Of a DNA stretch of 64,000 nt, positions 1 to 64,000 are shown piece after piece. The DNA comes from Mesorhizobium sp. 131-2-1 (GTDB taxonomy: Bacteria; Pseudomonadota; Alphaproteobacteria; Rhizobiales; Rhizobiaceae): positions 4,092,501 to 4,156,500 of the forward strand of contig NZ_AP023247.1 of NCBI RefSeq assembly GCF_016756535.1, in the 5' to 3' direction. The notes beneath the pieces are model-generated. The model had not been told where the DNA came from. It saw only the letters and a list, made by a program, of their open reading frames with translations, and ran no database searches. Made by a program: the position numbers and the translations under genes. Each line of letters opens with the position of its first letter. Positions within the stretch are counted from its first letter, which is position 1.

Positions 1-80
1 GACCGAGAGGGCCGCCGCGTGACGCGACAGCCGAAGCGCAGTCGCCGTCACATTACGCCAAAGCGTGAAACGATCCCGCT

Positions 81-100
81 GATCAGGCTCGGCGACCTGA

Positions 101-102
<2 letters not shown>
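81..102 (-). terminator. Hairpin at the guaB stop codon, possible terminator
   Basis: A perfect 7-bp inverted repeat (GATCAGG at 81-87, CCTGATC at 96-102, 8-nt loop) overlaps the guaB stop codon at 101-103. The position fits a transcription terminator or 3' stabiliser, but on the minus strand it is followed by only a short T run, so the call is weak. Confidence 0.35.
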
Positions 103-1612
<1,510 letters not shown>

Positions 1613-1864
1613 TTAGAATTCGAAAAAGCGCTGGGGGAATACAAAAAAGCGCTGGACCGTTATGGACAGCGCCGACTCGTTTCTTCCCTTTCAGGATTGG
1701 CGCTGGCTGGTAACACGTCCCGCGGCCGATGAAAAGCCGCTCATTGCGGCGCAACCACAAAGTCTTGGGTTGTCCGAAAGGGGACGCCACCAGCGGTGGC
1801 CAGTCGCACAAACGTGACAGCAATTTAATGCGACTTCCCGGGCAAGGCGTGGTAACCGCCGGTC

Positions 1865-3343
1865 ATGCCGGCTCGCCCCCAAGCCGGGCACAGAATCGCG
1901 AAGACAAATCAGGGCGTTCCCTTGAACCGCATCATTCCGCTCATCCTGGCGGTCGCACTTTTCATGGAGAACATGGATTCGACCGTGATCGCGACGTCGC
2001 TGCCGGCGATCGCCGTCGACATCCACACCAGTCCGATCGCGCTCAAGCTGGCGCTGACCGCCTATCTAGTGTCGCTGGCGATCTTCATTCCGATCAGCGG
2101 CTGGATGGCCGACCGTTTTGGGGCCAAGACCGTGTTTCGCGCCGCGATCGGCGTGTTCATCGTCGGCTCGGTGGCATGTGCGATGTCCAATTCACTGCCG
2201 GCTTTCGTCGTCTCGCGCTTCCTGCAAGGCATCGGCGGCGCGATGATGACGCCGGTCGGCCGCCTGGTGCTGGTACGCGCGACACCGAAGAGCGAGCTGG
2301 TCGCCGCGATGTCCTGGCTGACCGTGCCGGCCCTGGTCGGACCGCTTGTCGGTCCGCCGATCGGCGGCTTCATCACCACCTATTTCACCTGGCACTGGAT
2401 CTTCCTGATCAATGTGCCGATCGGGCTCGTCGGCATCTGGCTCGCCACCCGCTTCCTGCCAAAGACCGAGCCCGCCGAGACGCCGCCGCTGGATTTCCCT
2501 GGCTTCGTGCTGAGCGGGCTGGCGGCTTCCGGCGTCGTTTTCGGCCTTTCCGTGGTCAGCCTGCCGGCCCTGCCGCCGATCGCCGGCTTCATCACCGTGG
2601 CGGTCGGGCTGGTGTCGGGCGTGCTCTATCTCCTGCATGCCAGGCGCGCCGAAAATCCGCTGCTGGCGCTGGAGCTGTTCCGCAACCAGGTGTTCCGCTC
2701 GTCGGTGCTCGGCGGCTCGCTGTTTCGCATCGGCATCGGCGCGGTGCCGTTCCTTTTGCCGCTGATGTTCCAGATCGGCTTCGGGCTGACACCGTTCCAG
2801 TCGGGCATGATCACCTTCGTTTCGGCGATCGGCGCCATCGGCATGAAGTTCGTCACCGCGCTGATCTTCAGGATCGCCGGGTTCCGCCGGGTGCTTATTT
2901 CGGGCTCGCTGATCGCGGCGGGCTCGATCGCCATCTACGGCCTCTTCACCCCCGAGACGCCCTATGTGCTGATGCTTGCCATCTTGCTGGTTGGCGGCTT
3001 CATCCGCTCGATGTTCTTCACCGGCGTCAACGCGCTCTCCTATGCCGAGGTGTCGGCCGAAGATACCAGCAAGGCAACGCCGATCACGGCCGTGTTCCAG
3101 CAGCTGTCGATCGCGCTCGGCGTGGCGCTGGCCGGCGGCATCCTGGAAGTCTCGACGTCGATTCATGGCGGGCCGCTTACGCTCAGCGACTTCCACACCG
3201 CCTTCTTCATCGTCGCGGCGGTGTCGGCGGCGGCATCGCTGACGTTCATGCGGCTGGCACCCGATGCCGGCAGCGCCGTGTCGGGACATGGCAGGCTGGC
3301 AACGCCGAAGACGCTGGAGCCGGTGAGGTCGCCGGGGGAGTGA
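1865..3343 (+). CDS. MFS exporter, DHA2 (EmrB/QacA-like) family
   Basis: A predicted inner-membrane proton-driven drug or metabolite exporter of the 14-helix DHA2 group. The first helix carries the FMENMDSTVIATSLPAIA signature (motif D1 type), the loop 2-3 motif GWMADRFGAKTVF is intact, and an antiporter motif C-like stretch (VGPLVGPPIGGFI) lies near residue 160. At 492 residues the length is usual. The ATG at 1865 is the longest start; a TTG at 1922, giving an N-terminus LNRIIPLILAVALF right at helix 1, is a realistic alternative because the first 19 residues look non-native. No membrane-fusion partner or regulator adjoins it, so the substrate is unknown. It is convergent with rlmE, with a family B repeat between the stops. 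Confidence 0.9.
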   Translation: MPARPQAGHRIAKTNQGVPLNRIIPLILAVALFMENMDSTVIATSLPAIAVDIHTSPIALKLALTAYLVSLAIFIPISGWMADRFGAKTVFRAAIGVFIVGSVACAMSNSLPAFVVSRFLQGIGGAMMTPVGRLVLVRATPKSELVAAMSWLTVPALVGPLVGPPIGGFITTYFTWHWIFLINVPIGLVGIWLATRFLPKTEPAETPPLDFPGFVLSGLAASGVVFGLSVVSLPALPPIAGFITVAVGLVSGVLYLLHARRAENPLLALELFRNQVFRSSVLGGSLFRIGIGAVPFLLPLMFQIGFGLTPFQSGMITFVSAIGAIGMKFVTALIFRIAGFRRVLISGSLIAAGSIAIYGLFTPETPYVLMLAILLVGGFIRSMFFTGVNALSYAEVSAEDTSKATPITAVFQQLSIALGVALAGGILEVSTSIHGGPLTLSDFHTAFFIVAAVSAAASLTFMRLAPDAGSAVSGHGRLATPKTLEPVRSPGE

Positions 3344-3354
3344 AAGTACTCTTC

Positions 3355-3540
3355 CCTTCTCCCCCTGTGGGAGAAGGTGGATCGGCGCGCAGCGCCGAGA
3401 CAGGATTAGGGGTGCTGGAAGAAATGAGACGCGGAAAGATCAAGCAATTGTGGGCGCTTAACCTGCTGTGTAGCGATCCTTCCAACACCCCTCATCCGAC
3501 CTCGCTTCGCGAGGCCACCTTCTCCCACAGGGGGAGAAGG
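3355..3540. repeat. Palindromic repeat, family B, copy 1
   Basis: The element of about 186 bp has perfect 26-bp inverted ends, and each end is itself a hairpin (arms CCTTCTCCC and GGGAGAAGG). Inner blocks around 3380-3415 and 3485-3520 also pair. A second copy with the same block order is at 62489-62644. It sits between the converging MFS and rlmE genes, where it could act as a bidirectional terminator. It has no coding potential of its own and no transposase is nearby. Confidence 0.9.
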
Positions 3541-3547
3541 AAAGGCG

Positions 3548-4240
3548 CTACCCCTTAAAATCCTTCGCCAGCAGGTAAAGTTCCACCGACTCGTCGCGCG
3601 ATGCGGGCGGCTTGACGTGGTGGACCGAGCGGAAGTTCTGCTTCAGCAGAGACAGCAGCTCGTTTTCCGCACCGCCCTGAAACGTCTTGGCGAGGAAGTG
3701 CCCACCGGGCTTCAAGACCTGCAGGGCGAAATCGGCCGCCACTTCGCACAGATGCATGGTGCGCAGGTGATCGGTGCGGCGGTGGCCCGTGGTCGGCGCC
3801 GCCATGTCCGACAGCACGACGTCCGGCCGGCCGCCGAGCGCATCCGACAGTTTCTGCGGCGCCTCGGGGTCGAGGAAATCCATCAGCAGCACCGGGGCGC
3901 CCGGCACCGCGTCCATTTCGAGATAGTCGATGCCGACGACATGCGGGTTCTCCGCCGTCGACTTCGTCCGCGCGGCCGCTACCTGGCACCAGCCGCCGGG
4001 GGCGGCGCCGAGGTCGATCACCTTCATGCCGGGCTTCAGGAGATGGTGCTTGTCGTCGATCTCGATCAGCTTGTAGGCCGCGCGGGATCTGTATCCGTCC
4101 GCTTTCGAGCGCTGCACATAGGGATCGTTCATGTGGCGTTCGAGCCAGCGGCGCGAGGATTCCTTCAGGCCGCTCTTCTTCTTGATCCGGGTCTTCAGCA
4201 CCCGAATGCCGCCACCCGGCTTTTCCGGTTTTTTGGTCAT
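3548..4240 (-). CDS. rlmE: 23S rRNA 2'-O-methyltransferase RlmE (FtsJ/RrmJ)
   Basis: It methylates the 2'-O of a conserved uridine of the 23S rRNA A-loop (U2552 in E. coli) during late 50S assembly. The SAM-binding motif [12 protein letters not shown] and the K-D-K-E catalytic tetrad are visible in [30 protein letters not shown] and ESVELYLLA. The start at 4238-4240 (MTKKPEKPG) gives 230 residues. An upstream in-frame ATG at 4333 is disfavoured: the extra 31 codons would translate a common rhizobial intergenic motif (4261-4301) and overlap ppx. It lies directly downstream of ppx on the same strand and is probably cotranscribed. Confidence 0.95.
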
Positions 4241-4260
4241 GGGCGTTCTCTTTGGCGCAC

Positions 4261-4301
4261 GATCTTTTCCAAAAACCGGCTTCCACTTTTTGGGATCATG
4301 C
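4261..4301 (-). repeat. Rhizobial intergenic motif between ppx and rlmE
   Basis: Read on the minus strand, this begins GCATGATCCCAAAAAGTGG and continues into GGTTTTTGGAAAAGATC. From memory, near-identical sequence occurs in very many intergenic regions of Rhizobiales. It overlaps the last codons of ppx and precedes the preferred rlmE start. Its function is unknown. Confidence 0.45.
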
Positions 4302-5642
4302 GCGGCGCCCGTCGTTTCGCCAGACGCCGTCATCGGCCATCAGCTCGCTCAAGATGCCCTCGCGCAGGCCGCGGTCGGCGACGCGCAGCCTCTCCGACGG
4401 CCACACGCCGCGGATCGCTTCCAGGATGGCGCAGCCGGCGAGCACGAGATCGGCGCGGTCGGCGCCGATGCAAGGGTTGGCGACACGCTGCTGGAAATCC
4501 CAACCGACCAGCTTCTCGACCATGCGGTCGACGCTTTGGCGGTCCATCCACAGGCCGTCGACCCGACGACGGTCATAGCGCTCAAGGTCGAGATGGACGC
4601 CGGCGAGCGTCGTCACCGTGCCCGAGGTGCCGAGCAGGTGGAATTTCGGACTGGCGAGAACATGCGCCAGCCGGTGGCGCCCGTCGAAGGACTTCAGCCG
4701 CGCCGCCACGTCCTCGACCATGGCGGCGAAGGTCTGGCGCGTCACCGTGCGGCCGCCGAAACGTTCGGCCAGCGAAACGACGCCCACGGGAAGCGAGGTC
4801 CAGGAGACGATGTGGTTGGCGAGCCGCGGCGAACGGTGGCCGGTAAGATCGATCAGCGCGATCTCGGAGGAACCGCCGCCGATGTCGAACAGCACCACGC
4901 CTTGCGTGTCGCGCTCGACCAGCGAGCCGCAGCCCGACACCGCCAGCCTGGCTTCGGTCTGGCGGTCGATGATCTCCAGCTTCAGCCCCGCCTCGCGCTC
5001 GACACGATCGAGGAACTCGACGCCGTTTTCGGCAGTGCGGCAGGCCTCGGTGGCGATCAGCCTCGCCTTCCTGATCTTGCGGTTGCGCAATTTCTCGCCG
5101 CACACCTTGAGTGCCTCGACGGCGCGGTCCATCGCCGCCTGGCCGAGCCTGCCGCTGGCGGTCAGCCCCTCGCCCAGCCTGACGATGCGCGAGAAGGCGT
5201 CGATGACCCGGAACTGGCCGTGGCGCGTCGGCACCGCGACCAGCAGCCGGCAATTGTTGGTGCCGAGATCGAGCGCGGCGAAGACAGGCAGTTCCTGCTG
5301 CGGCGGGCGTGGCCCGCTGTGCATCGGCCTGCCCTGTGCGGCAGGCTGAGGTGGGGCTGGCGCCGGCGGCGGCTGCATGGCCGGCGCGCTGGCGGCGGGC
5401 GCTGATTGCCCCGTCGTCGCGGCATGATTGTCGTCGCGGGCGAAAACCTTGCGCCCACGCCGGCGTTTGCGGCGTTTGCGGGTCTTGCCTTTCTGCTGCT
5501 GGGCGTCGCCAGGGGCATGCCTGCCGCCCGGCCCCGCATGGCGGTCATGATGCCGCCCTGCGGATGGGCCCGCCGAATCGGGCGGCGAAGCCCTGGACAC
5601 ACCCACTTCCGGCGCGCGGGCGCCGGTGTCGTGGTCTTCCAC
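4296..5642 (-). CDS. ppx: Exopolyphosphatase / GppA-type phosphatase
   Basis: It belongs to the Ppx/GppA family, which releases phosphate from polyphosphate or pppGpp in the cytosol (ASKHA actin-like fold). Phosphate-loop motifs are visible: [29 protein letters not shown] and [13 protein letters not shown], and a conserved [11 protein letters not shown] block with the catalytic Glu. The N-terminal region of about 140 residues is basic, low-complexity and Pro/His-rich and is probably disordered. The GTG at 5640-5642 has GGAAGGA about 7 bases upstream, which favours it over the GTG six codons earlier. Only one domain is present, so it cannot be assigned to Ppx versus GppA from sequence alone. 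Confidence 0.93.
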
Positions 5643-5890
5643 TGTCGTTCCTTCCGGCACCGCGCGAACCGGGGAACGGACGCAGCAGGCGCTTTCAATG
5701 TTTCAAGTTACCGCCAGACTAACAGCGCCGCGCTGGATCACCAAGAGCGCATGCGGCGAATTTTGCCGACGCCCGCGGCTACGACGGCTTCGCAGTTGAA
5801 TAGCCGGCTTCAATCAGGCATGTCTCAAAGGAGGGACCGAAAGGGCTGGGCAGCATCAACCAATGAGCCGCAACGCATGATGGCGACGCC

Positions 5891-6823
5891 ATGAACTGGA
5901 GGCGTTATTTCTGGCCGGTCGTCGGCATCGCGGCGGTGGTGTTCTCGCTGTGGCTGCTCATCCACGAACTGCGCGGCATCTCGCTCGACGACGTCTGGGC
6001 CGGCATTGTCGCCATTCCCGCGCGCGGCTGGGTATTGGCCGGGCTGAGCTCGGTGATCGCCTACGCCTCGCTTGCCGGTTACGATCACATCGCGCTGCTC
6101 CATATCGGCAAGAAGGTGTCGTGGCTGTTCGTCACCTTCTGCTCCTTCACCACCTACGCACTGTCGCACAACATAGGCGGCTCGGTGATCTCGGGCGCCG
6201 TGATCCGCTACCGCGCCTACGGCACGAGGGGGCTGACCGGTCAGGATGTCGGCGTTCTCGTGGCGATCTGCTGGATCACCTTCGTGCTGTCCAGCATCTG
6301 CCTCGGCGGGCTCGTGCTGGTGCTGGAGCCCGAGGTCATCGACCGTTTCTCAGGCGCGCCGCATCATGGAGCGGCGGTCGCCGCCGGGATTGCCATGCTG
6401 ATCTTGGTCGGCGCCTACATCTTTGGCAGCTGGCTGCATCTGAAGCCGCTCAGGATCGGCGGCTTCCAGCTGCACTATCCGGCGCTGCCCATCGTGGCGC
6501 GGCAATTGCTGATCGGCCCGGTCGAGCTTCTGGCGGCGGCGGCAATCATCTTCTTTGCCCTGCCGGTGGCGGGCAACCCCGGCTATTTCGTTATCCTCGG
6601 CGTCTTCCTGGTGTCGTTCTCGGTGGCGCAGCTTTCGCACGCGCCGGGCGGGCTCGGCGTCTTCGAGGTGGTCTTCCTCGCCGGCCTCTCGGATATGGAC
6701 CCGGTCGGCGTTCTGGCCGCGCTGCTGGTGTTTCGCCTGTTCTACCTGATCATCCCGCTGCTCATCGCACTCTGCGTGGTGCTGTTTTTCGAGCACTCGC
6801 AGCTTGGCCGCAGCGAGAGCTGA
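5891..6823 (+). CDS. UPF0104 / lysylphosphatidylglycerol-synthase-like membrane protein
   Basis: This 310-residue integral membrane protein has about seven or eight hydrophobic helices. It matches the UPF0104/YbhN type (LPG_synthase_TM fold), including the SHNIGGSVISGAVIRYR and LSHAPGGLGVFE motifs typical of the family. The C-terminal aminoacyl-transferase domain of MprF is absent, so no lysyl-lipid activity is implied. Members are thought to act in lipid or glycolipid transport. It stands alone between ppx (divergent) and a tRNA. Confidence 0.85.
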   Translation: MNWRRYFWPVVGIAAVVFSLWLLIHELRGISLDDVWAGIVAIPARGWVLAGLSSVIAYASLAGYDHIALLHIGKKVSWLFVTFCSFTTYALSHNIGGSVISGAVIRYRAYGTRGLTGQDVGVLVAICWITFVLSSICLGGLVLVLEPEVIDRFSGAPHHGAAVAAGIAMLILVGAYIFGSWLHLKPLRIGGFQLHYPALPIVARQLLIGPVELLAAAAIIFFALPVAGNPGYFVILGVFLVSFSVAQLSHAPGGLGVFEVVFLAGLSDMDPVGVLAALLVFRLFYLIIPLLIALCVVLFFEHSQLGRSES

Positions 6824-6969
6824 GCCAGGCTTCCAGCCGCTCCCAGCCAGAGTGATCAAAAGCTGCGATTGAAACGCAGCGCGGGGTTGACTATTTTCCG
6901 GCGGCGGCTACAAGGCAGCGCTCGCGGCGCTTGAGCCGCCCGCTTCGCACGGTTATCGACCGCGCCTGC

Positions 6970-7043
6970 TGGGGAATAGGTTAACGGTAGACCCACGGAC
7001 TCTGACTCCGTTAGTCCTGGTTCGAATCCAGGTTCCCCAGCCA
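6970..7043 (+). tRNA. tRNA-Gln (CTG anticodon)
   Basis: A full cloverleaf can be drawn: acceptor arms TGGGGAA and TTCCCCA, anticodon stem ACGGA/TCCGT around loop CTCTGAC with anticodon CTG at 7002-7004, and T-arm CTGG-TTCGAAT-CCAG. The discriminator base is G and the CCA end is encoded at 7041-7043. The accessory-looking minus-strand block begins about 150 bp beyond its 3' end, a typical position for integration, but no repeated copy of the tRNA 3' end was found by eye in the window. Confidence 0.97.
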
Positions 7044-7192
7044 AACTGGATGCCCTGTGGACAGACGTGGTTCGTCGAGCGTCTTCCGAACTTGCGGCCA
7101 CCGCTGTTTCTGCAAGCAAGTCAAACGGTTGTCTGAAGGTGGTAGGCTCCAATTTGCGGTGCCAGGACGCAAACCTCAGAGTAGGATAGATT

Positions 7193-8029
7193 TTATTCCC
7201 TGCTCCACACACTAGCGATAGCTTTTCTCACGACAGTGGCGCCCAGAGGCACGATGCCTTCGATGTCCTCGATGGTCCGAAGAATGGTGTAATGATCGAT
7301 TCTTTCGGCATAACGGCCGGGCTTAATACGGGCGCCATAGAGCACCGTGAAAATCTGATTCTCGATTCCGTAGTCGTCTTCGTCAAAGGTGATGATCAGT
7401 AGGCTGCTGTGCTTTCGCGACCAGTTAGCATAATTGCCTAGATGGGCCTTCAGCCAAGCATCGGCCTGCCGAATTGTACCGTCATGCATGTCATTGCGAA
7501 GGTTAGGGATGACGAAGCTTACGGCTGGCAGAGTTGCATAATCGCGCGGAAATGCAGCCAATGGTTTCTCTACTCGCTTGGCGGCGGCGAACGACTCCCA
7601 CGGATTGTGCTTCCGCGGGGATCCATCCTCAACATACCCGACGAAAGCCTTGCCGGCAGCACGCAGGCGTACAGCAAGGTTAGGCCATTCAATGTCGTGG
7701 ATACCGTCGTCGCGTACGCCATGCGTTGAGCCACTGAACAGTGCTAGGTAATTAGGCTGGCTGGGATGACCTACGGCATGCGAGTTGTCGAACACTGCAC
7801 CGTTCCTTGCCAGCCTCTGCAAATATGGAGCGGCCGATGTTTGAAGAATCTGTTCAAAGGAATGATTCTCCATAATCACAACGACGATGTGCGCGTATTT
7901 CGGAGGTTCGTTGGCGAATGCGATGCTGGTCGCCCTAAAAGCGATGAAGACGGTCAGAAAAAGCAGGCCGGAGAAAAATTGCAGTAAAGCGCATCGTCGT
8001 TGGTGCACAACAATTCTCCGCAAATTCAT
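7193..8029 (-). CDS. Secreted phosphoesterase-family protein
   Basis: This 278-residue protein is of the phosphoesterase/phospholipase C superfamily type (alkaline-phosphatase fold, acid phosphatase-like subgroup). The first conserved block VVVIMENHSFEQI, the block GHPSQPNYLALFSGSTHG and the metal-binding stretch LLIITFDEDDY are present. An N-terminal hydrophobic segment (residues 13-35) predicts export or membrane anchoring. The ATG at 8027-8029 is preceded by GGAGG at a 9-nt spacing. It is the last gene of a minus-strand series starting with luxR, 153 bp after the inhibitor gene. The substrate (phospholipid or phosphomonoester) cannot be told. Confidence 0.85.
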   Translation of the reverse strand: MNLRRIVVHQRRCALLQFFSGLLFLTVFIAFRATSIAFANEPPKYAHIVVVIMENHSFEQILQTSAAPYLQRLARNGAVFDNSHAVGHPSQPNYLALFSGSTHGVRDDGIHDIEWPNLAVRLRAAGKAFVGYVEDGSPRKHNPWESFAAAKRVEKPLAAFPRDYATLPAVSFVIPNLRNDMHDGTIRQADAWLKAHLGNYANWSRKHSSLLIITFDEDDYGIENQIFTVLYGARIKPGRYAERIDHYTILRTIEDIEGIVPLGATVVRKAIASVWSRE

Positions 8030-8182
8030 CCCGTAGAGCCTCCAAAGGAAGGGGCAAGATAGTCACGCCCTCTGCTACAACACCGCGCGGGCCAATCGGG
8101 CAGTTTCCCAGTTCCCCACACAGGCGCCCACGACGGCTCCAGGCCCTGAGAAAGCGACAGCTAGTCCCCCGGTCCGTGCCAA

Positions 8183-8506
8183 CTATCCACAACGTGCACT
8201 CAATATTCGACCCTCGCCATCAACTTGGACGATGATCCTGCCACCGGGATCATAGTTGGCCGGCGCAGGGTCTTTCCCCACGCGCAACACCAGTATCCTT
8301 CGCCCCCCACTCTCATGGGCCAGGGTTTCGAGTAACTCAGCCACCTCCCGCCCCTCCAGTTTTCTACGGTATGTCTCATCGTTGCAAATGACATCAAGCG
8401 TAGGGGGCTTCTCTTGTGACGCGCAAAGCCCACCTGCCAAAACCAGCGAAAGGAGTGCTAGGGCGCACAGCCGCGGGCGGCATTTCCAGTGGTCTGACAC
8501 AACCAA
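8183..8506 (-). CDS. Secreted I78-type serine protease inhibitor
   Basis: This 107-residue secreted protein has a signal-peptide-like hydrophobic stretch at about residues 12-30. The remainder follows the I78 inhibitor pattern: a Cys near the mature start (DVICNDE), a GxxxxELLETLA helix, a strand RILVLRVG, then DPGGRIIVQVDGEGRI and the terminal Cys-Gly of the family. I78 proteins inhibit chymotrypsin- and subtilisin-like proteases. The TTG start at 8504-8506 lies inside the 3' end of the protease gene with AAAGG 7 nt upstream, so it is probably translationally coupled to the protease. Assignment is from motif memory, without a profile search. Confidence 0.72.
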   Translation of the reverse strand: MVVSDHWKCRPRLCALALLSLVLAGGLCASQEKPPTLDVICNDETYRRKLEGREVAELLETLAHESGGRRILVLRVGKDPAPANYDPGGRIIVQVDGEGRILSARCG

Positions 8507-10278
8507 TTTCGTACCTTTGGTAAGGTGGTATCCTGCATTACCATCCGCGAAGCATTAATACATGCGTTCGCGGACTGCTGCGCGGTCGTGCCGCTGCCAG
8601 GATCGCCGAGAAAGTTATAGGACTGTACACCTTGAATTAGTCTGGGGCGATCTTCCCCGGCAATGTCCACGTTCTTGCATCCTCTATATCGGCCCGCGAA
8701 AATCGGCCCACCAGAGTCTCCTTGGCAGAATCCACTCTTCAGTTCACCCGCCACGGGCACGAAACTCAATTGGCCTGCCTCTTGTTTCACCGGCGGCGGC
8801 CAAGTCACCAGAAACTGCCCGATAATACCGCCTCTGATGTTTGAAAAGCCATAACCGGCGGAAGTAACTTCTGATGAGAATTGCTTTTGCGTCGCCAGCA
8901 CCGCTGGTTGAGCAGCTGGGCCAGGATAGGGTGCGTTAAGCTCTAGTAGTGCGAAATCATTCTGGAAACTCGATGCAGGACCGCCGTAGTCTCTCTTGAT
9001 AACTACCCTGCTGGCTCGTCTGAGCCTATCTTGTGGGGAAAGAAGCTTCGCGTTACTTGCTTCAACTACAACGTCCACGAATAGGTCATTTTGATCTCCA
9101 AACCTCCAGGACAAATCTCTCCGGTCAGTGCCAGTGGCGTCCTTCACCCCGTACTCGCCCAGGAAACAATGGGCCGCTGTTAAGACCCACTGATTTGAAA
9201 GAAGCGTGCCACTGCACAGTTCAGCAGGCGCACCATTGGGCTTCTCTACGACAATCTTCAGTACCTCCGGAAACTGATTGAAGGAAAACCGTTCGCATCG
9301 TTCACCGTCTTTCTCCCTTCCACCAGCGCAGAACGGAGACTTCTTAGGCAGATCTTTGAATGCTATATCGCAATCCCTAAGTCCACTATCCAAGTCCTGG
9401 TAGTTTAGTACAGGAACTCCAGACTGCAATTCCTTTGGTATTGCAGGTTGCGGTGCAGCCGCGGCAATAACAGAGGCAACCGTCGGGATATATGTTGCCC
9501 CCCGCAAAATAAGCCCCCCGCTGCTCGCGTCTACGAAGTTGCCATCGCTTCCGATGCCAGGAATACTCTGACTTGGAATTGCTTGCTGCTGACGAATGGT
9601 CGCAATCGTCGCGGCTGCGCCATTTGCCAATCCAGAAGAGCCGAGGCTGGAACCACTGCCAGGAACCATCTGAAAGCTGCCTGGCAGCCCCCCGCCGACT
9701 CCGGTGCCGGGAACCACCTGAAATGTACCGGGCGAGCCTCCGCCCACTCCGAAACCGGGAACGACCTGGAAGACCCCCCCGCCGACCCCGGTGCCGGGAA
9801 TCACCTGAAAGGTACCGGGCGAGCCTCCGCCCACTCCGAAACCGGGAACGACCTGGAAGCCCCCCCCGCCGACCCCGGTGCCGGGAATCACCTGAAAGGT
9901 ACCGGGCGAGCCTCCACCCACTCCGAAACCGGGAATGACCTGGAAGACCCCTCCCTCGACCGCGTTGCCGGGAACGACTCGATAAAAGCCGGACGCCGAT
10001 GCGCCGACTCCCATCCCAGGGAAGACTTGGTCCGGAGACCTAAATGTAGAAGCCGATGCGCCTACGCCCACCCCCGGGGGGAAGACTTGGTCCGCAAACC
10101 AAGATGTGCCGTTGTCTTCCAGTCCCGGCTCCGGCACTGAGGTTCCGGGCATCTCATCTACAGTTTTTGGGATCGAAGCGGGTCGTTCTTGCGGCACCTC
10201 CTGGCACTGGACTTGCTGCGCGACTGCGAGTGCCGCGAGCAACGTTGCCGACATGAGGAATTTCCGCCGTCTAGTCAT
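8458..10278 (-). CDS. Secreted trypsin-like serine protease with GVGGG tandem repeats
   Basis: This 606-residue exported protease has an N-terminal signal peptide (to about residue 25). Residues 60-200 hold a low-complexity region built from FQVxPGxGVGGG units. The S1 peptidase domain fills roughly residues 310-600. The triad is intact: His in VLTAAHCF, Asp in NDFALLEL and Ser in CQGDSGGPIF. Several cysteines could form the usual disulfides. The ATG at 10276-10278 has GGGAGG upstream. Its 3' end overlaps the I78 inhibitor gene by 49 bp. The repeat region may be a spacer, surface-binding or self-assembly segment; that is inference. The repeat DNA looks prone to copy-number change. Confidence 0.9.
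   Translation of the reverse strand: MTRRRKFLMSATLLAALAVAQQVQCQEVPQERPASIPKTVDEMPGTSVPEPGLEDNGTSWFADQVFPPGVGVGASASTFRSPDQVFPGMGVGASASGFYRVVPGNAVEGGVFQVIPGFGVGGGSPGTFQVIPGTGVGGGGFQVVPGFGVGGGSPGTFQVIPGTGVGGGVFQVVPGFGVGGGSPGTFQVVPGTGVGGGLPGSFQMVPGSGSSLGSSGLANGAAATIATIRQQQAIPSQSIPGIGSDGNFVDASSGGLILRGATYIPTVASVIAAAAPQPAIPKELQSGVPVLNYQDLDSGLRDCDIAFKDLPKKSPFCAGGREKDGERCERFSFNQFPEVLKIVVEKPNGAPAELCSGTLLSNQWVLTAAHCFLGEYGVKDATGTDRRDLSWRFGDQNDLFVDVVVEASNAKLLSPQDRLRRASRVVIKRDYGGPASSFQNDFALLELNAPYPGPAAQPAVLATQKQFSSEVTSAGYGFSNIRGGIIGQFLVTWPPPVKQEAGQLSFVPVAGELKSGFCQGDSGGPIFAGRYRGCKNVDIAGEDRPRLIQGVQSYNFLGDPGSGTTAQQSANACINASRMVMQDTTLPKVRNWLCQTTGNAARGCAP
9700..9960 (-). repeat. 87-bp tandem repeat inside the protease gene
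   Basis: About three units with a period of 87 bp (29 codons) are visible from the recurrence of TACCGGGC at 9726, 9813 and 9900. Each unit encodes two half-repeats of the form FQV-I/V-PG-T/F-GVGGG separated by SPGT. Units differ by only a few bases, so the array expanded recently or is being homogenised. Diverged half-units flank it on both sides. Confidence 0.9.
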
Positions 10279-10312
10279 TCGCGCCTCCCTGTGATTTAGC
10301 TATTGACGCACC

Positions 10313-10630
10313 TCACTGTCGGACGAAACTACCGACAACTCTCCGTCCATCAACAATTACAACCATACGTCCATGGGGAGAGGCCGGAGATGGCGCCTTA
10401 CTTACTTTGTCGCATATAGCATGAGCTACTTTCGGTACTGCCGCAGGCACGCTGGGAACGAGTTCAAGAATAGTCTCAGCAACCGGGAGCCAACCGCACA
10501 CGCCCAATGCAGCTTGCTGGACGTCAGCAACTGTTGGCTTTACGTTGGTCGAAGCTTCTGTTGCTGGTGAGGTATGGGTACAGGCCGCTAGGAAAAACAC
10601 GCAAATTATAGTAGAAATGTACTTTGTCAT
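10313..10630 (-). CDS. Small putative lipoprotein, unknown function
   Basis: This 105-residue protein has a lipoprotein signal (hydrophobic stretch, then lipobox FLAAC with Cys at about residue 17). The mature part has two cysteines, in GVCGWLP and HAICDKV, that could form a disulfide, and ends in a basic strand. I do not recognise the family. The ATG at 10628-10630 has GGAG upstream. It lies 34 bp before the protease gene and 19 bp after the lysozyme-like gene, so it is very probably part of the same transcript. Confidence 0.7.
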   Translation of the reverse strand: MTKYISTIICVFFLAACTHTSPATEASTNVKPTVADVQQAALGVCGWLPVAETILELVPSVPAAVPKVAHAICDKVSKAPSPASPHGRMVVIVDGRRVVGSFVRQ

Positions 10631-10649
10631 TTCGTTCTCCGTCGGTAAT

Positions 10650-11642
10650 CTAGACGCTTTCGTCTTTCATTTTAATCTGCACTGTTGGGTCAATCTGAGA
10701 GATCGCATTGATGAGGGCGACCAAGCCGGCCTGCTTTGAGCGATACGAACGATCAAAAACATGGTCGCGTGGATAGCCACCTCCACTGTAGCGATTGGTG
10801 AAGGACCATAGGTAAGGGGTGTTGATGTTATAGGGACGGTATCCAAAGCCGTTGTACGCCTCGAGACCGAAACACATGCGGGGAAAATTCCACTCCGGAA
10901 CGAGGCCAGAAATCCGTTTGAGAGCGTCTTTGGCACTTTCTTGCCAGAGTTCGCGCGGATCATCGACGCCAGGGGTGGGCCAAGGCTTAGGCGGACGATT
11001 GCTGGGGACGTGAACCGTTCGAAGCAACAATGGGTCTCCGTTGTGCAGATGGCCCATAAAATTTAAGTTTGCTTCTCGATAATGAAGAGCACCGACTACG
11101 TACCAGGGTACATCGGTAACTTTTTCAACCGCCTGGTATCGAGGTTTTGCACGCGTCGATGCAATGAAGCGCGCCGCCCTCGAAAGAAGAGGTCTTTTTC
11201 GTATATCGATATGAAAATCCGGGTCAGTATATAGTCGGACATAATTATCGCGCACAGATTTGCTATATACTACTGCGGCCGCGGGGGCTGGAAGCAATGG
11301 ATCATATTGGATACCGTCGTGTTCGTCCCGACTGATATCGCTAAGAAGCAGACCCGCGCGACGTGCAACTAGCGCCGCGTTATCATCGGTCGATGCCAGT
11401 TCCAAAGCATTGAGTACTAAATCGGCGATATATATAGTATCCCTCGACCCAGTACTTGCCATAGCAGCCGGCGCCAAATTGAATTGCTGAGCCTGTGCCA
11501 CGACACGGTTGAATTCTTCTGCGTAGCGCGAAGCGCTCTCGGCCGACCTAGCCTCAGACTGCGTAGAAAAGCTCGCGTTGCAGAATGAAGCAGCCCCTAT
11601 GGTAAATACCCCTCTTAGGGCTGCACGGCGCGAAATCTTCAT
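10650..11642 (-). CDS. Exported lysozyme-like protein
   Basis: This 330-residue protein begins with a twin-arginine-like signal (SRRAALRG followed by a hydrophobic run). The core from about residue 165 contains PWYVVGALHYREANLNF, HLHNGDPL, WQESAKDAL, LEAYNGFGY and SPYLWSF-type (here TPYLWSFTNRY) blocks. From memory these match lysozyme-fold proteins of phages and cyanobacteria, with the Glu of HYREA as the candidate catalytic acid. The role would be peptidoglycan cleavage outside the cytosol; this is inferred. The ATG at 11640-11642 with GGGGGTG upstream is preferred to a TTG four codons earlier. It starts 63 bp after luxI with no evident terminator between them. Confidence 0.68.
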   Translation of the reverse strand: MKISRRAALRGVFTIGAASFCNASFSTQSEARSAESASRYAEEFNRVVAQAQQFNLAPAAMASTGSRDTIYIADLVLNALELASTDDNAALVARRAGLLLSDISRDEHDGIQYDPLLPAPAAAVVYSKSVRDNYVRLYTDPDFHIDIRKRPLLSRAARFIASTRAKPRYQAVEKVTDVPWYVVGALHYREANLNFMGHLHNGDPLLLRTVHVPSNRPPKPWPTPGVDDPRELWQESAKDALKRISGLVPEWNFPRMCFGLEAYNGFGYRPYNINTPYLWSFTNRYSGGGYPRDHVFDRSYRSKQAGLVALINAISQIDPTVQIKMKDESV

Positions 11643-11705
11643 TTTCACCCCCAAATGCGAAATTACGCAAAGGTCAGGACGTTCGTCTTCTTGATTGTAA
11701 TGATA

Positions 11706-12392
11706 CTACTGCTCACACTTCTCTTTACTTCGCGTGAACTGCGCTGACTCCGCTGTGAGTTTCTTCTCGATAAATGACGTCTGCATCCCCCGCCTCACCA
11801 GCAAGGAATGCTCAATCCCCAAGATCTTCCTGACACTCGCCAGCGCCGCCTCGTTCACGTCGATGTAGGCGACGATGTACCATTCGCCGTTCTCTTCGCG
11901 CGCCATGCCGAGCGGCTCAGCACGCCATTTCAGCGCGCCGTGGTGGGGCATGAAGTAGGTTTCCTGGACGCCGCCGACCGCGCTCAGGCCCTCATCGAGC
12001 GCGTACTCCATCACCGCGCAGCACAGTTGCGTCAGCGTGCCGCGCAAGCCGGTTGCGCGTTTGTCGGGAACGACGAAGGTGCGGGTCCATTCGGCCCAGT
12101 CGGGGCGTCTCGGGACGCCCGATCTCTCGCACATGTGAGGAAAAACCTCCGAGACCATGTGCGGCTCGCTCGTTGGGATCAATCGAGCCGAGGTCACGAC
12201 GCGATCGTCTTCGATACCGAGCAGATAGGTCGCCGCGTCTGTATCGAACTGGTCTCGTTCGCGACCGTCCGGGCTCGGAGGGCGCCAATGTTTTTGGTGC
12301 ACGAAGAAGTCGTGCCGCCGGCGCAAGAACTCGTCGAATTCGTTTTCGTAGAGATGCCTGTTCTGCGCGTTGACGACATGAGCCGTAATCAT
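11706..12392 (-). CDS. Acyl-homoserine-lactone synthase (LuxI family)
   Basis: It makes an N-acyl-homoserine lactone signal from SAM and an acyl carrier. The conserved N-terminal core residues are all visible: Arg, Phe and Trp in RRRHDFFVHQKHW, the two Asp in DQFDTDAATYLL, Arg in TSARLIPT, Phe of SEVFPH, and Glu and Arg of WAEWTRTF. The acyl chain cannot be predicted. The ATG at 12390-12392 (228 residues) gives the usual N-terminus. An earlier in-frame ATG at 12449 would run through the palindrome region. Its ribosome site is buried in a hairpin (12401-12420). The cognate luxR lies immediately upstream on the same strand. Confidence 0.95.
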   Translation of the reverse strand: MITAHVVNAQNRHLYENEFDEFLRRRHDFFVHQKHWRPPSPDGRERDQFDTDAATYLLGIEDDRVVTSARLIPTSEPHMVSEVFPHMCERSGVPRRPDWAEWTRTFVVPDKRATGLRGTLTQLCCAVMEYALDEGLSAVGGVQETYFMPHHGALKWRAEPLGMAREENGEWYIVAYIDVNEAALASVRKILGIEHSLLVRRGMQTSFIEKKLTAESAQFTRSKEKCEQ

Positions 12393-12400
12393 GGCGCGAT

Positions 12401-12420
12401 CCCCCGATCGTTCTCGGGGG
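12401..12420 (-). promoter_or_regulatory. Hairpin covering the luxI ribosome binding site
   Basis: On the minus strand CCCCCGA, a 6-nt loop GAACGA and TCGGGGG form a perfect 7-bp GC-rich stem. The 3' arm contains the GGGGGA that serves as ribosome binding site 8 nt before the luxI ATG. Folding would hide it, so luxI translation may be restrained. Only the pairing is seen; regulation is inferred. Confidence 0.6.
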
Positions 12421-12449
12421 ATAGTTGCAGCCGCCCTAAAGTACGTCAC

Positions 12450-12465
12450 CTGTCCGATCGGACAG
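12450..12465. promoter_or_regulatory. Perfect 16-bp palindrome between luxR and luxI (lux-box candidate)
   Basis: CTGTCCGATCGGACAG is a perfect dyad of the length and CTG...CAG form of LuxR-type boxes. It lies in the 82-bp spacer, 58-73 bp upstream of the luxI ATG, the standard place for autoinduction by the LuxR encoded just upstream. Confidence 0.7.
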
Positions 12466-12474
12466 TTGACGCGG

Positions 12475-13197
12475 TTATGGGTGGATTAGTCGCCTGCGCA
12501 CCGCCTCGACGACGGCTTGCGTGGTCGTCGCAACGCCGAAGGCCTCGCGGGCTCGTGTCGCGTGCCATTTGACGGTGCGTTCAGTCAGGCCGAGAATTTG
12601 TGACGTTTCCGACGAGGTCTTGCCAGCGGCCGCCCAGAGCAGCACTTCTTTCTCCCGGTCGGTCAACGGGCCTTCATCACCTTCATCGTCATGCGAAAGA
12701 GCCTGGATCGTCATGCCGGCGTAAACGGCCATGGTAACCAGTTGCACCTGCTGGCGCGGCGACAGCTTGCAGGACTTCGCGGAAGAGGCAAACGAAAGCA
12801 CGGATTGCCAGTGATGGACGCTTAACATTGGCACGGCAAAGCCGCTGCAGATGCCGAACTCCGTCGCCTCGCCTGCAACGCGCCGGGAGCCTTCCGTGTC
12901 GGACCACTTCGCCGGAACTTCCGCCCAGAGGAATGGCTTCAGGGTTTTTGCGGAGTAGATGCAGACGCCGTCCACCGCGGCGTGCTCGGCTTCGACATAG
13001 CGCTCGAACCAGCCTTTAGGCCAACCGTTCAATTCCACCATAGGTGCGAGCTTCTGCCCACCCAAGGGGACTCCGCTCAAGATAAGATGCTCAAATCCAA
13101 GGTTTTTTACAGTCTCAAGAAGGTCGCTTAAAAGCGGCCCGGTTGCCGTGTGCTTCCTGCAGCGTTCGACAAAGTCGAATACATCTGAATCGATCAT
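12475..13197 (-). CDS. LuxR-family quorum-sensing regulator
   Basis: This AHL-responsive transcription factor has 240 residues. The N-terminal autoinducer domain shows the family Trp and Tyr in WFERYVEAEHA, the Asp in AAVDGVC, the Trp in FLWAEV and the Gly in FGICSGFAVP. Gly replaces the usual Pro after the Asp. The C-terminal LuxR helix-turn-helix (LTDREKEVLLWAAAGKTSSE...TVKWH) is complete. The ATG at 13195-13197 has GGGGG at an 8-nt spacing like luxI; two ATGs further upstream lack a good site. It is transcribed toward luxI and probably acts at the palindrome between them. A dyad at 13273-13289 upstream may control luxR itself. Confidence 0.93.
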   Translation of the reverse strand: MIDSDVFDFVERCRKHTATGPLLSDLLETVKNLGFEHLILSGVPLGGQKLAPMVELNGWPKGWFERYVEAEHAAVDGVCIYSAKTLKPFLWAEVPAKWSDTEGSRRVAGEATEFGICSGFAVPMLSVHHWQSVLSFASSAKSCKLSPRQQVQLVTMAVYAGMTIQALSHDDEGDEGPLTDREKEVLLWAAAGKTSSETSQILGLTERTVKWHATRAREAFGVATTTQAVVEAVRRRLIHP

Positions 13198-13665
13198 GGC
13201 AGAGACCCCCATCCCCACACGACGCATTTATAGCTTATTTTAGGGAAGTCGAATACTCAAATTCCGGCGCAATCGGCACAAAGTGCCGACTGGGCGGTAC
13301 TTTTGACAAAGTCTTTGCGATCCCGGGAAACCTTCGACTGCCGCCATGGTCGACTGACGCCTTTTTGCGAGGGAACGCGCCTCGGACTGCACCTCAATTT
13401 GTCGCCTGCACCCTGCTAGTCTGGGCGATCACGCGAGATACCGACGAAGCAGGAGCCTAAGCTGGTTCCGGTTTCAGAGCTTTGGCTAGGCTTCTACGAA
13501 TGCGCAGCTGAGCCGACTACTACCGCCGCTTACATTAGCAATCAACGATATGTTAACGGCTATAATGCAGCCTTTCCGTATCGGGCGACGGGAACCAACC
13601 CTCCCCCATCGACGATCCGGCATCTTATGTGTGCCGCGACGTTCGACCGATGCGGAGTAAAACGC
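13198..13665. other. Intergenic region upstream of luxR
   Basis: I see no convincing gene in these 468 bp between luxR and the small plus-strand gene. The notable element is a perfect dyad TCGGCACAAAGTGCCGA at 13273-13289, 76-92 bp upstream of the luxR ATG, a candidate operator. The sequence is less GC-rich than the neighbouring core genes. Confidence 0.5.
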
Positions 13666-13968
13666 ATGAGTGTCGAAACCGCACTGGCGCAGCTGCTGCG
13701 CATGATTCACCGGCGGGCTCTGAATTTGGCGACGTTGCCAGACGATGAGAGAGATCCGCACTACGATCACATCCGCCTGTCATGTTGCGGGGCCGCCGAG
13801 CAGATTGGCCAAAGCCCCGACAAGGCAGCCATCACGGCAAACAGCGTGGTCGAATTTACCCGCGCAATGGTCGGGATCATCGAAACAGGCCGCAGCCCAG
13901 GCGCAGAGCGAAGCGCCAATCGGCCTCGGGTTGAGAGTTCGGCAGTTTGGCCAGGGCGACCACATTAG
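13666..13968 (+). CDS. Small hypothetical protein
   Basis: This 100-residue soluble protein starts MSVETALAQLLRMIHRRA and has an alpha-helical, charged composition with no signal peptide or membrane segment. The ATG is preceded by CGGAG at an 8-nt spacing, which supports a real start inside a longer open frame beginning at 13627. I do not recognise a family. It converges on the GGDEF-EAL gene. The last 20 residues are low-complexity and may be less constrained. Confidence 0.5.
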   Translation: MSVETALAQLLRMIHRRALNLATLPDDERDPHYDHIRLSCCGAAEQIGQSPDKAAITANSVVEFTRAMVGIIETGRSPGAERSANRPRVESSAVWPGRPH

Positions 13969-14050
13969 GCTTGGTCGCCATCGCTTTCATATCGCCGGCC
14001 TTGAAAGGTCGACGCTTCACGGAAGCATGGAACCGGTCCCCAGGCTGCGA

Positions 14051-16006
14051 TCAAGCCGAAAGGTTCAGCTTGGACCTGGCCTTGGCTTTGAGGCTGCCTC
14101 GCCGCGCAATCAGGTGATTTGTCAGCAATTTCTCATCGATCGGTTCCGACATGAAAAACCCCTGGGCGCCGTGGCATTGTTCGGCGATGAGGAAGGCCAG
14201 TTGTCCTTCGGTTTCCACCCCCTCGGCCATGACCGTCAGACCGAGGGAGTTGGCCAACGCTATAATTCCTCCGACAACGTCCTGCTTTTTCCTGGACGCC
14301 TCCAGATCGTTCAAGAACGAACGATCGATCTTCAGCTGATTGAGGTCGAGATCGGCAAGATAGCCGAAACTCGAATATCCGGATCCAAAATCGTCGAGCG
14401 CCAGACTGACCCCGAGATTGCGAATTTTCGACAATGTGTTCAAAGCGTTCCTGCTTTGGATGAAAACCCCTTCGGTTATTTCCAGTTGCAGGCGCGACGG
14501 CGGCAACCCGGTTTCCTGAAGCACCTCCACGAGGTGCACGAAAAATCCATCGTCCTGCAGGGTCTTGCCCGAGACATTGACCGCGCAGATGAAATCGGCG
14601 GCGGCAATCGACATCCACTGAACTGCCTGCGCGCAGGCCTTGCTCAGCACGATCTTGTCGATTTCCAATATCAAATCACTCCGTTCCGCGGTCGGAATGA
14701 ATGAGTCAGGCAGGCGAACCGCTCCCGAAGCGCGGTCGCGCCAGCGGACCAGGGCTTCGGCGCCGATCATGCGCCCGGTCGCCAATTCGAACTGTGGCTG
14801 CCAGACCAGGAAATACTCATCGGCGTTCAGCGCTTGCTTGATCGCCGCTTCCTCGCCGAGCTGCACGTCGATCTGGCTGAGGATAGCAGGCGAGAACGTC
14901 ACAAAGCCGGACCGCCCTTCCGCCTTCGCGGCATAGAGGGCGCTGTCGGCGTTGCGCAACAGGGTGGAGATATCCGAGCCATGATCCGGGAAGGACGCCA
15001 TGCCGATGCTGGCGCCGATCCGCACCTGGTGCCCGTCCAGATCGGCAAACCGGTTCAGTTGCTCGCGCAGGCGATGTCCGAGATCGTCCGAATGCCCGAT
15101 CGCCATGATGGCGAACTCGTCTCCTCCCAGGCGGACTGCGGCCACTTCGTCCGGCCGTTCGACCGACTGCAAGGTCTCGGCAACGGCCTTCAGCAGCAGA
15201 TCGCCAATGTGATGGCCGAACGTGTCGTTGACGCTCTTGAAGTGATCCAGGTCGATCAGGAACAGTCGGAGCGGCTTGCCGGCCAGCCTTGCCCGCTCCA
15301 GCAGTCCGTCCCTGTTGGCGGACATCCAGGCGCGGTTCTTCAACTCGGTCGTCGCATCGCGCCAGGCGAGAAATTCGAGCTTGCTGATGGTTTCCCGACG
15401 GCCGATGAGCAGCACGGCGGTTCCGAGCGCGAGCGCCGACAATACGGTCAAGGCAAAGGCGATCTGGTAGTTGAACCTGTTCAGGTTCTTCTCCGCGGCA
15501 TAAAGATCGACGTTAACTTCCTCGCCATATTTGTAGTATTCGTCGTTCATGCGAGCGACGATCTGGTCGAGCTCAATTCCCAGTTCTTTCAGGCTCTTTT
15601 CATCCAGAGGCAGGCCCGCCGCAAGGACGGCGTCGATCCGCTTCACAGCGTCATTGACCTGCGGCACGATGCCGGCGTAGGCGGGGATTTCGCTAATCGT
15701 GTCGCCGCCGTCGATCCGCTCGAAACGGATGTAGACCAGGTCGTTCGCGGCCGCCAATTGCTCAAGACTTTCCGGCGAACTGCGGGCCAACTGGGCAAGC
15801 GAAACCATATCCCGCAGATGGGTCACGTCGCGTATCGCAATGTGAAACTCGCGAATGGCGAAGAAGCCGAAACGCGGCATCGCGCTCTCAATCTTGCTGA
15901 CGCTGGTGAAGAGCACCGCGATCAAGATGGCTGAGCAGACGGCTGCCGTTGCAGCCGCGGCTAGGTAGGTTACAGGAAGCCGCCAGGCTTTGCTTCTAGA
16001 CCACAT
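14051..16006 (-). CDS. Membrane-anchored GGDEF-EAL cyclic-di-GMP protein
   Basis: This 651-residue protein may make and/or degrade cyclic di-GMP. A transmembrane helix at residues 11-35, a periplasmic sensor loop to about residue 185 and a second helix at about 190-212 precede the GGDEF domain (about 225-390, intact RLGGDEF near 294) and EAL domain (about 400-640). EAL-domain catalytic motifs are present: GAEALVRW, LEITEG, LDDFGSGYSSF, LKIDRSFL and VMAEGVET. Both domains look active, so the net direction is open. It starts 20 bp after the molybdopterin-oxidoreductase-like gene, implying one operon in which the periplasmic partner may feed the sensor loop. Confidence 0.95.
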   Translation of the reverse strand: MWSRSKAWRLPVTYLAAAATAAVCSAILIAVLFTSVSKIESAMPRFGFFAIREFHIAIRDVTHLRDMVSLAQLARSSPESLEQLAAANDLVYIRFERIDGGDTISEIPAYAGIVPQVNDAVKRIDAVLAAGLPLDEKSLKELGIELDQIVARMNDEYYKYGEEVNVDLYAAEKNLNRFNYQIAFALTVLSALALGTAVLLIGRRETISKLEFLAWRDATTELKNRAWMSANRDGLLERARLAGKPLRLFLIDLDHFKSVNDTFGHHIGDLLLKAVAETLQSVERPDEVAAVRLGGDEFAIMAIGHSDDLGHRLREQLNRFADLDGHQVRIGASIGMASFPDHGSDISTLLRNADSALYAAKAEGRSGFVTFSPAILSQIDVQLGEEAAIKQALNADEYFLVWQPQFELATGRMIGAEALVRWRDRASGAVRLPDSFIPTAERSDLILEIDKIVLSKACAQAVQWMSIAAADFICAVNVSGKTLQDDGFFVHLVEVLQETGLPPSRLQLEITEGVFIQSRNALNTLSKIRNLGVSLALDDFGSGYSSFGYLADLDLNQLKIDRSFLNDLEASRKKQDVVGGIIALANSLGLTVMAEGVETEGQLAFLIAEQCHGAQGFFMSEPIDEKLLTNHLIARRGSLKAKARSKLNLSA

Positions 16007-16026
16007 GGCTGAACGTCAGGTGAGGT

Positions 16027-16554
16027 TCAATTGCCAGGGGCCATCGTTTTTATCAACCAGATCCATCGGGGTTTGCGAACTGGCGTATCGAAGGCCGGAT
16101 AGTCATCGAGGGGGTAGATCAGCCGCGTGGGACCCTGCGTGCGCCGCGTCAACAGCTTGCCGTCCTGGCGAGTGGCAAGAAGAAGGGGACCGTCGGTCCA
16201 GTCTTCCTTCGGGATTACCTGCACATAGTCGTCCACCGCCCGCAGGACGACTGACGATTCACCCTCCAATCCGACCAGCTTGACCACATCCCGGAACAGA
16301 ACACCCTGAAACGCAAGTTGCCCTTTTTCAAAGGGACTTGGGGTGGAAACGCTGTAAAGGCCGAGCTTTTCCAGCTGTCGCAGCGTGACCGGGGTCGATT
16401 CCCCGTTCTTCTCAACATTGAAAGCAACGGTGTCGGGAGGTTCCGGATATTTCGCGGGTTCCATGGCGGCCGCAGGCAGCGCGCCGATTGCCGAAACGAC
16501 CAGAAGGATCAGGCTCCGGCGAAGTGCAAACAAATGTCTACTGAGCAGCAACAT
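16027..16554 (-). CDS. Periplasmic molybdopterin-oxidoreductase-like protein
   Basis: This 175-residue exported protein has a signal peptide ending near AAAME at residue 31. The mature part resembles the compact sulfite-oxidase-like Oxidored_molyb fold: TPVTLRQLEKLG, QGVLFRDVVKLVG, VVLRAVDDY and a C-terminal RLIYPLDDYP...WIWLI block. I see no conserved Cys for molybdenum ligation, so it may be a non-catalytic ligand-binding version. The ATG has GGAAAGGA upstream. It is directly followed by the GGDEF-EAL gene, an arrangement that suggests a periplasmic input to cyclic-di-GMP turnover (inference). Confidence 0.7.
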   Translation of the reverse strand: MLLLSRHLFALRRSLILLVVSAIGALPAAAMEPAKYPEPPDTVAFNVEKNGESTPVTLRQLEKLGLYSVSTPSPFEKGQLAFQGVLFRDVVKLVGLEGESSVVLRAVDDYVQVIPKEDWTDGPLLLATRQDGKLLTRRTQGPTRLIYPLDDYPAFDTPVRKPRWIWLIKTMAPGN

Positions 16555-16735
16555 GACGCAGTCCTTTCCATTTCCATGGCCAGTACCAACCGTTGCCGGC
16601 TCGCCGATACTGTCGGCGGAGCAGCTATCTTTCCATCGAATGTTTATTTTTCAGTTAGCTTTTGGTTGCAGCGGTTGTCGTTGCTGATGGCCGATGCACG
16701 GTAATTCATCACTCCTCGAAAGCATATCAAGGCTG

Positions 16736-16753
16736 GGCGCCAAGCCAGGCGCC
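16736..16753 (-). terminator. Hairpin downstream of nasA
   Basis: A 6-bp GGCGCC/GGCGCC stem with a 6-nt loop lies 8 bp beyond the nasA stop codon. There is no clear T tract, so it is only a possible terminator or 3'-end stabiliser of the nas operon. Confidence 0.3.
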
Positions 16754-16761
16754 TTGCACTC

Positions 16762-19647
16762 TCACTCCGCCGCCTGCACCCTGCCCGCTCCGATGATGGC
16801 GCGGATTTCGGCGCGGCAGGAGCCGCAGTTGGTGCCGGCCTTGAGTGCTTCGCCAATGGCCTCGACTGTCGAGCAGCCAGCCCCCGCAGCCGCTGCGATC
16901 TGGTTGGCGCCGATGCCGAAGCAGGAGCAGACGATTGCGCCGATATCCGGCCGGTCGGCGCCGGCGCGGCCGGCGACAATGCGGAAGCGTTCGCGCTGGC
17001 CGGCATGGGCGGCTTCGAGCTGCTCGGCCGCCCAGCCGCGCGACACGGCGACCGGGCCCGGCGCGACGAACAGCGCGCCGGCAAGGCGCTCGCCTTCAAA
17101 GGCGGCGATGCGGTGCTGACCGGCGTCACGGTCGTGATAGGCGAGCATTTCGGCATCTGACGACGCGCCGAACAGCGACTGCGCAAAACCTGGCCAGTCG
17201 ACGTTCTCGTCGGCAAAGGCAAGCTCCACCCGCCAGCCGCCCTTGCAGCGGGCCACCGCCCAATAGTCGGCGGCGACGGCCTCGGGGCGTTCTCGCGTCA
17301 CGGCGAAGCCGAAGGCATTCGCTGCGAATTTCTCCATGCGCACCGCGACATGCTTCAGCGCCGGCTGGCCGGAGACCGGGTCGGCAAGCGCCGCGGTCAG
17401 AGTGTCGAGGCGTCCCTTGGCCGCGAACTGGTCGGTCCAGTGCATCGGCGCGAAGACGCTGCCCTGGCGCTGGCGGGCGGTGACCAGCGCGCGGACAAGC
17501 ACTTCGCCGCGTGGGGTCGTGAGCCGCACGATATCGGCGTCGCCGATGCCATGCTGCCGGGCGTCGGCCGGATGGATTTCGACGAAGGGCTCGGCGATGT
17601 GCTGGGAAAGACGCGGGCTTTTGCCGGTGCGCGTCATCGTGTGCCAGTGGTCGCGGATACGGCCGGTGTTCAGCACCAGCGGGAAATCGGGGGTGGTGCG
17701 GGTGTCCGGCACGGCATGGATGGGGATGAAGCGGGCTTTGCCGTCGGCGGTGTAGAAGTTGCCGTTGCCGAAGAAGCGGGTTGGTTGGCGTTCGGCCGAA
17801 CTGCCCGCCTCCGGGTGACGTCGAGCTTGAGCACCCCCCTCTGTCCTGCCGGACATCTCCCCCGCAGGGGGGGAGATTGGCAGTTTTGGCGCCGGCTCAT
17901 CTCCCGCACTAGTTGGCAGTTCTCCTGCGCCGCCGATGATTGGCGAAGCCGGTGGCGACAACTGATCTCCCCCCTTGAGGGGGAGATGGCCGGCAGGCCA
18001 GAGGGGGGTGGCTGGGCTCGGCGCTGGCCATTGAAATGGCTCAAGCGATGCGTAGGTGTCCGCATCAACATCAGCGTAAGCGCCGATGTCGAAATCCCGC
18101 GCGCCGTCATTTTCGAATCCCGACAGCCCGGCGTGCTCGGCGAAGATCCCGGCCGGCGCGGCATGCGCAAACGCCTCGCCGAACCCCATCCGCTTCGCCA
18201 CTTCTGCAACGATCCACCAGTCCGGCCTTGCTTCGCCGGGCGCCGGCAGAAAGGCGCGCTGGCGCGAGATGCGGCGCTCGGAATTGGTGACGGTGCCATC
18301 CTTCTCGCCCCAGGCGGTGGCCGGCAGAGACACATGGGCATGGCGAACGGTATCGGTGCTCGCCAGCACGTCCGACACCACGACGAAGGGACAGGCCTTG
18401 ATCGCCGCTTCCACGGCATCGGCATCCGGCATCGAATCGACCGGGTTGGTGGCCATGATCCAGAGCGCCTTGATACGCCCGTCAGCCACCGCCTTGAACA
18501 TGTCGACCGCCTTCAAGCCCGGCTTCTCAGCCATCGAAGGCGCGTTCCAGAAACGGCGCACACGGGCGCGATGCGCGGGGTTCTCGATCTCCATATGGGC
18601 GGCGAGCATATTGGCCAGGCCACCGACCTCGCGTCCGCCCATGGCGTTGGGCTGGCCGGTGACCGAGAACGGCCCTGACCCAGGCTTGCCGACGCGCCCC
18701 GTCGCCAGATGGCAGTTGATGATGGCGTTGACCTTGTCGGTGCCTTGCGAGGACTGGTTGACGCCCTGACTGTAGACGGTGACGATCTTCTCTGTCGCCG
18801 CGAACAGTTCGTAGAAACGCAGAAGCTCGTCTTCGCTCAGGCCCGTGGCGCTGGCGACGCTGGCAAGGTCGAGCGATGCGGCCGCTGCCAGCGCCTCGTC
18901 GAGACCGTTTGTGTGCGCGGCGATATAGGCGCGGTCGAGCGCTTCGTTCTTCGCCAGATAGGCAAGGAGACCGGAAAACAGCGCGGTGTCGCCATCCGGC
19001 GCGATCGCCAGATGCAGGTCGGCGATGTCAGCGGTCATGGTGCGGCGCGGGTCGACCAGCACGATCTTCATCTGCGGCCGCTTCTCGCGCGCCGCGGTGA
19101 TGCGCTGGTAGAGCACCGGGTGGCACCAGGCGAGATTCGAGCCGACCAGCACGATGAGGTCGGCGAGTTCCAGATCCTCATAGCAGCCCGGCACCGTGTC
19201 GGAGCCGAAAGCGCGGCGGTGGCCGGCGACCGACGAGGCCATGCAGAGCCGCGAGTTGGTGTCGATGTTGGCCGAGCCGACAAACCCCTTCATCAGCTTG
19301 TTGGCGACGTAATAATCCTCGGTCAGCAACTGACCGGAGACATAGAAGGCGACCGCGTCCGGCCCGTGCTCGGCGATGGTCTGCGAGAAGGTCGAGGCGA
19401 CGACGTCAAGCGCCTCGTCCCAGCCGGCGCGGCGGCCGTGAATTTCCGGGTGGAGCAACCGGCCATCGAGGTCGATGGTCTCCGCCAGCGCCGAACCCTT
19501 CGAGCAGAGCCGGCCAAAATTCGCCGGATGGTCAGGATCGCCGCGGACGGTGACTTCACCATCCGCGGCGACCTTCGCCAGCACGCCGCAACCCACCCCG
19601 CAATAGGGACAGGTGGTCCTCACCTCGCGTGCTTCGTCGATCTCCAT
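16762..19647 (-). CDS. nasA: Assimilatory nitrate reductase, catalytic subunit
   Basis: It reduces nitrate to nitrite in the cytosol with Mo-bisMGD and a [4Fe-4S] cluster. The N-terminal CPYCGVGCG motif (about residues 14-22) and downstream molybdopterin oxidoreductase domains are followed by a molydopterin-dinucleotide-binding domain (about 630-750) and a C-terminal BFD-like [2Fe-2S] domain (CSCFG...CGSC, last 60 residues). The 961 residues exceed what I recall as usual for rhizobial NasA (about 890-900). The excess is largely explained by residues about 546-605, which are encoded by a family A palindromic repeat lying in frame without a stop. It is last in the narK-nirB-nirD-nasA operon, 4 bp after nirD. 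Confidence 0.95.
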   Translation of the reverse strand: MEIDEAREVRTTCPYCGVGCGVLAKVAADGEVTVRGDPDHPANFGRLCSKGSALAETIDLDGRLLHPEIHGRRAGWDEALDVVASTFSQTIAEHGPDAVAFYVSGQLLTEDYYVANKLMKGFVGSANIDTNSRLCMASSVAGHRRAFGSDTVPGCYEDLELADLIVLVGSNLAWCHPVLYQRITAAREKRPQMKIVLVDPRRTMTADIADLHLAIAPDGDTALFSGLLAYLAKNEALDRAYIAAHTNGLDEALAAAASLDLASVASATGLSEDELLRFYELFAATEKIVTVYSQGVNQSSQGTDKVNAIINCHLATGRVGKPGSGPFSVTGQPNAMGGREVGGLANMLAAHMEIENPAHRARVRRFWNAPSMAEKPGLKAVDMFKAVADGRIKALWIMATNPVDSMPDADAVEAAIKACPFVVVSDVLASTDTVRHAHVSLPATAWGEKDGTVTNSERRISRQRAFLPAPGEARPDWWIVAEVAKRMGFGEAFAHAAPAGIFAEHAGLSGFENDGARDFDIGAYADVDADTYASLEPFQWPAPSPATPLWPAGHLPLKGGDQLSPPASPIIGGAGELPTSAGDEPAPKLPISPPAGEMSGRTEGGAQARRHPEAGSSAERQPTRFFGNGNFYTADGKARFIPIHAVPDTRTTPDFPLVLNTGRIRDHWHTMTRTGKSPRLSQHIAEPFVEIHPADARQHGIGDADIVRLTTPRGEVLVRALVTARQRQGSVFAPMHWTDQFAAKGRLDTLTAALADPVSGQPALKHVAVRMEKFAANAFGFAVTRERPEAVAADYWAVARCKGGWRVELAFADENVDWPGFAQSLFGASSDAEMLAYHDRDAGQHRIAAFEGERLAGALFVAPGPVAVSRGWAAEQLEAAHAGQRERFRIVAGRAGADRPDIGAIVCSCFGIGANQIAAAAGAGCSTVEAIGEALKAGTNCGSCRAEIRAIIGAGRVQAAE
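17833..18010. repeat. Palindromic repeat, family A, inside nasA
   Basis: Outer arms CCCCCCTCTGTCCTGCCGG and the matching GGCAGGCCAGAGGGGGG side enclose two inner hairpins built from ATCTCCCCC/GGGGGAGAT. The element matches the copies at 20018, 39118 and 41759. Its length is close to 59 codons and it is read as protein with no stop, encoding stretches such as PLWPAGHLPLKGG and PPAGEMSGRTEGG. Confidence 0.93.
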
Positions 19648-19651
19648 CGGT

Positions 19652-19981
19652 TCAGGCCGCGCGGCTGGCCAGCGCTTCCAGCGCCAGGAACAGGCGCTCG
19701 CCTTCCCGCTTCACCGGAATGGTGCGCACCGCGCCCTCGTCTGCGCCGAGCGCCTTGCCGGTCTCCAGCGAGATCACCCAATTGTGCAAGGGACAGGTCA
19801 CCGCCGCGCCATGGACAATGCCCTGGCTGAGCGGCCCGCCCTTGTGCGGGCAATGGTCGTCGATGGCGAAGACGTCGTCGTCCGCGGTGCGGAAGACGGC
19901 GATCTTGCCTTGCGGGGTGGTCACGCAGCGCGCGCCACGGCGCGGGATGTCGGAGATGGTGCCGATAGCGATCCAGGTCAT
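19652..19981 (-). CDS. nirD: Nitrite reductase (NADH) small subunit
   Basis: This is the Rieske-type partner of NirB, needed for full NADH-nitrite reductase activity. The 109 residues carry the two Rieske [2Fe-2S] boxes CPHKGGPLSQG and CPLHNW with both Cys and His pairs intact, unlike E. coli NirD, which I recall lacks the ligands. AAGGG precedes the ATG. It lies between nirB (211 bp upstream, separated by a family A repeat) and nasA (4 bp downstream). Confidence 0.95.
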   Translation of the reverse strand: MTWIAIGTISDIPRRGARCVTTPQGKIAVFRTADDDVFAIDDHCPHKGGPLSQGIVHGAAVTCPLHNWVISLETGKALGADEGAVRTIPVKREGERLFLALEALASRAA

Positions 19982-20017
19982 TGGGTTGCCCTTGCTTGAT
20001 AGGAAAGCGCCAGGGCA

Positions 20018-20171
20018 CCCCCCTCTGTCCTGCCGGACATCTCCCCCTCAAGGGGGGAGATTGGCAGCTTCGGGCTCGTCGCCCGTTCTGCAACGTTGGC
20101 GATTGGCGAAGGCCGCAGTGAAGGCGGATCTCCCCCCTTGAGGGGGAGATGGCCGGCAGGCCAGAGGGGGG
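20018..20171. repeat. Palindromic repeat, family A, between nirB and nirD
   Basis: A full family A copy of about 154 bp fills most of the 211-bp nirB-nirD spacer. The outer arms and both ATCTCCCCC/GGGGGAGAT hairpins are present. Being inside an operon it will be transcribed and should fold strongly, so it may influence mRNA processing or the NirB to NirD ratio (inference). Confidence 0.92.
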
Positions 20172-20192
20172 TGCCTCGCACCAACGTCTCCA

Positions 20193-22643
20193 TCATTCCG
20201 CCGCCTCCGCAAAGCCAACAGAGGCCATCGGCCGGAACTCGTGCTTGTCCTTGCCGGAGACGCGTTCCGACCACGGGTCGACCTGGGCGAACTTCTGGGA
20301 AAAGACGAAGCGTTCGTAGTAGGCCTTGCGCTTCTCGTCGTCGTCCATGATCTGGCGCTTGATCTCGGGGATGCCGATGCGCTTGGCCCATTTGTAGATG
20401 CGCTCGAGATAGCGGGCCTGCTCGCGGTACATCTGCGTCAGCGCCACGATATGCTCCAGCGCCTCGTCCTCGGTCTTGACCAGGCCGAGCACTTCGGTGC
20501 CCTTGATGTCGAGGCCGGCCGCCCCGGCGAAATGGATCTCGTAGCCAGAGTCGACGCAGATGACGCCGACATCCTTGCAGGTCGCCTCGGCGCAATTGCG
20601 AGGACAGCCCGACACCGCCATCTTGACCTTGGCCGGCGTCCACGAGCCCCACATGAATTTCTCGATGCGGATGCCGAGGCCGGTCGAATCCTGCGTGCCG
20701 AAGCGGCACCAGTCCGAACCGACGCAGGTCTTCACCGTGCGCAGGCCCTTGGCATAGGCATGGCCGGAGACAAAGCCGGCCTGGCCGAGATCGGCCCACA
20801 CCGCCGGCAGGTCCTCCTTGCGGATGCCCAGCATGTCGATGCGCTGGCCGCCGGTGACCTTGACCATCGGGATCTCGAACTTGTCGACGACGTCGGCGAT
20901 GGCGCGCAGTTCGGAAGCGCTGGTGACGCCGCCCCACATGCGCGGCACCACCGAATAGGTGCCGTCCTTCTGGATGTTGGCGTGCACGCGCTCATTGATG
21001 AAGCGCGACTGGTAGTCGTCGGCATATTCGTCCGGCCAGTCGCAGACGAGGTAGTAGTTGAGGGCCGGCCGACATTTGGCACAGCCGCAGGAGGTCTTCC
21101 ACTCCAGCTCCTGCATGACGGCAGGAATGGTCTTCAGCCCCTTGGCCTTGATCAGCCGGCGCACCTCGTCGTGGCCGAGCGTGGTGCAGGAGCACATCGG
21201 CTGCACGGCGGCCGGGTTGTACGTGTCGCCGAGGGTCAGCACCATCAGCTTCTCGACCAGCCCGGTGCACGAGCCGCAGGAAGCGGACGCCTTGGTGTGC
21301 GCCCGCACATCGTCGAGCGAGGTCAGGCCTTTGCCGGTGATCGCACCGGTGATCTTGCCCTTGCAGACGCCGTTGCAGCCGCAGATTTCCGCATCATCCG
21401 GCAAGGCTGCAACGGCCGCCATAGGGTCCAGGGGGGCACCCCCCTGGTATGACTGGCCGAAGATAAGCGTGTCGCGCATCTCCGAAATATCGGTCTGCTT
21501 CTTCTTCAGGTCGTTGAACCAGGCGCCGTCGGCCGTCTCCCCGTAGAGCACCGTGCCGATGATGCGGTCGTCCTTGAGCACCAGGCGCTTGTAGACGCCG
21601 GCCGAAGCATCGCGCAGCACGATCTCCTGGCGGTCGTCACCATCGGCGAAGTCGCCGACCGAGAACAGCTCGATGCCGGTGACCTTGAGCTTGGTCGGCG
21701 TGTCCGAATGGACGAAGGCACCAGCCTCGTCGCCGGCAAGCTGGCTGGCCGCGACGCGCGCCATCTCGTAGAGCGGCGCCACCAGGCCGTAGACCATACC
21801 GTTGACCTCGGCGCATTCGCCGAGCGCGTAGATGTCGGGGTCGTTGCTGCGCATGCCGGCATCGACGACGATGCCGCGATTGACGGCAATGCCCGCCTCC
21901 TTGGCCAATGCCGCGTTCGGCCTGATGCCAACCGCCATCACCACCAGCGTCGCCGGGATGACGGTGCCGTCGGCAAGCTCGACCTGCTCGACCTTGCCGT
22001 TGCCAGTGATGGCCTGGGTGTTGGCCTTGGTGATGACCTTGATGCCTCGCGCTTCCACCGCGCGCTGCAGGAGATAGCCGGCGGCGGGGTCGAGCTGGCG
22101 CTCCATCAGCGTCGGCATGACGTGCAGCACGGTGACGTCCATGCCTTGCGCGTTCAAGCCGGCCGCGGCTTCCAAGCCCAGCAGGCCGCCGCCGATGACC
22201 ACGGCCTTGGCCCGCGACTGGGCGGCCAGCATCATCGCCTGCACGTCGTCGAGATCGCGATAGGTGAGCACGCCCGGCAGGTTGTTGCCTGGCACCGGGA
22301 TGATAAACGGCACCGAGCCGGTGGCGATGACCAGCTTGTCGTAGGGCTCGGTCACGCCATGGTCGGAGGTGACGGTTTTCGCCGTCCGGTCGACGGCGAC
22401 GATCTTGTGGCCCTTGTAGAGGGTGATGCCGTGCTTGATGTACCAGCCGTCGCCGTGGATGATGATTTCTTCATAGGCCTTCTCGCCCGACAGAACCGGC
22501 GACAGCATGATGCGGTCGTAGTTCACGCGCGGCTCGGCGTTGAAGATGGTGACCTGGTAGCGATCGGGCGCCTTTTCCAGGAGATGCTCCAGCATGCGCC
22601 CGGGGGCCATGCCGTTGCCGATGATGACGAGTTTCTCGGTCAT
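20193..22643 (-). CDS. nirB: Nitrite reductase (NAD(P)H) large subunit
   Basis: This cytosolic enzyme reduces nitrite to ammonium with siroheme, [4Fe-4S] and FAD. Its 816 residues contain an FAD/NAD(P) oxidoreductase module (about 1-290, GNGMAPGRMLEHLL then GGGLLGLEAA), two BFD-like [2Fe-2S] segments (CGCNGVCKG near 420, CSCTTLG near 485 and CGCAKCRP near 525), and sulfite/nitrite reductase domains. The siroheme-cluster cysteines appear in CVGSDWCRFG (near 636) and SGCPRNCAEA (near 679). The start ATG has only a weak Shine-Dalgarno sequence and follows narK by 21 bp. An unusually tight GC hairpin at 21428-21447 lies within the coding sequence. Confidence 0.97.
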   Translation of the reverse strand: MTEKLVIIGNGMAPGRMLEHLLEKAPDRYQVTIFNAEPRVNYDRIMLSPVLSGEKAYEEIIIHGDGWYIKHGITLYKGHKIVAVDRTAKTVTSDHGVTEPYDKLVIATGSVPFIIPVPGNNLPGVLTYRDLDDVQAMMLAAQSRAKAVVIGGGLLGLEAAAGLNAQGMDVTVLHVMPTLMERQLDPAAGYLLQRAVEARGIKVITKANTQAITGNGKVEQVELADGTVIPATLVVMAVGIRPNAALAKEAGIAVNRGIVVDAGMRSNDPDIYALGECAEVNGMVYGLVAPLYEMARVAASQLAGDEAGAFVHSDTPTKLKVTGIELFSVGDFADGDDRQEIVLRDASAGVYKRLVLKDDRIIGTVLYGETADGAWFNDLKKKQTDISEMRDTLIFGQSYQGGAPLDPMAAVAALPDDAEICGCNGVCKGKITGAITGKGLTSLDDVRAHTKASASCGSCTGLVEKLMVLTLGDTYNPAAVQPMCSCTTLGHDEVRRLIKAKGLKTIPAVMQELEWKTSCGCAKCRPALNYYLVCDWPDEYADDYQSRFINERVHANIQKDGTYSVVPRMWGGVTSASELRAIADVVDKFEIPMVKVTGGQRIDMLGIRKEDLPAVWADLGQAGFVSGHAYAKGLRTVKTCVGSDWCRFGTQDSTGLGIRIEKFMWGSWTPAKVKMAVSGCPRNCAEATCKDVGVICVDSGYEIHFAGAAGLDIKGTEVLGLVKTEDEALEHIVALTQMYREQARYLERIYKWAKRIGIPEIKRQIMDDDEKRKAYYERFVFSQKFAQVDPWSERVSGKDKHEFRPMASVGFAEAAE

Positions 22644-22664
22644 ATTTGCTGATCCGTTCCGGTT

Positions 22665-23966
22665 TCACTCGGCCGCGTAGGAAAGGGCTGACGTTTCGCC
22701 AGTCGCGACCCGCTCCATGCGGCGGATGCTGACGTGCATCCAGGCAAGGCAGCCGACGACGATGACGAAGAGCAGCATGAAGCAGCTCGACCAGACGCCG
22801 GTGAGGTCATTGAGGGCGCCGAAGGCGATCGGCAGGACAAAGCCGCCGAGGCCGCCGATCATGCCGACCACGCCGCCAACAGCGCCGACATTCTTCGGGT
22901 AGTAGACGGGGATGTGCTTGTAGACGGCGGCCTTGCCGAGGCTCATGAAGAAGCCGAGCACGCAGGCGACGGCAATGAAGGCGAGCGGGCCGATCTCGAA
23001 ATGGAAGGCGATCGGCCCGCTGATGCCGCGCACGACATAGTCTGCCGAGGGGAGAGACAGAACGAGAGTCGCGACGGCACAGACCGTGAAGGTCCAGTAG
23101 AGCACGGTGCGTGCGCCGATGCGGTCGGAAAGCACGCCACCATAGGCGCGGAAGATGCTTGCCGGGATCGAATAGGCCGCACCGATCATGCCGGCGGTGG
23201 CGATGTTGAAGCCATAAACGCCGATCAGGTAGCGCGGCAGCCACAGCGACAGCGCCACGAACGCGCCGAAGACGAAGAAGTAGTAGAAGGCGAAACGCCA
23301 GACCTGCAGGTTCTTCAGCGGCGCGAATTCCTGCCAGAAGCTCCTTGCCGGCATCGCGTTACCGGCGCGGCGCTCGCGGATGACCGGATCGTCGGCGGTG
23401 GTGAACCAGAAGACGATGGCCATGACGACGAGGGCTGCCGCCCAGATCAGCGCCACCGTCTGCCAGCCCCAGGCGAGCAGCACCAGCGGAGCCAGGAACT
23501 TGGTGACCGCGGCGCCGACATTGCCGACACCGAAGATGCCGAGAGCCGTGCCCTGCCTGCCGGCGGGGAAGAAGCGCGAGACATAGGCGACGCCGACGGC
23601 GAAGGAGCCGCCAGCGAGCCCGACGCCGAGCGCGGCGAGCAGCATCTGCCCATAAGTATGCGCAAAAGCCAGCAGGAAGGTCGCGACCGCCGCCGAAAGC
23701 ATGACGGCCGTGTAGACCAGCCGTCCGCCGTAACGATCCGTCCAGACGCCGAGCAGCATGCGCACGAGCGAGCCGGTGAGGATCGGCGTGCCGATGAGCA
23801 GGCCGAATTCCGTCTCACTCAGCCCAAGCTCCTGCTTTATGCGCACGCCGATGATCGAAAAGATCGTCCACACCGCGAAGCAGACGGTGAAGGCGATGGT
23901 GGACATCACGAGCGCCTGCCGGGGAGCACTGTCCTGGCTGGGCGCGGCTGGGAGATTTGCGGTCAT
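22665..23966 (-). CDS. narK: Nitrate/nitrite MFS transporter (NarK family)
   Basis: This 433-residue, 12-helix inner-membrane transporter is of the NarK/NasA nitrate-nitrite porter family. Typical nitrate-signature glycine-rich helices are seen in GVGLAGGSFAVGVAYVSRFFP and GVGNVGAAVTKFLAP, and GKAAVYKHIPVYYP with GGVVGMIGGLGGFVLP near the C-terminal half. The ATG has CGGAG at 7 nt. In the operon it stands first after the truncated nrtA copy and leader, so it is read from the sigma-54 promoter at 24401-24416. It gives the cell a second nitrate uptake route beside the NrtABC system. Confidence 0.95.
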   Translation of the reverse strand: MTANLPAAPSQDSAPRQALVMSTIAFTVCFAVWTIFSIIGVRIKQELGLSETEFGLLIGTPILTGSLVRMLLGVWTDRYGGRLVYTAVMLSAAVATFLLAFAHTYGQMLLAALGVGLAGGSFAVGVAYVSRFFPAGRQGTALGIFGVGNVGAAVTKFLAPLVLLAWGWQTVALIWAAALVVMAIVFWFTTADDPVIRERRAGNAMPARSFWQEFAPLKNLQVWRFAFYYFFVFGAFVALSLWLPRYLIGVYGFNIATAGMIGAAYSIPASIFRAYGGVLSDRIGARTVLYWTFTVCAVATLVLSLPSADYVVRGISGPIAFHFEIGPLAFIAVACVLGFFMSLGKAAVYKHIPVYYPKNVGAVGGVVGMIGGLGGFVLPIAFGALNDLTGVWSSCFMLLFVIVVGCLAWMHVSIRRMERVATGETSALSYAAE

Positions 23967-24018
23967 CTTATGCTCCGGTTTGCGGCGTGCGCCGCATATG
24001 TCTGTTCGTTCGCGGTTG

Positions 24019-24216
24019 TCAGCGGCGCGGCATCGGCAAGCTGGTCGAAACCGAGCCGTGCACGGTCACTTCGGGACGCTTGCCATCAGTCTTGGCGCCG
24101 ACGGGAAAGAGCAGCAGCGCGGCGGTGAACAGCGCGGCGGTCAACGCAGTGCTGGCCAGGAAATCGCGGCGCGTGAAATCCTCGAGGCATGCGCCAGTTC
24201 CGATCCGTTTCGTCAT
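24019..24216 (-). pseudogene. Truncated duplicate of nrtA 5' end
   Basis: This 65-codon frame starts MTKRIGTG, identical to the nrtA start, and retains a twin-arginine signal (TRRDFLASTALTAALF against NRRDFLARSALTAGLL in NrtA). It then diverges after a PEVT match and stops, so none of the nitrate-binding fold remains. Together with the upstream leader and promoter it is a partial duplication of the nrtA 5' region placed in front of narK. It may still be translated as a leader peptide. A longer reading frame up to 24417 only reads through the leader RNA and is not a gene. Confidence 0.75.
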
Positions 24217-24264
24217 CGTCGTCTCCGGTTGGCGCCGCTGGCGCCGTCGATTGCGTGTTCGGTC

Positions 24265-24365
24265 AAAACAAAAAAGCTGCCGGCCAGGCCATGCGCGTCC
24301 GTCCATCCGGGATCGCGTGTTGACCTGATCGGCAGCTTTGCCTGTGGCGCCCGCCATTGGACGCC
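24265..24365 (-). ncRNA. Predicted NasT (ANTAR)-responsive antitermination leader, narK operon
   Basis: On the minus strand the RNA has hairpin P1 at 24365-24346 (GGCGUCC, hexaloop AAUGGC, GGGCGCC). P2 at 24342-24331 is GGC, hexaloop AAAGCU, GCC. A terminator follows, with stem arms at 24336-24322 and 24290-24276 and a U-rich run at 24275-24265. Both hexaloops have A1 and G4, the ANTAR target rule. The 3' half of P2 is also the 5' arm of the terminator, so the two are mutually exclusive. NasT binding to P1-P2 should allow readthrough into narK-nirB-nirD-nasA. Confidence 0.82.
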
Positions 24366-24400
24366 GTGTCTCTTGGCCCTTGCGGACCTGCAGTCTGTTA

Positions 24401-24416
24401 AGCAGGAAGCGTGCCA
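24401..24416 (-). promoter_or_regulatory. Sigma-54 promoter of the narK-nirBD-nasA operon
   Basis: TGGCACGCTTCCTGCT on the minus strand has GG and GC elements with the required 10-nt spacing and a full TGGCAC -24 box. It lies about 35 bp upstream of hairpin P1. A matching promoter occurs at the same distance from the nrtA leader. Nitrogen control by NtrC is expected. Confidence 0.82.
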
Positions 24417-24597
24417 ATTCGACAGCGCTCCAAATTATCGAATAAAATCAATCAGAATTCGCAGCTGCGCGCCTTTTGACTAGCCCGAAAGCGGATCAAA
24501 GATTAGTCAGAACGCCTTGCATGGCAGCATAAACTTTGTGCAGTGCGGCAGACTGCCTGCTGTTGTTGCATTGCCCATTGAGTCTTTTGTCATGGCG

Positions 24598-25395
24598 TTA
24601 CTCCGCGGCTTCGACGAAGCGGTGGCGTTCATAGAGGAACTTCAGCACCGCCTCGCGGCAGCGCAGGAAGGTGCGGTCGGAGGCAAGCTCGATGCGCCGG
24701 CGCGGCCGGGCGAGCGGCACCGAAAGCACCTCGCCGATGGTCGCCGCCGGACCGTTGGTCATCATCACGATGCGGTCGGACAGAAGTACTGCCTCGTCGA
24801 CGTCGTGGGTGATCATGATCATGGTCGAGCCGAGCCTGGCGTGGATGTCCATGACCGCGTCCTGGAGATGGGCGCGGGTCAGCGCATCGAGCGCGCCGAA
24901 TGGCTCGTCGAGCAAAAGGATCTTCGGTTCCATGGCGAGCGCGCGGGCGATGCCGACGCGCTGCTTCATACCGCCCGAGATTTCAGCCGGGCGCTTGTCC
25001 TTTGCATGCGCCATCTGCACGAGATCAAGGTTGCGCATGATCCAGTCATGCCGCTCGGCCCGGCTTTTGGTGCGGCCAAAGACCTTGGACACCGCGAGGT
25101 TGATGTTCTCGTAGACGGTGAGCCAGGGCAGCAGCGAGTGGTTCTGGAACACCACAGCGCGCTCCGGTCCGGGACTGTCGACCTCCTTATCCTCGAGCAG
25201 CACCGCGCCGGAGGACACCTTGGTCAGCCCGGCGATCAGGTTGAGCAAGGTCGACTTGCCGCAGCCGGAATGGCCGATGATGGAGACGAACTCGCCCTTG
25301 TCGATGGTCAGCCTGATGTCCTTCAGCACTTCGCTGACCTGGCCGCCGCGCGCGAAGGATTTGTCGATATGGTCGAGCTTCAGATAGGCGGTCAT
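24598..25395 (-). CDS. nrtC: Nitrate ABC transporter ATP-binding protein
   Basis: This 265-residue ATPase energises nitrate import with NrtA and NrtB. Walker A GHSGCGKST, Q-loop FQNHSLLPW, signature ISGGMKQRVGIARAL, Walker B ILLLDEPFGALD and the switch His in MITHDVDEA are intact. It is a single-domain ATPase of the NrtD/TauB/SsuB group; the C-terminal nitrate-binding extension of cyanobacterial NrtC is absent. It is last in nrtABC, 10 bp after nrtB. The name nrtC follows gene order rather than domain content. Confidence 0.92.
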   Translation of the reverse strand: MTAYLKLDHIDKSFARGGQVSEVLKDIRLTIDKGEFVSIIGHSGCGKSTLLNLIAGLTKVSSGAVLLEDKEVDSPGPERAVVFQNHSLLPWLTVYENINLAVSKVFGRTKSRAERHDWIMRNLDLVQMAHAKDKRPAEISGGMKQRVGIARALAMEPKILLLDEPFGALDALTRAHLQDAVMDIHARLGSTMIMITHDVDEAVLLSDRIVMMTNGPAATIGEVLSVPLARPRRRIELASDRTFLRCREAVLKFLYERHRFVEAAE

Positions 25396-25405
25396 GGCGC
25401 CCTCC

Positions 25406-26296
25406 TCACTTTGCCGTTGTGCCGCGGGTGACGAAGGCGCCGACGGCCGCGACCAGCCGGTCGAGGCAGAAGCCGGTGATGCCGATATAGACGAGCGCGA
25501 CGATGATGTCGGGCAGCCGCGAGGAGTTCCAGGCGTCCCAGATGAAGAAGCCGATGCCGACGCCGCCGGTCAGCATCTCGGCGGCGACGATGGCGAGCCA
25601 GGAGAGCCCGATGCCGATCCTGAGGCCGGTGAAGATGTAGGGGGCGGCGGCCGGCACCATGATCTTGACGAAGAATTCGAGCTGGTTGAGCCGGAGGATG
25701 CGGGCGACGTTGCGGTAGTCCTCGGGGATGTTGCGCACCCCGACGGCGGTGTTGATGATCACCGGCCAGATCGAGGTGATGAAGATCACGAACAGCGCCG
25801 ACGGATTGGAGTCGCGGAAGGCGGCGAGCGACAGCGGTAGCCAGGCGAGCGGCGGCACGGTGCGCAGGATCTGGAACACCGGATCGAGGCCGCGCATCGC
25901 CCACACCGACTGGCCGACCAGGGCGCCGAGCGCCACGCCGACCACCGCCGCCATGCCGAAGCCGATGGCGACGCGCTGCAGCGAGATCAGCACCCGCCAG
26001 GCAAGGCCGATATCCTGCGGACCGTTGTCGAAGAACGGATGCGCGATCAGGTCATAGGCCTCGTTCCACACCTGGCTCGGCGGCGGCAGGCTGGCCGTCG
26101 GCGACGAGCAGGCGACCTGCCAGACGACGAGCAGGAGGATGATGACGACGGCCGGCGGCACCAGCGCCGTCGCCAACTTGCCGGCAATGGCAAGCGGGTC
26201 GATGCGGCGCCGCGCCTTTGCGGTGAAGGCGATGACCTCGGCGGGCTTTACCGGAAACGCCTTCACCTTGGTGTCCTCGACGGTTTGGATGGACAT
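25406..26296 (-). CDS. nrtB: Nitrate ABC transporter permease
   Basis: This 296-residue inner-membrane permease of the BPD type has about six helices. It shows the NrtB pattern SLQRVAIGFGMAAVVGVALG, RTVPPLAWLPLSLAAFRD and the EAA-like loop before LRIGIGLSWLAIVAAEML. The start MSIQTVEDTKVKAF at 26294-26296 fits the family. A frame extending to 26539 merely overlaps the 3' end of nrtA and is rejected. It lies between nrtA (89 bp upstream) and nrtC. Confidence 0.93.
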   Translation of the reverse strand: MSIQTVEDTKVKAFPVKPAEVIAFTAKARRRIDPLAIAGKLATALVPPAVVIILLLVVWQVACSSPTASLPPPSQVWNEAYDLIAHPFFDNGPQDIGLAWRVLISLQRVAIGFGMAAVVGVALGALVGQSVWAMRGLDPVFQILRTVPPLAWLPLSLAAFRDSNPSALFVIFITSIWPVIINTAVGVRNIPEDYRNVARILRLNQLEFFVKIMVPAAAPYIFTGLRIGIGLSWLAIVAAEMLTGGVGIGFFIWDAWNSSRLPDIIVALVYIGITGFCLDRLVAAVGAFVTRGTTAK

Positions 26297-26385
26297 GTCG
26301 TAGAAAAACTCCGTTGGCGAATCTGGCGACAAGCGGCTGACGCCGCTTGCGCTGGGGGCGACAACGGCGCAAGCGCCGTTTGCGC

Positions 26386-27702
26386 TTACGCAGATGCCTT
26401 GATCTTCAGGCTGTCGAGATAGGCGGACGGATTGGCCGGATCGAAGGTCTTGCCGTCGAAGAAGGTCTCGACGCCGCGCGACGGCGATGCCGGGATGTCG
26501 CTTGCCGCGACGCCCAGATCCTTCGCCGCCTCGCGCCACAGATCCTCGCGGTTGACCTGGTCGACCAGGGCCTTGATGTCGGTGGTCGGCGCGAACTTGC
26601 CCCAGCGGATGTTCTCGGCGAGGAACCAGGTATCATGGCTCTTGAAGGGATAGGACACGCCGCCCTTCCAGAACTTCATGTAGAGGTCGGTGCCCTTGGC
26701 GACGCGGTCGTTGCCATAGTTGATGTCGCCCTTGAGGCGGCCGATGATGTCGGCGACGGGCACGTTCATCCATTGCCGCTTGCCGATGATGGCGGCCATT
26801 TCCTCCTTGTTCTCCATGGCCTCGCACCATTGCTGGGCTTCCATGACCGCCATCAGGATCGCCTTGGTGGCGTTCGGATACTTTTCGATGAAGGCGGCGC
26901 GCAGGCCGAGCGCCTTTTCCGGATGGCCCTTCCACAATTCGCCGGTGGTGGCGGCGGTGAAGCCGACGCCCTGGTGGACGAGCTGCTCGTTCCACGGCTC
27001 GCCGACGCAGAACACATCCATGTTGCCGACCTTCATGTTGGCCACCATCTGCGGCGGCGGCACGACGATGGTCGAGACGTCCTTGTCGGGGTCGATGCCG
27101 CCGGCGGCCAGCCAGTAGCGTATCCACAGGTCATGCGTGCCGCCCGGGAAGGTCATGGCGGCCTTGACTTCCTTGCCGGCGGCCTTCTTGGCCGCAAAAG
27201 CCTCCTTCAGCTTGGAGGCGTCGAGGCCGACGCCGGTGGCGGCATATTCCTGCGCCACCGAAATGCCCTGGCAGTCGTAGTTCAGCCGCGCCACGATCGC
27301 CATCGGCAGCGGCTGCTTGTTCTGCGTTACCTTACCGGTGTGCATGAGGTAGGGCATCGGCGTCAGGATGTGGGCGCCGTCGATGCCGTTGGCCTCGCCG
27401 CCGAGCACAAGATTGTCGCGCGTCGCGCCCCAGGAGGCCTGCTTCAGCACCTCGACATCGGGCATGCCGTATTTGGCGAACAGCCCCTTCTCCTTAGCGA
27501 TCATCAAGGGTGCTGCGTCGGTCAGCGCGATGAAGCCGAGCTTGGCGCCGGTCACTTCCGGCGCGGCGGCCGCCGCATAGGCGCCCGACGGCAGGAGCTT
27601 GCGCGCCGCCACCAACAGCCCGGCCGTCAGCGCGCTGCGAGCAAGGAAATCGCGACGGTTCATGCCCTTGAATGTCGTTCCAGTTCCGATCCGTTTCGTC
27701 AT
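26386..27702 (-). CDS. nrtA: Nitrate ABC transporter substrate-binding protein
   Basis: This 438-residue periplasmic nitrate-binding protein has a twin-arginine export signal (MNRRDFLARSALTAGLLVAARKL). The mature part follows NrtA/NasF: LGFIALTDAAPLMIAKEKGLFAKYG, GIDGAHILTPMPY, AMTFPGGTHDLWIRYWLAAGGIDPDKDVSTIVVPPPQM and FCVGEPWNEQLV. The ATG at 27700-27702 is chosen because GGAG is 6 nt upstream, and the duplicated copy at 24216 preserves only this ATG and not the one two codons earlier. It is first in nrtABC behind a sigma-54 promoter and NasT-type leader. Confidence 0.96.
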   Translation of the reverse strand: MTKRIGTGTTFKGMNRRDFLARSALTAGLLVAARKLLPSGAYAAAAAPEVTGAKLGFIALTDAAPLMIAKEKGLFAKYGMPDVEVLKQASWGATRDNLVLGGEANGIDGAHILTPMPYLMHTGKVTQNKQPLPMAIVARLNYDCQGISVAQEYAATGVGLDASKLKEAFAAKKAAGKEVKAAMTFPGGTHDLWIRYWLAAGGIDPDKDVSTIVVPPPQMVANMKVGNMDVFCVGEPWNEQLVHQGVGFTAATTGELWKGHPEKALGLRAAFIEKYPNATKAILMAVMEAQQWCEAMENKEEMAAIIGKRQWMNVPVADIIGRLKGDINYGNDRVAKGTDLYMKFWKGGVSYPFKSHDTWFLAENIRWGKFAPTTDIKALVDQVNREDLWREAAKDLGVAASDIPASPSRGVETFFDGKTFDPANPSAYLDSLKIKASA

Positions 27703-27758
27703 CGTCATCTCCGGTTGGACGCCGCTTGGGATCGGCGCCGTCGATTGCGTGTTCGGTC

Positions 27759-27859
27759 AAAACAAAAAAGCCGCCGGCCAGGCCTCGCGCGTCCGTCCAT
27801 CCGGGATCGCGTGTTGACCTGAGCGGCAGCTTTGCCTGTGGCGCCCGCCATTGGACGCC
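27759..27859 (-). ncRNA. Predicted NasT (ANTAR)-responsive antitermination leader, nrtABC operon
   Basis: Same architecture as the narK leader. P1 at 27859-27840 has stem GGCGUCC/GGGCGCC and hexaloop AAUGGC; P2 at 27836-27825 has hexaloop AAAGCU. Terminator arms at 27830-27816 and 27784-27770 form a stem of about 16 pairs with one mismatch, followed by a U-rich run at 27769-27759. One terminator pair is U-G here and U-A in the other leader, a pairing-preserving difference. The leader begins about 25 nt after the expected sigma-54 start site. Binding by NasT would prevent termination before nrtA. Confidence 0.84.
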
Positions 27860-27895
27860 GGTTCCGTGACCCCGTGAAGAGCCTGGTTGTTGCAA

Positions 27896-27911
27896 TGCAG
27901 AAACCGTGCCA
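27896..27911 (-). promoter_or_regulatory. Sigma-54 promoter of nrtABC
   Basis: TGGCACGGTTTCTGCA on the minus strand matches the -24/-12 consensus with only one mismatch in the -12 box and exact GG-N10-GC spacing. It is 37 bp upstream of leader hairpin P1, as in the narK operon. Confidence 0.85.
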
Positions 27912-27991
27912 GTTTCAGGCGAGGAGAAAAGTATCAATTAAATCAATGACCCATGCCGACAACGCATGCGCCGGGTCACAAGGCGCGCAGG

Positions 27992-28044
27992 CCAAAGATT
28001 GTTCATTAGCGCTCGCGCACGCATAATTATTGTGCAATGCACAA
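27992..28044. promoter_or_regulatory. Conserved blocks upstream of the nrt sigma-54 promoter
   Basis: CAAAGATTGTTCA (near 27992) and TTGTGCAATGCACAA (28030-28044, a dyad) lie about 81 and 119 bp upstream of the promoter. Similar blocks CAAAGATTAGTCA and TTGTGCAGTGC lie at the same distances from the narK promoter (near 24497 and 24536). The distance fits enhancer sites, perhaps for NtrC; the exact NtrC consensus is not met. Confidence 0.45.
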
Positions 28045-28192
28045 GATTGGCGCGAAAATAATCAGGCGCGTAAAATCGGCTCTCGACACAGCGATTTTGG
28101 CAGGTTGGGGACCTGTTGGCGGCCAAGGTTTCAGCGGTCGTCTGGATGGATCGTCGCGAACCATCGCGATTGGCCGAAACCCTCGCAACTTC

Positions 28193-28246
28193 GTCATCCC
28201 AGGGCGAAGCAGGAGCGAAACTCCGTCGCGGAGACCCTGGGATCCG
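28193..28246. repeat. Rhizobial palindromic repeat with ATCCCAGGG/CCCTGGGAT ends
   Basis: Perfect 9-bp inverted ends (28196-28204 and 28235-28243) flank a GC-rich core resembling GCGAAGCAGGAGCGAAACTC. From memory this is a widespread intergenic repeat in Mesorhizobium and relatives. It is single-copy in this window and abuts the 3' end of the methyltransferase gene. Confidence 0.6.
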
Positions 28247-28258
28247 AGCGCAAGAGAG

Positions 28259-29599
28259 TCAGTGGCCGTCGTGATCGGCAACCAAGTTGCAGCGTCCATC
28301 CGTCCCGAAAAACAAACCTCCGCCGGCCCCCTCTTTCCACCAACCATTTCCGGACGCAGAGCGACGCAGACTGACCACGCCGAAACGCCACGCGCTCTTG
28401 TCGCCCTGGTAGGGCTGCAAGGAGAACAAATCTTCGTAGTGCGGCACCGGCCAGGTGTGATCCAGCACATCCCAGTCGCCTATCTTCCCACCAAGCCACA
28501 TATCAAAATGATCTCGAATCTTTGTGGCGGGCGGATTCGGATAGAGGGCAATTAGATGTGCTGTTCCGTCAGGATCGAGCTTGGCAGGCAGCGATTCGAC
28601 AATTTTTCGAAGCAGGTCGGTCCCTTGCAGTCCGCCGCTCCAGAAATTGTCTCCTGGTTGCGCTGCACTGTCAGGAGCGTAAGGAGGATTGGCCAAGAGG
28701 AGATCGCATGTTCCCTCGATTGATTTGAACAAATCGCTTAAAATGAACTGTGCGTTGCTTTTACCGTTAAGCATTGCATTGAACGTTGCAAATTCAACGG
28801 CGCGCGGATTGACGTCAGCACCGATTACCGACGAACAATGATCTGCCGCCAGTATCGCGTGAATACCGGATCCTGTCCCCAAATCGACTGCCCGCCGTCG
28901 TGGACTTCTTTTTACCAAGCCGCCGAGGACAAAGCTCTCTCCCCATAACCACATGACCTGATTGATTGCGGAATTCTTGGCAGCATGGTCCGTTACAATG
29001 TAGCTGCCGTAGCAAGGAAATAGACACACGTTCGCTTGCAGGACTCCGTCCCCACAGTCGGTCAGGAGGCCCATATCAAGCGCTGTATCGACGAACCTCG
29101 ACGTAAGCTGTTTGGCAACGAGGTTCGCGTTGACCTGACGGCCATCAATAAAGAGCGAAATAAGATTGTCGATGGGATCGTTTGCACGAGCGACCCAGTC
29201 GGGTCTCATCGAGGCCCAGAAATTAACCCCTAGGCGAGGAAAAACCCCCAGTCGCTTTGCGCAACTGGCGAGGTCAAAACTGCAACTGCGCAATTCGTTC
29301 ACAAATTGCGTCATTCGTTCAGGTGCCACCGGGACCGGTGCAGCAACTTCGCGACAAATCGTCTGCAGTGTCGAGCTTGCTGGCTGTTCGGATCTGGCTG
29401 GCGGCGCTTCAGCCAAACGACCTGGCGGCGTATCCGCTTGCAGAAGGGCAATTATCTCATCTTTCTGATCGACAAGTGCCGATTTCAATTCCGCGTCGAT
29501 TGCACCCACAGGAGCACTGCATCTAAGCCGGGACCCTTCTACCCACAGGTTCACCTTGCGGCTGCGTAGAATTGTTAGAAGCGTGCTGACGTCCATCAT
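28259..29599 (-). CDS. TubC docking domain fused to an NPPY-type methyltransferase
   Basis: Residues 5-53 (LLTILRSRKVNLWVEGSRLR...ELKSALVDQKDEIIALLQ) match the TubC N-terminal docking domain that links subunits of nonribosomal peptide synthetases. After a Pro/Ala linker (about 55-90), residues 95-220 form an unassigned region. Residues about 235-400 form a Rossmann SAM-dependent methyltransferase with VDLGTGSGIHAILAA (motif I) and LLANPPY (motif IV), as in PrmC/RsmC-type enzymes that methylate N atoms. No NRPS is in the window. The docking domain suggests recruitment to an assembly-line enzyme encoded elsewhere; the substrate is unknown. The ATG at 29597-29599 starts exactly at the docking domain. 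Confidence 0.82.
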   Translation of the reverse strand: MMDVSTLLTILRSRKVNLWVEGSRLRCSAPVGAIDAELKSALVDQKDEIIALLQADTPPGRLAEAPPARSEQPASSTLQTICREVAAPVPVAPERMTQFVNELRSCSFDLASCAKRLGVFPRLGVNFWASMRPDWVARANDPIDNLISLFIDGRQVNANLVAKQLTSRFVDTALDMGLLTDCGDGVLQANVCLFPCYGSYIVTDHAAKNSAINQVMWLWGESFVLGGLVKRSPRRRAVDLGTGSGIHAILAADHCSSVIGADVNPRAVEFATFNAMLNGKSNAQFILSDLFKSIEGTCDLLLANPPYAPDSAAQPGDNFWSGGLQGTDLLRKIVESLPAKLDPDGTAHLIALYPNPPATKIRDHFDMWLGGKIGDWDVLDHTWPVPHYEDLFSLQPYQGDKSAWRFGVVSLRRSASGNGWWKEGAGGGLFFGTDGRCNLVADHDGH

Positions 29600-29876
29600 A
29601 GAGTGTCCCTGATACCGAACGTTGCCTTCGAAGGATGAAGACTGGCTCTACCCGATGCGACCACTTTGATCGGCGGGGCAGCCCAGTCCCACGAGGCCGT
29701 CAAATCGACCGCGTCGCCAACTCGTCAAACACCATCAATGGCCTGAATGTGTATCCCCTTCACTGCCCTTCCAAATGGATCATCCATACTTGCAAATTGC
29801 TGAGACCAAGGAAAGGCGGTCGGCCGGGAGCAGGCGATCGCCCGCTCGGCGCCGACCGCCAACGAGTCCGTCCGGG

Positions 29877-30767
29877 TCAGTCTGAGACAATTTCGTAGTG
29901 AAGGAGCTGGGCGTCGCCGAGGGACGACCTCAGTCCAGGCGAGATGAAGCCGGAGCCGAAGAGGACAATATCTTCGCGGCGAACGAATACTTCATGGCCG
30001 GGCCCCATCGACACAAACGTGCCCGACGAGCTTCGCTCGACAAGCCGGGCCTTGCCATTCGAAATGGTGAAGGTGGCGTGGTGCCTTGAGACCCAGGGCC
30101 GCTCGACGACAATATCGCATTCCGGAGAGCGGCCGATCGTCACCAGTTCGTTGTTTCGACAGGATCGCACCTGATCTCCATAGCGGATGACCAGATTGAT
30201 CCGCGGCGTTGGGGCGAAGCGCCTATCGATAATGGTGCCCTGGCTCGCGATGGGCGTACTGAGGGCACCCTCGTCGCTCCTCAGGGTATAGACATCGAAG
30301 AGCTCTTGCTTCCCCTTGAAAGCCATTTTGTCGAGGAGCCGCAAGGCACTGCGGCTCCCCGCGGTAAGGGCTTCGAAGAAACTCTGGCTGATCAGCACCT
30401 CCCCGGGGTTGGCCGTGCTGGACAACCTGGCGGTGACGTTGACGACGTCGCCGAATACCGCGGCCCGCGCGCGAATGACCGCCCCGAAATGCAATCCGAT
30501 ACGGGCGCTCAACGGCCCTTTCGTCAATTGTTGGCTGATTTGGCAGACGGCCCTCAGCGCCATCTCCGGGCTCTCGAACAGGCTAAGTACGTCATCACCC
30601 TTCGAGTAAATGAAATCACCGCCGTGCTGGGCGACGATCGCTCGCATTGCGTCCAGGCAATCCGAAACCTGCTGCAGTGCGGCATCGTCGCCGAAGCGCT
30701 CATAGAGGGGCGTGCTGCCCACGACATCAGCCAAAAGGACTGCGGCCAGAACTCTTTCCTGATCCAT
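29877..30767 (-). CDS. Class III nucleotidyl cyclase with C-terminal FHA domain
   Basis: This 296-residue soluble protein has a class III adenylate/guanylate cyclase domain (about 5-165): metal Asp in LLADVVGST, substrate Lys and second Asp in FIYSKGDDVLSLF, and transition-state Asn and Arg in FGDVVNVTARLS. All appear present, so it is probably active, most likely on ATP. Residues about 190-280 form an FHA phosphothreonine-binding domain (TIGRSPECDIVV, VSRHHATF). The FHA would tie activity or location to a Ser/Thr kinase pathway; no kinase is nearby. It is a separate gene 103 bp upstream of nasS on the same strand orientation. Confidence 0.92.
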   Translation of the reverse strand: MDQERVLAAVLLADVVGSTPLYERFGDDAALQQVSDCLDAMRAIVAQHGGDFIYSKGDDVLSLFESPEMALRAVCQISQQLTKGPLSARIGLHFGAVIRARAAVFGDVVNVTARLSSTANPGEVLISQSFFEALTAGSRSALRLLDKMAFKGKQELFDVYTLRSDEGALSTPIASQGTIIDRRFAPTPRINLVIRYGDQVRSCRNNELVTIGRSPECDIVVERPWVSRHHATFTISNGKARLVERSSSGTFVSMGPGHEVFVRREDIVLFGSGFISPGLRSSLGDAQLLHYEIVSD

Positions 30768-30870
30768 CGATCTCGTATCCGCCCGAGAACGCAGCGTTAT
30801 AGCACACCAGAGTTGCCTTTGACGTATGTACTTGCGCGCCTAGGCGATCCGCCACCCCGGCACGTCGGAA

Positions 30871-32118
30871 CTACTGCGCCAAGGAACCAGCGTGTTTCTG
30901 CCCGGCGATATAGGCGTCGATCTCGTCGGGATCGAAGATCTGGCCGTCGAAGAAGCCATCGGGACCGAGCACCAGGCTTGCGCCCGCCGAACCGACCGGG
31001 GTCGCGGCCTTCAGCGCGCCCTCGACCTTGGCGTTGGCGCCGGGCAGCGCCACGCCGAGCGGTTTTAGCGCCGAGCGGTAGAGGTCGGGCCTGTAGCAGT
31101 TCCAGGCGATGGCGAGGTTCTCCGGCGTGTGCGCGACATGACCCCAGCGCACCATCTGCGTGTAGAACCACAGCGCATGGCTCTTCCACGGAAAGTTCGC
31201 CGCCTTGTCGAAGGGCACGAAGAAATCCTCGATCGCCCGCTCGGCGTCGCCGCCAAGCCTCAGCCGTCCGGTCAGGATCGGCATCTGTACCGCCGGCGGC
31301 AGGCCAAGGAAGCCCTGCCCCGCCATCAGCGCCGCCAGTTCCGCATGGTTCTTCGGGTCCTGGCACCAGCGCGCCGAATGATGCAACGCGCGCAACAGCG
31401 CCGCCAGCGCCTCCGGGTTCTCCTCGGCCCAGGCCTTGCGCACACCGATGACCTTCTCCGGGCTGTTGCGCCAGAGCAGCGCCTTTACGGTGACGATGTG
31501 GCCGGTGCCGGCGGCAACCGAGGCGCTGTTCCAGGGCTCGCCGACGCAATAGCCGTCGATGCGGCCGGCGGCGAGCGCGTCGGCCATAAAGGGCGGCGGC
31601 ACAATGACGATCTCGATGTCGCGTTCCGGATCGATGCCGCAGGTGGCGAGCCAGTAGCGCAGCTCGTAATTATGCCCGGAATGCGGATGCACGACAGCGA
31701 AGCGCAGCGGGTCGCTGCCCGTGGCCGCCCGCTCGCGGATGAAGGCACCGAGGGCTGCACCGGCCCGCGCGGGCTCGAGATCGGGCGCAGCACCATGCTC
31801 GGCCATGCCCTCCCAGACAGTGTTGGAGACGGTGACGCAGTTGCCGCCGAGGCCGAGCGAGAACGGCACGATCGTCTCGGAGGCCAACGGCGTCAGGCCG
31901 AGATTGCAGGCGAGCGGCATCGGCCCCAGCATATGCGCCAGATGGAAATGGCCGATGGCGATGCGGTCGCGGATGTTGGCCCAGGAGGTCTCGCGGTGCA
32001 GCGTCAGCTCGACGCCCTCGCGCGCGGCAAAACCCAGCTCGCCGGCCACCACCAGCACGGCGCTGTCGAAGAGCGGCATGAAGCCGGCGGTGATCTGATG
32101 CGCAGCGGCCATGCTCAT
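30871..32118 (-). CDS. nasS: Nitrate/nitrite sensor NasS
   Basis: This 415-residue NrtA-like nitrate-binding protein lacks any export signal, the hallmark of cytosolic NasS. Known NasS holds NasT inactive and frees it when nitrate or nitrite binds. Family blocks are TAGFMPLFDSAVLVVAGELGFA, WANIRDRIAIGHFHLAHMLGPMP, YWLATCGIDPERDIEIVIVPPPFM and YCVGEPWNSASV. It overlaps nasT by 4 bp (stop of nasT within the nasS start), so the pair is translationally coupled and made together. Confidence 0.94.
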   Translation of the reverse strand: MSMAAAHQITAGFMPLFDSAVLVVAGELGFAAREGVELTLHRETSWANIRDRIAIGHFHLAHMLGPMPLACNLGLTPLASETIVPFSLGLGGNCVTVSNTVWEGMAEHGAAPDLEPARAGAALGAFIRERAATGSDPLRFAVVHPHSGHNYELRYWLATCGIDPERDIEIVIVPPPFMADALAAGRIDGYCVGEPWNSASVAAGTGHIVTVKALLWRNSPEKVIGVRKAWAEENPEALAALLRALHHSARWCQDPKNHAELAALMAGQGFLGLPPAVQMPILTGRLRLGGDAERAIEDFFVPFDKAANFPWKSHALWFYTQMVRWGHVAHTPENLAIAWNCYRPDLYRSALKPLGVALPGANAKVEGALKAATPVGSAGASLVLGPDGFFDGQIFDPDEIDAYIAGQKHAGSLAQ

Positions 32119-32717
32119 TCGTCCTCCAGCGGCCCGAGCAGCCCGGCGGCGGTCACCAGGCTCTGGGCGATGTCGCTGATCTTGCGGTTCTGGTTCATCG
32201 CCGTCTTGCGCAGCAGCGTGTAGGCCGCCTCTTCGCTCAAGCCGCGCGACTTCATCAAGATGCCCTTGGCGCGGTCGATGACCTTGCGGCTCTCCAGCTC
32301 GCTGCGCGCCTCCTCCAACTCGCGCGCCATGCGCGAGAAGGCGTTGAAGCGGCTCACCGCCATGTCGAGGATCGACTTGACGCGCTCTTGTCTGAGACCG
32401 TCGACGACATAGGCCGACACGCCGGCATCGACCGCCGCCTCGATCGAGGCCTGGTCGGAGCGGTCGACGAACATGGCGATCGGCCGCTTCACCGCGCGCG
32501 ACAGCTGGAACATGTTTTCCAGCATGTCGCGGTTGGGATTTTCGAGATCGATGACGATGACGTCAGGCTCGATCTCGGCAATGCGGCGCGCAATGCCGGT
32601 GACGTCATGGATGACGGTGACGTGCTCATGCCCGGCCTCCCGCAGCCCGGCCTCGATGATCGAGGCACGGATGCGGTTTTCGTCGATCACAAGGACGGCG
32701 AGTGAAGAGCGGACCAT
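32115..32717 (-). CDS. nasT: ANTAR-domain antiterminator NasT
   Basis: This 200-residue RNA-binding response-regulator-like protein has a receiver domain (residues 1-115: LAVLVIDENR, VIVIDLENPNRD, VSAYVVDG), a coiled-coil linker (RMARELEEARSELESRKVIDRAKG) and a C-terminal ANTAR domain (ILMKSRGLSEEAAYTLLRKTAMNQNRKISDIAQ). It should bind the dual hexaloop hairpins of the nrtA and narK leaders. The ATG at 32715-32717 (MVRSSLAVLVIDEN) fits the family; a GTG at 32771 is rejected. It is first of the nasT-nasS pair. Confidence 0.95.
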   Translation of the reverse strand: MVRSSLAVLVIDENRIRASIIEAGLREAGHEHVTVIHDVTGIARRIAEIEPDVIVIDLENPNRDMLENMFQLSRAVKRPIAMFVDRSDQASIEAAVDAGVSAYVVDGLRQERVKSILDMAVSRFNAFSRMARELEEARSELESRKVIDRAKGILMKSRGLSEEAAYTLLRKTAMNQNRKISDIAQSLVTAAGLLGPLEDE

Positions 32718-32860
32718 GGCTCCAATATGTCGAAGCGGGGGGATTGTGCAATGCGGGATGAGAACCTTCACGCATAGCAGACCGCGTCGCGCGTTTCGGC
32801 ATCGAGAGGTACCGCCTTAGTAGCCGAGCGGAGATCCTTCAAGAAAGCTCAGAAACCACC

Positions 32861-34220
32861 TCATGGCGACACCCCCAAGGCACGAAGCGCGGCACCTGCC
32901 GCACGGTATTCGACGAAGGTTCTGGGGCAGTCGCGTAGCGCAACCCGATAGAGGCGCAAGGCCTCATCGTCGTGCTTCTGCAGCCGGTTGAGCTCCGCCG
33001 TGAAGAAGTTCACCTCGCAGGCTTGCCCGGTCTTCTTGGCCGGATCCGGATCGTCGGCGGCGACAAGGGTGGCCTCTGGCGTCAGGTCGCCAAGCAGCAT
33101 GCGCACCACAGGCGCCGGCCATTTGGTCATGTCGAGCTTGCTCTCCGCGCCGCGCAAACTGCCGGCAAGGCCGTCGTGCCGCTGCGCAAGATCCACCCAG
33201 ATGGCGAAATAGGCATTGCTCGGCGCCAGCCTGGCAGCCCGTTCCAGGTCGGCCCGCGCATCGGCTATCGGACCGGAATAGAAGCGCTGGATGCCCCGGT
33301 CCTGAAAGGATCGAGCGTGCGTCGGGTCGAGCAGGATCGCCTGGCTGAAGTCAGCGATGGCCTTGGCGTCAACTCCCTTAGTACCCCACTATCGCCCGGT
33401 CGTTGAACACTTCAGCGTCCTTCGGGTCCTGCAGAATGGCTTGGTTGTAGTCGGCTATCGCGCGGTCGTCATCGCCCTTGTGCCACCAGGCATAGCCCCG
33501 GTCGCCGTAGGCGGAAGAAAGCTTTGGATTGAGGCCGATGGCCTGATCGAAGTCGGCGATGGCGCGGTCATAGTCTCTTTTGTAAAGCCAGGTGGAACCC
33601 CGGCTGGCGTAGCTTATGTCGCTGTTTGGGTCCAGGAGAACAGCCTTGTTACCGTCAGCGATGGCGTGGCCATTGTCGCCTTTTACCGTCCAGGCGAAGC
33701 CCCGGCTGGAATAGGCCAAGGCGAAATCGGGATCGAGTTCTATCGCCTGATTGAAGTCCGCGATGGCTCGATCGGCTTCAGCTTTCCGCAACCAGGCCAG
33801 GCCGCGCTTGAAGTAGGTATGGGACTTCGGATCGATGCTTATCGCCTGGCTGTAATCGGCGATGGCACGATCGTAGTCCTTCTTATGGCTCCAGACCCAC
33901 CCGCGGTTGTCGAAAGCGCGGGCGTCTTCCGGCTCAAAGACGATGGCCTGATCGTAGTCCGCTATAGCGCGGTCGTAGTCGCCGATGGAGGCCAGCGCGT
34001 TCACGCGCATGGAATAGGCAATGACATGGCTGCGATAGGATTGCTTGTCGTCCGCCATGATATGCGTGCAAGCCGCGATCCGCTGTGAGGCTTCGGCATC
34101 GCGATTGGTACAGGTGTCGAAGTCGTTGCCCGTGGCAGATGCGGGAACACAAAGCGCCAGCAGAATCATGAGAACGGCCAGCCCGAACAGACCGGAACCC
34201 TCCCCAGTCAACCGCTTCAT
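32861..34220 (-). pseudogene. Frameshifted secreted TPR protein
   Basis: A signal peptide (from MKRLTGEGSG, ATG at 34218-34220) is followed by a Cys-containing segment and a series of 34-residue TPR units of the type YDRAIADYxQAI. The frame hits TAA at 33378-33380. The next frame continues at once with TKGVDAKAIADFSQAILLDP and further TPR-like sequence to a stop at 32861. The repeat that spans the break is one residue short of the 34-residue register, which fits a 2-bp deletion. Unless this is a sequencing error, the intact gene was about 450 codons and is now broken. Function is unknown. Confidence 0.8.
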
Positions 34221-34429
34221 TTGCAGCCTATCAAACATCGTGTCAGCAGACTTCAGATCACAATTGCGAACTCTTGGTCTCGTACCCAACTTGATCAAAC
34301 AAATCCTTGTTCTCCGCAAGTCATCACCGCAGGGGAACGATCAAGATTGACGTGCTCCTGGGCTATCGACGACATCGACCGACGCGCCGGCCTCGACAAA
34401 GGCGGGCGCTGCTATCGCGTGGGCATTGT

Positions 34430-35941
34430 CTAGCGGAATTCGGTCAGCGGCAAATTGATGTCGTTGCACAGATTGCTGCAGAAGGCTTGAATGTAATCGC
34501 GGTCTATGCCGATTTCGCGGGCACGCGCGAACGCTTCTTTGGCCTCCTTGAGTTGACGGACTTTCAAGTAGTCGGAGGATCTGACCAGCCATGCAATTGT
34601 CACCAGCGAACGGTTATAGGGGGATGGCAACAGCGAATAGGCTTTCTCCCCATATTTGATCGCGCCATCGATATCGCGATCGCGGAACAATCTTAGCCTG
34701 GCATAAGTGGCATTCGCGGTACCCGAGGTCGCATCCACCTCCAAAGCGCGGAGGTAGATTCGATCGGCCACGGTATGGTCGCCTCCCATCTCGTAGGCCA
34801 GCGCCAGCAGAGTGTCGTCAGGAAAATGCCGCTTTTGGTACAGGTCCATAACGTCGCCGTACCGGCCCTGAACAAACAACAATTGCGCTTCGCGATAGCC
34901 CATCGACGTGACGTCGTAGCCCTTGAGACCGGCCTCGTCGAGAAGTTGAGACATGGCCGCAACGTTGCCGAGACTAAGCGCCAGATCAAATCGAAGCTGC
35001 CATACCGGCACAGCCTGTTGCGGGTCATCCCTGATCTTGTCGAGGATCACGATCGCGGCCGCGGCATAATCCGGCCGGTACCGGGGCATGATGCCCTCGT
35101 TGTACATATAGCCCAATGTCAGATTGAGGCGTGCGGTCTCGTACAAAAGTGCTTTTGAAGGCGGCTGCTTGGCTTCAGCGCGCTGGACGATCTCCGTCAG
35201 CACATCCAGCAGACCCGGTTGAAATTCATAGCCGCTCAGGCACGCATGGATGACCTCGGCCAGTTTTCCCATATCTGGTTCGAGCGCGTATATCTGATTG
35301 GCCAGGGCGACCGCGGCATCGTGATCGGTGATCGCCTGCATCTTCGCGATCGCCAGGATCGCGTCGGCCATCGCGCTGGTCTTTCCGACCGTCTTGGGCA
35401 GTGCCGTCCTTGCCCATGTCAGCGCCTCCTCGCGGTGGCCCAGCCGGTCGAACATCAGAGACCAGGTGATGTCGACCCAGGGGTTCGCGGCGTCCAAGGC
35501 CTGCGCTTTCTCGAGTTGCTTTCGCGCTCCAGCCGGATAGCCGGAATAGATATAGGTTCGAGCCCCGTAGATATAGGCCGCTGGATAGGATGGATCGAGC
35601 TTCTCCAGCTCCTCGAACACAATGAAGAAGGACTTGCTCGAGAGGGCCATTCCCATGTAAGCGGCAACGCTCAGCCACTTTGCCCGGGTCGCTTCAACCT
35701 GCGCAGGGACGAAATCCGGGTGTGCGGCGATGAAGGCCTGGACTTCGCCTCTTATTTTCTGGTCATTTGCAGCTGTCCAGCCGTCGACCGCGCTGATCAG
35801 CTGCATGAATTCTTGCCGATCCGGCTCGTTGAGCTTTTCCAGCCATGGCTGCTCTGCCCGCGCGGCACCCAATTGGGCACCCCACATTAGAACGGACACT
35901 AGGAAGGCAGCAGCCCACGCCTTGACTGTCATAAATCGCAT
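34430..35941 (-). CDS. Secreted TPR-type protein, unknown function
   Basis: This 503-residue exported protein has a signal peptide (MRFMTVKAWAAAFLVSVL...ARA). The rest is alpha-helical with degenerate TPR motifs (AAYIYGARTYIYSGYPAGARKQLEKAQALDAANP, MAEAxxIYxRALEVD-type repeats, C-terminal AKEAFARAREIGI). Two cysteines near the C-terminus (AFCSNLCND) could pair. The ATG at 35939-35941 has GGAAC upstream; an in-frame start at 35977 lacks support. No family with known function is recognised. It sits upstream of the broken TPR gene in the same orientation, perhaps a related secreted pair. Confidence 0.75.
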   Translation of the reverse strand: MRFMTVKAWAAAFLVSVLMWGAQLGAARAEQPWLEKLNEPDRQEFMQLISAVDGWTAANDQKIRGEVQAFIAAHPDFVPAQVEATRAKWLSVAAYMGMALSSKSFFIVFEELEKLDPSYPAAYIYGARTYIYSGYPAGARKQLEKAQALDAANPWVDITWSLMFDRLGHREEALTWARTALPKTVGKTSAMADAILAIAKMQAITDHDAAVALANQIYALEPDMGKLAEVIHACLSGYEFQPGLLDVLTEIVQRAEAKQPPSKALLYETARLNLTLGYMYNEGIMPRYRPDYAAAAIVILDKIRDDPQQAVPVWQLRFDLALSLGNVAAMSQLLDEAGLKGYDVTSMGYREAQLLFVQGRYGDVMDLYQKRHFPDDTLLALAYEMGGDHTVADRIYLRALEVDATSGTANATYARLRLFRDRDIDGAIKYGEKAYSLLPSPYNRSLVTIAWLVRSSDYLKVRQLKEAKEAFARAREIGIDRDYIQAFCSNLCNDINLPLTEFR

Positions 35942-36276
35942 GTCGTTCCGACCGGTTTCTACACGGCAAGATTGCATTATGGCCAGTTAACGTCGGCGCA
36001 ATCCGATTGTTCGAGTTTTACTGAGTTTGTTTTGGCGGTTCTTTGCCAGATCTCGCGTGACGAAGTATTGCACTTTCAGATGCGCAGGGTTCGTGTGCAC
36101 GTTTGGCTGCGCCCGGGGAGTTGCGCAAATTCCTCGATGAGGTCGAGCGCTTCTTCGCCTTGCTGACGGACCGAGCCCTCAGACGAGGCGGTAACGCGGC
36201 CGAAGACGAGCGCGTTCGCGATGGATTCCGCAGGGCTGAGGCCAGTGCTAGGCACCAGCCTCAAACCAATGTCGAC
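35942..36276. other. Intergenic region without a supported gene
   Basis: The 335 bp between the TPR protein and the aldehyde dehydrogenase hold short open frames on both strands, the longest 62 codons on the minus strand, but none has a good ribosome site or recognisable sequence. No repeat or terminator stands out. Confidence 0.5.
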
Positions 36277-37710
36277 CTACTCCGCCGCCTCGTACCCAGC
36301 GATGCCCTTGATCTCCAAAAAATCCTCCAGTCCGTATTCGGCGTATTCACGGCCGTTGCCGGATTGCTTGTAGCCACCGAAGGGCAGGCCGGCGTCCCAG
36401 GTCGGGTAGTTGATGTAGACGTTGCCGGAGCGCATGCGGGCGGCTGCCTGGCGCGCCTTCTCGATGTCCTTGGCCTGGATGTAGGAGGCAAGGCCGAAGA
36501 CGGTGTCGTTGGCCTGCTCGATTGCCTGCTCGACCGTGTCGTAGGGCATGATCGCCAGCACCGGCCCAAAAATCTCTTCGCGGGCGATGCGCATGTCGTG
36601 GGTGACGTCGGCGAAGACGGTCGGGCGGACATAGTAGCCGCGGTTGAGCTCGGCCGGGCGGCCGGGGCCGCCGGCGACCAGCGTGGCGCCTTCGTCGATG
36701 CCGCTCTGGATCAGATCCTGGATCTTGTCGAACTGGAGCTGGCTGACCACCGGGCCGAGTTTTGAACCCGGCGCATCGGCCGGACCGACGGTGAATTTTT
36801 CGGCCGCCGTTTTAGCATAGGCGGCCGCCTCGTCGTGACGGTCGCGCGGCACGAACATGCGCGTCGGCGCGTTGCAGGACTGGCCGCTGTTGCCGAAGCA
36901 GCCGGCGACGCCCTTGGTGACGGCCTTGGCGAGGTCGACATCGGGGAACAGGATGTTGGCCGACTTGCCGCCAAGCTCCTGATGCACGCGCTTGACCGTA
37001 TCGGCGGCGGCCTTGGCGACGAGGATGCCGGCGCGGGTCGAGCCGGTGAAGGACATCATGTCGACATCGGGATGGCTGGCCAGCGCCTGGCCGACGGTCG
37101 GGCCGTCGCCATTGACGAGGTTGAAGACGCCCTTCGGCACGCCGGCCTCGTCGATGATCTCGGCAAAGATGATGGCGTCGAGCGGCGCGATCTCGCTGGG
37201 TTTCAGCACCATGGTGCAGCCGGCGGCGAGTGCCGGGCCGACCTTGCAGGTGATCTGGTTCAGCGGCCAGTTCCACGGCGTGATCAGGCCGACGACGCCG
37301 ATCGGCTCCTTGACGATCAGCGACGAGCCTTTGACGTGGCGGAACTGAAAACTCTTCAGCACCTCCGCCATCTTCTCCAGATGCGCCTGGCCGACGCCGA
37401 CCTGGCTGTCGAGCGCCATCTGACGCGGCGCGCCCATCTCGCGCGAGACGGCCAGCGCCAGGTCCTTGCTGCGCTTCTTGTAGATTTCGATGACGCGGTT
37501 GAGGATGTCGAGGCGCTCCTCGACCGAGGTGAAGCCGAATGTATTGAAGGCGCGCTTGGCCGCAGCCACCGCCTTGTCGACATCGGCTTTGGTGCCCAGC
37601 GAAATCTGCGCGAAGGCGTCCTCGGTCGAAGGATCGATGACGTCGAAATTGTTCGGCACCACCGGATCGACCCACGCGCCGTCGATGTAGAACTGCAGAT
37701 TGTGCGACAT
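36277..37710 (-). CDS. NAD(P)+-dependent aldehyde dehydrogenase
   Basis: This 477-residue ALDH-superfamily enzyme oxidises an aldehyde to the carboxylate. Catalytic residues are present: Asn in TPWNWPLNQ, Glu in ELGGKSANILF and Cys in NSGQSCNAPTRM. Cofactor glycine motif FTGSTRAG is intact. The closest feel is the general ALDH/betaine-aldehyde-type group, but the substrate cannot be told. The ATG at 37708-37710 has AGGAG at 7 nt, so longer frames are unnecessary. No pathway neighbour is evident; the next gene upstream is divergent. Confidence 0.92.
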   Translation of the reverse strand: MSHNLQFYIDGAWVDPVVPNNFDVIDPSTEDAFAQISLGTKADVDKAVAAAKRAFNTFGFTSVEERLDILNRVIEIYKKRSKDLALAVSREMGAPRQMALDSQVGVGQAHLEKMAEVLKSFQFRHVKGSSLIVKEPIGVVGLITPWNWPLNQITCKVGPALAAGCTMVLKPSEIAPLDAIIFAEIIDEAGVPKGVFNLVNGDGPTVGQALASHPDVDMMSFTGSTRAGILVAKAAADTVKRVHQELGGKSANILFPDVDLAKAVTKGVAGCFGNSGQSCNAPTRMFVPRDRHDEAAAYAKTAAEKFTVGPADAPGSKLGPVVSQLQFDKIQDLIQSGIDEGATLVAGGPGRPAELNRGYYVRPTVFADVTHDMRIAREEIFGPVLAIMPYDTVEQAIEQANDTVFGLASYIQAKDIEKARQAAARMRSGNVYINYPTWDAGLPFGGYKQSGNGREYAEYGLEDFLEIKGIAGYEAAE

Positions 37711-38030
37711 GGTCGTTCTCCTAGTCCGTTCCGGTCCGTTTATCGTCAACTAGTCGTCGTATATCGTGAGAAATAACGATGCGGCAATCGCACCGTCAAA
37801 GGCAAGCGCGGGCGATTGAGCCAGTGTGTTGAATTCCCGATGTATACCGCCCAAAAATGTGCAGCGGTTTCGGGAAAACGACATGCAAAGAGACAAGGCT
37901 TAAGGCGCCAACCTCTTGCTCATAGCACGTGCAATCGTTTTGAAAAATCGATCATTATAACTCGAATAATTCGTTGGAAAGATTGGTTTCGGAATGCCAT
38001 TTCCCGGGTGAGCACGTCTGGAGAATTGCA
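37711..38030. other. Divergent promoter region between ALDH and YeiH-type genes
   Basis: These 320 bp contain no gene but include, at 37859-37886, a motif reading CAGCGGTTTCGGGAAAACGA followed by CATGC. I recall it as a recurrent intergenic sequence in rhizobia. An AT-rich tract near 37935-37975 is the likely promoter zone of the rightward gene. Confidence 0.45.
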
Positions 38031-39092
38031 TTGTCTTTCCTGCCCGCCACCGCGAACGATCTTCCAAGCAGCCTGACTTCGGCCAATCCCGGAAGCAGCA
38101 GCCCTGCCCTCGCCTCGCTTTCGGCCGGCATCGTGCCGGGGCTCGTCCTGGTGGCGATGATCACCAGCGTTGCCTATTCGGCCCGCAATGTCTCCGGCTT
38201 CGCGCTGTTCAGCCCGATGATCCTCGCGGTCGTCGCCGGCATGATCTATTCCAACGTGCTCGGCACGCCGGCGCATGCCAAGGCCGGCATCGCGTTTTCG
38301 CAGCGCCGGCTGCTGCGCTTCGCCATCGTGCTGCTCGGCTTCCAGTTGACGCTCGGCCAGGTGGCGGCGATCGGCGTTGGCGGCGTCGGCATCATTGCCG
38401 CCACGCTTGGCGCCACCTTCGTCTTCACCGTCACGCTCGGCCGGCTGATCGGCGTCGACCGCAAGCTCGCGCAACTGATCGCCGCCGGCACCTCGATCTG
38501 CGGCGCCTCGGCGATCGTCGCCACCAACATCGTCACCGATGCGCGCGACGAGGACGTCACCTACGCGGTTGCCGCCATCACGCTGTTCGGCACCATCGCC
38601 ATGCTCGGCTACCCGCTGCTGGCGCCGGTGCTCGGCCTCGACCAGCACGCTTTCGGCCTTTGGGCCGGTGCGTCGATCCACGAGGTGGCGCAGGTGATCG
38701 GCGCCGGCTTCCAGGATGGTGCGCAAGCGGGCGAGACGGCGACCGTCGCCAAGCTGACCCGTGTCGCCATGCTGGCGCCGATGGTGATCGCGCTCGGCCT
38801 GATGGCGCGCCGCGGCAACGCCGACAGCTCAGCGGCAAAGCCGCCGATGCCGTGGTTCGTCGTGGCCTTCGTCGCGGTGGTGGCGCTGAACAGCCTGGTC
38901 ACCATGCCGGCCGCAGTGCATTCGGCGATCGCCCTCGCCACCCAGATCATGCTAACCATGGGGCTCGCCGCCATGGGCCTTCAGGCCGACATCTCGCAGA
39001 TCCGCTCGCGCGGCCTGCGCCCGCTGGCGCTGGCTTTCTCGGCCTTTGTGTTCATCGCAGCGTTTAGTTTGACGCTGGTGAAGTTCGCCTAA
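38031..39092 (+). CDS. YeiH / UPF0324 family putative sulfate exporter
   Basis: This 353-residue membrane protein has about ten helices and the YeiH-family core: [56 protein letters not shown] and [29 protein letters not shown]. YeiH relatives are proposed to export sulfite or sulfate formed during degradation of organosulfonates. A TTG at 38031 is favoured because CTGGAG lies 7 nt upstream and the protein then starts near the first helix; an ATG at 37974 would add 19 unlikely residues. No sulfonate genes adjoin, so the substrate is open. Confidence 0.88.
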
Positions 39093-39117
39093 GGCTCCAA
39101 GGTCGCGATCCTTCGCG

Positions 39118-39271
39118 CCCCCCTCTGGCCTGCGGGCCATCTCCCCCGCAAGGGGGGGAGATCAGCAGTTGTGACGCCAGCCCTCGTCCAGCACCGGCGA
39201 AAATTGGCGAAAGCAGTCGAGACAGCCAATCTCCCCACCCGTGGGGGAGATGTCCGGCAGGACAGAGGGGG
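39118..39271. repeat. Palindromic repeat, family A, after yeiH
   Basis: A full copy of about 154 bp has the CCCCCCTCTGGCCTGCGGG left end and GACAGAGGGGGCG right end. It lies between the stop codons of the convergent YeiH and GAF-domain genes, where it may also serve as a terminator. Confidence 0.9.
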
Positions 39272-39308
39272 CGTCGTAGAACTCGACGGCGGACCTCTAT
39301 TGGAGGAG

Positions 39309-39806
39309 CTAATCCTCGAACGAACTCGCCGCGACATAGATTGCGGCCAGCTTCTCGATACCGGCCTGGTCCTCCTTGTCGAAGCGGCCAGGCAGCGGGC
39401 TGTCGAGGTCGAGGACGCCGAAGACGCCGTCATTGTCCCTGAGCAGGACCACCAGTTCCGAGCGCGAATCCGCGTCGCAGGCGATGTGACCGGCAAAGTC
39501 GTGCACGTCCTTGACCAGCATCGACATGCCGAGATCGACCGCGGTGCCGCAGACGCCCTTGCCGACGGCGATGCGCACGCAGGCCGGCTTGCCCTGGAAG
39601 GGCCCGAGCACCAGTTCCTCGTCCGATTGCAGGAAGTAAAAACCGGCCCAGTTGAGGTCGGGCACCATCTGGTAGATCAGCGCCGCGGTGTTGGCGGCGT
39701 TGGCGATCGAGTCGCGCTCGCCCTCCAGCAGCGCCTTCAATTGCGCGGCGAGTTCAGCGTAGAAGGCCGGCTTGTCCGTGCTCTCGATGGCCTTTGCCGC
39801 CAACAT
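39309..39806 (-). CDS. msrC: Free methionine-(R)-sulfoxide reductase (GAF domain)
   Basis: This 165-residue single-GAF protein reduces free methionine-R-sulfoxide. Family landmarks are LNWAGFYFL and the three cysteines in KPACVRI, GKGVCGTA and HIACDADSRSE, the last being in the usual catalytic loop, and C-terminal VLDLDSPLPGRFD. The ATG at 39804-39806 has GGAGG at 8 nt; a frame starting at 39920 is unlikely. It is cytosolic and part of oxidative-damage repair. It is followed by a family A repeat and preceded by an unrelated gene in the same orientation. Confidence 0.88.
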   Translation of the reverse strand: MLAAKAIESTDKPAFYAELAAQLKALLEGERDSIANAANTAALIYQMVPDLNWAGFYFLQSDEELVLGPFQGKPACVRIAVGKGVCGTAVDLGMSMLVKDVHDFAGHIACDADSRSELVVLLRDNDGVFGVLDLDSPLPGRFDKEDQAGIEKLAAIYVAASSFED

Positions 39807-39946
39807 CGTCGTGCCTCCGTTGCCAGCGCGGCGCTCCGCCCGGTTCGCTCTCTCTGCCACCAATAGGGCGGCGAGGCTATCACGAATTCCACCTAGGCGA
39901 TCCGGATTGCACCGCAACATAGTTCTTCAGTTCCACCGGTTGGCAG

Positions 39947-40552
39947 CTAGCTCTGCCGGCGGCCGAACACGCGGGCGACGCGCCCCAGCGGGCCGGGAGT
40001 CGGAGCAGCCGGCTTGACCGGCGGCGGGGGCGCAGGCTCGGTCGCCGGATGATTTCTCTCGTCGCCCGCCATCGCCATCAGCGCCTTGTAGATCTCGAAG
40101 CCGGATGCCGGCCGCGCGCCCTGCATTCGCTGCCGGGTCAGTTCCGAACAGGTCGGGCTGCCGTCGGCACCAAGGATCTCGCCCATGGTCAACTTTTTGG
40201 TGAAGCCGAAGAGATCCCAGACGGCATGTTGGGTGGCCTGCGCGTCATAGGCGCGACTTTGGGCCTTGGCATGGATCTCCAGCAGTTGCGGGATCAGGAA
40301 CTGCGCCTTCTCCGGCGAGGCCTCGCCTTCATAGGGCAGCAAGCTCCAGCCGGCCTCCAGCATCATCGTCCTGACCTTGTCGGGCTCGCGCCGAAGGGCG
40401 ACGATGGTCGCGGGATCGACAAAGGCCGGGACATGGTTTCCCTGGACGTTGTGGGCGATGCCAACCTCGTCAAGCAGAGCCTTGCACTCGGGAACGAGCC
40501 AGACGGCCTTCGGAAAGATCGTCTGGAGTTCGAAGCCGTAGTTCAGTTCCAT
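39947..40552 (-). CDS. Hypothetical soluble protein
   Basis: This 201-residue protein starts MELNYGFELQ with GGAGG 7 nt upstream of the ATG at 40550-40552. It is mostly helical, without a signal or membrane segment; it ends in a Pro-rich tail with basic residues (GRVARVFGRR). I do not recognise the family. A central stretch (LTMGEILGADGSPTCSELTRQRMQGARP) is likely functional. It is divergent from the GlxA-type regulator. Confidence 0.65.
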   Translation of the reverse strand: MELNYGFELQTIFPKAVWLVPECKALLDEVGIAHNVQGNHVPAFVDPATIVALRREPDKVRTMMLEAGWSLLPYEGEASPEKAQFLIPQLLEIHAKAQSRAYDAQATQHAVWDLFGFTKKLTMGEILGADGSPTCSELTRQRMQGARPASGFEIYKALMAMAGDERNHPATEPAPPPPVKPAAPTPGPLGRVARVFGRRQS

Positions 40553-40728
40553 CGAAAGCCTCCGGCGTTTCAATCACCCTGACCTGCGTTAAGTCTCGCA
40601 ACTTCCGCTTAAGGTTTGCCTATTTCGCATGGTGAACGGCTGGTTGACCGGCGGCCGCGCTAGCCTCGTTGCCAGCCCGGCGGGCCACCCGCTACAGTTC
40701 CGGCCACCGCGCCCGAGGAAAGAGCATC

Positions 40729-41727
40729 GTGAGTTCCATTCCCGCCACCCGAAAACGCGACCGCGCGCAGCCGCCGGCGGTGGGCGAAGCCCCCCTCACC
40801 TTCGCCGTGCTGGTCTTTCCCGGCTTTCCGATGATGGCGTTTTCCTCGCTCATCGAGCCGCTTCGCGCCGCCAACGTGCTGGCCAGGAAGGAGTGCTACC
40901 GCTGGGTGATCGTCGGCGCCGACAAGGGCACGATCGAGGCCTCGAACGGCGTCGTCATCCAGCCGGGTTTTTCCGCCTCCGACGCGCCCAAGGTCGACCG
41001 CATCGTCGTCTGTTCCGGCGGCGACGCCGACCATGTCGTGGCCGACGAGGCGATGAACTGGATCCGCAAGAGCCTGCGCAATGGCGCGCATATCGGCGCG
41101 GTGGCGGACGCGGCGTTCTTCCTCGCCCGCGCCGGCCTACTCGACGGCCATGCCTGCACCTTGCACTGGACCAGCCAGGCGGCCTTCACCGAGGCATTCC
41201 CGGACATCGAGCTCAGGCGCGACCTCTTCGTCATCGACCGCAAGCGCTTTACCTCGGCCGGCGGCGTCGGCAGCCTCGACATGATGCTGGAGATCATCAC
41301 CGGCGATTACGGCGCCGAGCTCGCCGCCGGCGTCGCCGAATGGTTCGTGCACAGTCCGCTGCGATCTAGCGTCGACCGCAAGCTGATGCCGCTGCGCCTG
41401 CGCACCGGCGTCCAGAACGAACTGGTGCTGTCGGCCATCGCCATCATGGAGGACGCGGTCGAGGAGCGGCTGGGCATGGCGGAACTGGCGACAAGGCTGG
41501 GCGTCTCGCCGGACAAGCTCGAGCGCAACTTCCGCGCCGAGCTCAGCATCTCACCCAACGGTTATTACCGGCGGCTGAGGTTGAAGCGTGCCGCCGATCT
41601 CTTGGCGCATTCGACGCTGATGGTGCGCGACGTGGCGCTGGCCTGTGGCTTTGCGTCGATGTCGAGTTTTGCGAGGGCGTTTCGCGAAGAACACGGGCAC
41701 GCGCCTAAGGCGATGCGGAGGCAGTAG
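40729..41727 (+). CDS. GlxA-family AraC-type transcriptional regulator
   Basis: This 332-residue regulator has an N-terminal DJ-1/PfpI-like amidase-fold domain (about 20-190: FAVLVFPGFPMMAFSSLIEPLRAAN, VVCSGGDADHV) without a nucleophile Cys, so it is a ligand sensor. A C-terminal AraC double helix-turn-helix (about 235-330: MAELATRLGVSPDKLERNFRAEL, VRDVALACGFASMSSFARAFREEHG) follows. Relatives such as GbdR and CdhR control quaternary-amine catabolism. The GTG at 40729 has AGGAAAG upstream and is preferred to the ATG at 40669. It precedes the M24-hydrolase cluster on the same strand and is its probable activator. Confidence 0.9.
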   Translation: MSSIPATRKRDRAQPPAVGEAPLTFAVLVFPGFPMMAFSSLIEPLRAANVLARKECYRWVIVGADKGTIEASNGVVIQPGFSASDAPKVDRIVVCSGGDADHVVADEAMNWIRKSLRNGAHIGAVADAAFFLARAGLLDGHACTLHWTSQAAFTEAFPDIELRRDLFVIDRKRFTSAGGVGSLDMMLEIITGDYGAELAAGVAEWFVHSPLRSSVDRKLMPLRLRTGVQNELVLSAIAIMEDAVEERLGMAELATRLGVSPDKLERNFRAELSISPNGYYRRLRLKRAADLLAHSTLMVRDVALACGFASMSSFARAFREEHGHAPKAMRRQ

Positions 41728-41758
41728 CGTTTATCGCGCAACGTCGAGTTCCGTCACA

Positions 41759-41911
41759 CCCCCCTCTGTCCTGCCGGACATCTCCCCCGCAAGGGGGGAG
41801 ATCAGATGTCCGTCAGCTTTCGCCAATCTCCCACGTTCAAAAGGAGATGCGGCGGGCAGAACTGCCAATCTCCCCCCTTGCGAGGGAGATGGCCGGCAGG
41901 CCAGAGGGGGG
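41759..41911. repeat. Palindromic repeat, family A, between the regulator and the M24 gene
   Basis: A full copy of about 153 bp with CCCCCCTCTGTCCTGCCGG and CCGGCAGGCCAGAGGGGGG ends and inner ATCTCCCCC-type hairpins. It occupies half of the region upstream of the M24-family gene, so the promoter of that operon probably lies in the remaining 125 bp. Confidence 0.92.
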
Positions 41912-42037
41912 TGCTGTCCCGCCAACGTCGCGCTTGCATGACGAAGTCGTACTGCGGCATCCGGCACGACATTTGCGGGATTCCGCACAAGCTCCATTCA
42001 ACGCGCGGCTATGTTCCCTCGATCAGGAGGCACCGCC

Positions 42038-43336
42038 ATGAGCATCGTCGTATTCGACCCCGACAGCACCGAGGATGTGGATTTCAAGGACCGCATGCGC
42101 CACCCGGCAGCGGCCGATCCGGCGGGCGGCATGTGGCTTTCCGATACCGAGCCGTCCTTCATCGACGCGGACGCGCTGCGCAAGGGGCGGCTCAAGAAAC
42201 TGCGCGGTTGGATGCGGGAGGCGGGCTACGGCGCGGTCGTGCTCTTCGACCCCTACAACCAGCGCTACGCCACCGGCTCGCGCAACATGTTCGGCTATTT
42301 CCTGCGCAACTCGACCCGCTATTTCTTCATCCCCACCGAAGGTCCGGTGGTGCTGTTCGAATATCCGCAGAGCTACCACGTCTCGATGGTGCTCGACACG
42401 ATCGACGAGGCGCGGCCGTCGAAACTGGTGTGGTCGTCGGTCTCCGGGCGCGACGACGAGACCGCCGGTCCGTTCGCCGACGAGATCACCGAACTTCTGA
42501 AAAAGCATGGCGGCGGCTCGATGAAGATCGGGCTCGACCGCTGCAGCCATCTGCAGGCGCTGGCGCTGGAAAAGCGCGGCTGCGAGGTCCGGGATTGCCA
42601 GGGCGAAATCCTCGCCGTGCGCGCGGTGAAGACGCCGGAGGAAGTGAAATGCCTGCAGGCCTCGATGGCCGGCGCCGAGGCGGCGGTGGCTGCCGTGCGC
42701 GAGGCGATCAAGCCGGGCGTTTCCGAAAACGAGCTGTTCGCCATCATGTATGGCGAGGTGATCCGCCAAGGCGGCGAATTCATCGAGACGCGGCTGCTCA
42801 CCTCCGGCCAGCGCACCAACCCGTGGTTCAGCGAGGCGAGCGGCCGCAAGATCAGGCCGGGCGAGCTGGTCGCGCTCGATACCGACACGATCGGCTGCTA
42901 CGGCTATTATTCCGATTTCTCGCGCACCTTCCGCTGCGGGCCGGGCAAGCCCACCGCCTACCAGAAATCGCTCTACCGCATGGCGCACGACCAGGTTCAG
43001 CACAACATCGGGATCGTGAAGCCCGGCATGGCCTTCCGCGAGATCGCCGAGAAGGCGTGGAAGATTCCGGACCGCTTCGTCGACCAGCGCTACACTTCGG
43101 TCATGCATGGCGTCGGCATGCATGGCGAGACGCCGTTCATCGCGCACTCGATGGATTACGAGACCTATGGCCGCGACGGCATCATCGTGCCCGGCATGGT
43201 GGTCAGCGTCGAAAGCTATATCGGCGAGAAAGGCGGCCGCGAGGGCGTCAAGCTGGAGGACGAGATTCTGATCACCGAGACCGGCACCGAGCTGCTCTCG
43301 CGCTTCCCCTATGAGGACGATTTCCTCGACGTTTGA
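42038..43336 (+). CDS. M24-family hydrolase, DddP/creatinase-like
   Basis: This 432-residue pita-bread-fold metalloenzyme ends with the usual two-metal site. Ligands are visible: two Asp in ALDTDTIG, Asp in YYSDFSRTF, His in SVMHGVGMHGE, Glu in VVSVESYIG and Glu in VKLEDEILIT. The blocks GGEFIETRLLTSGQRTNPWF and GCYGYYSDFS are close to what I recall of the DMSP lyase DddP. The catalytic Asp that follows MHGVGxC in DddP is Gly here, so DMSP lyase activity is doubtful; an amidino- or cyclic-amide hydrolase like creatinase or ectoine hydrolase is more likely. The ATG has AGGAGG at 7 nt. It leads the cluster. Confidence 0.85.
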   Translation: MSIVVFDPDSTEDVDFKDRMRHPAAADPAGGMWLSDTEPSFIDADALRKGRLKKLRGWMREAGYGAVVLFDPYNQRYATGSRNMFGYFLRNSTRYFFIPTEGPVVLFEYPQSYHVSMVLDTIDEARPSKLVWSSVSGRDDETAGPFADEITELLKKHGGGSMKIGLDRCSHLQALALEKRGCEVRDCQGEILAVRAVKTPEEVKCLQASMAGAEAAVAAVREAIKPGVSENELFAIMYGEVIRQGGEFIETRLLTSGQRTNPWFSEASGRKIRPGELVALDTDTIGCYGYYSDFSRTFRCGPGKPTAYQKSLYRMAHDQVQHNIGIVKPGMAFREIAEKAWKIPDRFVDQRYTSVMHGVGMHGETPFIAHSMDYETYGRDGIIVPGMVVSVESYIGEKGGREGVKLEDEILITETGTELLSRFPYEDDFLDV

Positions 43337-43351
43337 TGCTAGGCAGTCAGC

Positions 43352-44029
43352 ATGAAAAACCCGATCTCAATCAGCAGAGGCACCGTGGCCGCAGTGTTCA
43401 TCGATCTCCAGGAGGAGCATCGCAAGGACAGGCGCTACCTCGTCGAGGGGTTCGGCGACATCCTCGCCAATGTCCAGCGGCTGCAGGCGGCGGCGCGGCG
43501 CAATTTCGTCCCGCTTTATCACTGGGCTTACATCGTCGATCTCGCCGAGGCGCGGCCGTTCCATCCGGTGGACGCCAGCGGCAAGTCGGCCTTCTCCGAC
43601 AAGGACGATCCGCTGACGGCGATCTGCGCCGAAGTGGCCCCGGCCGAGGGCGAGACGATGCTGGTCAAGACCGAGGCCAGCGCCTTCGGCAAGGGCGCGT
43701 TCGCCGAGACGCTGAAGGCCGCCGGCATCGAATGGCTGGTCATCGCCGGCGTGTGGACCGAGGCCTGCATCGACGCCACGGTGAAGGACGCGGTGGCGTC
43801 GGGCTTCCGCGTTCTCCTGGTCAAGGATGCCTGCGGCAGCGCCAGTAGCGCCATGCACCAGACCGCCATCCTCAATCTCGCCAACCGGCTCTATGGCGGC
43901 GCCGTCGCCAACACGCTCGACGCCTGCCGGCTGCTGGCTGGCGACACGGTAAGCGTCTGGCAGGTCGAGGGCTCGGTGCCGCTGCGCTTCACCTATGAGA
44001 ACGCCGCCCGGCTCTACGACGAGCTTTGA
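43352..44029 (+). CDS. Cysteine hydrolase (isochorismatase-like family)
   Basis: This 225-residue cytosolic amidohydrolase has the Asp-Lys-Cys triad of the family: Asp in AVFIDLQEE, Lys in MLVKTEASAF and nucleophile Cys in VWTEACIDATVKDAV. Relatives cleave N-carbamoyl compounds, nicotinamide or isochorismate; the substrate cannot be deduced. It is 15 bp after the M24 gene, and the overlap with the next gene's region suggests an operon. A paralogue lies at 49654-50301. Confidence 0.88.
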   Translation: MKNPISISRGTVAAVFIDLQEEHRKDRRYLVEGFGDILANVQRLQAAARRNFVPLYHWAYIVDLAEARPFHPVDASGKSAFSDKDDPLTAICAEVAPAEGETMLVKTEASAFGKGAFAETLKAAGIEWLVIAGVWTEACIDATVKDAVASGFRVLLVKDACGSASSAMHQTAILNLANRLYGGAVANTLDACRLLAGDTVSVWQVEGSVPLRFTYENAARLYDEL

Positions 44030-44040
44030 CGCGGGAAGCG

Positions 44041-45045
44041 ATGAGCACGATCCACCAGCTCGAAACGGCCAGGCGGGGAAAATACGCCGCCCTGCTCGAC
44101 CCCGAGCTGTGGGACTACATCGACCAGGTCAATGCATGGTTTCCGCCCGAGATCGCGGCCCGGCCGATCGCGGAGCAACGGGCGGTCTATGATGCGATGT
44201 GCCGGGCTTTCCATCAGGGCTATCGGGCGGGGGTCTCGGCGAGCGACGGCCTAGTCGCCGCCTACGGCCGCGACATCGCGATCCGGCGCTACCGGATGGC
44301 CGACAAGGCGCCACAGGCGATTGTCGTTTATTATCATGGCGGCGGCTTCGTGCTCGGCAATCTCGACAGCCATGACGACATCTGCGCCGAGATCTGCGCC
44401 GCCACCGGCTTCGAGGTGGTCTCGGCCGACTACCGCCTGGCGCCGGAACATCTCCATCCCGCCGCCTTCGATGATGCGCTGGCGGTGTTCGAATGGGTGG
44501 CCGCGACGAGCGCGCTGCCGATCGTGCTGTGCGGCGAGAGCGCCGGCGGCAACCTCGCTGCGGCGGCCGCGCACGCGACTCGCCATCACCCTCGCCGCGC
44601 CCACGGACAGGTCCTGATCTATCCAGAACTCGGCGGCGACCAGACGGCGCGCTCCTATGTCGAGCATGCCGAGGCGCCGCTGCTCGGTGTCAGCGATATT
44701 GACTTCTACCGCCGGAGCCGCTCGGTGCCGGGCCAATCGCTCGACGACCCGACCTTCTCGCCGCTTCGCGACGGCGATGTCTCCGGCCTGCCGCCAACCT
44801 TCATCATCACCGCCGAATGCGATCCGCTGTCGTCCGACGGCGAGGCCTATCGCGACCGCATTGTAGCCGCCGGCGGCTCGGCCTGGTGGCAGGAGGAGCC
44901 GCGCCTCGTGCACAGTTTTCTCCGCGCCCGCAACAGCGTGCCGCGCGCGGCCGAGGCGTTCCTCGACATCCTCTCGGCGATCGCTTCCGTCACTGTGCTG
45001 GGCACCGGCGATGGGGCTCCAATCTCCCCCACATGGGGGAGATAG
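44041..45045 (+). CDS. Alpha/beta hydrolase (hormone-sensitive-lipase-like esterase)
   Basis: This 334-residue esterase of the HSL family has oxyanion motif YYHGGGFVLG, nucleophile elbow LCGESAGGNL, Asp in AECDPLSSDG and His in RLVHSFLRA, so the triad is complete. The ATG at 44041, with GGGAAG upstream, is preferred to a TTG at 44026. The last residues (GDGAPISPTWGR) are encoded by a family A mini-palindrome at 45022-45043, whose right arm supplies the TAG stop, so the native tail may have been altered. It is third in the M24 cluster. Confidence 0.9.
   Translation: MSTIHQLETARRGKYAALLDPELWDYIDQVNAWFPPEIAARPIAEQRAVYDAMCRAFHQGYRAGVSASDGLVAAYGRDIAIRRYRMADKAPQAIVVYYHGGGFVLGNLDSHDDICAEICAATGFEVVSADYRLAPEHLHPAAFDDALAVFEWVAATSALPIVLCGESAGGNLAAAAAHATRHHPRRAHGQVLIYPELGGDQTARSYVEHAEAPLLGVSDIDFYRRSRSVPGQSLDDPTFSPLRDGDVSGLPPTFIITAECDPLSSDGEAYRDRIVAAGGSAWWQEEPRLVHSFLRARNSVPRAAEAFLDILSAIASVTVLGTGDGAPISPTWGR
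45022..45043. repeat. Minimal family A palindrome at the esterase stop codon
   Basis: Arms ATCTCCCCC and GGGGGAGAT with a 4-nt loop match the inner hairpin of the family A repeats, without the rest of the element. It overlaps the last seven codons and stop of the esterase gene. Confidence 0.75.
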
Positions 45046-45208
45046 GCGCGCGACACTCCTGCGGAACAGCGCACAAGAACTGCGGAAAAGCGAACATTTC
45101 CCCGCGTAACCCAGCCCTATCATTCCCTCAAGACAACGGCGCCCCGGCGGTCGCATCCGCCCCCCGCAACGCAACCAGCCGGGGCACCCAACGACAGAGG
45201 GAACGACG

Positions 45209-46849
45209 ATGAAATACATGCTGACCGACAGAAAACTGCACCCGCGGGCAAGGCCGATTGCCGACGATTTCAGGAAGGGCGGCATCAGCCGGCGCGAATA
45301 TCTGGCCATCATGGCCGGCTTCGGCGTCAGCGCCGCCGGCGCGCTGGCGCTGGGCGGGCTCAACCCCTCGCCTGCTCGCGCCGAGGAGCCGAAAAAGGGC
45401 GGCATCCTGCGCGTCGCCATGAACGTCAAGGGTTTTAAGGATCCGCGCACTTTCGACGGCGTCGAGATGTCCAACGTGGCGCGCCACTGCAACGAATATC
45501 TGGTGCGCTGGAACACCGACTTCAGCTTCGAGCCATGGCTGCTGGAGAGCTGGGAAACCAGCGATGACGCCAGGACGATAACGTTGCATGTGCGCAAGGG
45601 CATCGCCTGGTCGAACGGCGACACTTTCAACGCCGACGACGTGATCCACAATCTCACCCGCTGGTGCGATGCTTCCGTCGCCGGCAATTCGGTCGCCGCC
45701 CGCATGGGCGCGCTGGTCAATGCCGACACCAAGAAGCCGGTCGACGGCGGCATCGAGAAGGTCGACGACTTCACCGTCAGGCTCAATCTGCCGAAGCCCG
45801 ACATCTCGCTGATCGCCGGCATGGCCGACTATCCGGCGCTGATCATGCACCGCTCCTACGAAGGCGACGGCGACCCGAAGAAGGCGTTGGCCATCACCAC
45901 CGGCCCCTGCGAGCTGGTGAGCTGGGATGCCGAGACGGGCGCCGAAGTGAAGCGCAAGGACAAGCCGTGGTGGAAGGGCGAGTTCCATCTCGACGGCATC
46001 AAATGGGTCGATTACGGCTCCGATCCAAACGCCATGCTTTCGGCCTTCGAATCCGGCGAGATCGACACCGACCACGAGACCGCCTCCGACGCCGTCTCGC
46101 AGACCGACAAGATGGGGCTCGAAAATTCCGAGATCGCCACCGGCTCGACCATCGTTGCCCGCTTCAACGTCGGCAACGCGCCCTATGACGACGTCAAGGT
46201 GCGCCGCGCCGCCCAGCTTTCGGTCGACAATGCCGCCGTGCTGAAGCTTGGCCTCGACGGCAGAGGGAGGCCGGCCGACAACCACCATGTCGGCCCGATG
46301 CATCCCGAATTTGCCGATATCGGTCCAGCCAAACGCGACGTGGATGGGGCAAAGAAGCTGCTTGCCGAGGCCGGCAAGGCCGATCACGAGTTCGACCTGA
46401 TCTCCGTCGATGTCGAATGGCAAAAGAGTACCGGCGACGCGATCGCCGCGCAGATGCGCGAGGCGGGTCTCAAGATCAAACGCACCGTGCTGCCGGCGGC
46501 GACCTTCTGGAACGACTGGAGCAAATACCCCTTCTCCTGCACCGAGTGGCTGGGACGGCCACTCGGCGTCCAGGTGCTGGCGCTGGCTTACAAATCGGGT
46601 GCCGCCTGGAACGAAAGCGCTTATGCGAACAAGGAGTTCGACGAGCTTCTCGACAAGGCGCTGGCGATGCCCGACGCTGCCCAGCGCAAGGAGATCATGG
46701 CCAAGATCGAAGAAAATCTGCGCCAATCCGGCATCATCATCCAGCCCTACTGGCGCTCGGTCTATCGCACCTATCGCAAGGGTGTGCATGGCTGCGAGCA
46801 GCACCAGTCGCTCGAGCAGCATTTTGAAAAGGTCTGGCTGGAGAGCTGA
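45209..46849 (+). CDS. ABC transporter substrate-binding protein, family 5 (peptide/opine type)
   Basis: This 546-residue periplasmic binding protein of the DppA/OppA class has a twin-arginine signal ([19 protein letters not shown]...ARA). Family blocks are [47 protein letters not shown] and a C-terminal [18 protein letters not shown]. The ATG has GAGGGAA upstream. It follows the esterase, but no permease or ATPase genes follow it, which is unusual for this class. It would need to use transport subunits encoded elsewhere. Ligand is unknown; cluster context suggests an amino-acid derivative or amide. Confidence 0.92.
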
Positions 46850-46991
46850 TCCCTCCCAAGGTGGCGACCCTCGGCCGGCGTGGCTCAACAGAGCCGCGCC
46901 GGCCGTTGCCATGCATGCGTATTCATCCCAGATTGAGCGCGAACCCGGCTCGGGGTTTCCTCCCGCCGGCAAGAGCGAGAATCCGTCAGGC

Positions 46992-48677
46992 ATGGATCAG
47001 TTCGACCTCGGCACCTACCGGCGCCCCATCTCTACCCGCTCGGCGGAGACGCAGCGCTGGTTCGATATCGGCCTGAACTGGTGCTACGGCTTCAACCACG
47101 AGGAAGGCACTAAGTGCTTCGCGAAAGCTCTGGAGTCGGATCCTGACTGCGCCTTCGTGCATTGGGGCATCGCCTATGCCGCCGGCCCTTTCTACAACCT
47201 GACCTGGAAGGAGCATGGCGAGGCCGAGGCCGACAGGGCCACAAGGCTCTGCTGCGATCATGTCCAGCTCGCGCTCGCCAGCAGCGCGCAGGCCAGCGCG
47301 GTGGAGCGGCGACTGATCGAGGCGCTGGCCGTGCGCTTCCAGAAACCGCACCGCGTGGCGCCAGCGGAATTCTCGCAGTGGGATGACGCCTATGCCGCAG
47401 CGATGCGCGAGGTCTATCGCGACTTCCCGAACGACCATGACGTGATGGCGCTCACCGTCGAGGCGCTGATGATGCGCACGGTCAGGCGGCTGTGGGATTT
47501 GAAGACCGGCAAGCCGGCGCCGAACTCCGACGTGCTGGAGGCGCTGGACGTCTGCGAGCGCGCGATCCGGATGTCGGACGAAGCAGGCACGACACCTCAT
47601 CCGGCGATCCTGCATCTGCACATCCACCTGCTCGAAATGTCGACGCAGCCGGAGCGCGGCATACGCTCGGCCGAACGCTTGGGCACGATGTGTCCCGATG
47701 CCGGTCACATGAACCACATGCCCGGCCATATTTACGTGCTGTGCGGCGACTATGAGAAAGCGAAGCTTGCCAGCGAGAAGGCGGTACGCGCCAACGACTT
47801 CTATCTCGCCTATGCCGGCGAGACGACCTACTACCTGCTCGGCTGCTGCCACGACCTGCATCTGATGATGTTCACCTGCATGTTCCTCGGCCAATACGAG
47901 CCGGCGCTGTGGGCGGCGGACAAGGTGCGCAGCCTGGTGACACGCGATGTGGTGAGCATTCCCGACCGGCCGAAGCTGACGCAGACGGTGGAAGGCTACC
48001 ACGCCATGAAATCGCATGTGCAGGTGCGCTTCGGCCGCTGGCGCGAGATCATCGACGAGCCGATGGCGGGCGAGCCCGATCTCTATGTGCTGACGACGGC
48101 CATGCAGCACTACGCCAAGGGTGTCGCGCATGCGGCGCTGCGAGAATTCGCGGCGGCCGAACGAGAGCGCGAGCGCTTCCACATGCATATGAGCCGCATC
48201 CCGCCGGAGCGGCGCTTTCTCAGCAATCCGACGCGGGCTTCGCTCGCCGTCGGCGCCGCCCTGCTCGACGGCGAGCTTGCCTATCACCAGGGCCGGCACG
48301 ACGAGGCCTATGTTCATCTGCGGCGTGCGGTCGAGCTCGACGACAACCTCTCCTACACCGAGCCCTGGGCTTGGATGCATCCGCCACGCCACGCGTTGGC
48401 GGCGCTGCTTCTCGACCGGGGCCATGCCGAGGAAGCCGAGCAAGTCTATCGCGACGACCTGGGCTTGAGCGGCGCGGTGCAGCGCTGCGCCCAGCATCCG
48501 GACAATGTCTGGGCGCTGCATGGGCTTGTCGAATGCCTGAAGCGGCGCGGCGAGACCGACGAACTGCCCGGGTTCAAAGCCAGGCTCGCCGCGGCGTTGG
48601 CAAAGACCGACGTGCCGATCACTTCGTCCTGCCTGTGCCGGACAGGCGCGCGGTCAGGGCAGAGCTGCTGCCACTGA
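46992..48677 (+). CDS. TPR-repeat protein with conserved histidine motif
   Basis: This 561-residue soluble protein consists of helical repeats beginning TRSAETQRWFDIGLNWCYGFNHEEGTKCFAKAL. The central segment has HPAILHLHIHLLEMS and, about 30 residues later, AGHMNHMPGHIYVLCGDY. Clustered histidines at this place are a hallmark of a widespread TPR family of unknown function and could bind a metal. The start is uncertain: ATG at 46992 is chosen because it begins the recognisable repeat, with an upstream ATG at 46911 possible; neither has a strong ribosome site. The C-terminus has several cysteines (SSCLCRTG, SCCH). It follows the solute-binding protein gene. Confidence 0.82.
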   Translation: MDQFDLGTYRRPISTRSAETQRWFDIGLNWCYGFNHEEGTKCFAKALESDPDCAFVHWGIAYAAGPFYNLTWKEHGEAEADRATRLCCDHVQLALASSAQASAVERRLIEALAVRFQKPHRVAPAEFSQWDDAYAAAMREVYRDFPNDHDVMALTVEALMMRTVRRLWDLKTGKPAPNSDVLEALDVCERAIRMSDEAGTTPHPAILHLHIHLLEMSTQPERGIRSAERLGTMCPDAGHMNHMPGHIYVLCGDYEKAKLASEKAVRANDFYLAYAGETTYYLLGCCHDLHLMMFTCMFLGQYEPALWAADKVRSLVTRDVVSIPDRPKLTQTVEGYHAMKSHVQVRFGRWREIIDEPMAGEPDLYVLTTAMQHYAKGVAHAALREFAAAERERERFHMHMSRIPPERRFLSNPTRASLAVGAALLDGELAYHQGRHDEAYVHLRRAVELDDNLSYTEPWAWMHPPRHALAALLLDRGHAEEAEQVYRDDLGLSGAVQRCAQHPDNVWALHGLVECLKRRGETDELPGFKARLAAALAKTDVPITSSCLCRTGARSGQSCCH

Positions 48678-48754
48678 ACATGGCCCTCTGTGCGCCACCA
48701 CCGATCTCGCGTAGACAGTCTTGACCCAAGCTGGCCTGCGACGTGAGGACCCCC

Positions 48755-49588
48755 ATGCGATTGCTGCTAAGTAGTCTCTTCGTCGGCCTCGCAGCCGTCA
48801 GCCTGTCGCCCAGTCGGGCCGCGGCCGACGATTGCGGCGATGCGGCCGCACTGGTGCAACTGGCCTATCCCAAGGCCCAGAAGAGCGCCGACGGCAAATC
48901 GTTCACGCTCGAAACCCATACCAGCATCGCCCTGACGCTGCCGGAAGGCGACAATTCGTTCGGTCTGGTCTGCAAGATCTGGCCCGCCCATGACGACGTG
49001 CTGCTGGTCGCGGTGCCGCTGATCGACAGCGCCAAGTCCAGCGACGGCGAGCATGTCGGCGATATCGAGCTCCTGGTCTTCGACATGAACAGCTCGCAGG
49101 TGCGCCAGCGCCTGCTCCAGCCCGGGCTGCTGAACGATGACGCCATCGCCATCCGCAAGATCGAATTCGATACCGGCCGCTACAGGCTGGCCTCCGATGT
49201 CACCGCCTTCGGCCTGCGCATCGAAATGGCGAACCATTCGCAGCCCAATCCCTTCCGTGAAACCGACTTCCGGCTCTATGCCCTCACCCGCGATGCGCTT
49301 CGCCTGGTGCTCGACGGCCTCGTCGTCGACAGTTTTGGCGGCGAAGGCGACGCCAGTTGCGCCGGATCCTTTCATTCCAGCCAGGCCAGCCTGTCGATGA
49401 GATCGGCGAGCCACCACGGTTATCACGACATCAACGTGCGCGACCGGATGAATACCGACGAGCCCTCCCCCGACAAGGACGGCGAGTGCCAGTCCCATCC
49501 CGGCAAGCCGGTGAAGCAGACCTACCGGCTCCGCTATGACGGCAGCCGCTATCCGGTTCCGGCGGCGCTCAAGGCCCTGGGGCCGTGA
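48755..49588 (+). CDS. Exported hypothetical protein
   Basis: This 277-residue protein has a signal peptide (MRLLLSSLFVGLAAVSLSPSRAAA) and a soluble mature part rich in beta structure. Cys residues in DDCGDAA, LVCKIWP, ASCAGSF and GECQSHP could form two disulfides. I do not recognise a family. The ATG at 48755 has GAGGA 6-7 nt upstream; a GTG at 48743 is the alternative. It is probably periplasmic. It sits between the TPR gene and the second cysteine hydrolase without evidence of cotranscription with the latter. Confidence 0.7.
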   Translation: MRLLLSSLFVGLAAVSLSPSRAAADDCGDAAALVQLAYPKAQKSADGKSFTLETHTSIALTLPEGDNSFGLVCKIWPAHDDVLLVAVPLIDSAKSSDGEHVGDIELLVFDMNSSQVRQRLLQPGLLNDDAIAIRKIEFDTGRYRLASDVTAFGLRIEMANHSQPNPFRETDFRLYALTRDALRLVLDGLVVDSFGGEGDASCAGSFHSSQASLSMRSASHHGYHDINVRDRMNTDEPSPDKDGECQSHPGKPVKQTYRLRYDGSRYPVPAALKALGP

Positions 49589-49653
49589 GAAGGCCATTTG
49601 CGTCCTTGCCGCAAGGATTCGTCCGGGAATAAGGTTTCACAGGACCAGAAAGC

Positions 49654-50301
49654 ATGACGCAGACACTGCCGAAACGAAACGAGGCCTTCCGCGCCGGCGA
49701 GACCGCGCTGCTCCTGGTCGACATGCAGCGCGTCTGGCTGGAGCCCGGTGCCGATCCCTCGCATCCCGAACGCGGCCCGGACCATTATTTCTACCGGCAG
49801 ACCGCCAGGCAGACGATCCCCAACCAGGAGCGCCTGCTGGCCGCCGCCCGCGCCAACGGCGTCGAGGTCGTCCACACCATCATCCAGAGCCTGACCGAGG
49901 ACGGCCGCGACTGCTCGCTCGACCACAAGCTGACGCCGATCCATATCGCGCCCAGCCGACCGGAAGGACTGCCGGTGCCGTCGCTGGCGCCGGTCGGCGA
50001 CGAGATCATGCTGCCCAAGACCTCGTCGGGCGTATTCAACTCGACCAACATCGACTATGTGCTGAAGAACCTCGGCGTGCGCTATCTCGTCGTCGTCGGC
50101 ATCATGACCGACCAGTGCGTCGACATGGCGGTGCGCGACGCCGCCGACCGCGGCTACCTCGTCACCTGCGTCTCGGATGCCTGCGCCACCGCCACGCCGG
50201 AGCGCCATGACGGCGCGCTGAAAGCCTTCGGCGGCTATTGCTGGATCACTGATACGGACACCGTCGTGGCCCGCTTCGAGGCGCTGGGGAAAGCCGCATG
50301 A
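49654..50301 (+). CDS. Cysteine hydrolase (isochorismatase-like family), second copy
   Basis: This 215-residue amidohydrolase has triad residues Asp in LLLVDMQRVW, Lys in MLPKTSSGVF and Cys in MTDQCVDMAVRDAADRGY. It shares family but little close sequence with the one at 43352, so it probably has a different substrate, of the N-carbamoyl or ureide type by family precedent. It overlaps the glutamine-synthetase-like gene by 4 bp. The two and the following amidohydrolase form a tightly coupled three-gene operon. Confidence 0.9.
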   Translation: MTQTLPKRNEAFRAGETALLLVDMQRVWLEPGADPSHPERGPDHYFYRQTARQTIPNQERLLAAARANGVEVVHTIIQSLTEDGRDCSLDHKLTPIHIAPSRPEGLPVPSLAPVGDEIMLPKTSSGVFNSTNIDYVLKNLGVRYLVVVGIMTDQCVDMAVRDAADRGYLVTCVSDACATATPERHDGALKAFGGYCWITDTDTVVARFEALGKAA

Positions 50302-51620
50302 ACACGCCGGCCGAATCGCTCGTCGCCGTCGTCACCACCGACCTTTCGGCCATCACGCGCGGCCGCTCGGTGGTGGAAAGCAAGCTGCAGAAGATCAGCG
50401 CCACCGGCGTCGGCTGGCTGCAGGCCAATCTGTCGCTGACCCCGTTCAACTCCATCGTCAGCCCCAACCCGTGGGGATCGTCTGGCGATCTGAGATTGCT
50501 GCCGGACCTCAACGCGCGCTTCCGCACCACCCGCACCGGCTCGGCGACCGCCTTCGACATGATCTGCGGCAACCTCGTCGAACTCGACGGCAGCCCGTGG
50601 CTCGGCTGCACGCGGATCATGCTGAAGGACGCGCTGGCCGAACTGAAGGCCGCGACCGGGCTGTCGGTCACCGCCGCCTTCGAGCACGAGTTCCACATCG
50701 CCGACGCCGACTTCGCGCCGAGCCATTCGATGTCGTTCGCAGCACTGCGTCGCGCCGACCCGTTCGCCGCCAATCTGATGGCGGCGCTGGAGGAAGCGGG
50801 CGTTGCGCCGGAGGTGGTGATCGCCGAATTCGGCAACGAGCAGTTCGAGGTGACGCATGAGCCGGCCGACGCGCTGACCGCCGCCGACCGCGCGGTCGCC
50901 ATCCGCGAGATCACGCGCGAGGTGGCGCGCGTGGCCGGCTGGCGCGCCTCCTTCACCCCGAAGGCGGCCCCCGACGCCGTCGGCAACGGCGTCCACATTC
51001 ATTTCAGCTTCATCGACGAGGCCGGCAAGCCGGCGGCCTACGATGCGGAGCGGCCGGGCGGGCTTTCCGAACAGGCCGGCGCCTTCTGCGCCGGCGTGCT
51101 GCGGCATCTGCCGGCTATCACCGCCATCACCGCGGCGAGCGTGCCATCCTACTACCGGCTGAAGCCGCACAGCTGGAGCTCGTCGTACACCTGGCTCGCC
51201 GACCGCGACCGCGAGGCATCGCTGCGCATCTGCCCAACGGCGACGATAGGCGGGCGCAATCCGGCGCGGCAGTACAACATCGAATACCGGGCGGCGGACG
51301 CCACCGGCAATCCCTATCTGTCGCTGGCGGCGATCGTGCGCGCCGGCCTAGAGGGGCTGAAGGCCAGGCTGCCGTCGCCTCTTTTGGTCACCGGCGACCC
51401 GACCGAGATGAGCGAGGCCGAGCGCGCCAGGCTCGGCCTGGTGCGGCTGCCGGAAACGCTGCCGGCGGCGGTCGACGCCTTCACCACTGACAGCACCGTC
51501 ACCGGATGGTTCGCACCGCTCTTCGTCGAGACCTTTGTCGGCCTGAAGCGCCATGAGAGCGAGCGCCTTGCCGGCCTCGATCCGGTCGCCGTCTGCGATC
51601 TCTACCGGACGCTCTATTGA
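50298..51620 (+). CDS. Glutamine-synthetase-family ligase
   Basis: This 440-residue enzyme of the GlnA-like fold is likely a gamma-glutamyl-amine or related ligase rather than housekeeping GlnA. Active-site blocks are AAFEHEFHI, EFGNEQFEVTHEPADAL, NGVHIHFSF, SYYRLKPHSWS and NIEYRAADATGNPYLSLAA. The regulatory adenylylation Tyr region of GlnA is not evident. It is joined by 4-bp overlaps to the cysteine hydrolase before it and the N-formylglutamate-amidohydrolase-like gene after it. Together they suggest conjugation and release steps on a glutamyl compound (inference). Confidence 0.85.
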   Translation: MNTPAESLVAVVTTDLSAITRGRSVVESKLQKISATGVGWLQANLSLTPFNSIVSPNPWGSSGDLRLLPDLNARFRTTRTGSATAFDMICGNLVELDGSPWLGCTRIMLKDALAELKAATGLSVTAAFEHEFHIADADFAPSHSMSFAALRRADPFAANLMAALEEAGVAPEVVIAEFGNEQFEVTHEPADALTAADRAVAIREITREVARVAGWRASFTPKAAPDAVGNGVHIHFSFIDEAGKPAAYDAERPGGLSEQAGAFCAGVLRHLPAITAITAASVPSYYRLKPHSWSSSYTWLADRDREASLRICPTATIGGRNPARQYNIEYRAADATGNPYLSLAAIVRAGLEGLKARLPSPLLVTGDPTEMSEAERARLGLVRLPETLPAAVDAFTTDSTVTGWFAPLFVETFVGLKRHESERLAGLDPVAVCDLYRTLY

Positions 51621-52390
51621 TGACGCTTCAGCATGAAAGCAGGCCCGGAAGCGATTGGCCGGCGGCCGTCGAGGTGCTCAACGAACAGGGGCCGTCGGAC
51701 ATCGTGCTTCTGTGCGAGCATGCGTCCAACCATATCCCGGCCGAATACCGCCAGCTCGGCCTGGACGGCAGCCATCTCACGCGACACATCGCCTGGGATA
51801 TCGGCGCCGCCGGGGTGACGCGGCTAATGTCGGGCCTGCTCGATGCGCCGGCCTTCCTCGGCGGCTATTCGCGGCTGCTGATCGACCTCAACCGGCCGCT
51901 GGGCAGCAGCACCAGCATCCCAGTTCTGTCCGAGGCGACCGAGATCCCCGGCAATGTCAGGCTCGATGCGGCGGAACGGGCGCGGCGCGCCGAGATCATG
52001 TTCACGCCGTTCCATGACCGGGTGGCGGCGCATCTCGACAGCCGCATCGGCGACGGCAGGCCGACGCGGATCGTCACCATCCACTCCTTCACGCCGGTTT
52101 TCCTCGAGGCGTCGCGGCCCTGGCATGCCGGCGTGCTCTACAGCCAGGCCGGCGATTTCGGCGAGGCGATCCTCGCCGGGCTCGGCCGCGACGGCACACT
52201 CAATGTCGCGGCCAACGTGCCCTATCTCATCGGTCGCGAGGACGACTATGCCGTGCCTGTCCATGGCGACGATCGCGGCATTCCGGCCGTGCTGATCGAG
52301 ATCCGGCAGGACCTGCTGGCTGACCGCCAGGCCATCGAGGCCTGGGCCAGGCGGCTCACCGCCGCGCTGCAGGCCGAGCAGGCGGCCTGA
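51617..52390 (+). CDS. N-formylglutamate amidohydrolase family protein
   Basis: This 257-residue zinc-dependent amidohydrolase of the N-formylglutamate deformylase type shows VLLCEHASNHIP, DIGAAGVTRLMS, YSRLLIDLNRP, TIHSFTPVF and VPVHGDDRGIPAVLIEIRQDLL. The Glu and His residues of these blocks are the probable metal and catalytic residues. In histidine degradation HutG makes glutamate and formate, but no hut genes are near, and the operon with a cysteine hydrolase and GS-like ligase implies a related glutamyl or formyl substrate. It is last in its operon. Confidence 0.88.
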   Translation: MMTLQHESRPGSDWPAAVEVLNEQGPSDIVLLCEHASNHIPAEYRQLGLDGSHLTRHIAWDIGAAGVTRLMSGLLDAPAFLGGYSRLLIDLNRPLGSSTSIPVLSEATEIPGNVRLDAAERARRAEIMFTPFHDRVAAHLDSRIGDGRPTRIVTIHSFTPVFLEASRPWHAGVLYSQAGDFGEAILAGLGRDGTLNVAANVPYLIGREDDYAVPVHGDDRGIPAVLIEIRQDLLADRQAIEAWARRLTAALQAEQAA

Positions 52391-52452
52391 TGCGCGACGA
52401 CGCCGACGTCGCCGGCTTCATGATGTTGCGAACACGGCGACCACCTTCTCCG

Positions 52453-53235
52453 CTACGAGAAGATCTCCGCCAGCTCCTCGACGCTGGTGCCTTCCTTGAC
52501 CTGGCGCAGTTCGATGTAGCCGACCGCCGTGGCTGTCGACATCACCATCGAGACCACGCTTTGCACCAGCGCAGCCAGAATGGCGGCAAGGATTCCGTGG
52601 AAGAAGACGACAACCACCGCCGCGACCGACTGGATCACCATGGCTATGATGAAGAGGATCACGAACAGCCCGAACAGCGCCCAGCAGCTGCCCTTGGTCA
52701 GCACACGGCTGCGCGACATCGAGCCGAAGACACCGAGCCGCTCCTGGATCAGGACCGGCACCGCCACAGACCAGCCGAGCCAAAGGATGATGCCGGGAAC
52801 GAGCAGAGCGAGAGCGGCAAGGCCCGCGCCAAGACCCACCAGAATGCCGATCCCCAGGGTCGGCAGCAGATAGCGTATCGCTATCGTGATGCAATCGCCG
52901 AAGGAGGGTGACTTGCCGTTAAGGTCCTCGACGGTTGCCCTTACAAGCGCCGACTGAAGCAGCAGCCCGCAGATGAAGGATACCAGTCCGGCGACGATAC
53001 TGACCCAGGAATTGCGCAACATCGCTTCGGGATCGGCCGCCGCGCCGGGATCCGTCTGCAGCATCACGTCCACACGCGATTCGGTCCAAAGCTGCGCGAC
53101 AAGCGCCGGCAAGCCGGAGAACAGCGCTGCAAGACCAACATAAAGTCCAATGTTGCGGCCGATCACGGAAAAGGTGTTGTTGAACACCCTGCCGATCTGG
53201 AATTTCTCAGGCCGTGTCAGTGTCGTTGAAGTCAT
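52453..53235 (-). CDS. Hypothetical membrane protein, six-helix type
   Basis: This 260-residue integral membrane protein has about six helices with long hydrophobic segments (LYVGLAALFSGLPALVAQL, GIGILVGLGAGLAALALLVPGIILWL) and the soluble pattern SRSRVLTKGSCWALFGLF before the last helices. It resembles the glycerophosphoryl-diester-phosphodiesterase membrane-domain-like (YciC/DUF975) group, judged from memory. The ATG at 53233-53235 has AAGGGGG upstream. It is divergent from the MoxR cluster and may belong with it functionally. Confidence 0.72.
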   Translation of the reverse strand: MTSTTLTRPEKFQIGRVFNNTFSVIGRNIGLYVGLAALFSGLPALVAQLWTESRVDVMLQTDPGAAADPEAMLRNSWVSIVAGLVSFICGLLLQSALVRATVEDLNGKSPSFGDCITIAIRYLLPTLGIGILVGLGAGLAALALLVPGIILWLGWSVAVPVLIQERLGVFGSMSRSRVLTKGSCWALFGLFVILFIIAMVIQSVAAVVVVFFHGILAAILAALVQSVVSMVMSTATAVGYIELRQVKEGTSVEELAEIFS

Positions 53236-53380
53236 AAGGCACCCCCTTAACCACCACCGCATAATGGCTGGTTCTCACGATAGTAAATGTGACAAGATTA
53301 ACAGTTGGCGTCCAGCCTACTTGCAATTGTCTTGCCGCATTGCCAGTGTCGGCGCCGCGGGTTTGCAGGGGAGCGAATGG

Positions 53381-54013
53381 GTGGCAGTTGCACAGCCGGG
53401 CACAGCGGATGCCGAATTGCTGGCGAAGGCGCACAAGCAGCTGCTGGCCGACACGTCCATCCAGTTCGACCTGCCGGCCTTCGCGCCGCCCCAGCCGCCG
53501 GCCTGGCTGAAGCCACTGCTGGATTTCCTGGCCCAGCTCGGCCCCTATATGATCTACCTGTTCTGGGGCGCGGTGATATCGGGCGCCACGATCATCCTGT
53601 TTCTGGTCGTTCTCGAAATGAAAGGCATTGCCTGGCGCCTGCCGTGGCGGCGCGCGCGGGGCGAAGCCGAGGCGGAGGAGGAATGGCGGCCGGACGTTGC
53701 CGCAGCTCAAATCCTGCTGTCGGAAGCCGACGCCCTTGCGGCGCGCGGCGACTATGACGAGGCGGTCCATCTGCTGCTTCGCCGCAGCGTTGCCGACATT
53801 GCCGGGCGGCTGCCCGACTTCCTGCGGCCGTCGCTGACGGCGCGCGACATCGCCAATGCCCCTTCCCTGCCGTCGCGGGCGCGCGGCGCCTTCAGCGAGA
53901 TCGCGCGCATCGTCGAGGCTGCGCTGTTCGCCCGCCGGCCGGTCGGCGCCGAGGGCTGGCAGAAGGCGCGCGGCGCCTATGAGCGCTTCGCCTTCCGGGA
54001 TGCCTGGGCATGA
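53381..54013 (+). CDS. DUF4129-domain membrane protein
   Basis: This 210-residue protein has one transmembrane helix (about residues 55-80, MIYLFWGAVISGATIILFLVVLEM) and a cytosolic C-terminal DUF4129-type domain (GDYDEAVHLLLRRSVADIAGRLPDFLRPSLTARDIA). The GTG at 53381 with GGGAG 7 nt upstream is the most credible start; upstream extension has no sense. DUF4129 proteins commonly pair with MoxR ATPases. It overlaps the next gene by 4 bp and begins the rightward envelope cluster. Confidence 0.8.
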   Translation: MAVAQPGTADAELLAKAHKQLLADTSIQFDLPAFAPPQPPAWLKPLLDFLAQLGPYMIYLFWGAVISGATIILFLVVLEMKGIAWRLPWRRARGEAEAEEEWRPDVAAAQILLSEADALAARGDYDEAVHLLLRRSVADIAGRLPDFLRPSLTARDIANAPSLPSRARGAFSEIARIVEAALFARRPVGAEGWQKARGAYERFAFRDAWA

Positions 54014-55207
54014 GCGCGCAGGCAGCCGAGGAACAAGAACCGTTCAGCCGCAGGACACTGTTCTGGGGTATCTTCGCCAGCCTGTTCGCCGCCGCCGGGT
54101 TCTTCCTCCTGTCGACATATGCTCCGGACTTCCGTGCTCCGAGCAATGGTGGTGCGACGCCACTGTCCAAGGGCGGCACCGGCTATGCCGGGATCGTCGA
54201 ATGGCTGAAACTGACTGGTACCCCACCGCCGATGGCGCGCAGCGAGGAGGATCTGAGCACCAGGCTGGTGTCCGGCTTCCTGCTGATCGTCACCATATCG
54301 CCCGACAGCGACCCGGCCGCGCTCGACCGCATCATCAAGCTCCGGTCGGGCAAGGATACGCTTTTCGTGCTGCCCAAATGGCAAACCCTGCCACTACAAA
54401 CGCACGACGGCTGGGAGATGAAAATCGAGCGCTTGCCCGAGGCGGTCGTGAACGAGTGGCTCGGCCGCATTGCAAAGGCCAAGCTCGGTGTCGGCAAGAG
54501 CACGATCGAACACCTCGACATTGGAGGGCATCTCGTCGCCGCTCCCGAAGACATGCAATGGGTGGCCGACGATCACCCGCTGATCTCCGCCGGCAATGGC
54601 AAGGCCGTTCTGATCGAACTCGACGACAAGCCCTTCTACATCCTGACCGACCCGGACCTGATCAACAACGCTGCGCTCAAGGATCTCGACAAAGCTCGGG
54701 CTGCGCTCGACCTGATCGCCATGCTGGAACCCGGCAAGGGTGCGGTGATGTTTGATCTCACGCTGCACGGCGCCGGGCGCAAATACGACCTCGCCAAGCT
54801 TTTGGTCGAGCCGCCCTTCCTGGCGCTGACACTGTCGATCCTCGCCGCCGCGGCGCTGGCCTTCCTGCACGGGCTTGGCCGGTTTGGGCCGCCGCGCGCC
54901 GAAGGCCGGGCGATCGCCTTCGGCAAGCGGGCGCTGGTCGACACCACGGCGATGCTGTTCAAGCGCGCCGGACGACTGGAGGAACTGGGCGATCGCTATG
55001 GCGCGCTGATGCGGCAGCGCGCCGGCGCGCTGCTCGGCGCCCCGCACGGGCTGCAGGGCGAAGCGCTCGACCGCTGGCTCGATTCCCGTGACAAGGGCGA
55101 GGCCCAGGGGTTCACAACGCGGCTCAAGGCTGCGGACAATGCCAGCACGCTGGCGGACATGCATGAGGCAGCCGAACGGCTGCACGACTGGACGGCAAGG
55201 AGGCTCG

Positions 55208-55221
<14 letters not shown>
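54010..55221 (+). CDS. DUF4350-domain membrane protein
   Basis: This 403-residue protein has an N-terminal helix (about 18-38) and a second hydrophobic segment (FLALTLSILAAAALAFLHGLG, about 277-297). The extracytoplasmic domain between them follows the DUF4350 pattern (SKGGTGYAGIVEWLKL...LVSGFLLIVTISPD). It is found alongside MoxR, DUF58 and DUF4129 genes in many bacteria; the function is unknown. It overlaps both neighbours (4 bp before, 14 bp after), so translation is coupled. Confidence 0.82.
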
Positions 55222-56160
<939 letters not shown>

Positions 56161-56164
<4 letters not shown>

Positions 56165-57465
56165 TCTATCCGAGCGGCAGAGCGGTCTGGGCAGCGGCGG
56201 CGGGAGCGATCCCGGCCTTCCTGATCGCGCTGGCGCTGCCGTCCTTCTGGTATCTCGGTCTGCTCTGGATCTGCCTGCTGCTTGCCTTCCTGGCGGTGGA
56301 CGCGGCCGCCGGTCGCGGGCGCGCCTCGCTCAGCGCCAGCCTCGACGCGCCGCCGCAGGTGGGCGTCGGCGGGCGTTTCGCCGTCCATGTCGCCGCCAGC
56401 CTCGGCAGGCAGGCGCGCATGCTGCAGGCGCGCGTCGGGCACGACCAGCGGCTGGAGCCGATCAAGGGCACCGGCGGCGCGCTGCCGGCGGATGGCGGCA
56501 CGCTCGACCTCGAATTCACGGCACTCCGGCGCGGCATGGCCAATTTCGACCGGCTGTGGCTGCGCTGGCTCGGGCCGTTCGGGCTGGTCTGGAACCAGGT
56601 CGTGCTGCCGATGGACGAGAAGGTGGCGGTGCTGCCCGACGTCAGCCGCGCCCGTGACGAGGCGATCACGCTTCTGCAGCGCTCGGCGCAGGCCGACGGT
56701 CATGCCCAAAAGCGCGCCGGCCAGGGCCGCGAGTTCGAGGCGCTGAAGGATTATCAGCCCGGCATGGGCCGGCGGATGATCGACTGGAAGCGCAGCGCCC
56801 GCCACGGCAAGCTTCTGGCGCGCGAGTTCCGGATCGAGGAGAACAACAACATCGTGCTCGCCATCGACAGCGGGCGCCTGATGTGCGAGCCGGTCGACGG
56901 CGTGCCGAAGGTGGACCGCGCGGTGACGGCGGCGCTGCTGTCGGCCTTCATTGCGCTGAAGGGCGGCGACCTCGTCAGCCTGTTCTCCTTCGACGCGCGG
57001 CCGCGCGTCTCCAGCGGCGCGGTGCGCGGCTCCGCCGGCTTCCCGATGATCCAGAAGCGGGCTGCCGAGATCGACTATTCCAGCGAGGAGACCAATTTTA
57101 CGCTGGCGCTGACGACGCTCGCGGCCAGGCTCGACCGGCGCTCGCTGGTCATCATCTTCACCGATTTCGTCGACCCGATCAGCGCCGAGCTGATGCTGCG
57201 CACCGTCGGCCGGCTGACCGAGCGGCACCTGGTGCTGTTCATGATGATGAAGGATGTCGAACTGGAGAGCCTGGCCGACATGCCGCCCGCGACGCCGGAG
57301 GACGTGGCGCGCGCCGTCACGGCCGGCGGCCTGCTCCGGGAACGGCAGGTGGTGATCGGGCGGCTGAGGCTGCTCGGCGCGCATGTCATCGAGGCCGATC
57401 ATCAGCGGCTCGGCCCGGCGCTGGTCGAGCGCTATCTCGAGCTCAAGCAGGAGAATCTTTTGTGA
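56161..57465 (+). CDS. DUF58-domain protein
   Basis: This 434-residue protein has two N-terminal helices (about 8-50) and a C-terminal DUF58 domain with the signature GREFEALKDYQPGMGRRMIDWKRSARHGKLLAREFRIEENNN. A VWA-like region (IVLAIDSGRLM) follows, with the metal-site Asp and Ser largely kept. DUF58 proteins are typical MoxR clients. The TTG start at 56161 overlaps the moxR stop and has GGAAG 8 nt upstream. Confidence 0.9.
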
Positions 57466-58481
57466 CGATCCCGGCCGGCACCGATGCGGTACGCCAGACG
57501 CTCGCCAGCTTCCGCCAGGAGCGCGAGGCCGACTGGCAGGCGTTCGAGGCGCTGCTGGCGCGGGTCGAGAAACGGGCGCCGCGCACGCTGTCGGAAGACG
57601 AGCTTCTGTCGCTGCCGCTGCTCTACCGCTCGGCGCTGTCCTCGCTCTCGGTGGCCAGGGCGACGTCGCTCGACAATGCGCTCGTCTCCTATCTCGAAGC
57701 GCTCTGCCTGCGCGGCTATTTCTACCTTTACGGCGCCCGGCGCGGCTTGCGGCAGCGCATCGGCGATTTCTTCCTGCACGACTGGCCGAACGCCATCCGT
57801 GCGCTGTGGCGCGAGACCCTTGTGTCGGTCGGGCTGACGGCGGTCGGAGCCGGCGCAGGCTACTGGCTGGTGGCGTCCAACAAGGGCTGGTACGACGCCA
57901 TCATTGCTCCGAGCCTCGCCGGCGGGCGCAATCCGGATTCGTCGGCCGAGATGCTGCGCAGCGTGCTCTATGGCGGCGCCGACAGCCAATTCCTGTCGAG
58001 CTTTGCCGCCTATCTCTTCACCCACAACACCCAGGTGGCGATCTTCGCCTTTGCGCTCGGCTTTGCCTTTGCCGCGCCGAGCGTGCTGATCATCCTGATG
58101 AACGGCTGCATGCTCGGCGCGATATTCCAGATCTACGCCGCCAAGGGGCTGGGTTTCGGGCTCGGCGGCTGGCTCGCCATCCATGGCACCACCGAGCTGT
58201 TCGCCATCGCGCTGGCGGGGGCCGCCGGCATGCGCATCGGCACGCGCATCGCCTTTCCCGGCGAGTTGACCCGGATGGCGTCCGCCGCCGAGGCCGGACG
58301 GATCGCCGCGACGGTCATGGTCGGCGTCGTCGTGATGCTTTTGTTTGCCGGCCTGCTCGAAGGCACCGGCAGGCAGACGATCACCGACGATGGCGCTCGC
58401 TACGCCATTGGCGGCGGCATGCTGGCGCTATGGGTTGCCTATTTCTATCTGTTCCGAATGGTGCGGCATGGCGATGGCTAG
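57462..58481 (+). CDS. SpoIIM-like membrane protein
   Basis: This 339-residue protein belongs to the stage II sporulation protein M family (DUF95), found in non-sporulating bacteria too. A soluble N-terminal helical region (about 1-105) is followed by about six membrane helices, including FIFTHNTQVAIFAFALGFAFAAP-like and LAIHGTTELFAIALAGAAGMRIG segments typical of the family. The GTG at 57462 has AGGAG 8 nt upstream and overlaps the DUF58 stop. It overlaps the following RDD gene by 14 bp. Confidence 0.9.
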   Translation: MTIPAGTDAVRQTLASFRQEREADWQAFEALLARVEKRAPRTLSEDELLSLPLLYRSALSSLSVARATSLDNALVSYLEALCLRGYFYLYGARRGLRQRIGDFFLHDWPNAIRALWRETLVSVGLTAVGAGAGYWLVASNKGWYDAIIAPSLAGGRNPDSSAEMLRSVLYGGADSQFLSSFAAYLFTHNTQVAIFAFALGFAFAAPSVLIILMNGCMLGAIFQIYAAKGLGFGLGGWLAIHGTTELFAIALAGAAGMRIGTRIAFPGELTRMASAAEAGRIAATVMVGVVVMLLFAGLLEGTGRQTITDDGARYAIGGGMLALWVAYFYLFRMVRHGDG

Positions 58482-59334
58482 ACGCGCCACCCTCGCGCCG
58501 ACGCGGCCGCTGATCACGCCGGAAGGCGTCGATCTGCGCATCAAGCTGGCCGACGCCGGCACGCGGGCCGCCGCCTTCCTGCTCGATGTGGTGATCATCG
58601 CCACCGCCGCGGTCGTCATCACCATCGTCGCGCTGTTCGGACTTCACGGCATCGGCTTCGGCGGGCTGCAGCCGCTGTTCGTCGTCTGGATCATTCTGAT
58701 CTTCCTGCTGCGCAACGCCTATTTCATCGCCTTCGAGGCCGGCCGCCGCGCCGCGACGCCCGGCAAGCGCATCGTCGGCATCCGGGTCGCTTCGCGCAGC
58801 GGCGCCGGTCTGTCGGTCGACCAGGTCATCGCGCGCAATCTGATGCGCGAGATCGAGATCTTCCTGCCGCTGTCGATCATCGCCGGACGCGGCGGCGCCG
58901 GCGTCGCCGATACGTTGACCACCGTCTTTGGACTGGTGTGGGCGCTGCTCTTCGCGCTCTTCCCGCTCTTCAACCGCGACCGGCTGCGCATCGGCGACCT
59001 GCTCGCCGGGACATGGGTGGTCGAGGCGCCAAGGCTGAAGCTGGTCGAGGATCTGTCGCGGAGGAAAGATCCGGTGGCGGGGGTCTTCCGTTTCAGCCAG
59101 GCGCAGCTCGACGCCTATGGCATCGCCGAGTTGCACAAGCTGGAAGAGGTGCTGCGCCGCGACGACTACTTCGCGCTGCGGACGGTGGCGGACACGATCG
59201 GCAAGAAGATCGGCGTGACGGTCGAAGCGCCGGATTCCAAGGCGTTCCTCACGGCCTATTATGGTGAGCTCAGGGCGCATCTCGAGCGCAAGCTGCTGCT
59301 TGGGAATCGCAAGACGGACAAGCACGCGCGGTAA
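58468..59334 (+). CDS. RDD-family membrane protein
   Basis: This 288-residue protein begins MAMARRATLAP and contains an RDD domain (DAGTRAAAFLLDVVIIATAAVV, GRRAATPGKRIVGIRVAS) with about four helices and a soluble C-terminal tail of about 90 residues. RDD proteins are proposed transporters or scaffolds and often close MoxR clusters. The ATG at 58468 gives the correct domain start; an earlier frame to 58345 overlaps spoIIM and is not native. Confidence 0.88.
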   Translation: MAMARRATLAPTRPLITPEGVDLRIKLADAGTRAAAFLLDVVIIATAAVVITIVALFGLHGIGFGGLQPLFVVWIILIFLLRNAYFIAFEAGRRAATPGKRIVGIRVASRSGAGLSVDQVIARNLMREIEIFLPLSIIAGRGGAGVADTLTTVFGLVWALLFALFPLFNRDRLRIGDLLAGTWVVEAPRLKLVEDLSRRKDPVAGVFRFSQAQLDAYGIAELHKLEEVLRRDDYFALRTVADTIGKKIGVTVEAPDSKAFLTAYYGELRAHLERKLLLGNRKTDKHAR

Positions 59335-59352
59335 GACGCATTTTTGCTACAG

Positions 59353-59679
59353 TTACGACGTCAAAAACAAAAACAGGCAGATTAAGGTAATGCCCATTAT
59401 TTGCAAGAATCGAACTATCAGCGCTTGTCTTTCAATTAACTTTTCCCTAAGGCCTCGCTCGCTATCATCGTACTTCACATATCCATAAAACATAATCATC
59501 GACACTACTAGTAAAAAAATACCTCTTATAATATGACTCCCGCTAAAGTTCCCATCTCCGTATATTGTTATCCACCCACCAATTCCATTAATAATCAAAA
59601 TTGAAATAATAAACACTGATATCATCAAAAAGATGTACAGTGCCTTTAGGCTTAGTTGTGAACTGCTCCTTGCATTCAT
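59353..59679 (-). CDS. Small AT-rich membrane protein
   Basis: This 108-residue protein starts MNARSSSQLSLKALYIFLMISVFIISILII. Hydrophobic segments at about 15-35, 50-70 and 90-108 make it an integral membrane protein with charged loops (YDDSERGLREKL). Base composition is strikingly AT-rich against its neighbours, which suggests recent transfer or relaxed constraint. A recognisable family is not evident. The start is uncertain because no strong ribosome site precedes it and the frame extends upstream to 59820. Confidence 0.55.
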   Translation of the reverse strand: MNARSSSQLSLKALYIFLMISVFIISILIINGIGGWITIYGDGNFSGSHIIRGIFLLVVSMIMFYGYVKYDDSERGLREKLIERQALIVRFLQIMGITLICLFLFLTS

Positions 59680-59767
59680 CACTTTCAGTTCACCATACGC
59701 TCGCCATCTCTCGACAACCGACTTCCTACTGACACCAACTCGGTTCCAGTCAGTGCGGCCCTCCCAC

Positions 59768-60454
59768 CTACCCCACCCACTTCTCATAGTCGGACACCAA
59801 CAGGTGCACCGGCGCGACATCCTCGTCGATGTTGGAGAAGCGTCCGATCGGCTCGCGGAAGACGTTGTCGGTCAGGTCGTCATTGACGGTCGAGACCTCG
59901 CCGATCAGCACATCCTTGCCCTCGGCCCAGAAGGCGTGCCAGACGCCGGGCAGAAGGGTGACACTCTGGCCCGGATCGAGCTTCAAGAGCCCGCCGGCCG
60001 GCAATCTGGTGATGGTGCCGTCGACCGGCACCGACACTTCGGCCTTCGGATCGATGCCGCCTTCACGATCGTGCATGAACAGTTCCAGCACCAGCTTGCC
60101 GCCACCGCGGTTGATGATGTCCTCGGCCTTGATGTTGTGGCGATGCATCGGCGACAGCTGGTCCTTGCGTGAGATCATGATCTTCTCGGCGTAAAGCATG
60201 CCCATGCCGAGCTTCATGTCCTCGTAGCGGCCGTTGCGGACGGTGAACAGGAACAGGCCAAGCTCGTCGAATTTCTCCTGGCCGTAGTCGGTGATGTCCC
60301 AGCCGAGGCGCGAGGTGAAGATGGCCGAAGAGTCTCCCTTATGCGCCTTCATCTCTTCCGGCGACCAATAAGCAAAGGGCGGCATGATGTAGCCGAACGA
60401 GCGGATGAAGGCGTCGGCTTCGCGGATGATGTCGTTGATCTTGGAGCGTTTCAT
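59768..60454 (-). CDS. D-lyxose isomerase-like cupin (DUF1498 family)
   Basis: This 228-residue cupin-type isomerase belongs to the family that includes D-lyxose isomerase interconverting D-lyxose and D-xylulose. Metal ligands are probably in SPMHRHNIKAEDIINRG and PGVWHAFWAEG. The N-terminus KRSKINDIIREADAFIRSFG matches family expectations. The ATG at 60452-60454 has GAGGA upstream. No sugar kinase or transport genes adjoin, so the natural sugar is unknown. It is divergent from the D-threonine-aldolase-like gene. Confidence 0.82.
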   Translation of the reverse strand: MKRSKINDIIREADAFIRSFGYIMPPFAYWSPEEMKAHKGDSSAIFTSRLGWDITDYGQEKFDELGLFLFTVRNGRYEDMKLGMGMLYAEKIMISRKDQLSPMHRHNIKAEDIINRGGGKLVLELFMHDREGGIDPKAEVSVPVDGTITRLPAGGLLKLDPGQSVTLLPGVWHAFWAEGKDVLIGEVSTVNDDLTDNVFREPIGRFSNIDEDVAPVHLLVSDYEKWVG

Positions 60455-60608
60455 GGGTCCTCTTCCTCCGGCCGCTGCCTGCTGAAATTGTACCATCCGC
60501 ATAGCCGAATGCCGATCCGCTGTCGACGCAAACTAACGGCTCTGGCCCCGTGACATCCGACCGGATCGAGGCCATAACGCGACCGGTTTTTGTGGTGGTG
60601 ACAATCTC

Positions 60609-61667
60609 ATGCCAAGCATAGACGACCTCGATACGCCGGCGATCCTGATCGACGCGGCCCGCGCCGAAGCCAACATCAAAAAGGCGCAGGCGCATGCCGA
60701 CAGCCACGGGCTGAAGCTGCGCCCACACATCAAGACGCACAAGCTGCCCTATTGGGCAAAAAAGCAGGTGGCGGCCGGCGCGGTCGGCATCACCTGCCAG
60801 AAGATCGGCGAGGCCGAGGTGATGGCCGATGCCGGGCTAACCGACATCTTTCTCCCCTACAACATCCTCGGCCGCGCCAAGCTGGAGCGGCTGAAGGCGC
60901 TGCACGGCCGTGTGACGCTGTCGGTGACGGCGGACAGCCGGGAAACGCTGGAAGGTCTTGCCGCGACCTTCACCGATGCCGGCCACCCGCTGCCGGTGCT
61001 GGTCGAGTGCGACACCGGCATGGGCCGCTGCGGTGTGCAGACGGCGGCCGAAGCCTCGGCGCTGGCGAAGGCGATCGACAGCGCCAAGGGCCTGACCTTC
61101 GGCGGGCTGATGACCTATCCGGCGGCGGGCAAGCAGGCGGAGGCGGAGGCATGGCTCGCAGCGGCCAAGCAGGCCCTTGCCGCGGCGGGGCTTGAATGCC
61201 AGCGCATCTCCAGCGGCGGCACGCCTGATATGTGGCGCTCGGGCGAGGACAGCGTCGTCACCGAATACCGGCCGGGTACCTACATCTATCTGGACCGCTA
61301 CCAGGTCGCCAAAGGCGTCGGCAGCCTCGACGACTGCGCGCTGACGGTGCTCGCGACCGTCGTCAGCCATCCGACGCCGACCCGCGCCATCCTCGATTCA
61401 GGCAGCAAGGCGCTCTCCAGCGACACGCTGGGGTTGGCCGATTTCGGCGAGTTGCTAGGCATTCCCGGCGCCAGGATCACCGGCCTCAGCGAGGAGCACG
61501 GCAATGTCACGCTTTCGGGCGAGGCAAAGCTGCGCATCGGCGAGCGTGTGCGCGTCGTGCCCGACCATTGCTGCGTGGTGACGAACCTGTTCGACCAGGT
61601 GCATCTGGTCGACGGCGACCAGGTGCTTGAGACGCTGCCGGTAGCGGCGCGTGGGAAGATGGGGTGA
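60609..61667 (+). CDS. D-threonine aldolase / D-serine dehydratase-like PLP enzyme
   Basis: This 352-residue fold-type III PLP enzyme of the DSD1/D-threonine aldolase family splits D-3-hydroxyamino acids or dehydrates D-serine. The PLP Lys lies in LRPHIKTHK, the phosphate-binding region in SGGTPDMWRS, and metal ligands in SEEHGNVTL and VPDHCCVV near the C-terminus. The ATG lies in MPSIDDLDTPAILID, standard for the family. It converges with ccmC with no spacer between the stops, which is tight for two unrelated genes. Confidence 0.88.
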   Translation: MPSIDDLDTPAILIDAARAEANIKKAQAHADSHGLKLRPHIKTHKLPYWAKKQVAAGAVGITCQKIGEAEVMADAGLTDIFLPYNILGRAKLERLKALHGRVTLSVTADSRETLEGLAATFTDAGHPLPVLVECDTGMGRCGVQTAAEASALAKAIDSAKGLTFGGLMTYPAAGKQAEAEAWLAAAKQALAAAGLECQRISSGGTPDMWRSGEDSVVTEYRPGTYIYLDRYQVAKGVGSLDDCALTVLATVVSHPTPTRAILDSGSKALSSDTLGLADFGELLGIPGARITGLSEEHGNVTLSGEAKLRIGERVRVVPDHCCVVTNLFDQVHLVDGDQVLETLPVAARGKMG

Positions 61668-62420
61668 TCAGTTAGCCTGCCTTGCCGCCACCCTGCGCAT
61701 CGCAATCACCCGGCGGCGGCGGATTTCCGTGCGCATCGCCATCAGGTGCAGGGCGAAGAACAGCACGGTGAAGCCGAGCGCCATCACCAGCAGCGGCCAG
61801 AGCATCGATGGGTCGATGGTCGAACCGCCCATGCGGAACACCGAGGCCGGCTGATGCAGCGTGTTCCACCAGTCGACCGAGAATTTTATGATCGGGATGT
61901 TGATGAAGCCAACGAGCGTGATGATGGCGGCGGCCCAGGCGGCACGGCTGGCATCATCCAGCGCGCGGGTCAGCGCGATGATGCCGAGATACATCAGGAA
62001 CAGCACGAAGACCGAGGTGAGCCTGGCATCCCACACCCACCAGGTGCCCCACATCGGCTTGCCCCAGATCGAACCGGTGATCAGCGCCAGCGCCGTGAAG
62101 GTGGCGCCGATGGGGGCCGCCGATTTCAGCGCGACATCGGCCAGCGGATGGCGCCACACCAGCGTGCCGAGCGCCGAAACTGCCATCAGCGAGTAGCACA
62201 TCATGGCGAGCCAGGCGAAAGGCACGTGGATGTACATGATGCGCACCGTGATGCCCTGCTGGAAATCCTCAGGTGCTACGAAGCTCATGTAGAGCCCGAC
62301 GGCAAGGAGGAGCACGGCAACCGAGGCCAGCCATGGCACCAGCCTGTCGGCCAGTCCGACGAAGCGCGTCGGGTTGGCGAGGTCGGCCCAGCCGTTCAGG
62401 CGTGAAGTGGTGTCGCTCAT
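61668..62420 (-). CDS. ccmC: Heme exporter protein CcmC
   Basis: This 250-residue, six-helix membrane protein of system I cytochrome c maturation has the tryptophan-rich heme-handling motif WGTWWVWDARLTS and conserved His residues in YIHVPFAWL and NTLHQPASVF. CcmC loads heme onto CcmE in the periplasm. In most relatives it lies in a ccmA-ccmB-ccmC-ccmD run, but here a repeat separates it from ndvA upstream and the DTA-type gene ends right at its stop. The other ccm genes, including ccmD, are not visible. Confidence 0.95.
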   Translation of the reverse strand: MSDTTSRLNGWADLANPTRFVGLADRLVPWLASVAVLLLAVGLYMSFVAPEDFQQGITVRIMYIHVPFAWLAMMCYSLMAVSALGTLVWRHPLADVALKSAAPIGATFTALALITGSIWGKPMWGTWWVWDARLTSVFVLFLMYLGIIALTRALDDASRAAWAAAIITLVGFINIPIIKFSVDWWNTLHQPASVFRMGGSTIDPSMLWPLLVMALGFTVLFFALHLMAMRTEIRRRRVIAMRRVAARQAN

Positions 62421-62488
62421 GCCGACCTAAATAGACCCGCGGCGTGTGTTGGGCAATCGAGTAGTTGTCGCAGGCAGGGCAGGCTCTT

Positions 62489-62644
62489 CCTTCTCCCCCT
62501 GTGGGAGAAGGTGGATCGGCGCGCAGCGCCGAGACGGATGAGGGGTGCTGGAAGGAATGAGGCGGTTCACCGCGAGGCTATGCCAAGCTGGAGCACCCCT
62601 CATCCGGCCGCTTCGCGGCCACCTTCTCCCACAAGGGGAGAAGG
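62489..62644. repeat. Palindromic repeat, family B, copy 2
   Basis: A 156-bp copy of the element at 3355-3540: the same end hairpins (CCTTCTCCC/GGGAGAAGG), the same GGTGGATCGGCGCGCAGCGC block and the same ATGAGGGGTGCTGGAA block, with a slightly different centre. It lies between ndvA and ccmC, both leftward, and is expected to fold in the transcript downstream of ndvA. Confidence 0.9.
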
Positions 62645-62657
62645 GAAAGGCGCTCAA

Positions 62658-64000
62658 TTACGCCGCTTCGTTGACCGTACGGCTGAGGCGGCGGACTTCC
62701 TCGTCGTTGAGCAGGCCGCCGGCGCGCAGCAGGCTGGCGAAGCGGCCGTTGCGCAGCGACAGTTCGGCGAAGCCGCCCTGCTCGACCACCCGGCCCTTGT
62801 CCATGAACACGACCAGGTCGGCATCGCGCACCGTCGTCAGGCGGTGGGCAATGATGAAGGTGGTGCGGTTGCGGCGCAGTTCGTCGATTGCTTCCTTGAC
62901 GCGATCCTCGGTCTCGACGTCGAGCGCGCTGGTCGCCTCGTCGAGCACGAGGATCGGCGCGTCCTTCAGCACGGCGCGGGCAATGGCGATGCGCTGGCGC
63001 TCGCCACCCGAGAGCTGGCCGCCACGCTCGCCGACGACGGTGTCGTAGCCGTTGCTCTTCGACAGGATGAAGTCCTGGGCGGCGGCAGCATTGGCGGCTG
63101 CGTGCACCTCGTCATAGGTCGCCTCGGCGCGCCCGACGCGGATGTTGTCCTCGATCGAGCGGTTGAGCAGGCCTGCGTCCTGGAACACGGTGGCGATCGA
63201 GTGGCGCAGCGACTTGCGGGTCACCGTGCGGGTGTCGATGCCGTCGATCAGGATGCGGCCGCTGGACGGCGTGAAGACGCGCTGCAGGAGATTGATGAGC
63301 GTCGTCTTGCCGGCGCCGGTCGGACCGACGATAGCGACCGTCTGGCCGGCCTGGACCTCGAAGGAGACGTCGTCGACGCCCTGCCCCGAATTGGCGAACT
63401 CGAAGCCGACATTCTCGAAGCGCACATGGCCGGTCACGTTGGCAAGCTCGCGCATGCCGTCCGGCTCGGCGGTATCGGCGGCCGAGTCCTCGAGGCGGTA
63501 GAAGTCTTCGAGCTTGGCGCGGGCCTCGGAGATCTGGCTGGAGAAAGCCGACATCTGATCGAGGCGGGCGATCAGCATCCCTGCAAAGCCGATGAAGGCA
63601 ACGACATCGCCGACGCGGAGCTGGCCACGGGTGACGAGATAGGCGCCGATCGAAAGCACGATCATCATCGAGATGGTCGACGACAGCCGGTTCAACGCAC
63701 TGGCGATCGCCCACCAGTCAAGCACCGGGTTCTGGGCGTCGAGCAGGTCCTTGACGTAGCGCTTCAGTGTCGCGGTCTCATGGCCGATACGGTTGTAGCT
63801 CTGCAGCACGGCGACATTGCTGACGCTATCGGTCACATGGGCAAACACGGTGTGGTAGTGGCGCTCGACGGCGGTCTGCCCCGACTTGGTGCGGCGCATG
63901 ACGATGCGGCCGATGCCGACATAGAGCACGCCAAGGCCAAGCAGCACCGCCGACATGCGAATGTCCATGGCAATCGCGGTCGGCACCAAAAGCACCAGGG
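62658..64000 (-). CDS. ndvA: Cyclic beta-1,2-glucan ABC exporter NdvA/ChvA, 3' part
   Basis: This fused membrane-ATPase exporter moves cyclic beta-1,2-glucan to the periplasm, important for osmoadaptation and nodulation in rhizobia. Visible are part of the membrane domain (SVSNVAVLQSYNRIGHETATLKRYV) and the ATPase domain with Walker A GPTGAGKTT, signature LSGGERQRIAIARA, Walker B ILVLDEATSALD and H-loop FIIAHRLTTV. The N-terminal part (about 140-150 residues, from the family's usual ~590) lies beyond the window edge. NdvA identity rests on overall family pattern; another exporter is possible but less likely. Confidence 0.9.
   Translation of the reverse strand, partial: LVLLVPTAIAMDIRMSAVLLGLGVLYVGIGRIVMRRTKSGQTAVERHYHTVFAHVTDSVSNVAVLQSYNRIGHETATLKRYVKDLLDAQNPVLDWWAIASALNRLSSTISMMIVLSIGAYLVTRGQLRVGDVVAFIGFAGMLIARLDQMSAFSSQISEARAKLEDFYRLEDSAADTAEPDGMRELANVTGHVRFENVGFEFANSGQGVDDVSFEVQAGQTVAIVGPTGAGKTTLINLLQRVFTPSSGRILIDGIDTRTVTRKSLRHSIATVFQDAGLLNRSIEDNIRVGRAEATYDEVHAAANAAAAQDFILSKSNGYDTVVGERGGQLSGGERQRIAIARAVLKDAPILVLDEATSALDVETEDRVKEAIDELRRNRTTFIIAHRLTTVRDADLVVFMDKGRVVEQGGFAELSLRNGRFASLLRAGGLLNDEEVRRLSRTVNEAA

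Follow-up and report, generated by a model that had tools for sequence, protein, structure and literature searches.

RESULTS

A luxR-luxI pair followed by five genes

The window, that is, the whole 64,000-nucleotide stretch of Mesorhizobium sp. 131-2-1 that was analysed, contains a luxR-luxI pair followed by five further genes, hereafter the cargo (Table 1). The original prediction had described seven genes on one strand and, indeed, all seven ORFs lie on the minus strand. The predicted spacing was also reproduced, with gaps of 82, 63, 19 and 34 bp, one overlap and a gap of 153 bp, taking starts at 13197 for luxR, 12392 for luxI and 11642 for the lysozyme-like gene; the luxR ORF is open to 13227, the conserved start being 13197. 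As proposed, the GC content of the block is below that of its surroundings (cargo 0.55 and luxRI 0.60 vs 0.657 and 0.655 in the flanks), and the low GC extends beyond luxR to about 16.5 kb. The tRNA expected at the start of the block does lie nearby, but on the 3' side of the operon. No terminator was found on the minus strand between luxI and the next gene, in agreement with the prediction, by a scan that performed at chance level (7 found vs 8.0 expected).

Table 1. Features of the luxRI locus and its surroundings in the window
Feature	Position	Strand	Basis
luxR (AHL receptor/regulator, constant head)	12475..13197	-	PF03472 and PF00196 over cut-off; a relative lies directly 5' of luxI in most of the copies analysed
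lux-box palindrome CTGTCCGATCGGACAG before luxI	12450..12465		arms kept among distinct copies
luxI (AHL synthase, CoA-type clade)	11706..12392	-	PF00765; nearest structures 5w8a, 6wn0
luxI variable tail	11706 to about 11771	-	edge of conservation
Cargo 1, candidate lysozyme-superfamily protein, twin-arginine-like start	10650..11642	-	homologues; twin-arginine reading by eye
Cargo 2, small predicted lipoprotein	10313..10630	-	lipobox by eye
Cargo 3, trypsin-family protease, repetitive N-terminal part	8458..10278	-	PF00089
Cargo 4, I78-like small protein, predicted exported	8183..8506	-	PF11720 sub-threshold, E 0.029
Cargo 5, PF04185 phosphoesterase	7193..8029	-	Pfam; 74% identical relative in G027 (L052) cassette
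tRNA-Gln(CTG), edge of islet	6970..7043	+	tRNA-Gln on 3' side of operon
Islet missing from relative G103 at same tRNA	7048..14048		comparison with G103

The proposed gene identities stood for luxR, luxI, the trypsin and the phosphoesterase, all of which exceeded curated Pfam cut-offs. The trypsin domain was clear (E 1.4e-16, 61.4 bits vs a cut-off of 20.6), the triad motifs TAAHC, NDFALL and GDSGGP (His, Asp, Ser) were present by eye, and the gene is single copy in its genome. The phosphoesterase matched PF04185 with an E of 1.2e-40. The lysozyme-like protein and the lipoprotein had no Pfam match. Of the candidates scored for the former, 749 proved homologous, and many of these bear the name "lysozyme family protein"; for the latter, three candidates were scored and none was a homologue. 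Cargo 4 stayed below the Inhibitor_I78 threshold (14.9 bits vs a cut-off of 23.6), nor did a general rule of cognate inhibitors emerge from the cassettes described below, so the idea of a built-in inhibitor was not upheld. Export signals of the five products were read by eye and with a crude script rather than a trained predictor.

Incidentally, we noticed a second low-GC stretch in the window (28001-29500, 0.53-0.55) and a repeat of ~155 bp at 20016-20176, whose matches in related loci fall at several places and on either strand. An ORF antisense to the tRNA-Gln (6856-7212, minus strand), with look-alikes in several loci, is probably spurious. A phage origin and a defence system were considered and rejected: PHROGs gave one match at 9e-4, for the phosphoesterase, and one at 0.04, luxI had three distant matches in phage records, and the best PADLOC match was 0.004, to luxR.

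The luxR-luxI head and its lux box

The window LuxI carries an autoinducer synthase domain (PF00765, 73.3 bits vs a cut-off of 24). Its nearest solved structures were 5w8a (E 4.8e-41) and the 4-coumaroyl-HSL synthase 6wn0 (2.4e-38), which we take to be BjaI and RpaI, respectively, LasI reaching 3.5e-5. This places it in the CoA-type clade of synthases, and it is predicted to use CoA substrates. The conserved W, Y, D and W residues of LuxR, presumably those of the pocket, line up with RhlR. The luxI gene is under purifying selection, with a median dN/dS of 0.045 over 119 sampled pairs, and is intact across the tested codons in 33 of 33 copies.

Among 35 distinct copies from the genus (see below), the arms of the lux-box palindrome before luxI were perfect in 29, had one mismatch in 4, and had four or five mismatches in 2 divergent copies. 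The arms occur at only one other place in the 7.1-Mb genome, with a non-palindromic spacer; a reversed control pattern also occurs at one place. AHL-dependent activation is predicted at this conserved palindrome. At locus L047, one lux box precedes luxI and a second lies directly before a three-gene operon whose second gene encodes a tyrosinase (E 3.6e-34); the first ORF of that operon starts with luxI-like codons, as if cargo had been fused behind a luxI start. L048 and L103 share with L047 both the sequence behind luxI and the arrangement of boxes; these are the M. ciceri WSM1271-type loci.

Two further observations concern these regions. L047:5036-13051 is a copper-oxidase locus with three lux-box-like sites (one mismatched), a layout likewise found in L048 and L103, and genes for a tyrosinase, a multicopper oxidase and a plastocyanin-like protein. 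At L029, L031 and L038, an insertion of ~90-100 bp between luxR and the lux box contains a long GC-rich inverted repeat of the GAGCAGGACG...CGTCCTGCTC type, possibly a luxR terminator or a regulatory element.

The head is conserved in Mesorhizobium, and conservation stops at the end of luxI

We surveyed one genome per species and retained LuxI relatives at E 1e-60 or better. Close relatives occurred in 33 of 146 Mesorhizobium genomes, at 41 places including the window's own. Forty copies were analysed, one having run off the fetched stretch, and gave 35 distinct downstream sequences, five copies repeating another; the L105 entry and one of those in L104 refer to a single physical copy. LuxI identity to the window was 87-94% for 32 of the 35 distinct copies and 65-70% for two. 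A near-full-length luxR lies directly 5' of luxI, except in the WSM1271-type loci (3.5 kb away), in two truncated units and in L053, whose fetched stretch ends before luxR could be covered.

Conservation drops to noise after about codon 226 of luxI, right behind a conserved P-F pair (33 copies). Only 16 out of the 1054 ordered pairs could be aligned for more than 100 bp beyond the luxI stop. As a control we took 20 loci of another luxI family within Mesorhizobium, in which all 380 ordered pairs aligned over more than 300 bp beyond the stop, at a comparable median identity (82% vs 84% for the close family). Since several luxI tails end in a common "...VA," part of this edge may reflect relaxed constraint. 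On the other side, alignment extends 5' of luxR for only 38 ordered pairs out of 762, drawn from 30 copies after three had been set aside; the pair is therefore set in varied surroundings on both sides.

The particular seven-gene set and order proved private to its own genome. Among 119 genomes of the genus, the lysozyme-like gene was found above about 42% identity only in its own; weaker relatives occur in G020 (nearly full length, 37%), G080 (36%, partial) and G082 (42%, partial), none of which has the close luxI family. Looking for the same gene order elsewhere, as had been suggested, recovered the luxRI pair with varying cargo. A gene order restricted to this strain had been named in advance as a refutation; judged in that way, the set fails and the luxRI pair passes. 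Outside the genus, no clear enzyme operon was seen by eye behind the ~40% LuxI relatives of Microvirga, and ~42% relatives on Agrobacterium and Allorhizobium plasmids adjoin trb genes. Our claim of a variable cassette is limited to Mesorhizobium.

Co-directional enzyme genes behind luxI

Cargo ORFs were taken from plain ORF walks, as a codon-usage gene caller misses low-GC cargo, including the lysozyme-like and trypsin genes of the window. One walk missed the window lipoprotein and I78-like ORFs, and genes of L033, L046 and L047 were taken from another walk. The first ORF of at least 100 codons behind luxI was co-directional in 32 of 35 cases (binomial p 2e-7 under independence, which does not hold), and in two of the three exceptions a co-directional ORF of 95 codons comes first. 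Some first ORFs overlap luxI by 4, 11 or 25 bp.

We ran Pfam on 58 chosen cargo proteins singly, plus the window, and on a pool of all 86 co-directional ORFs that were at least 150 codons long and lay within 5 kb. A peptidase, peptidoglycan hydrolase, lipase or oxidase was recognised in at least 18 of the 33 cassettes, and in 16 of them a match exceeded a curated cut-off. No enzyme was recognised in ~15 of 33. Proteases were trypsins (window, L030, L040, L100), subtilases (L030, L036, L096, L097, L100, L101, L104), an astacin (L040), a caspase (L097) and an M48 peptidase with a weak Hint match (L032, marginal). Other hydrolases were an amidase with YkuD (L034), GH19 (L035, and L049 and L050, both sub-threshold but at least 65% identical to L035), a patatin (L043) and a DUF900 hydrolase (L052); PF04185 occurs in the window and L052. 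Oxidases comprised LodA (L104), tyrosinases (L047 and the second unit of L104), a multicopper oxidase (L047) and a GMC oxidoreductase (L096). LodA-type oxidases are antibacterials that make hydrogen peroxide; at L104:7887-10480 (G130), a LodA-type quinoprotein oxidase and a flavoprotein lie behind luxRI.

These classes have few relatives in the controls. Relatives of 20 cassette enzymes were found among 26 of the 86 cargo ORFs (the 20 queries included), as against 1 of 94 ORFs 5' of luxR, none of 234 at other loci and none of 36 in the rest of the window. The sole control match was a tyrosinase beyond luxR that points away from the pair (L096:11536-13092). In a Pfam tally of the upstream side, in which most single-member families are not displayed, the 25 commonest families include neither trypsins nor subtilases nor peptidoglycan hydrolases, but four members match an esterase/S9 group. 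Export signals were in borderline excess by the crude script (31/86 cargo vs 27/111, one-sided p 0.05).

Cargo genes also recur in new combinations: L042, L047 and L104 all begin with a protein of 137-150 residues, and next come a lipoprotein in L042, a multicopper oxidase in L047 and, in L104, a 471-residue protein with a tyrosinase further on. Other stretches look different, the L038 cassette beginning, by eye, with an integrase-like gene and some stretches in L049, L051 and L098 resembling biosynthetic or chromosomal genes. What held of the original prediction at the level of the genus is a quorum-sensing pair with a conserved lux box before luxI, leading into enzyme genes, many of them lytic; this arrangement recurs.

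Displaced units near some heads

G130 has a second unit 7.7 kb on, made up of a luxR cut to residues 221-250, the lux box and a luxI that is intact. It matches the head at 100% identity over 795 bp, a stretch ending in the last luxI codons. The second unit of G066 keeps luxR residues 90-250 (1191 bp, 99.7% identical). The 5' end differs between these two units and the 3' end is the same, and both carry other cargo. Three copies lie within about 20 kb in G027, and G075 has a decayed remnant with an intact lux box. The pattern of the G130 and G066 units is the one expected if partial heads serve as homology for cargo exchange, and we infer that such exchange occurs.

Insertion beside a tRNA-Gln gene

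The window block is a 7.0-kb insertion between the tRNA-Gln and an EAL gene, which are ~28 bp apart in G103. Because this relative is without the whole stretch at the same tRNA, the block is more than a chance association of genes. G102 has a different insertion of 6.1 kb at the same site. A tRNA-Gln was within the fetched stretch in 8 of the first 20 loci; other luxRI loci lie elsewhere. Incidentally, the half-kilobase beside luxR (13527-14048) is common to G102, next to its different insertion, and is also present in G053 and G108 at another position relative to the EAL gene.

DISCUSSION

We consider it probable that the window holds one allele of a hypervariable Mesorhizobium locus, headed by quorum-sensing genes and carrying exchangeable enzyme cassettes. 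The head, made of luxR, the lux box and a CoA-type luxI, would allow an AHL to be made and sensed. At high density, LuxR-AHL would activate the lux-box promoter, and transcription would read through luxI into the co-directional genes: here those of the lysozyme-like protein, lipoprotein, trypsin, I78-like protein and phosphoesterase, in other strains those of subtilases, GH19, amidase, lipases, LodA, tyrosinase or multicopper oxidase. Cassettes would change by recombination with a junction at the last luxI codons, and other cargo could come, through homologous recombination, from tandem units in which luxR is 5'-truncated and the lux box is followed by an intact luxI. The products, predicted to be exported, would act in competition or antagonism or in nutrient release, an ecological role that we tentatively assign to the locus. 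The comparison itself shows the architecture, from the conserved head, variable tail and edge to the near-identical tandem units and the insertion beside tRNA-Gln. Points against our reading are the merely borderline excess of export signals, the ~15 cassettes with no recognised enzyme, the integrase-like gene that opens L038, the variable sequence 5' of luxR, the common "...VA" tails and the cargo stretches resembling biosynthetic or chromosomal genes.

A rather unlikely alternative is that luxRI happens to lie at the border of islets whose turnover has other causes, its neighbours not being its regulon. The tRNA-Gln site indeed receives insertions without luxRI, as in G102, the 5' flank of luxR is variable as well, and some cassettes are unlike enzyme operons. 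Yet co-direction and short overlaps with luxI, recurring enzyme classes with few relatives in the controls, and a lux box fused directly to cargo in the WSM1271-type loci argue against a mere border.

Still less probable is that the cassettes encode contact-dependent antibacterial effectors with immunity genes, served by a type VI or similar machine that quorum sensing only times. Small lipoproteins adjoin some of the patatin, DUF900, amidase, GH19 and lysozyme-like cargo, and these domains resemble known effector classes. However, neither a gene of a secretion machine nor an effector adaptor was seen among the cassette genes, and several products have signal peptides by the crude script, which contact-dependent effectors usually do not have.

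That the pair regulates transfer of a mobile element, like TraRI of Mesorhizobium ICEs, with the enzymes as passengers, is highly improbable: such genes do control ICE transfer in the genus and are often rearranged (PMC8627217 and PMC9973854), and on M. huakuii plasmids two close copies have transposase genes nearby, but in the window luxI is followed by the lysozyme-like gene, the islet ORFs included no recognised transfer gene or integrase, and no att-like repeat of the tRNA end of at least 12 bp was found at the far side of the islet.

The exchangeable-cassette locus can be set against several known systems. Polymorphic toxin systems, e.g., Rhs or CDI, have a constant head, a variable tail and displaced (orphan) cassettes; likewise here, head and tail differ in this way, and extra partial heads with other tails lie nearby in G130 and G066. 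Unlike their head, which is the toxin delivery part, the head here is a signalling pair with its promoter, and the tail is a multi-gene operon in which the small lipoproteins of some cassettes are at most candidate immunity products. Las/Rhl of Pseudomonas aeruginosa are quorum-controlled exoenzyme regulons, and density control of secreted hydrolases is predicted here too, but our enzymes lie directly behind luxI, change as a block, and follow a lux box nearly unique in the genome.

As in other CoA-type LuxR-LuxI systems, receptor and synthase are paired and a lux-box-like palindrome precedes luxI, and our LuxI is nearest to isovaleryl- and coumaroyl-HSL synthases. M. japonicum I1 and I4 sort as CoA-type LuxI, and I1 works with a linked gene for signal synthesis, according to PMC10470506, whereas strain-variable enzyme genes lie behind luxI here. 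TraR-TraI of Mesorhizobium ICEs are luxRI genes of the same genus, also duplicated and rearranged (PMC8627217). The ICE luxRI genes precede fseA, the transfer activator, and control excision (PMC9973854); in the window the lysozyme-like gene lies directly behind luxI instead. Our literature search, with most subscription journals outside its coverage, returned no description of variable cargo behind a luxRI pair.

On the broader proposal of a new architecture, in which a polymorphic locus exchanges cassettes behind a constant head, the quorum-sensing pair, and also has displaced cassettes, a common trigger for exchangeable payloads, we are evenly divided. If true, it would join quorum sensing with cassette-exchanging polymorphic systems, and one signal and promoter with dozens of payloads would be a natural experiment. 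It would raise the questions of whether one strain turns on the exoenzymes of its neighbours, by what route secreted enzymes gained horizontally become subject to density control, and what purpose the Mesorhizobium CoA-type signal serves. The 35 downstream sequences also provide a list of unstudied enzymes, from a genus whose members live in symbiosis with legumes. With luxI, luxR and the lux box so similar from species to species, a single signal would be common to the strains, each of which would hold private exoenzymes or weapons. As the same luxRI pair precedes different genes in most carrier strains, often genes for degrading or oxidising enzymes, our comparison suggests that Mesorhizobium strains share a trigger and hold private, exchangeable tools.
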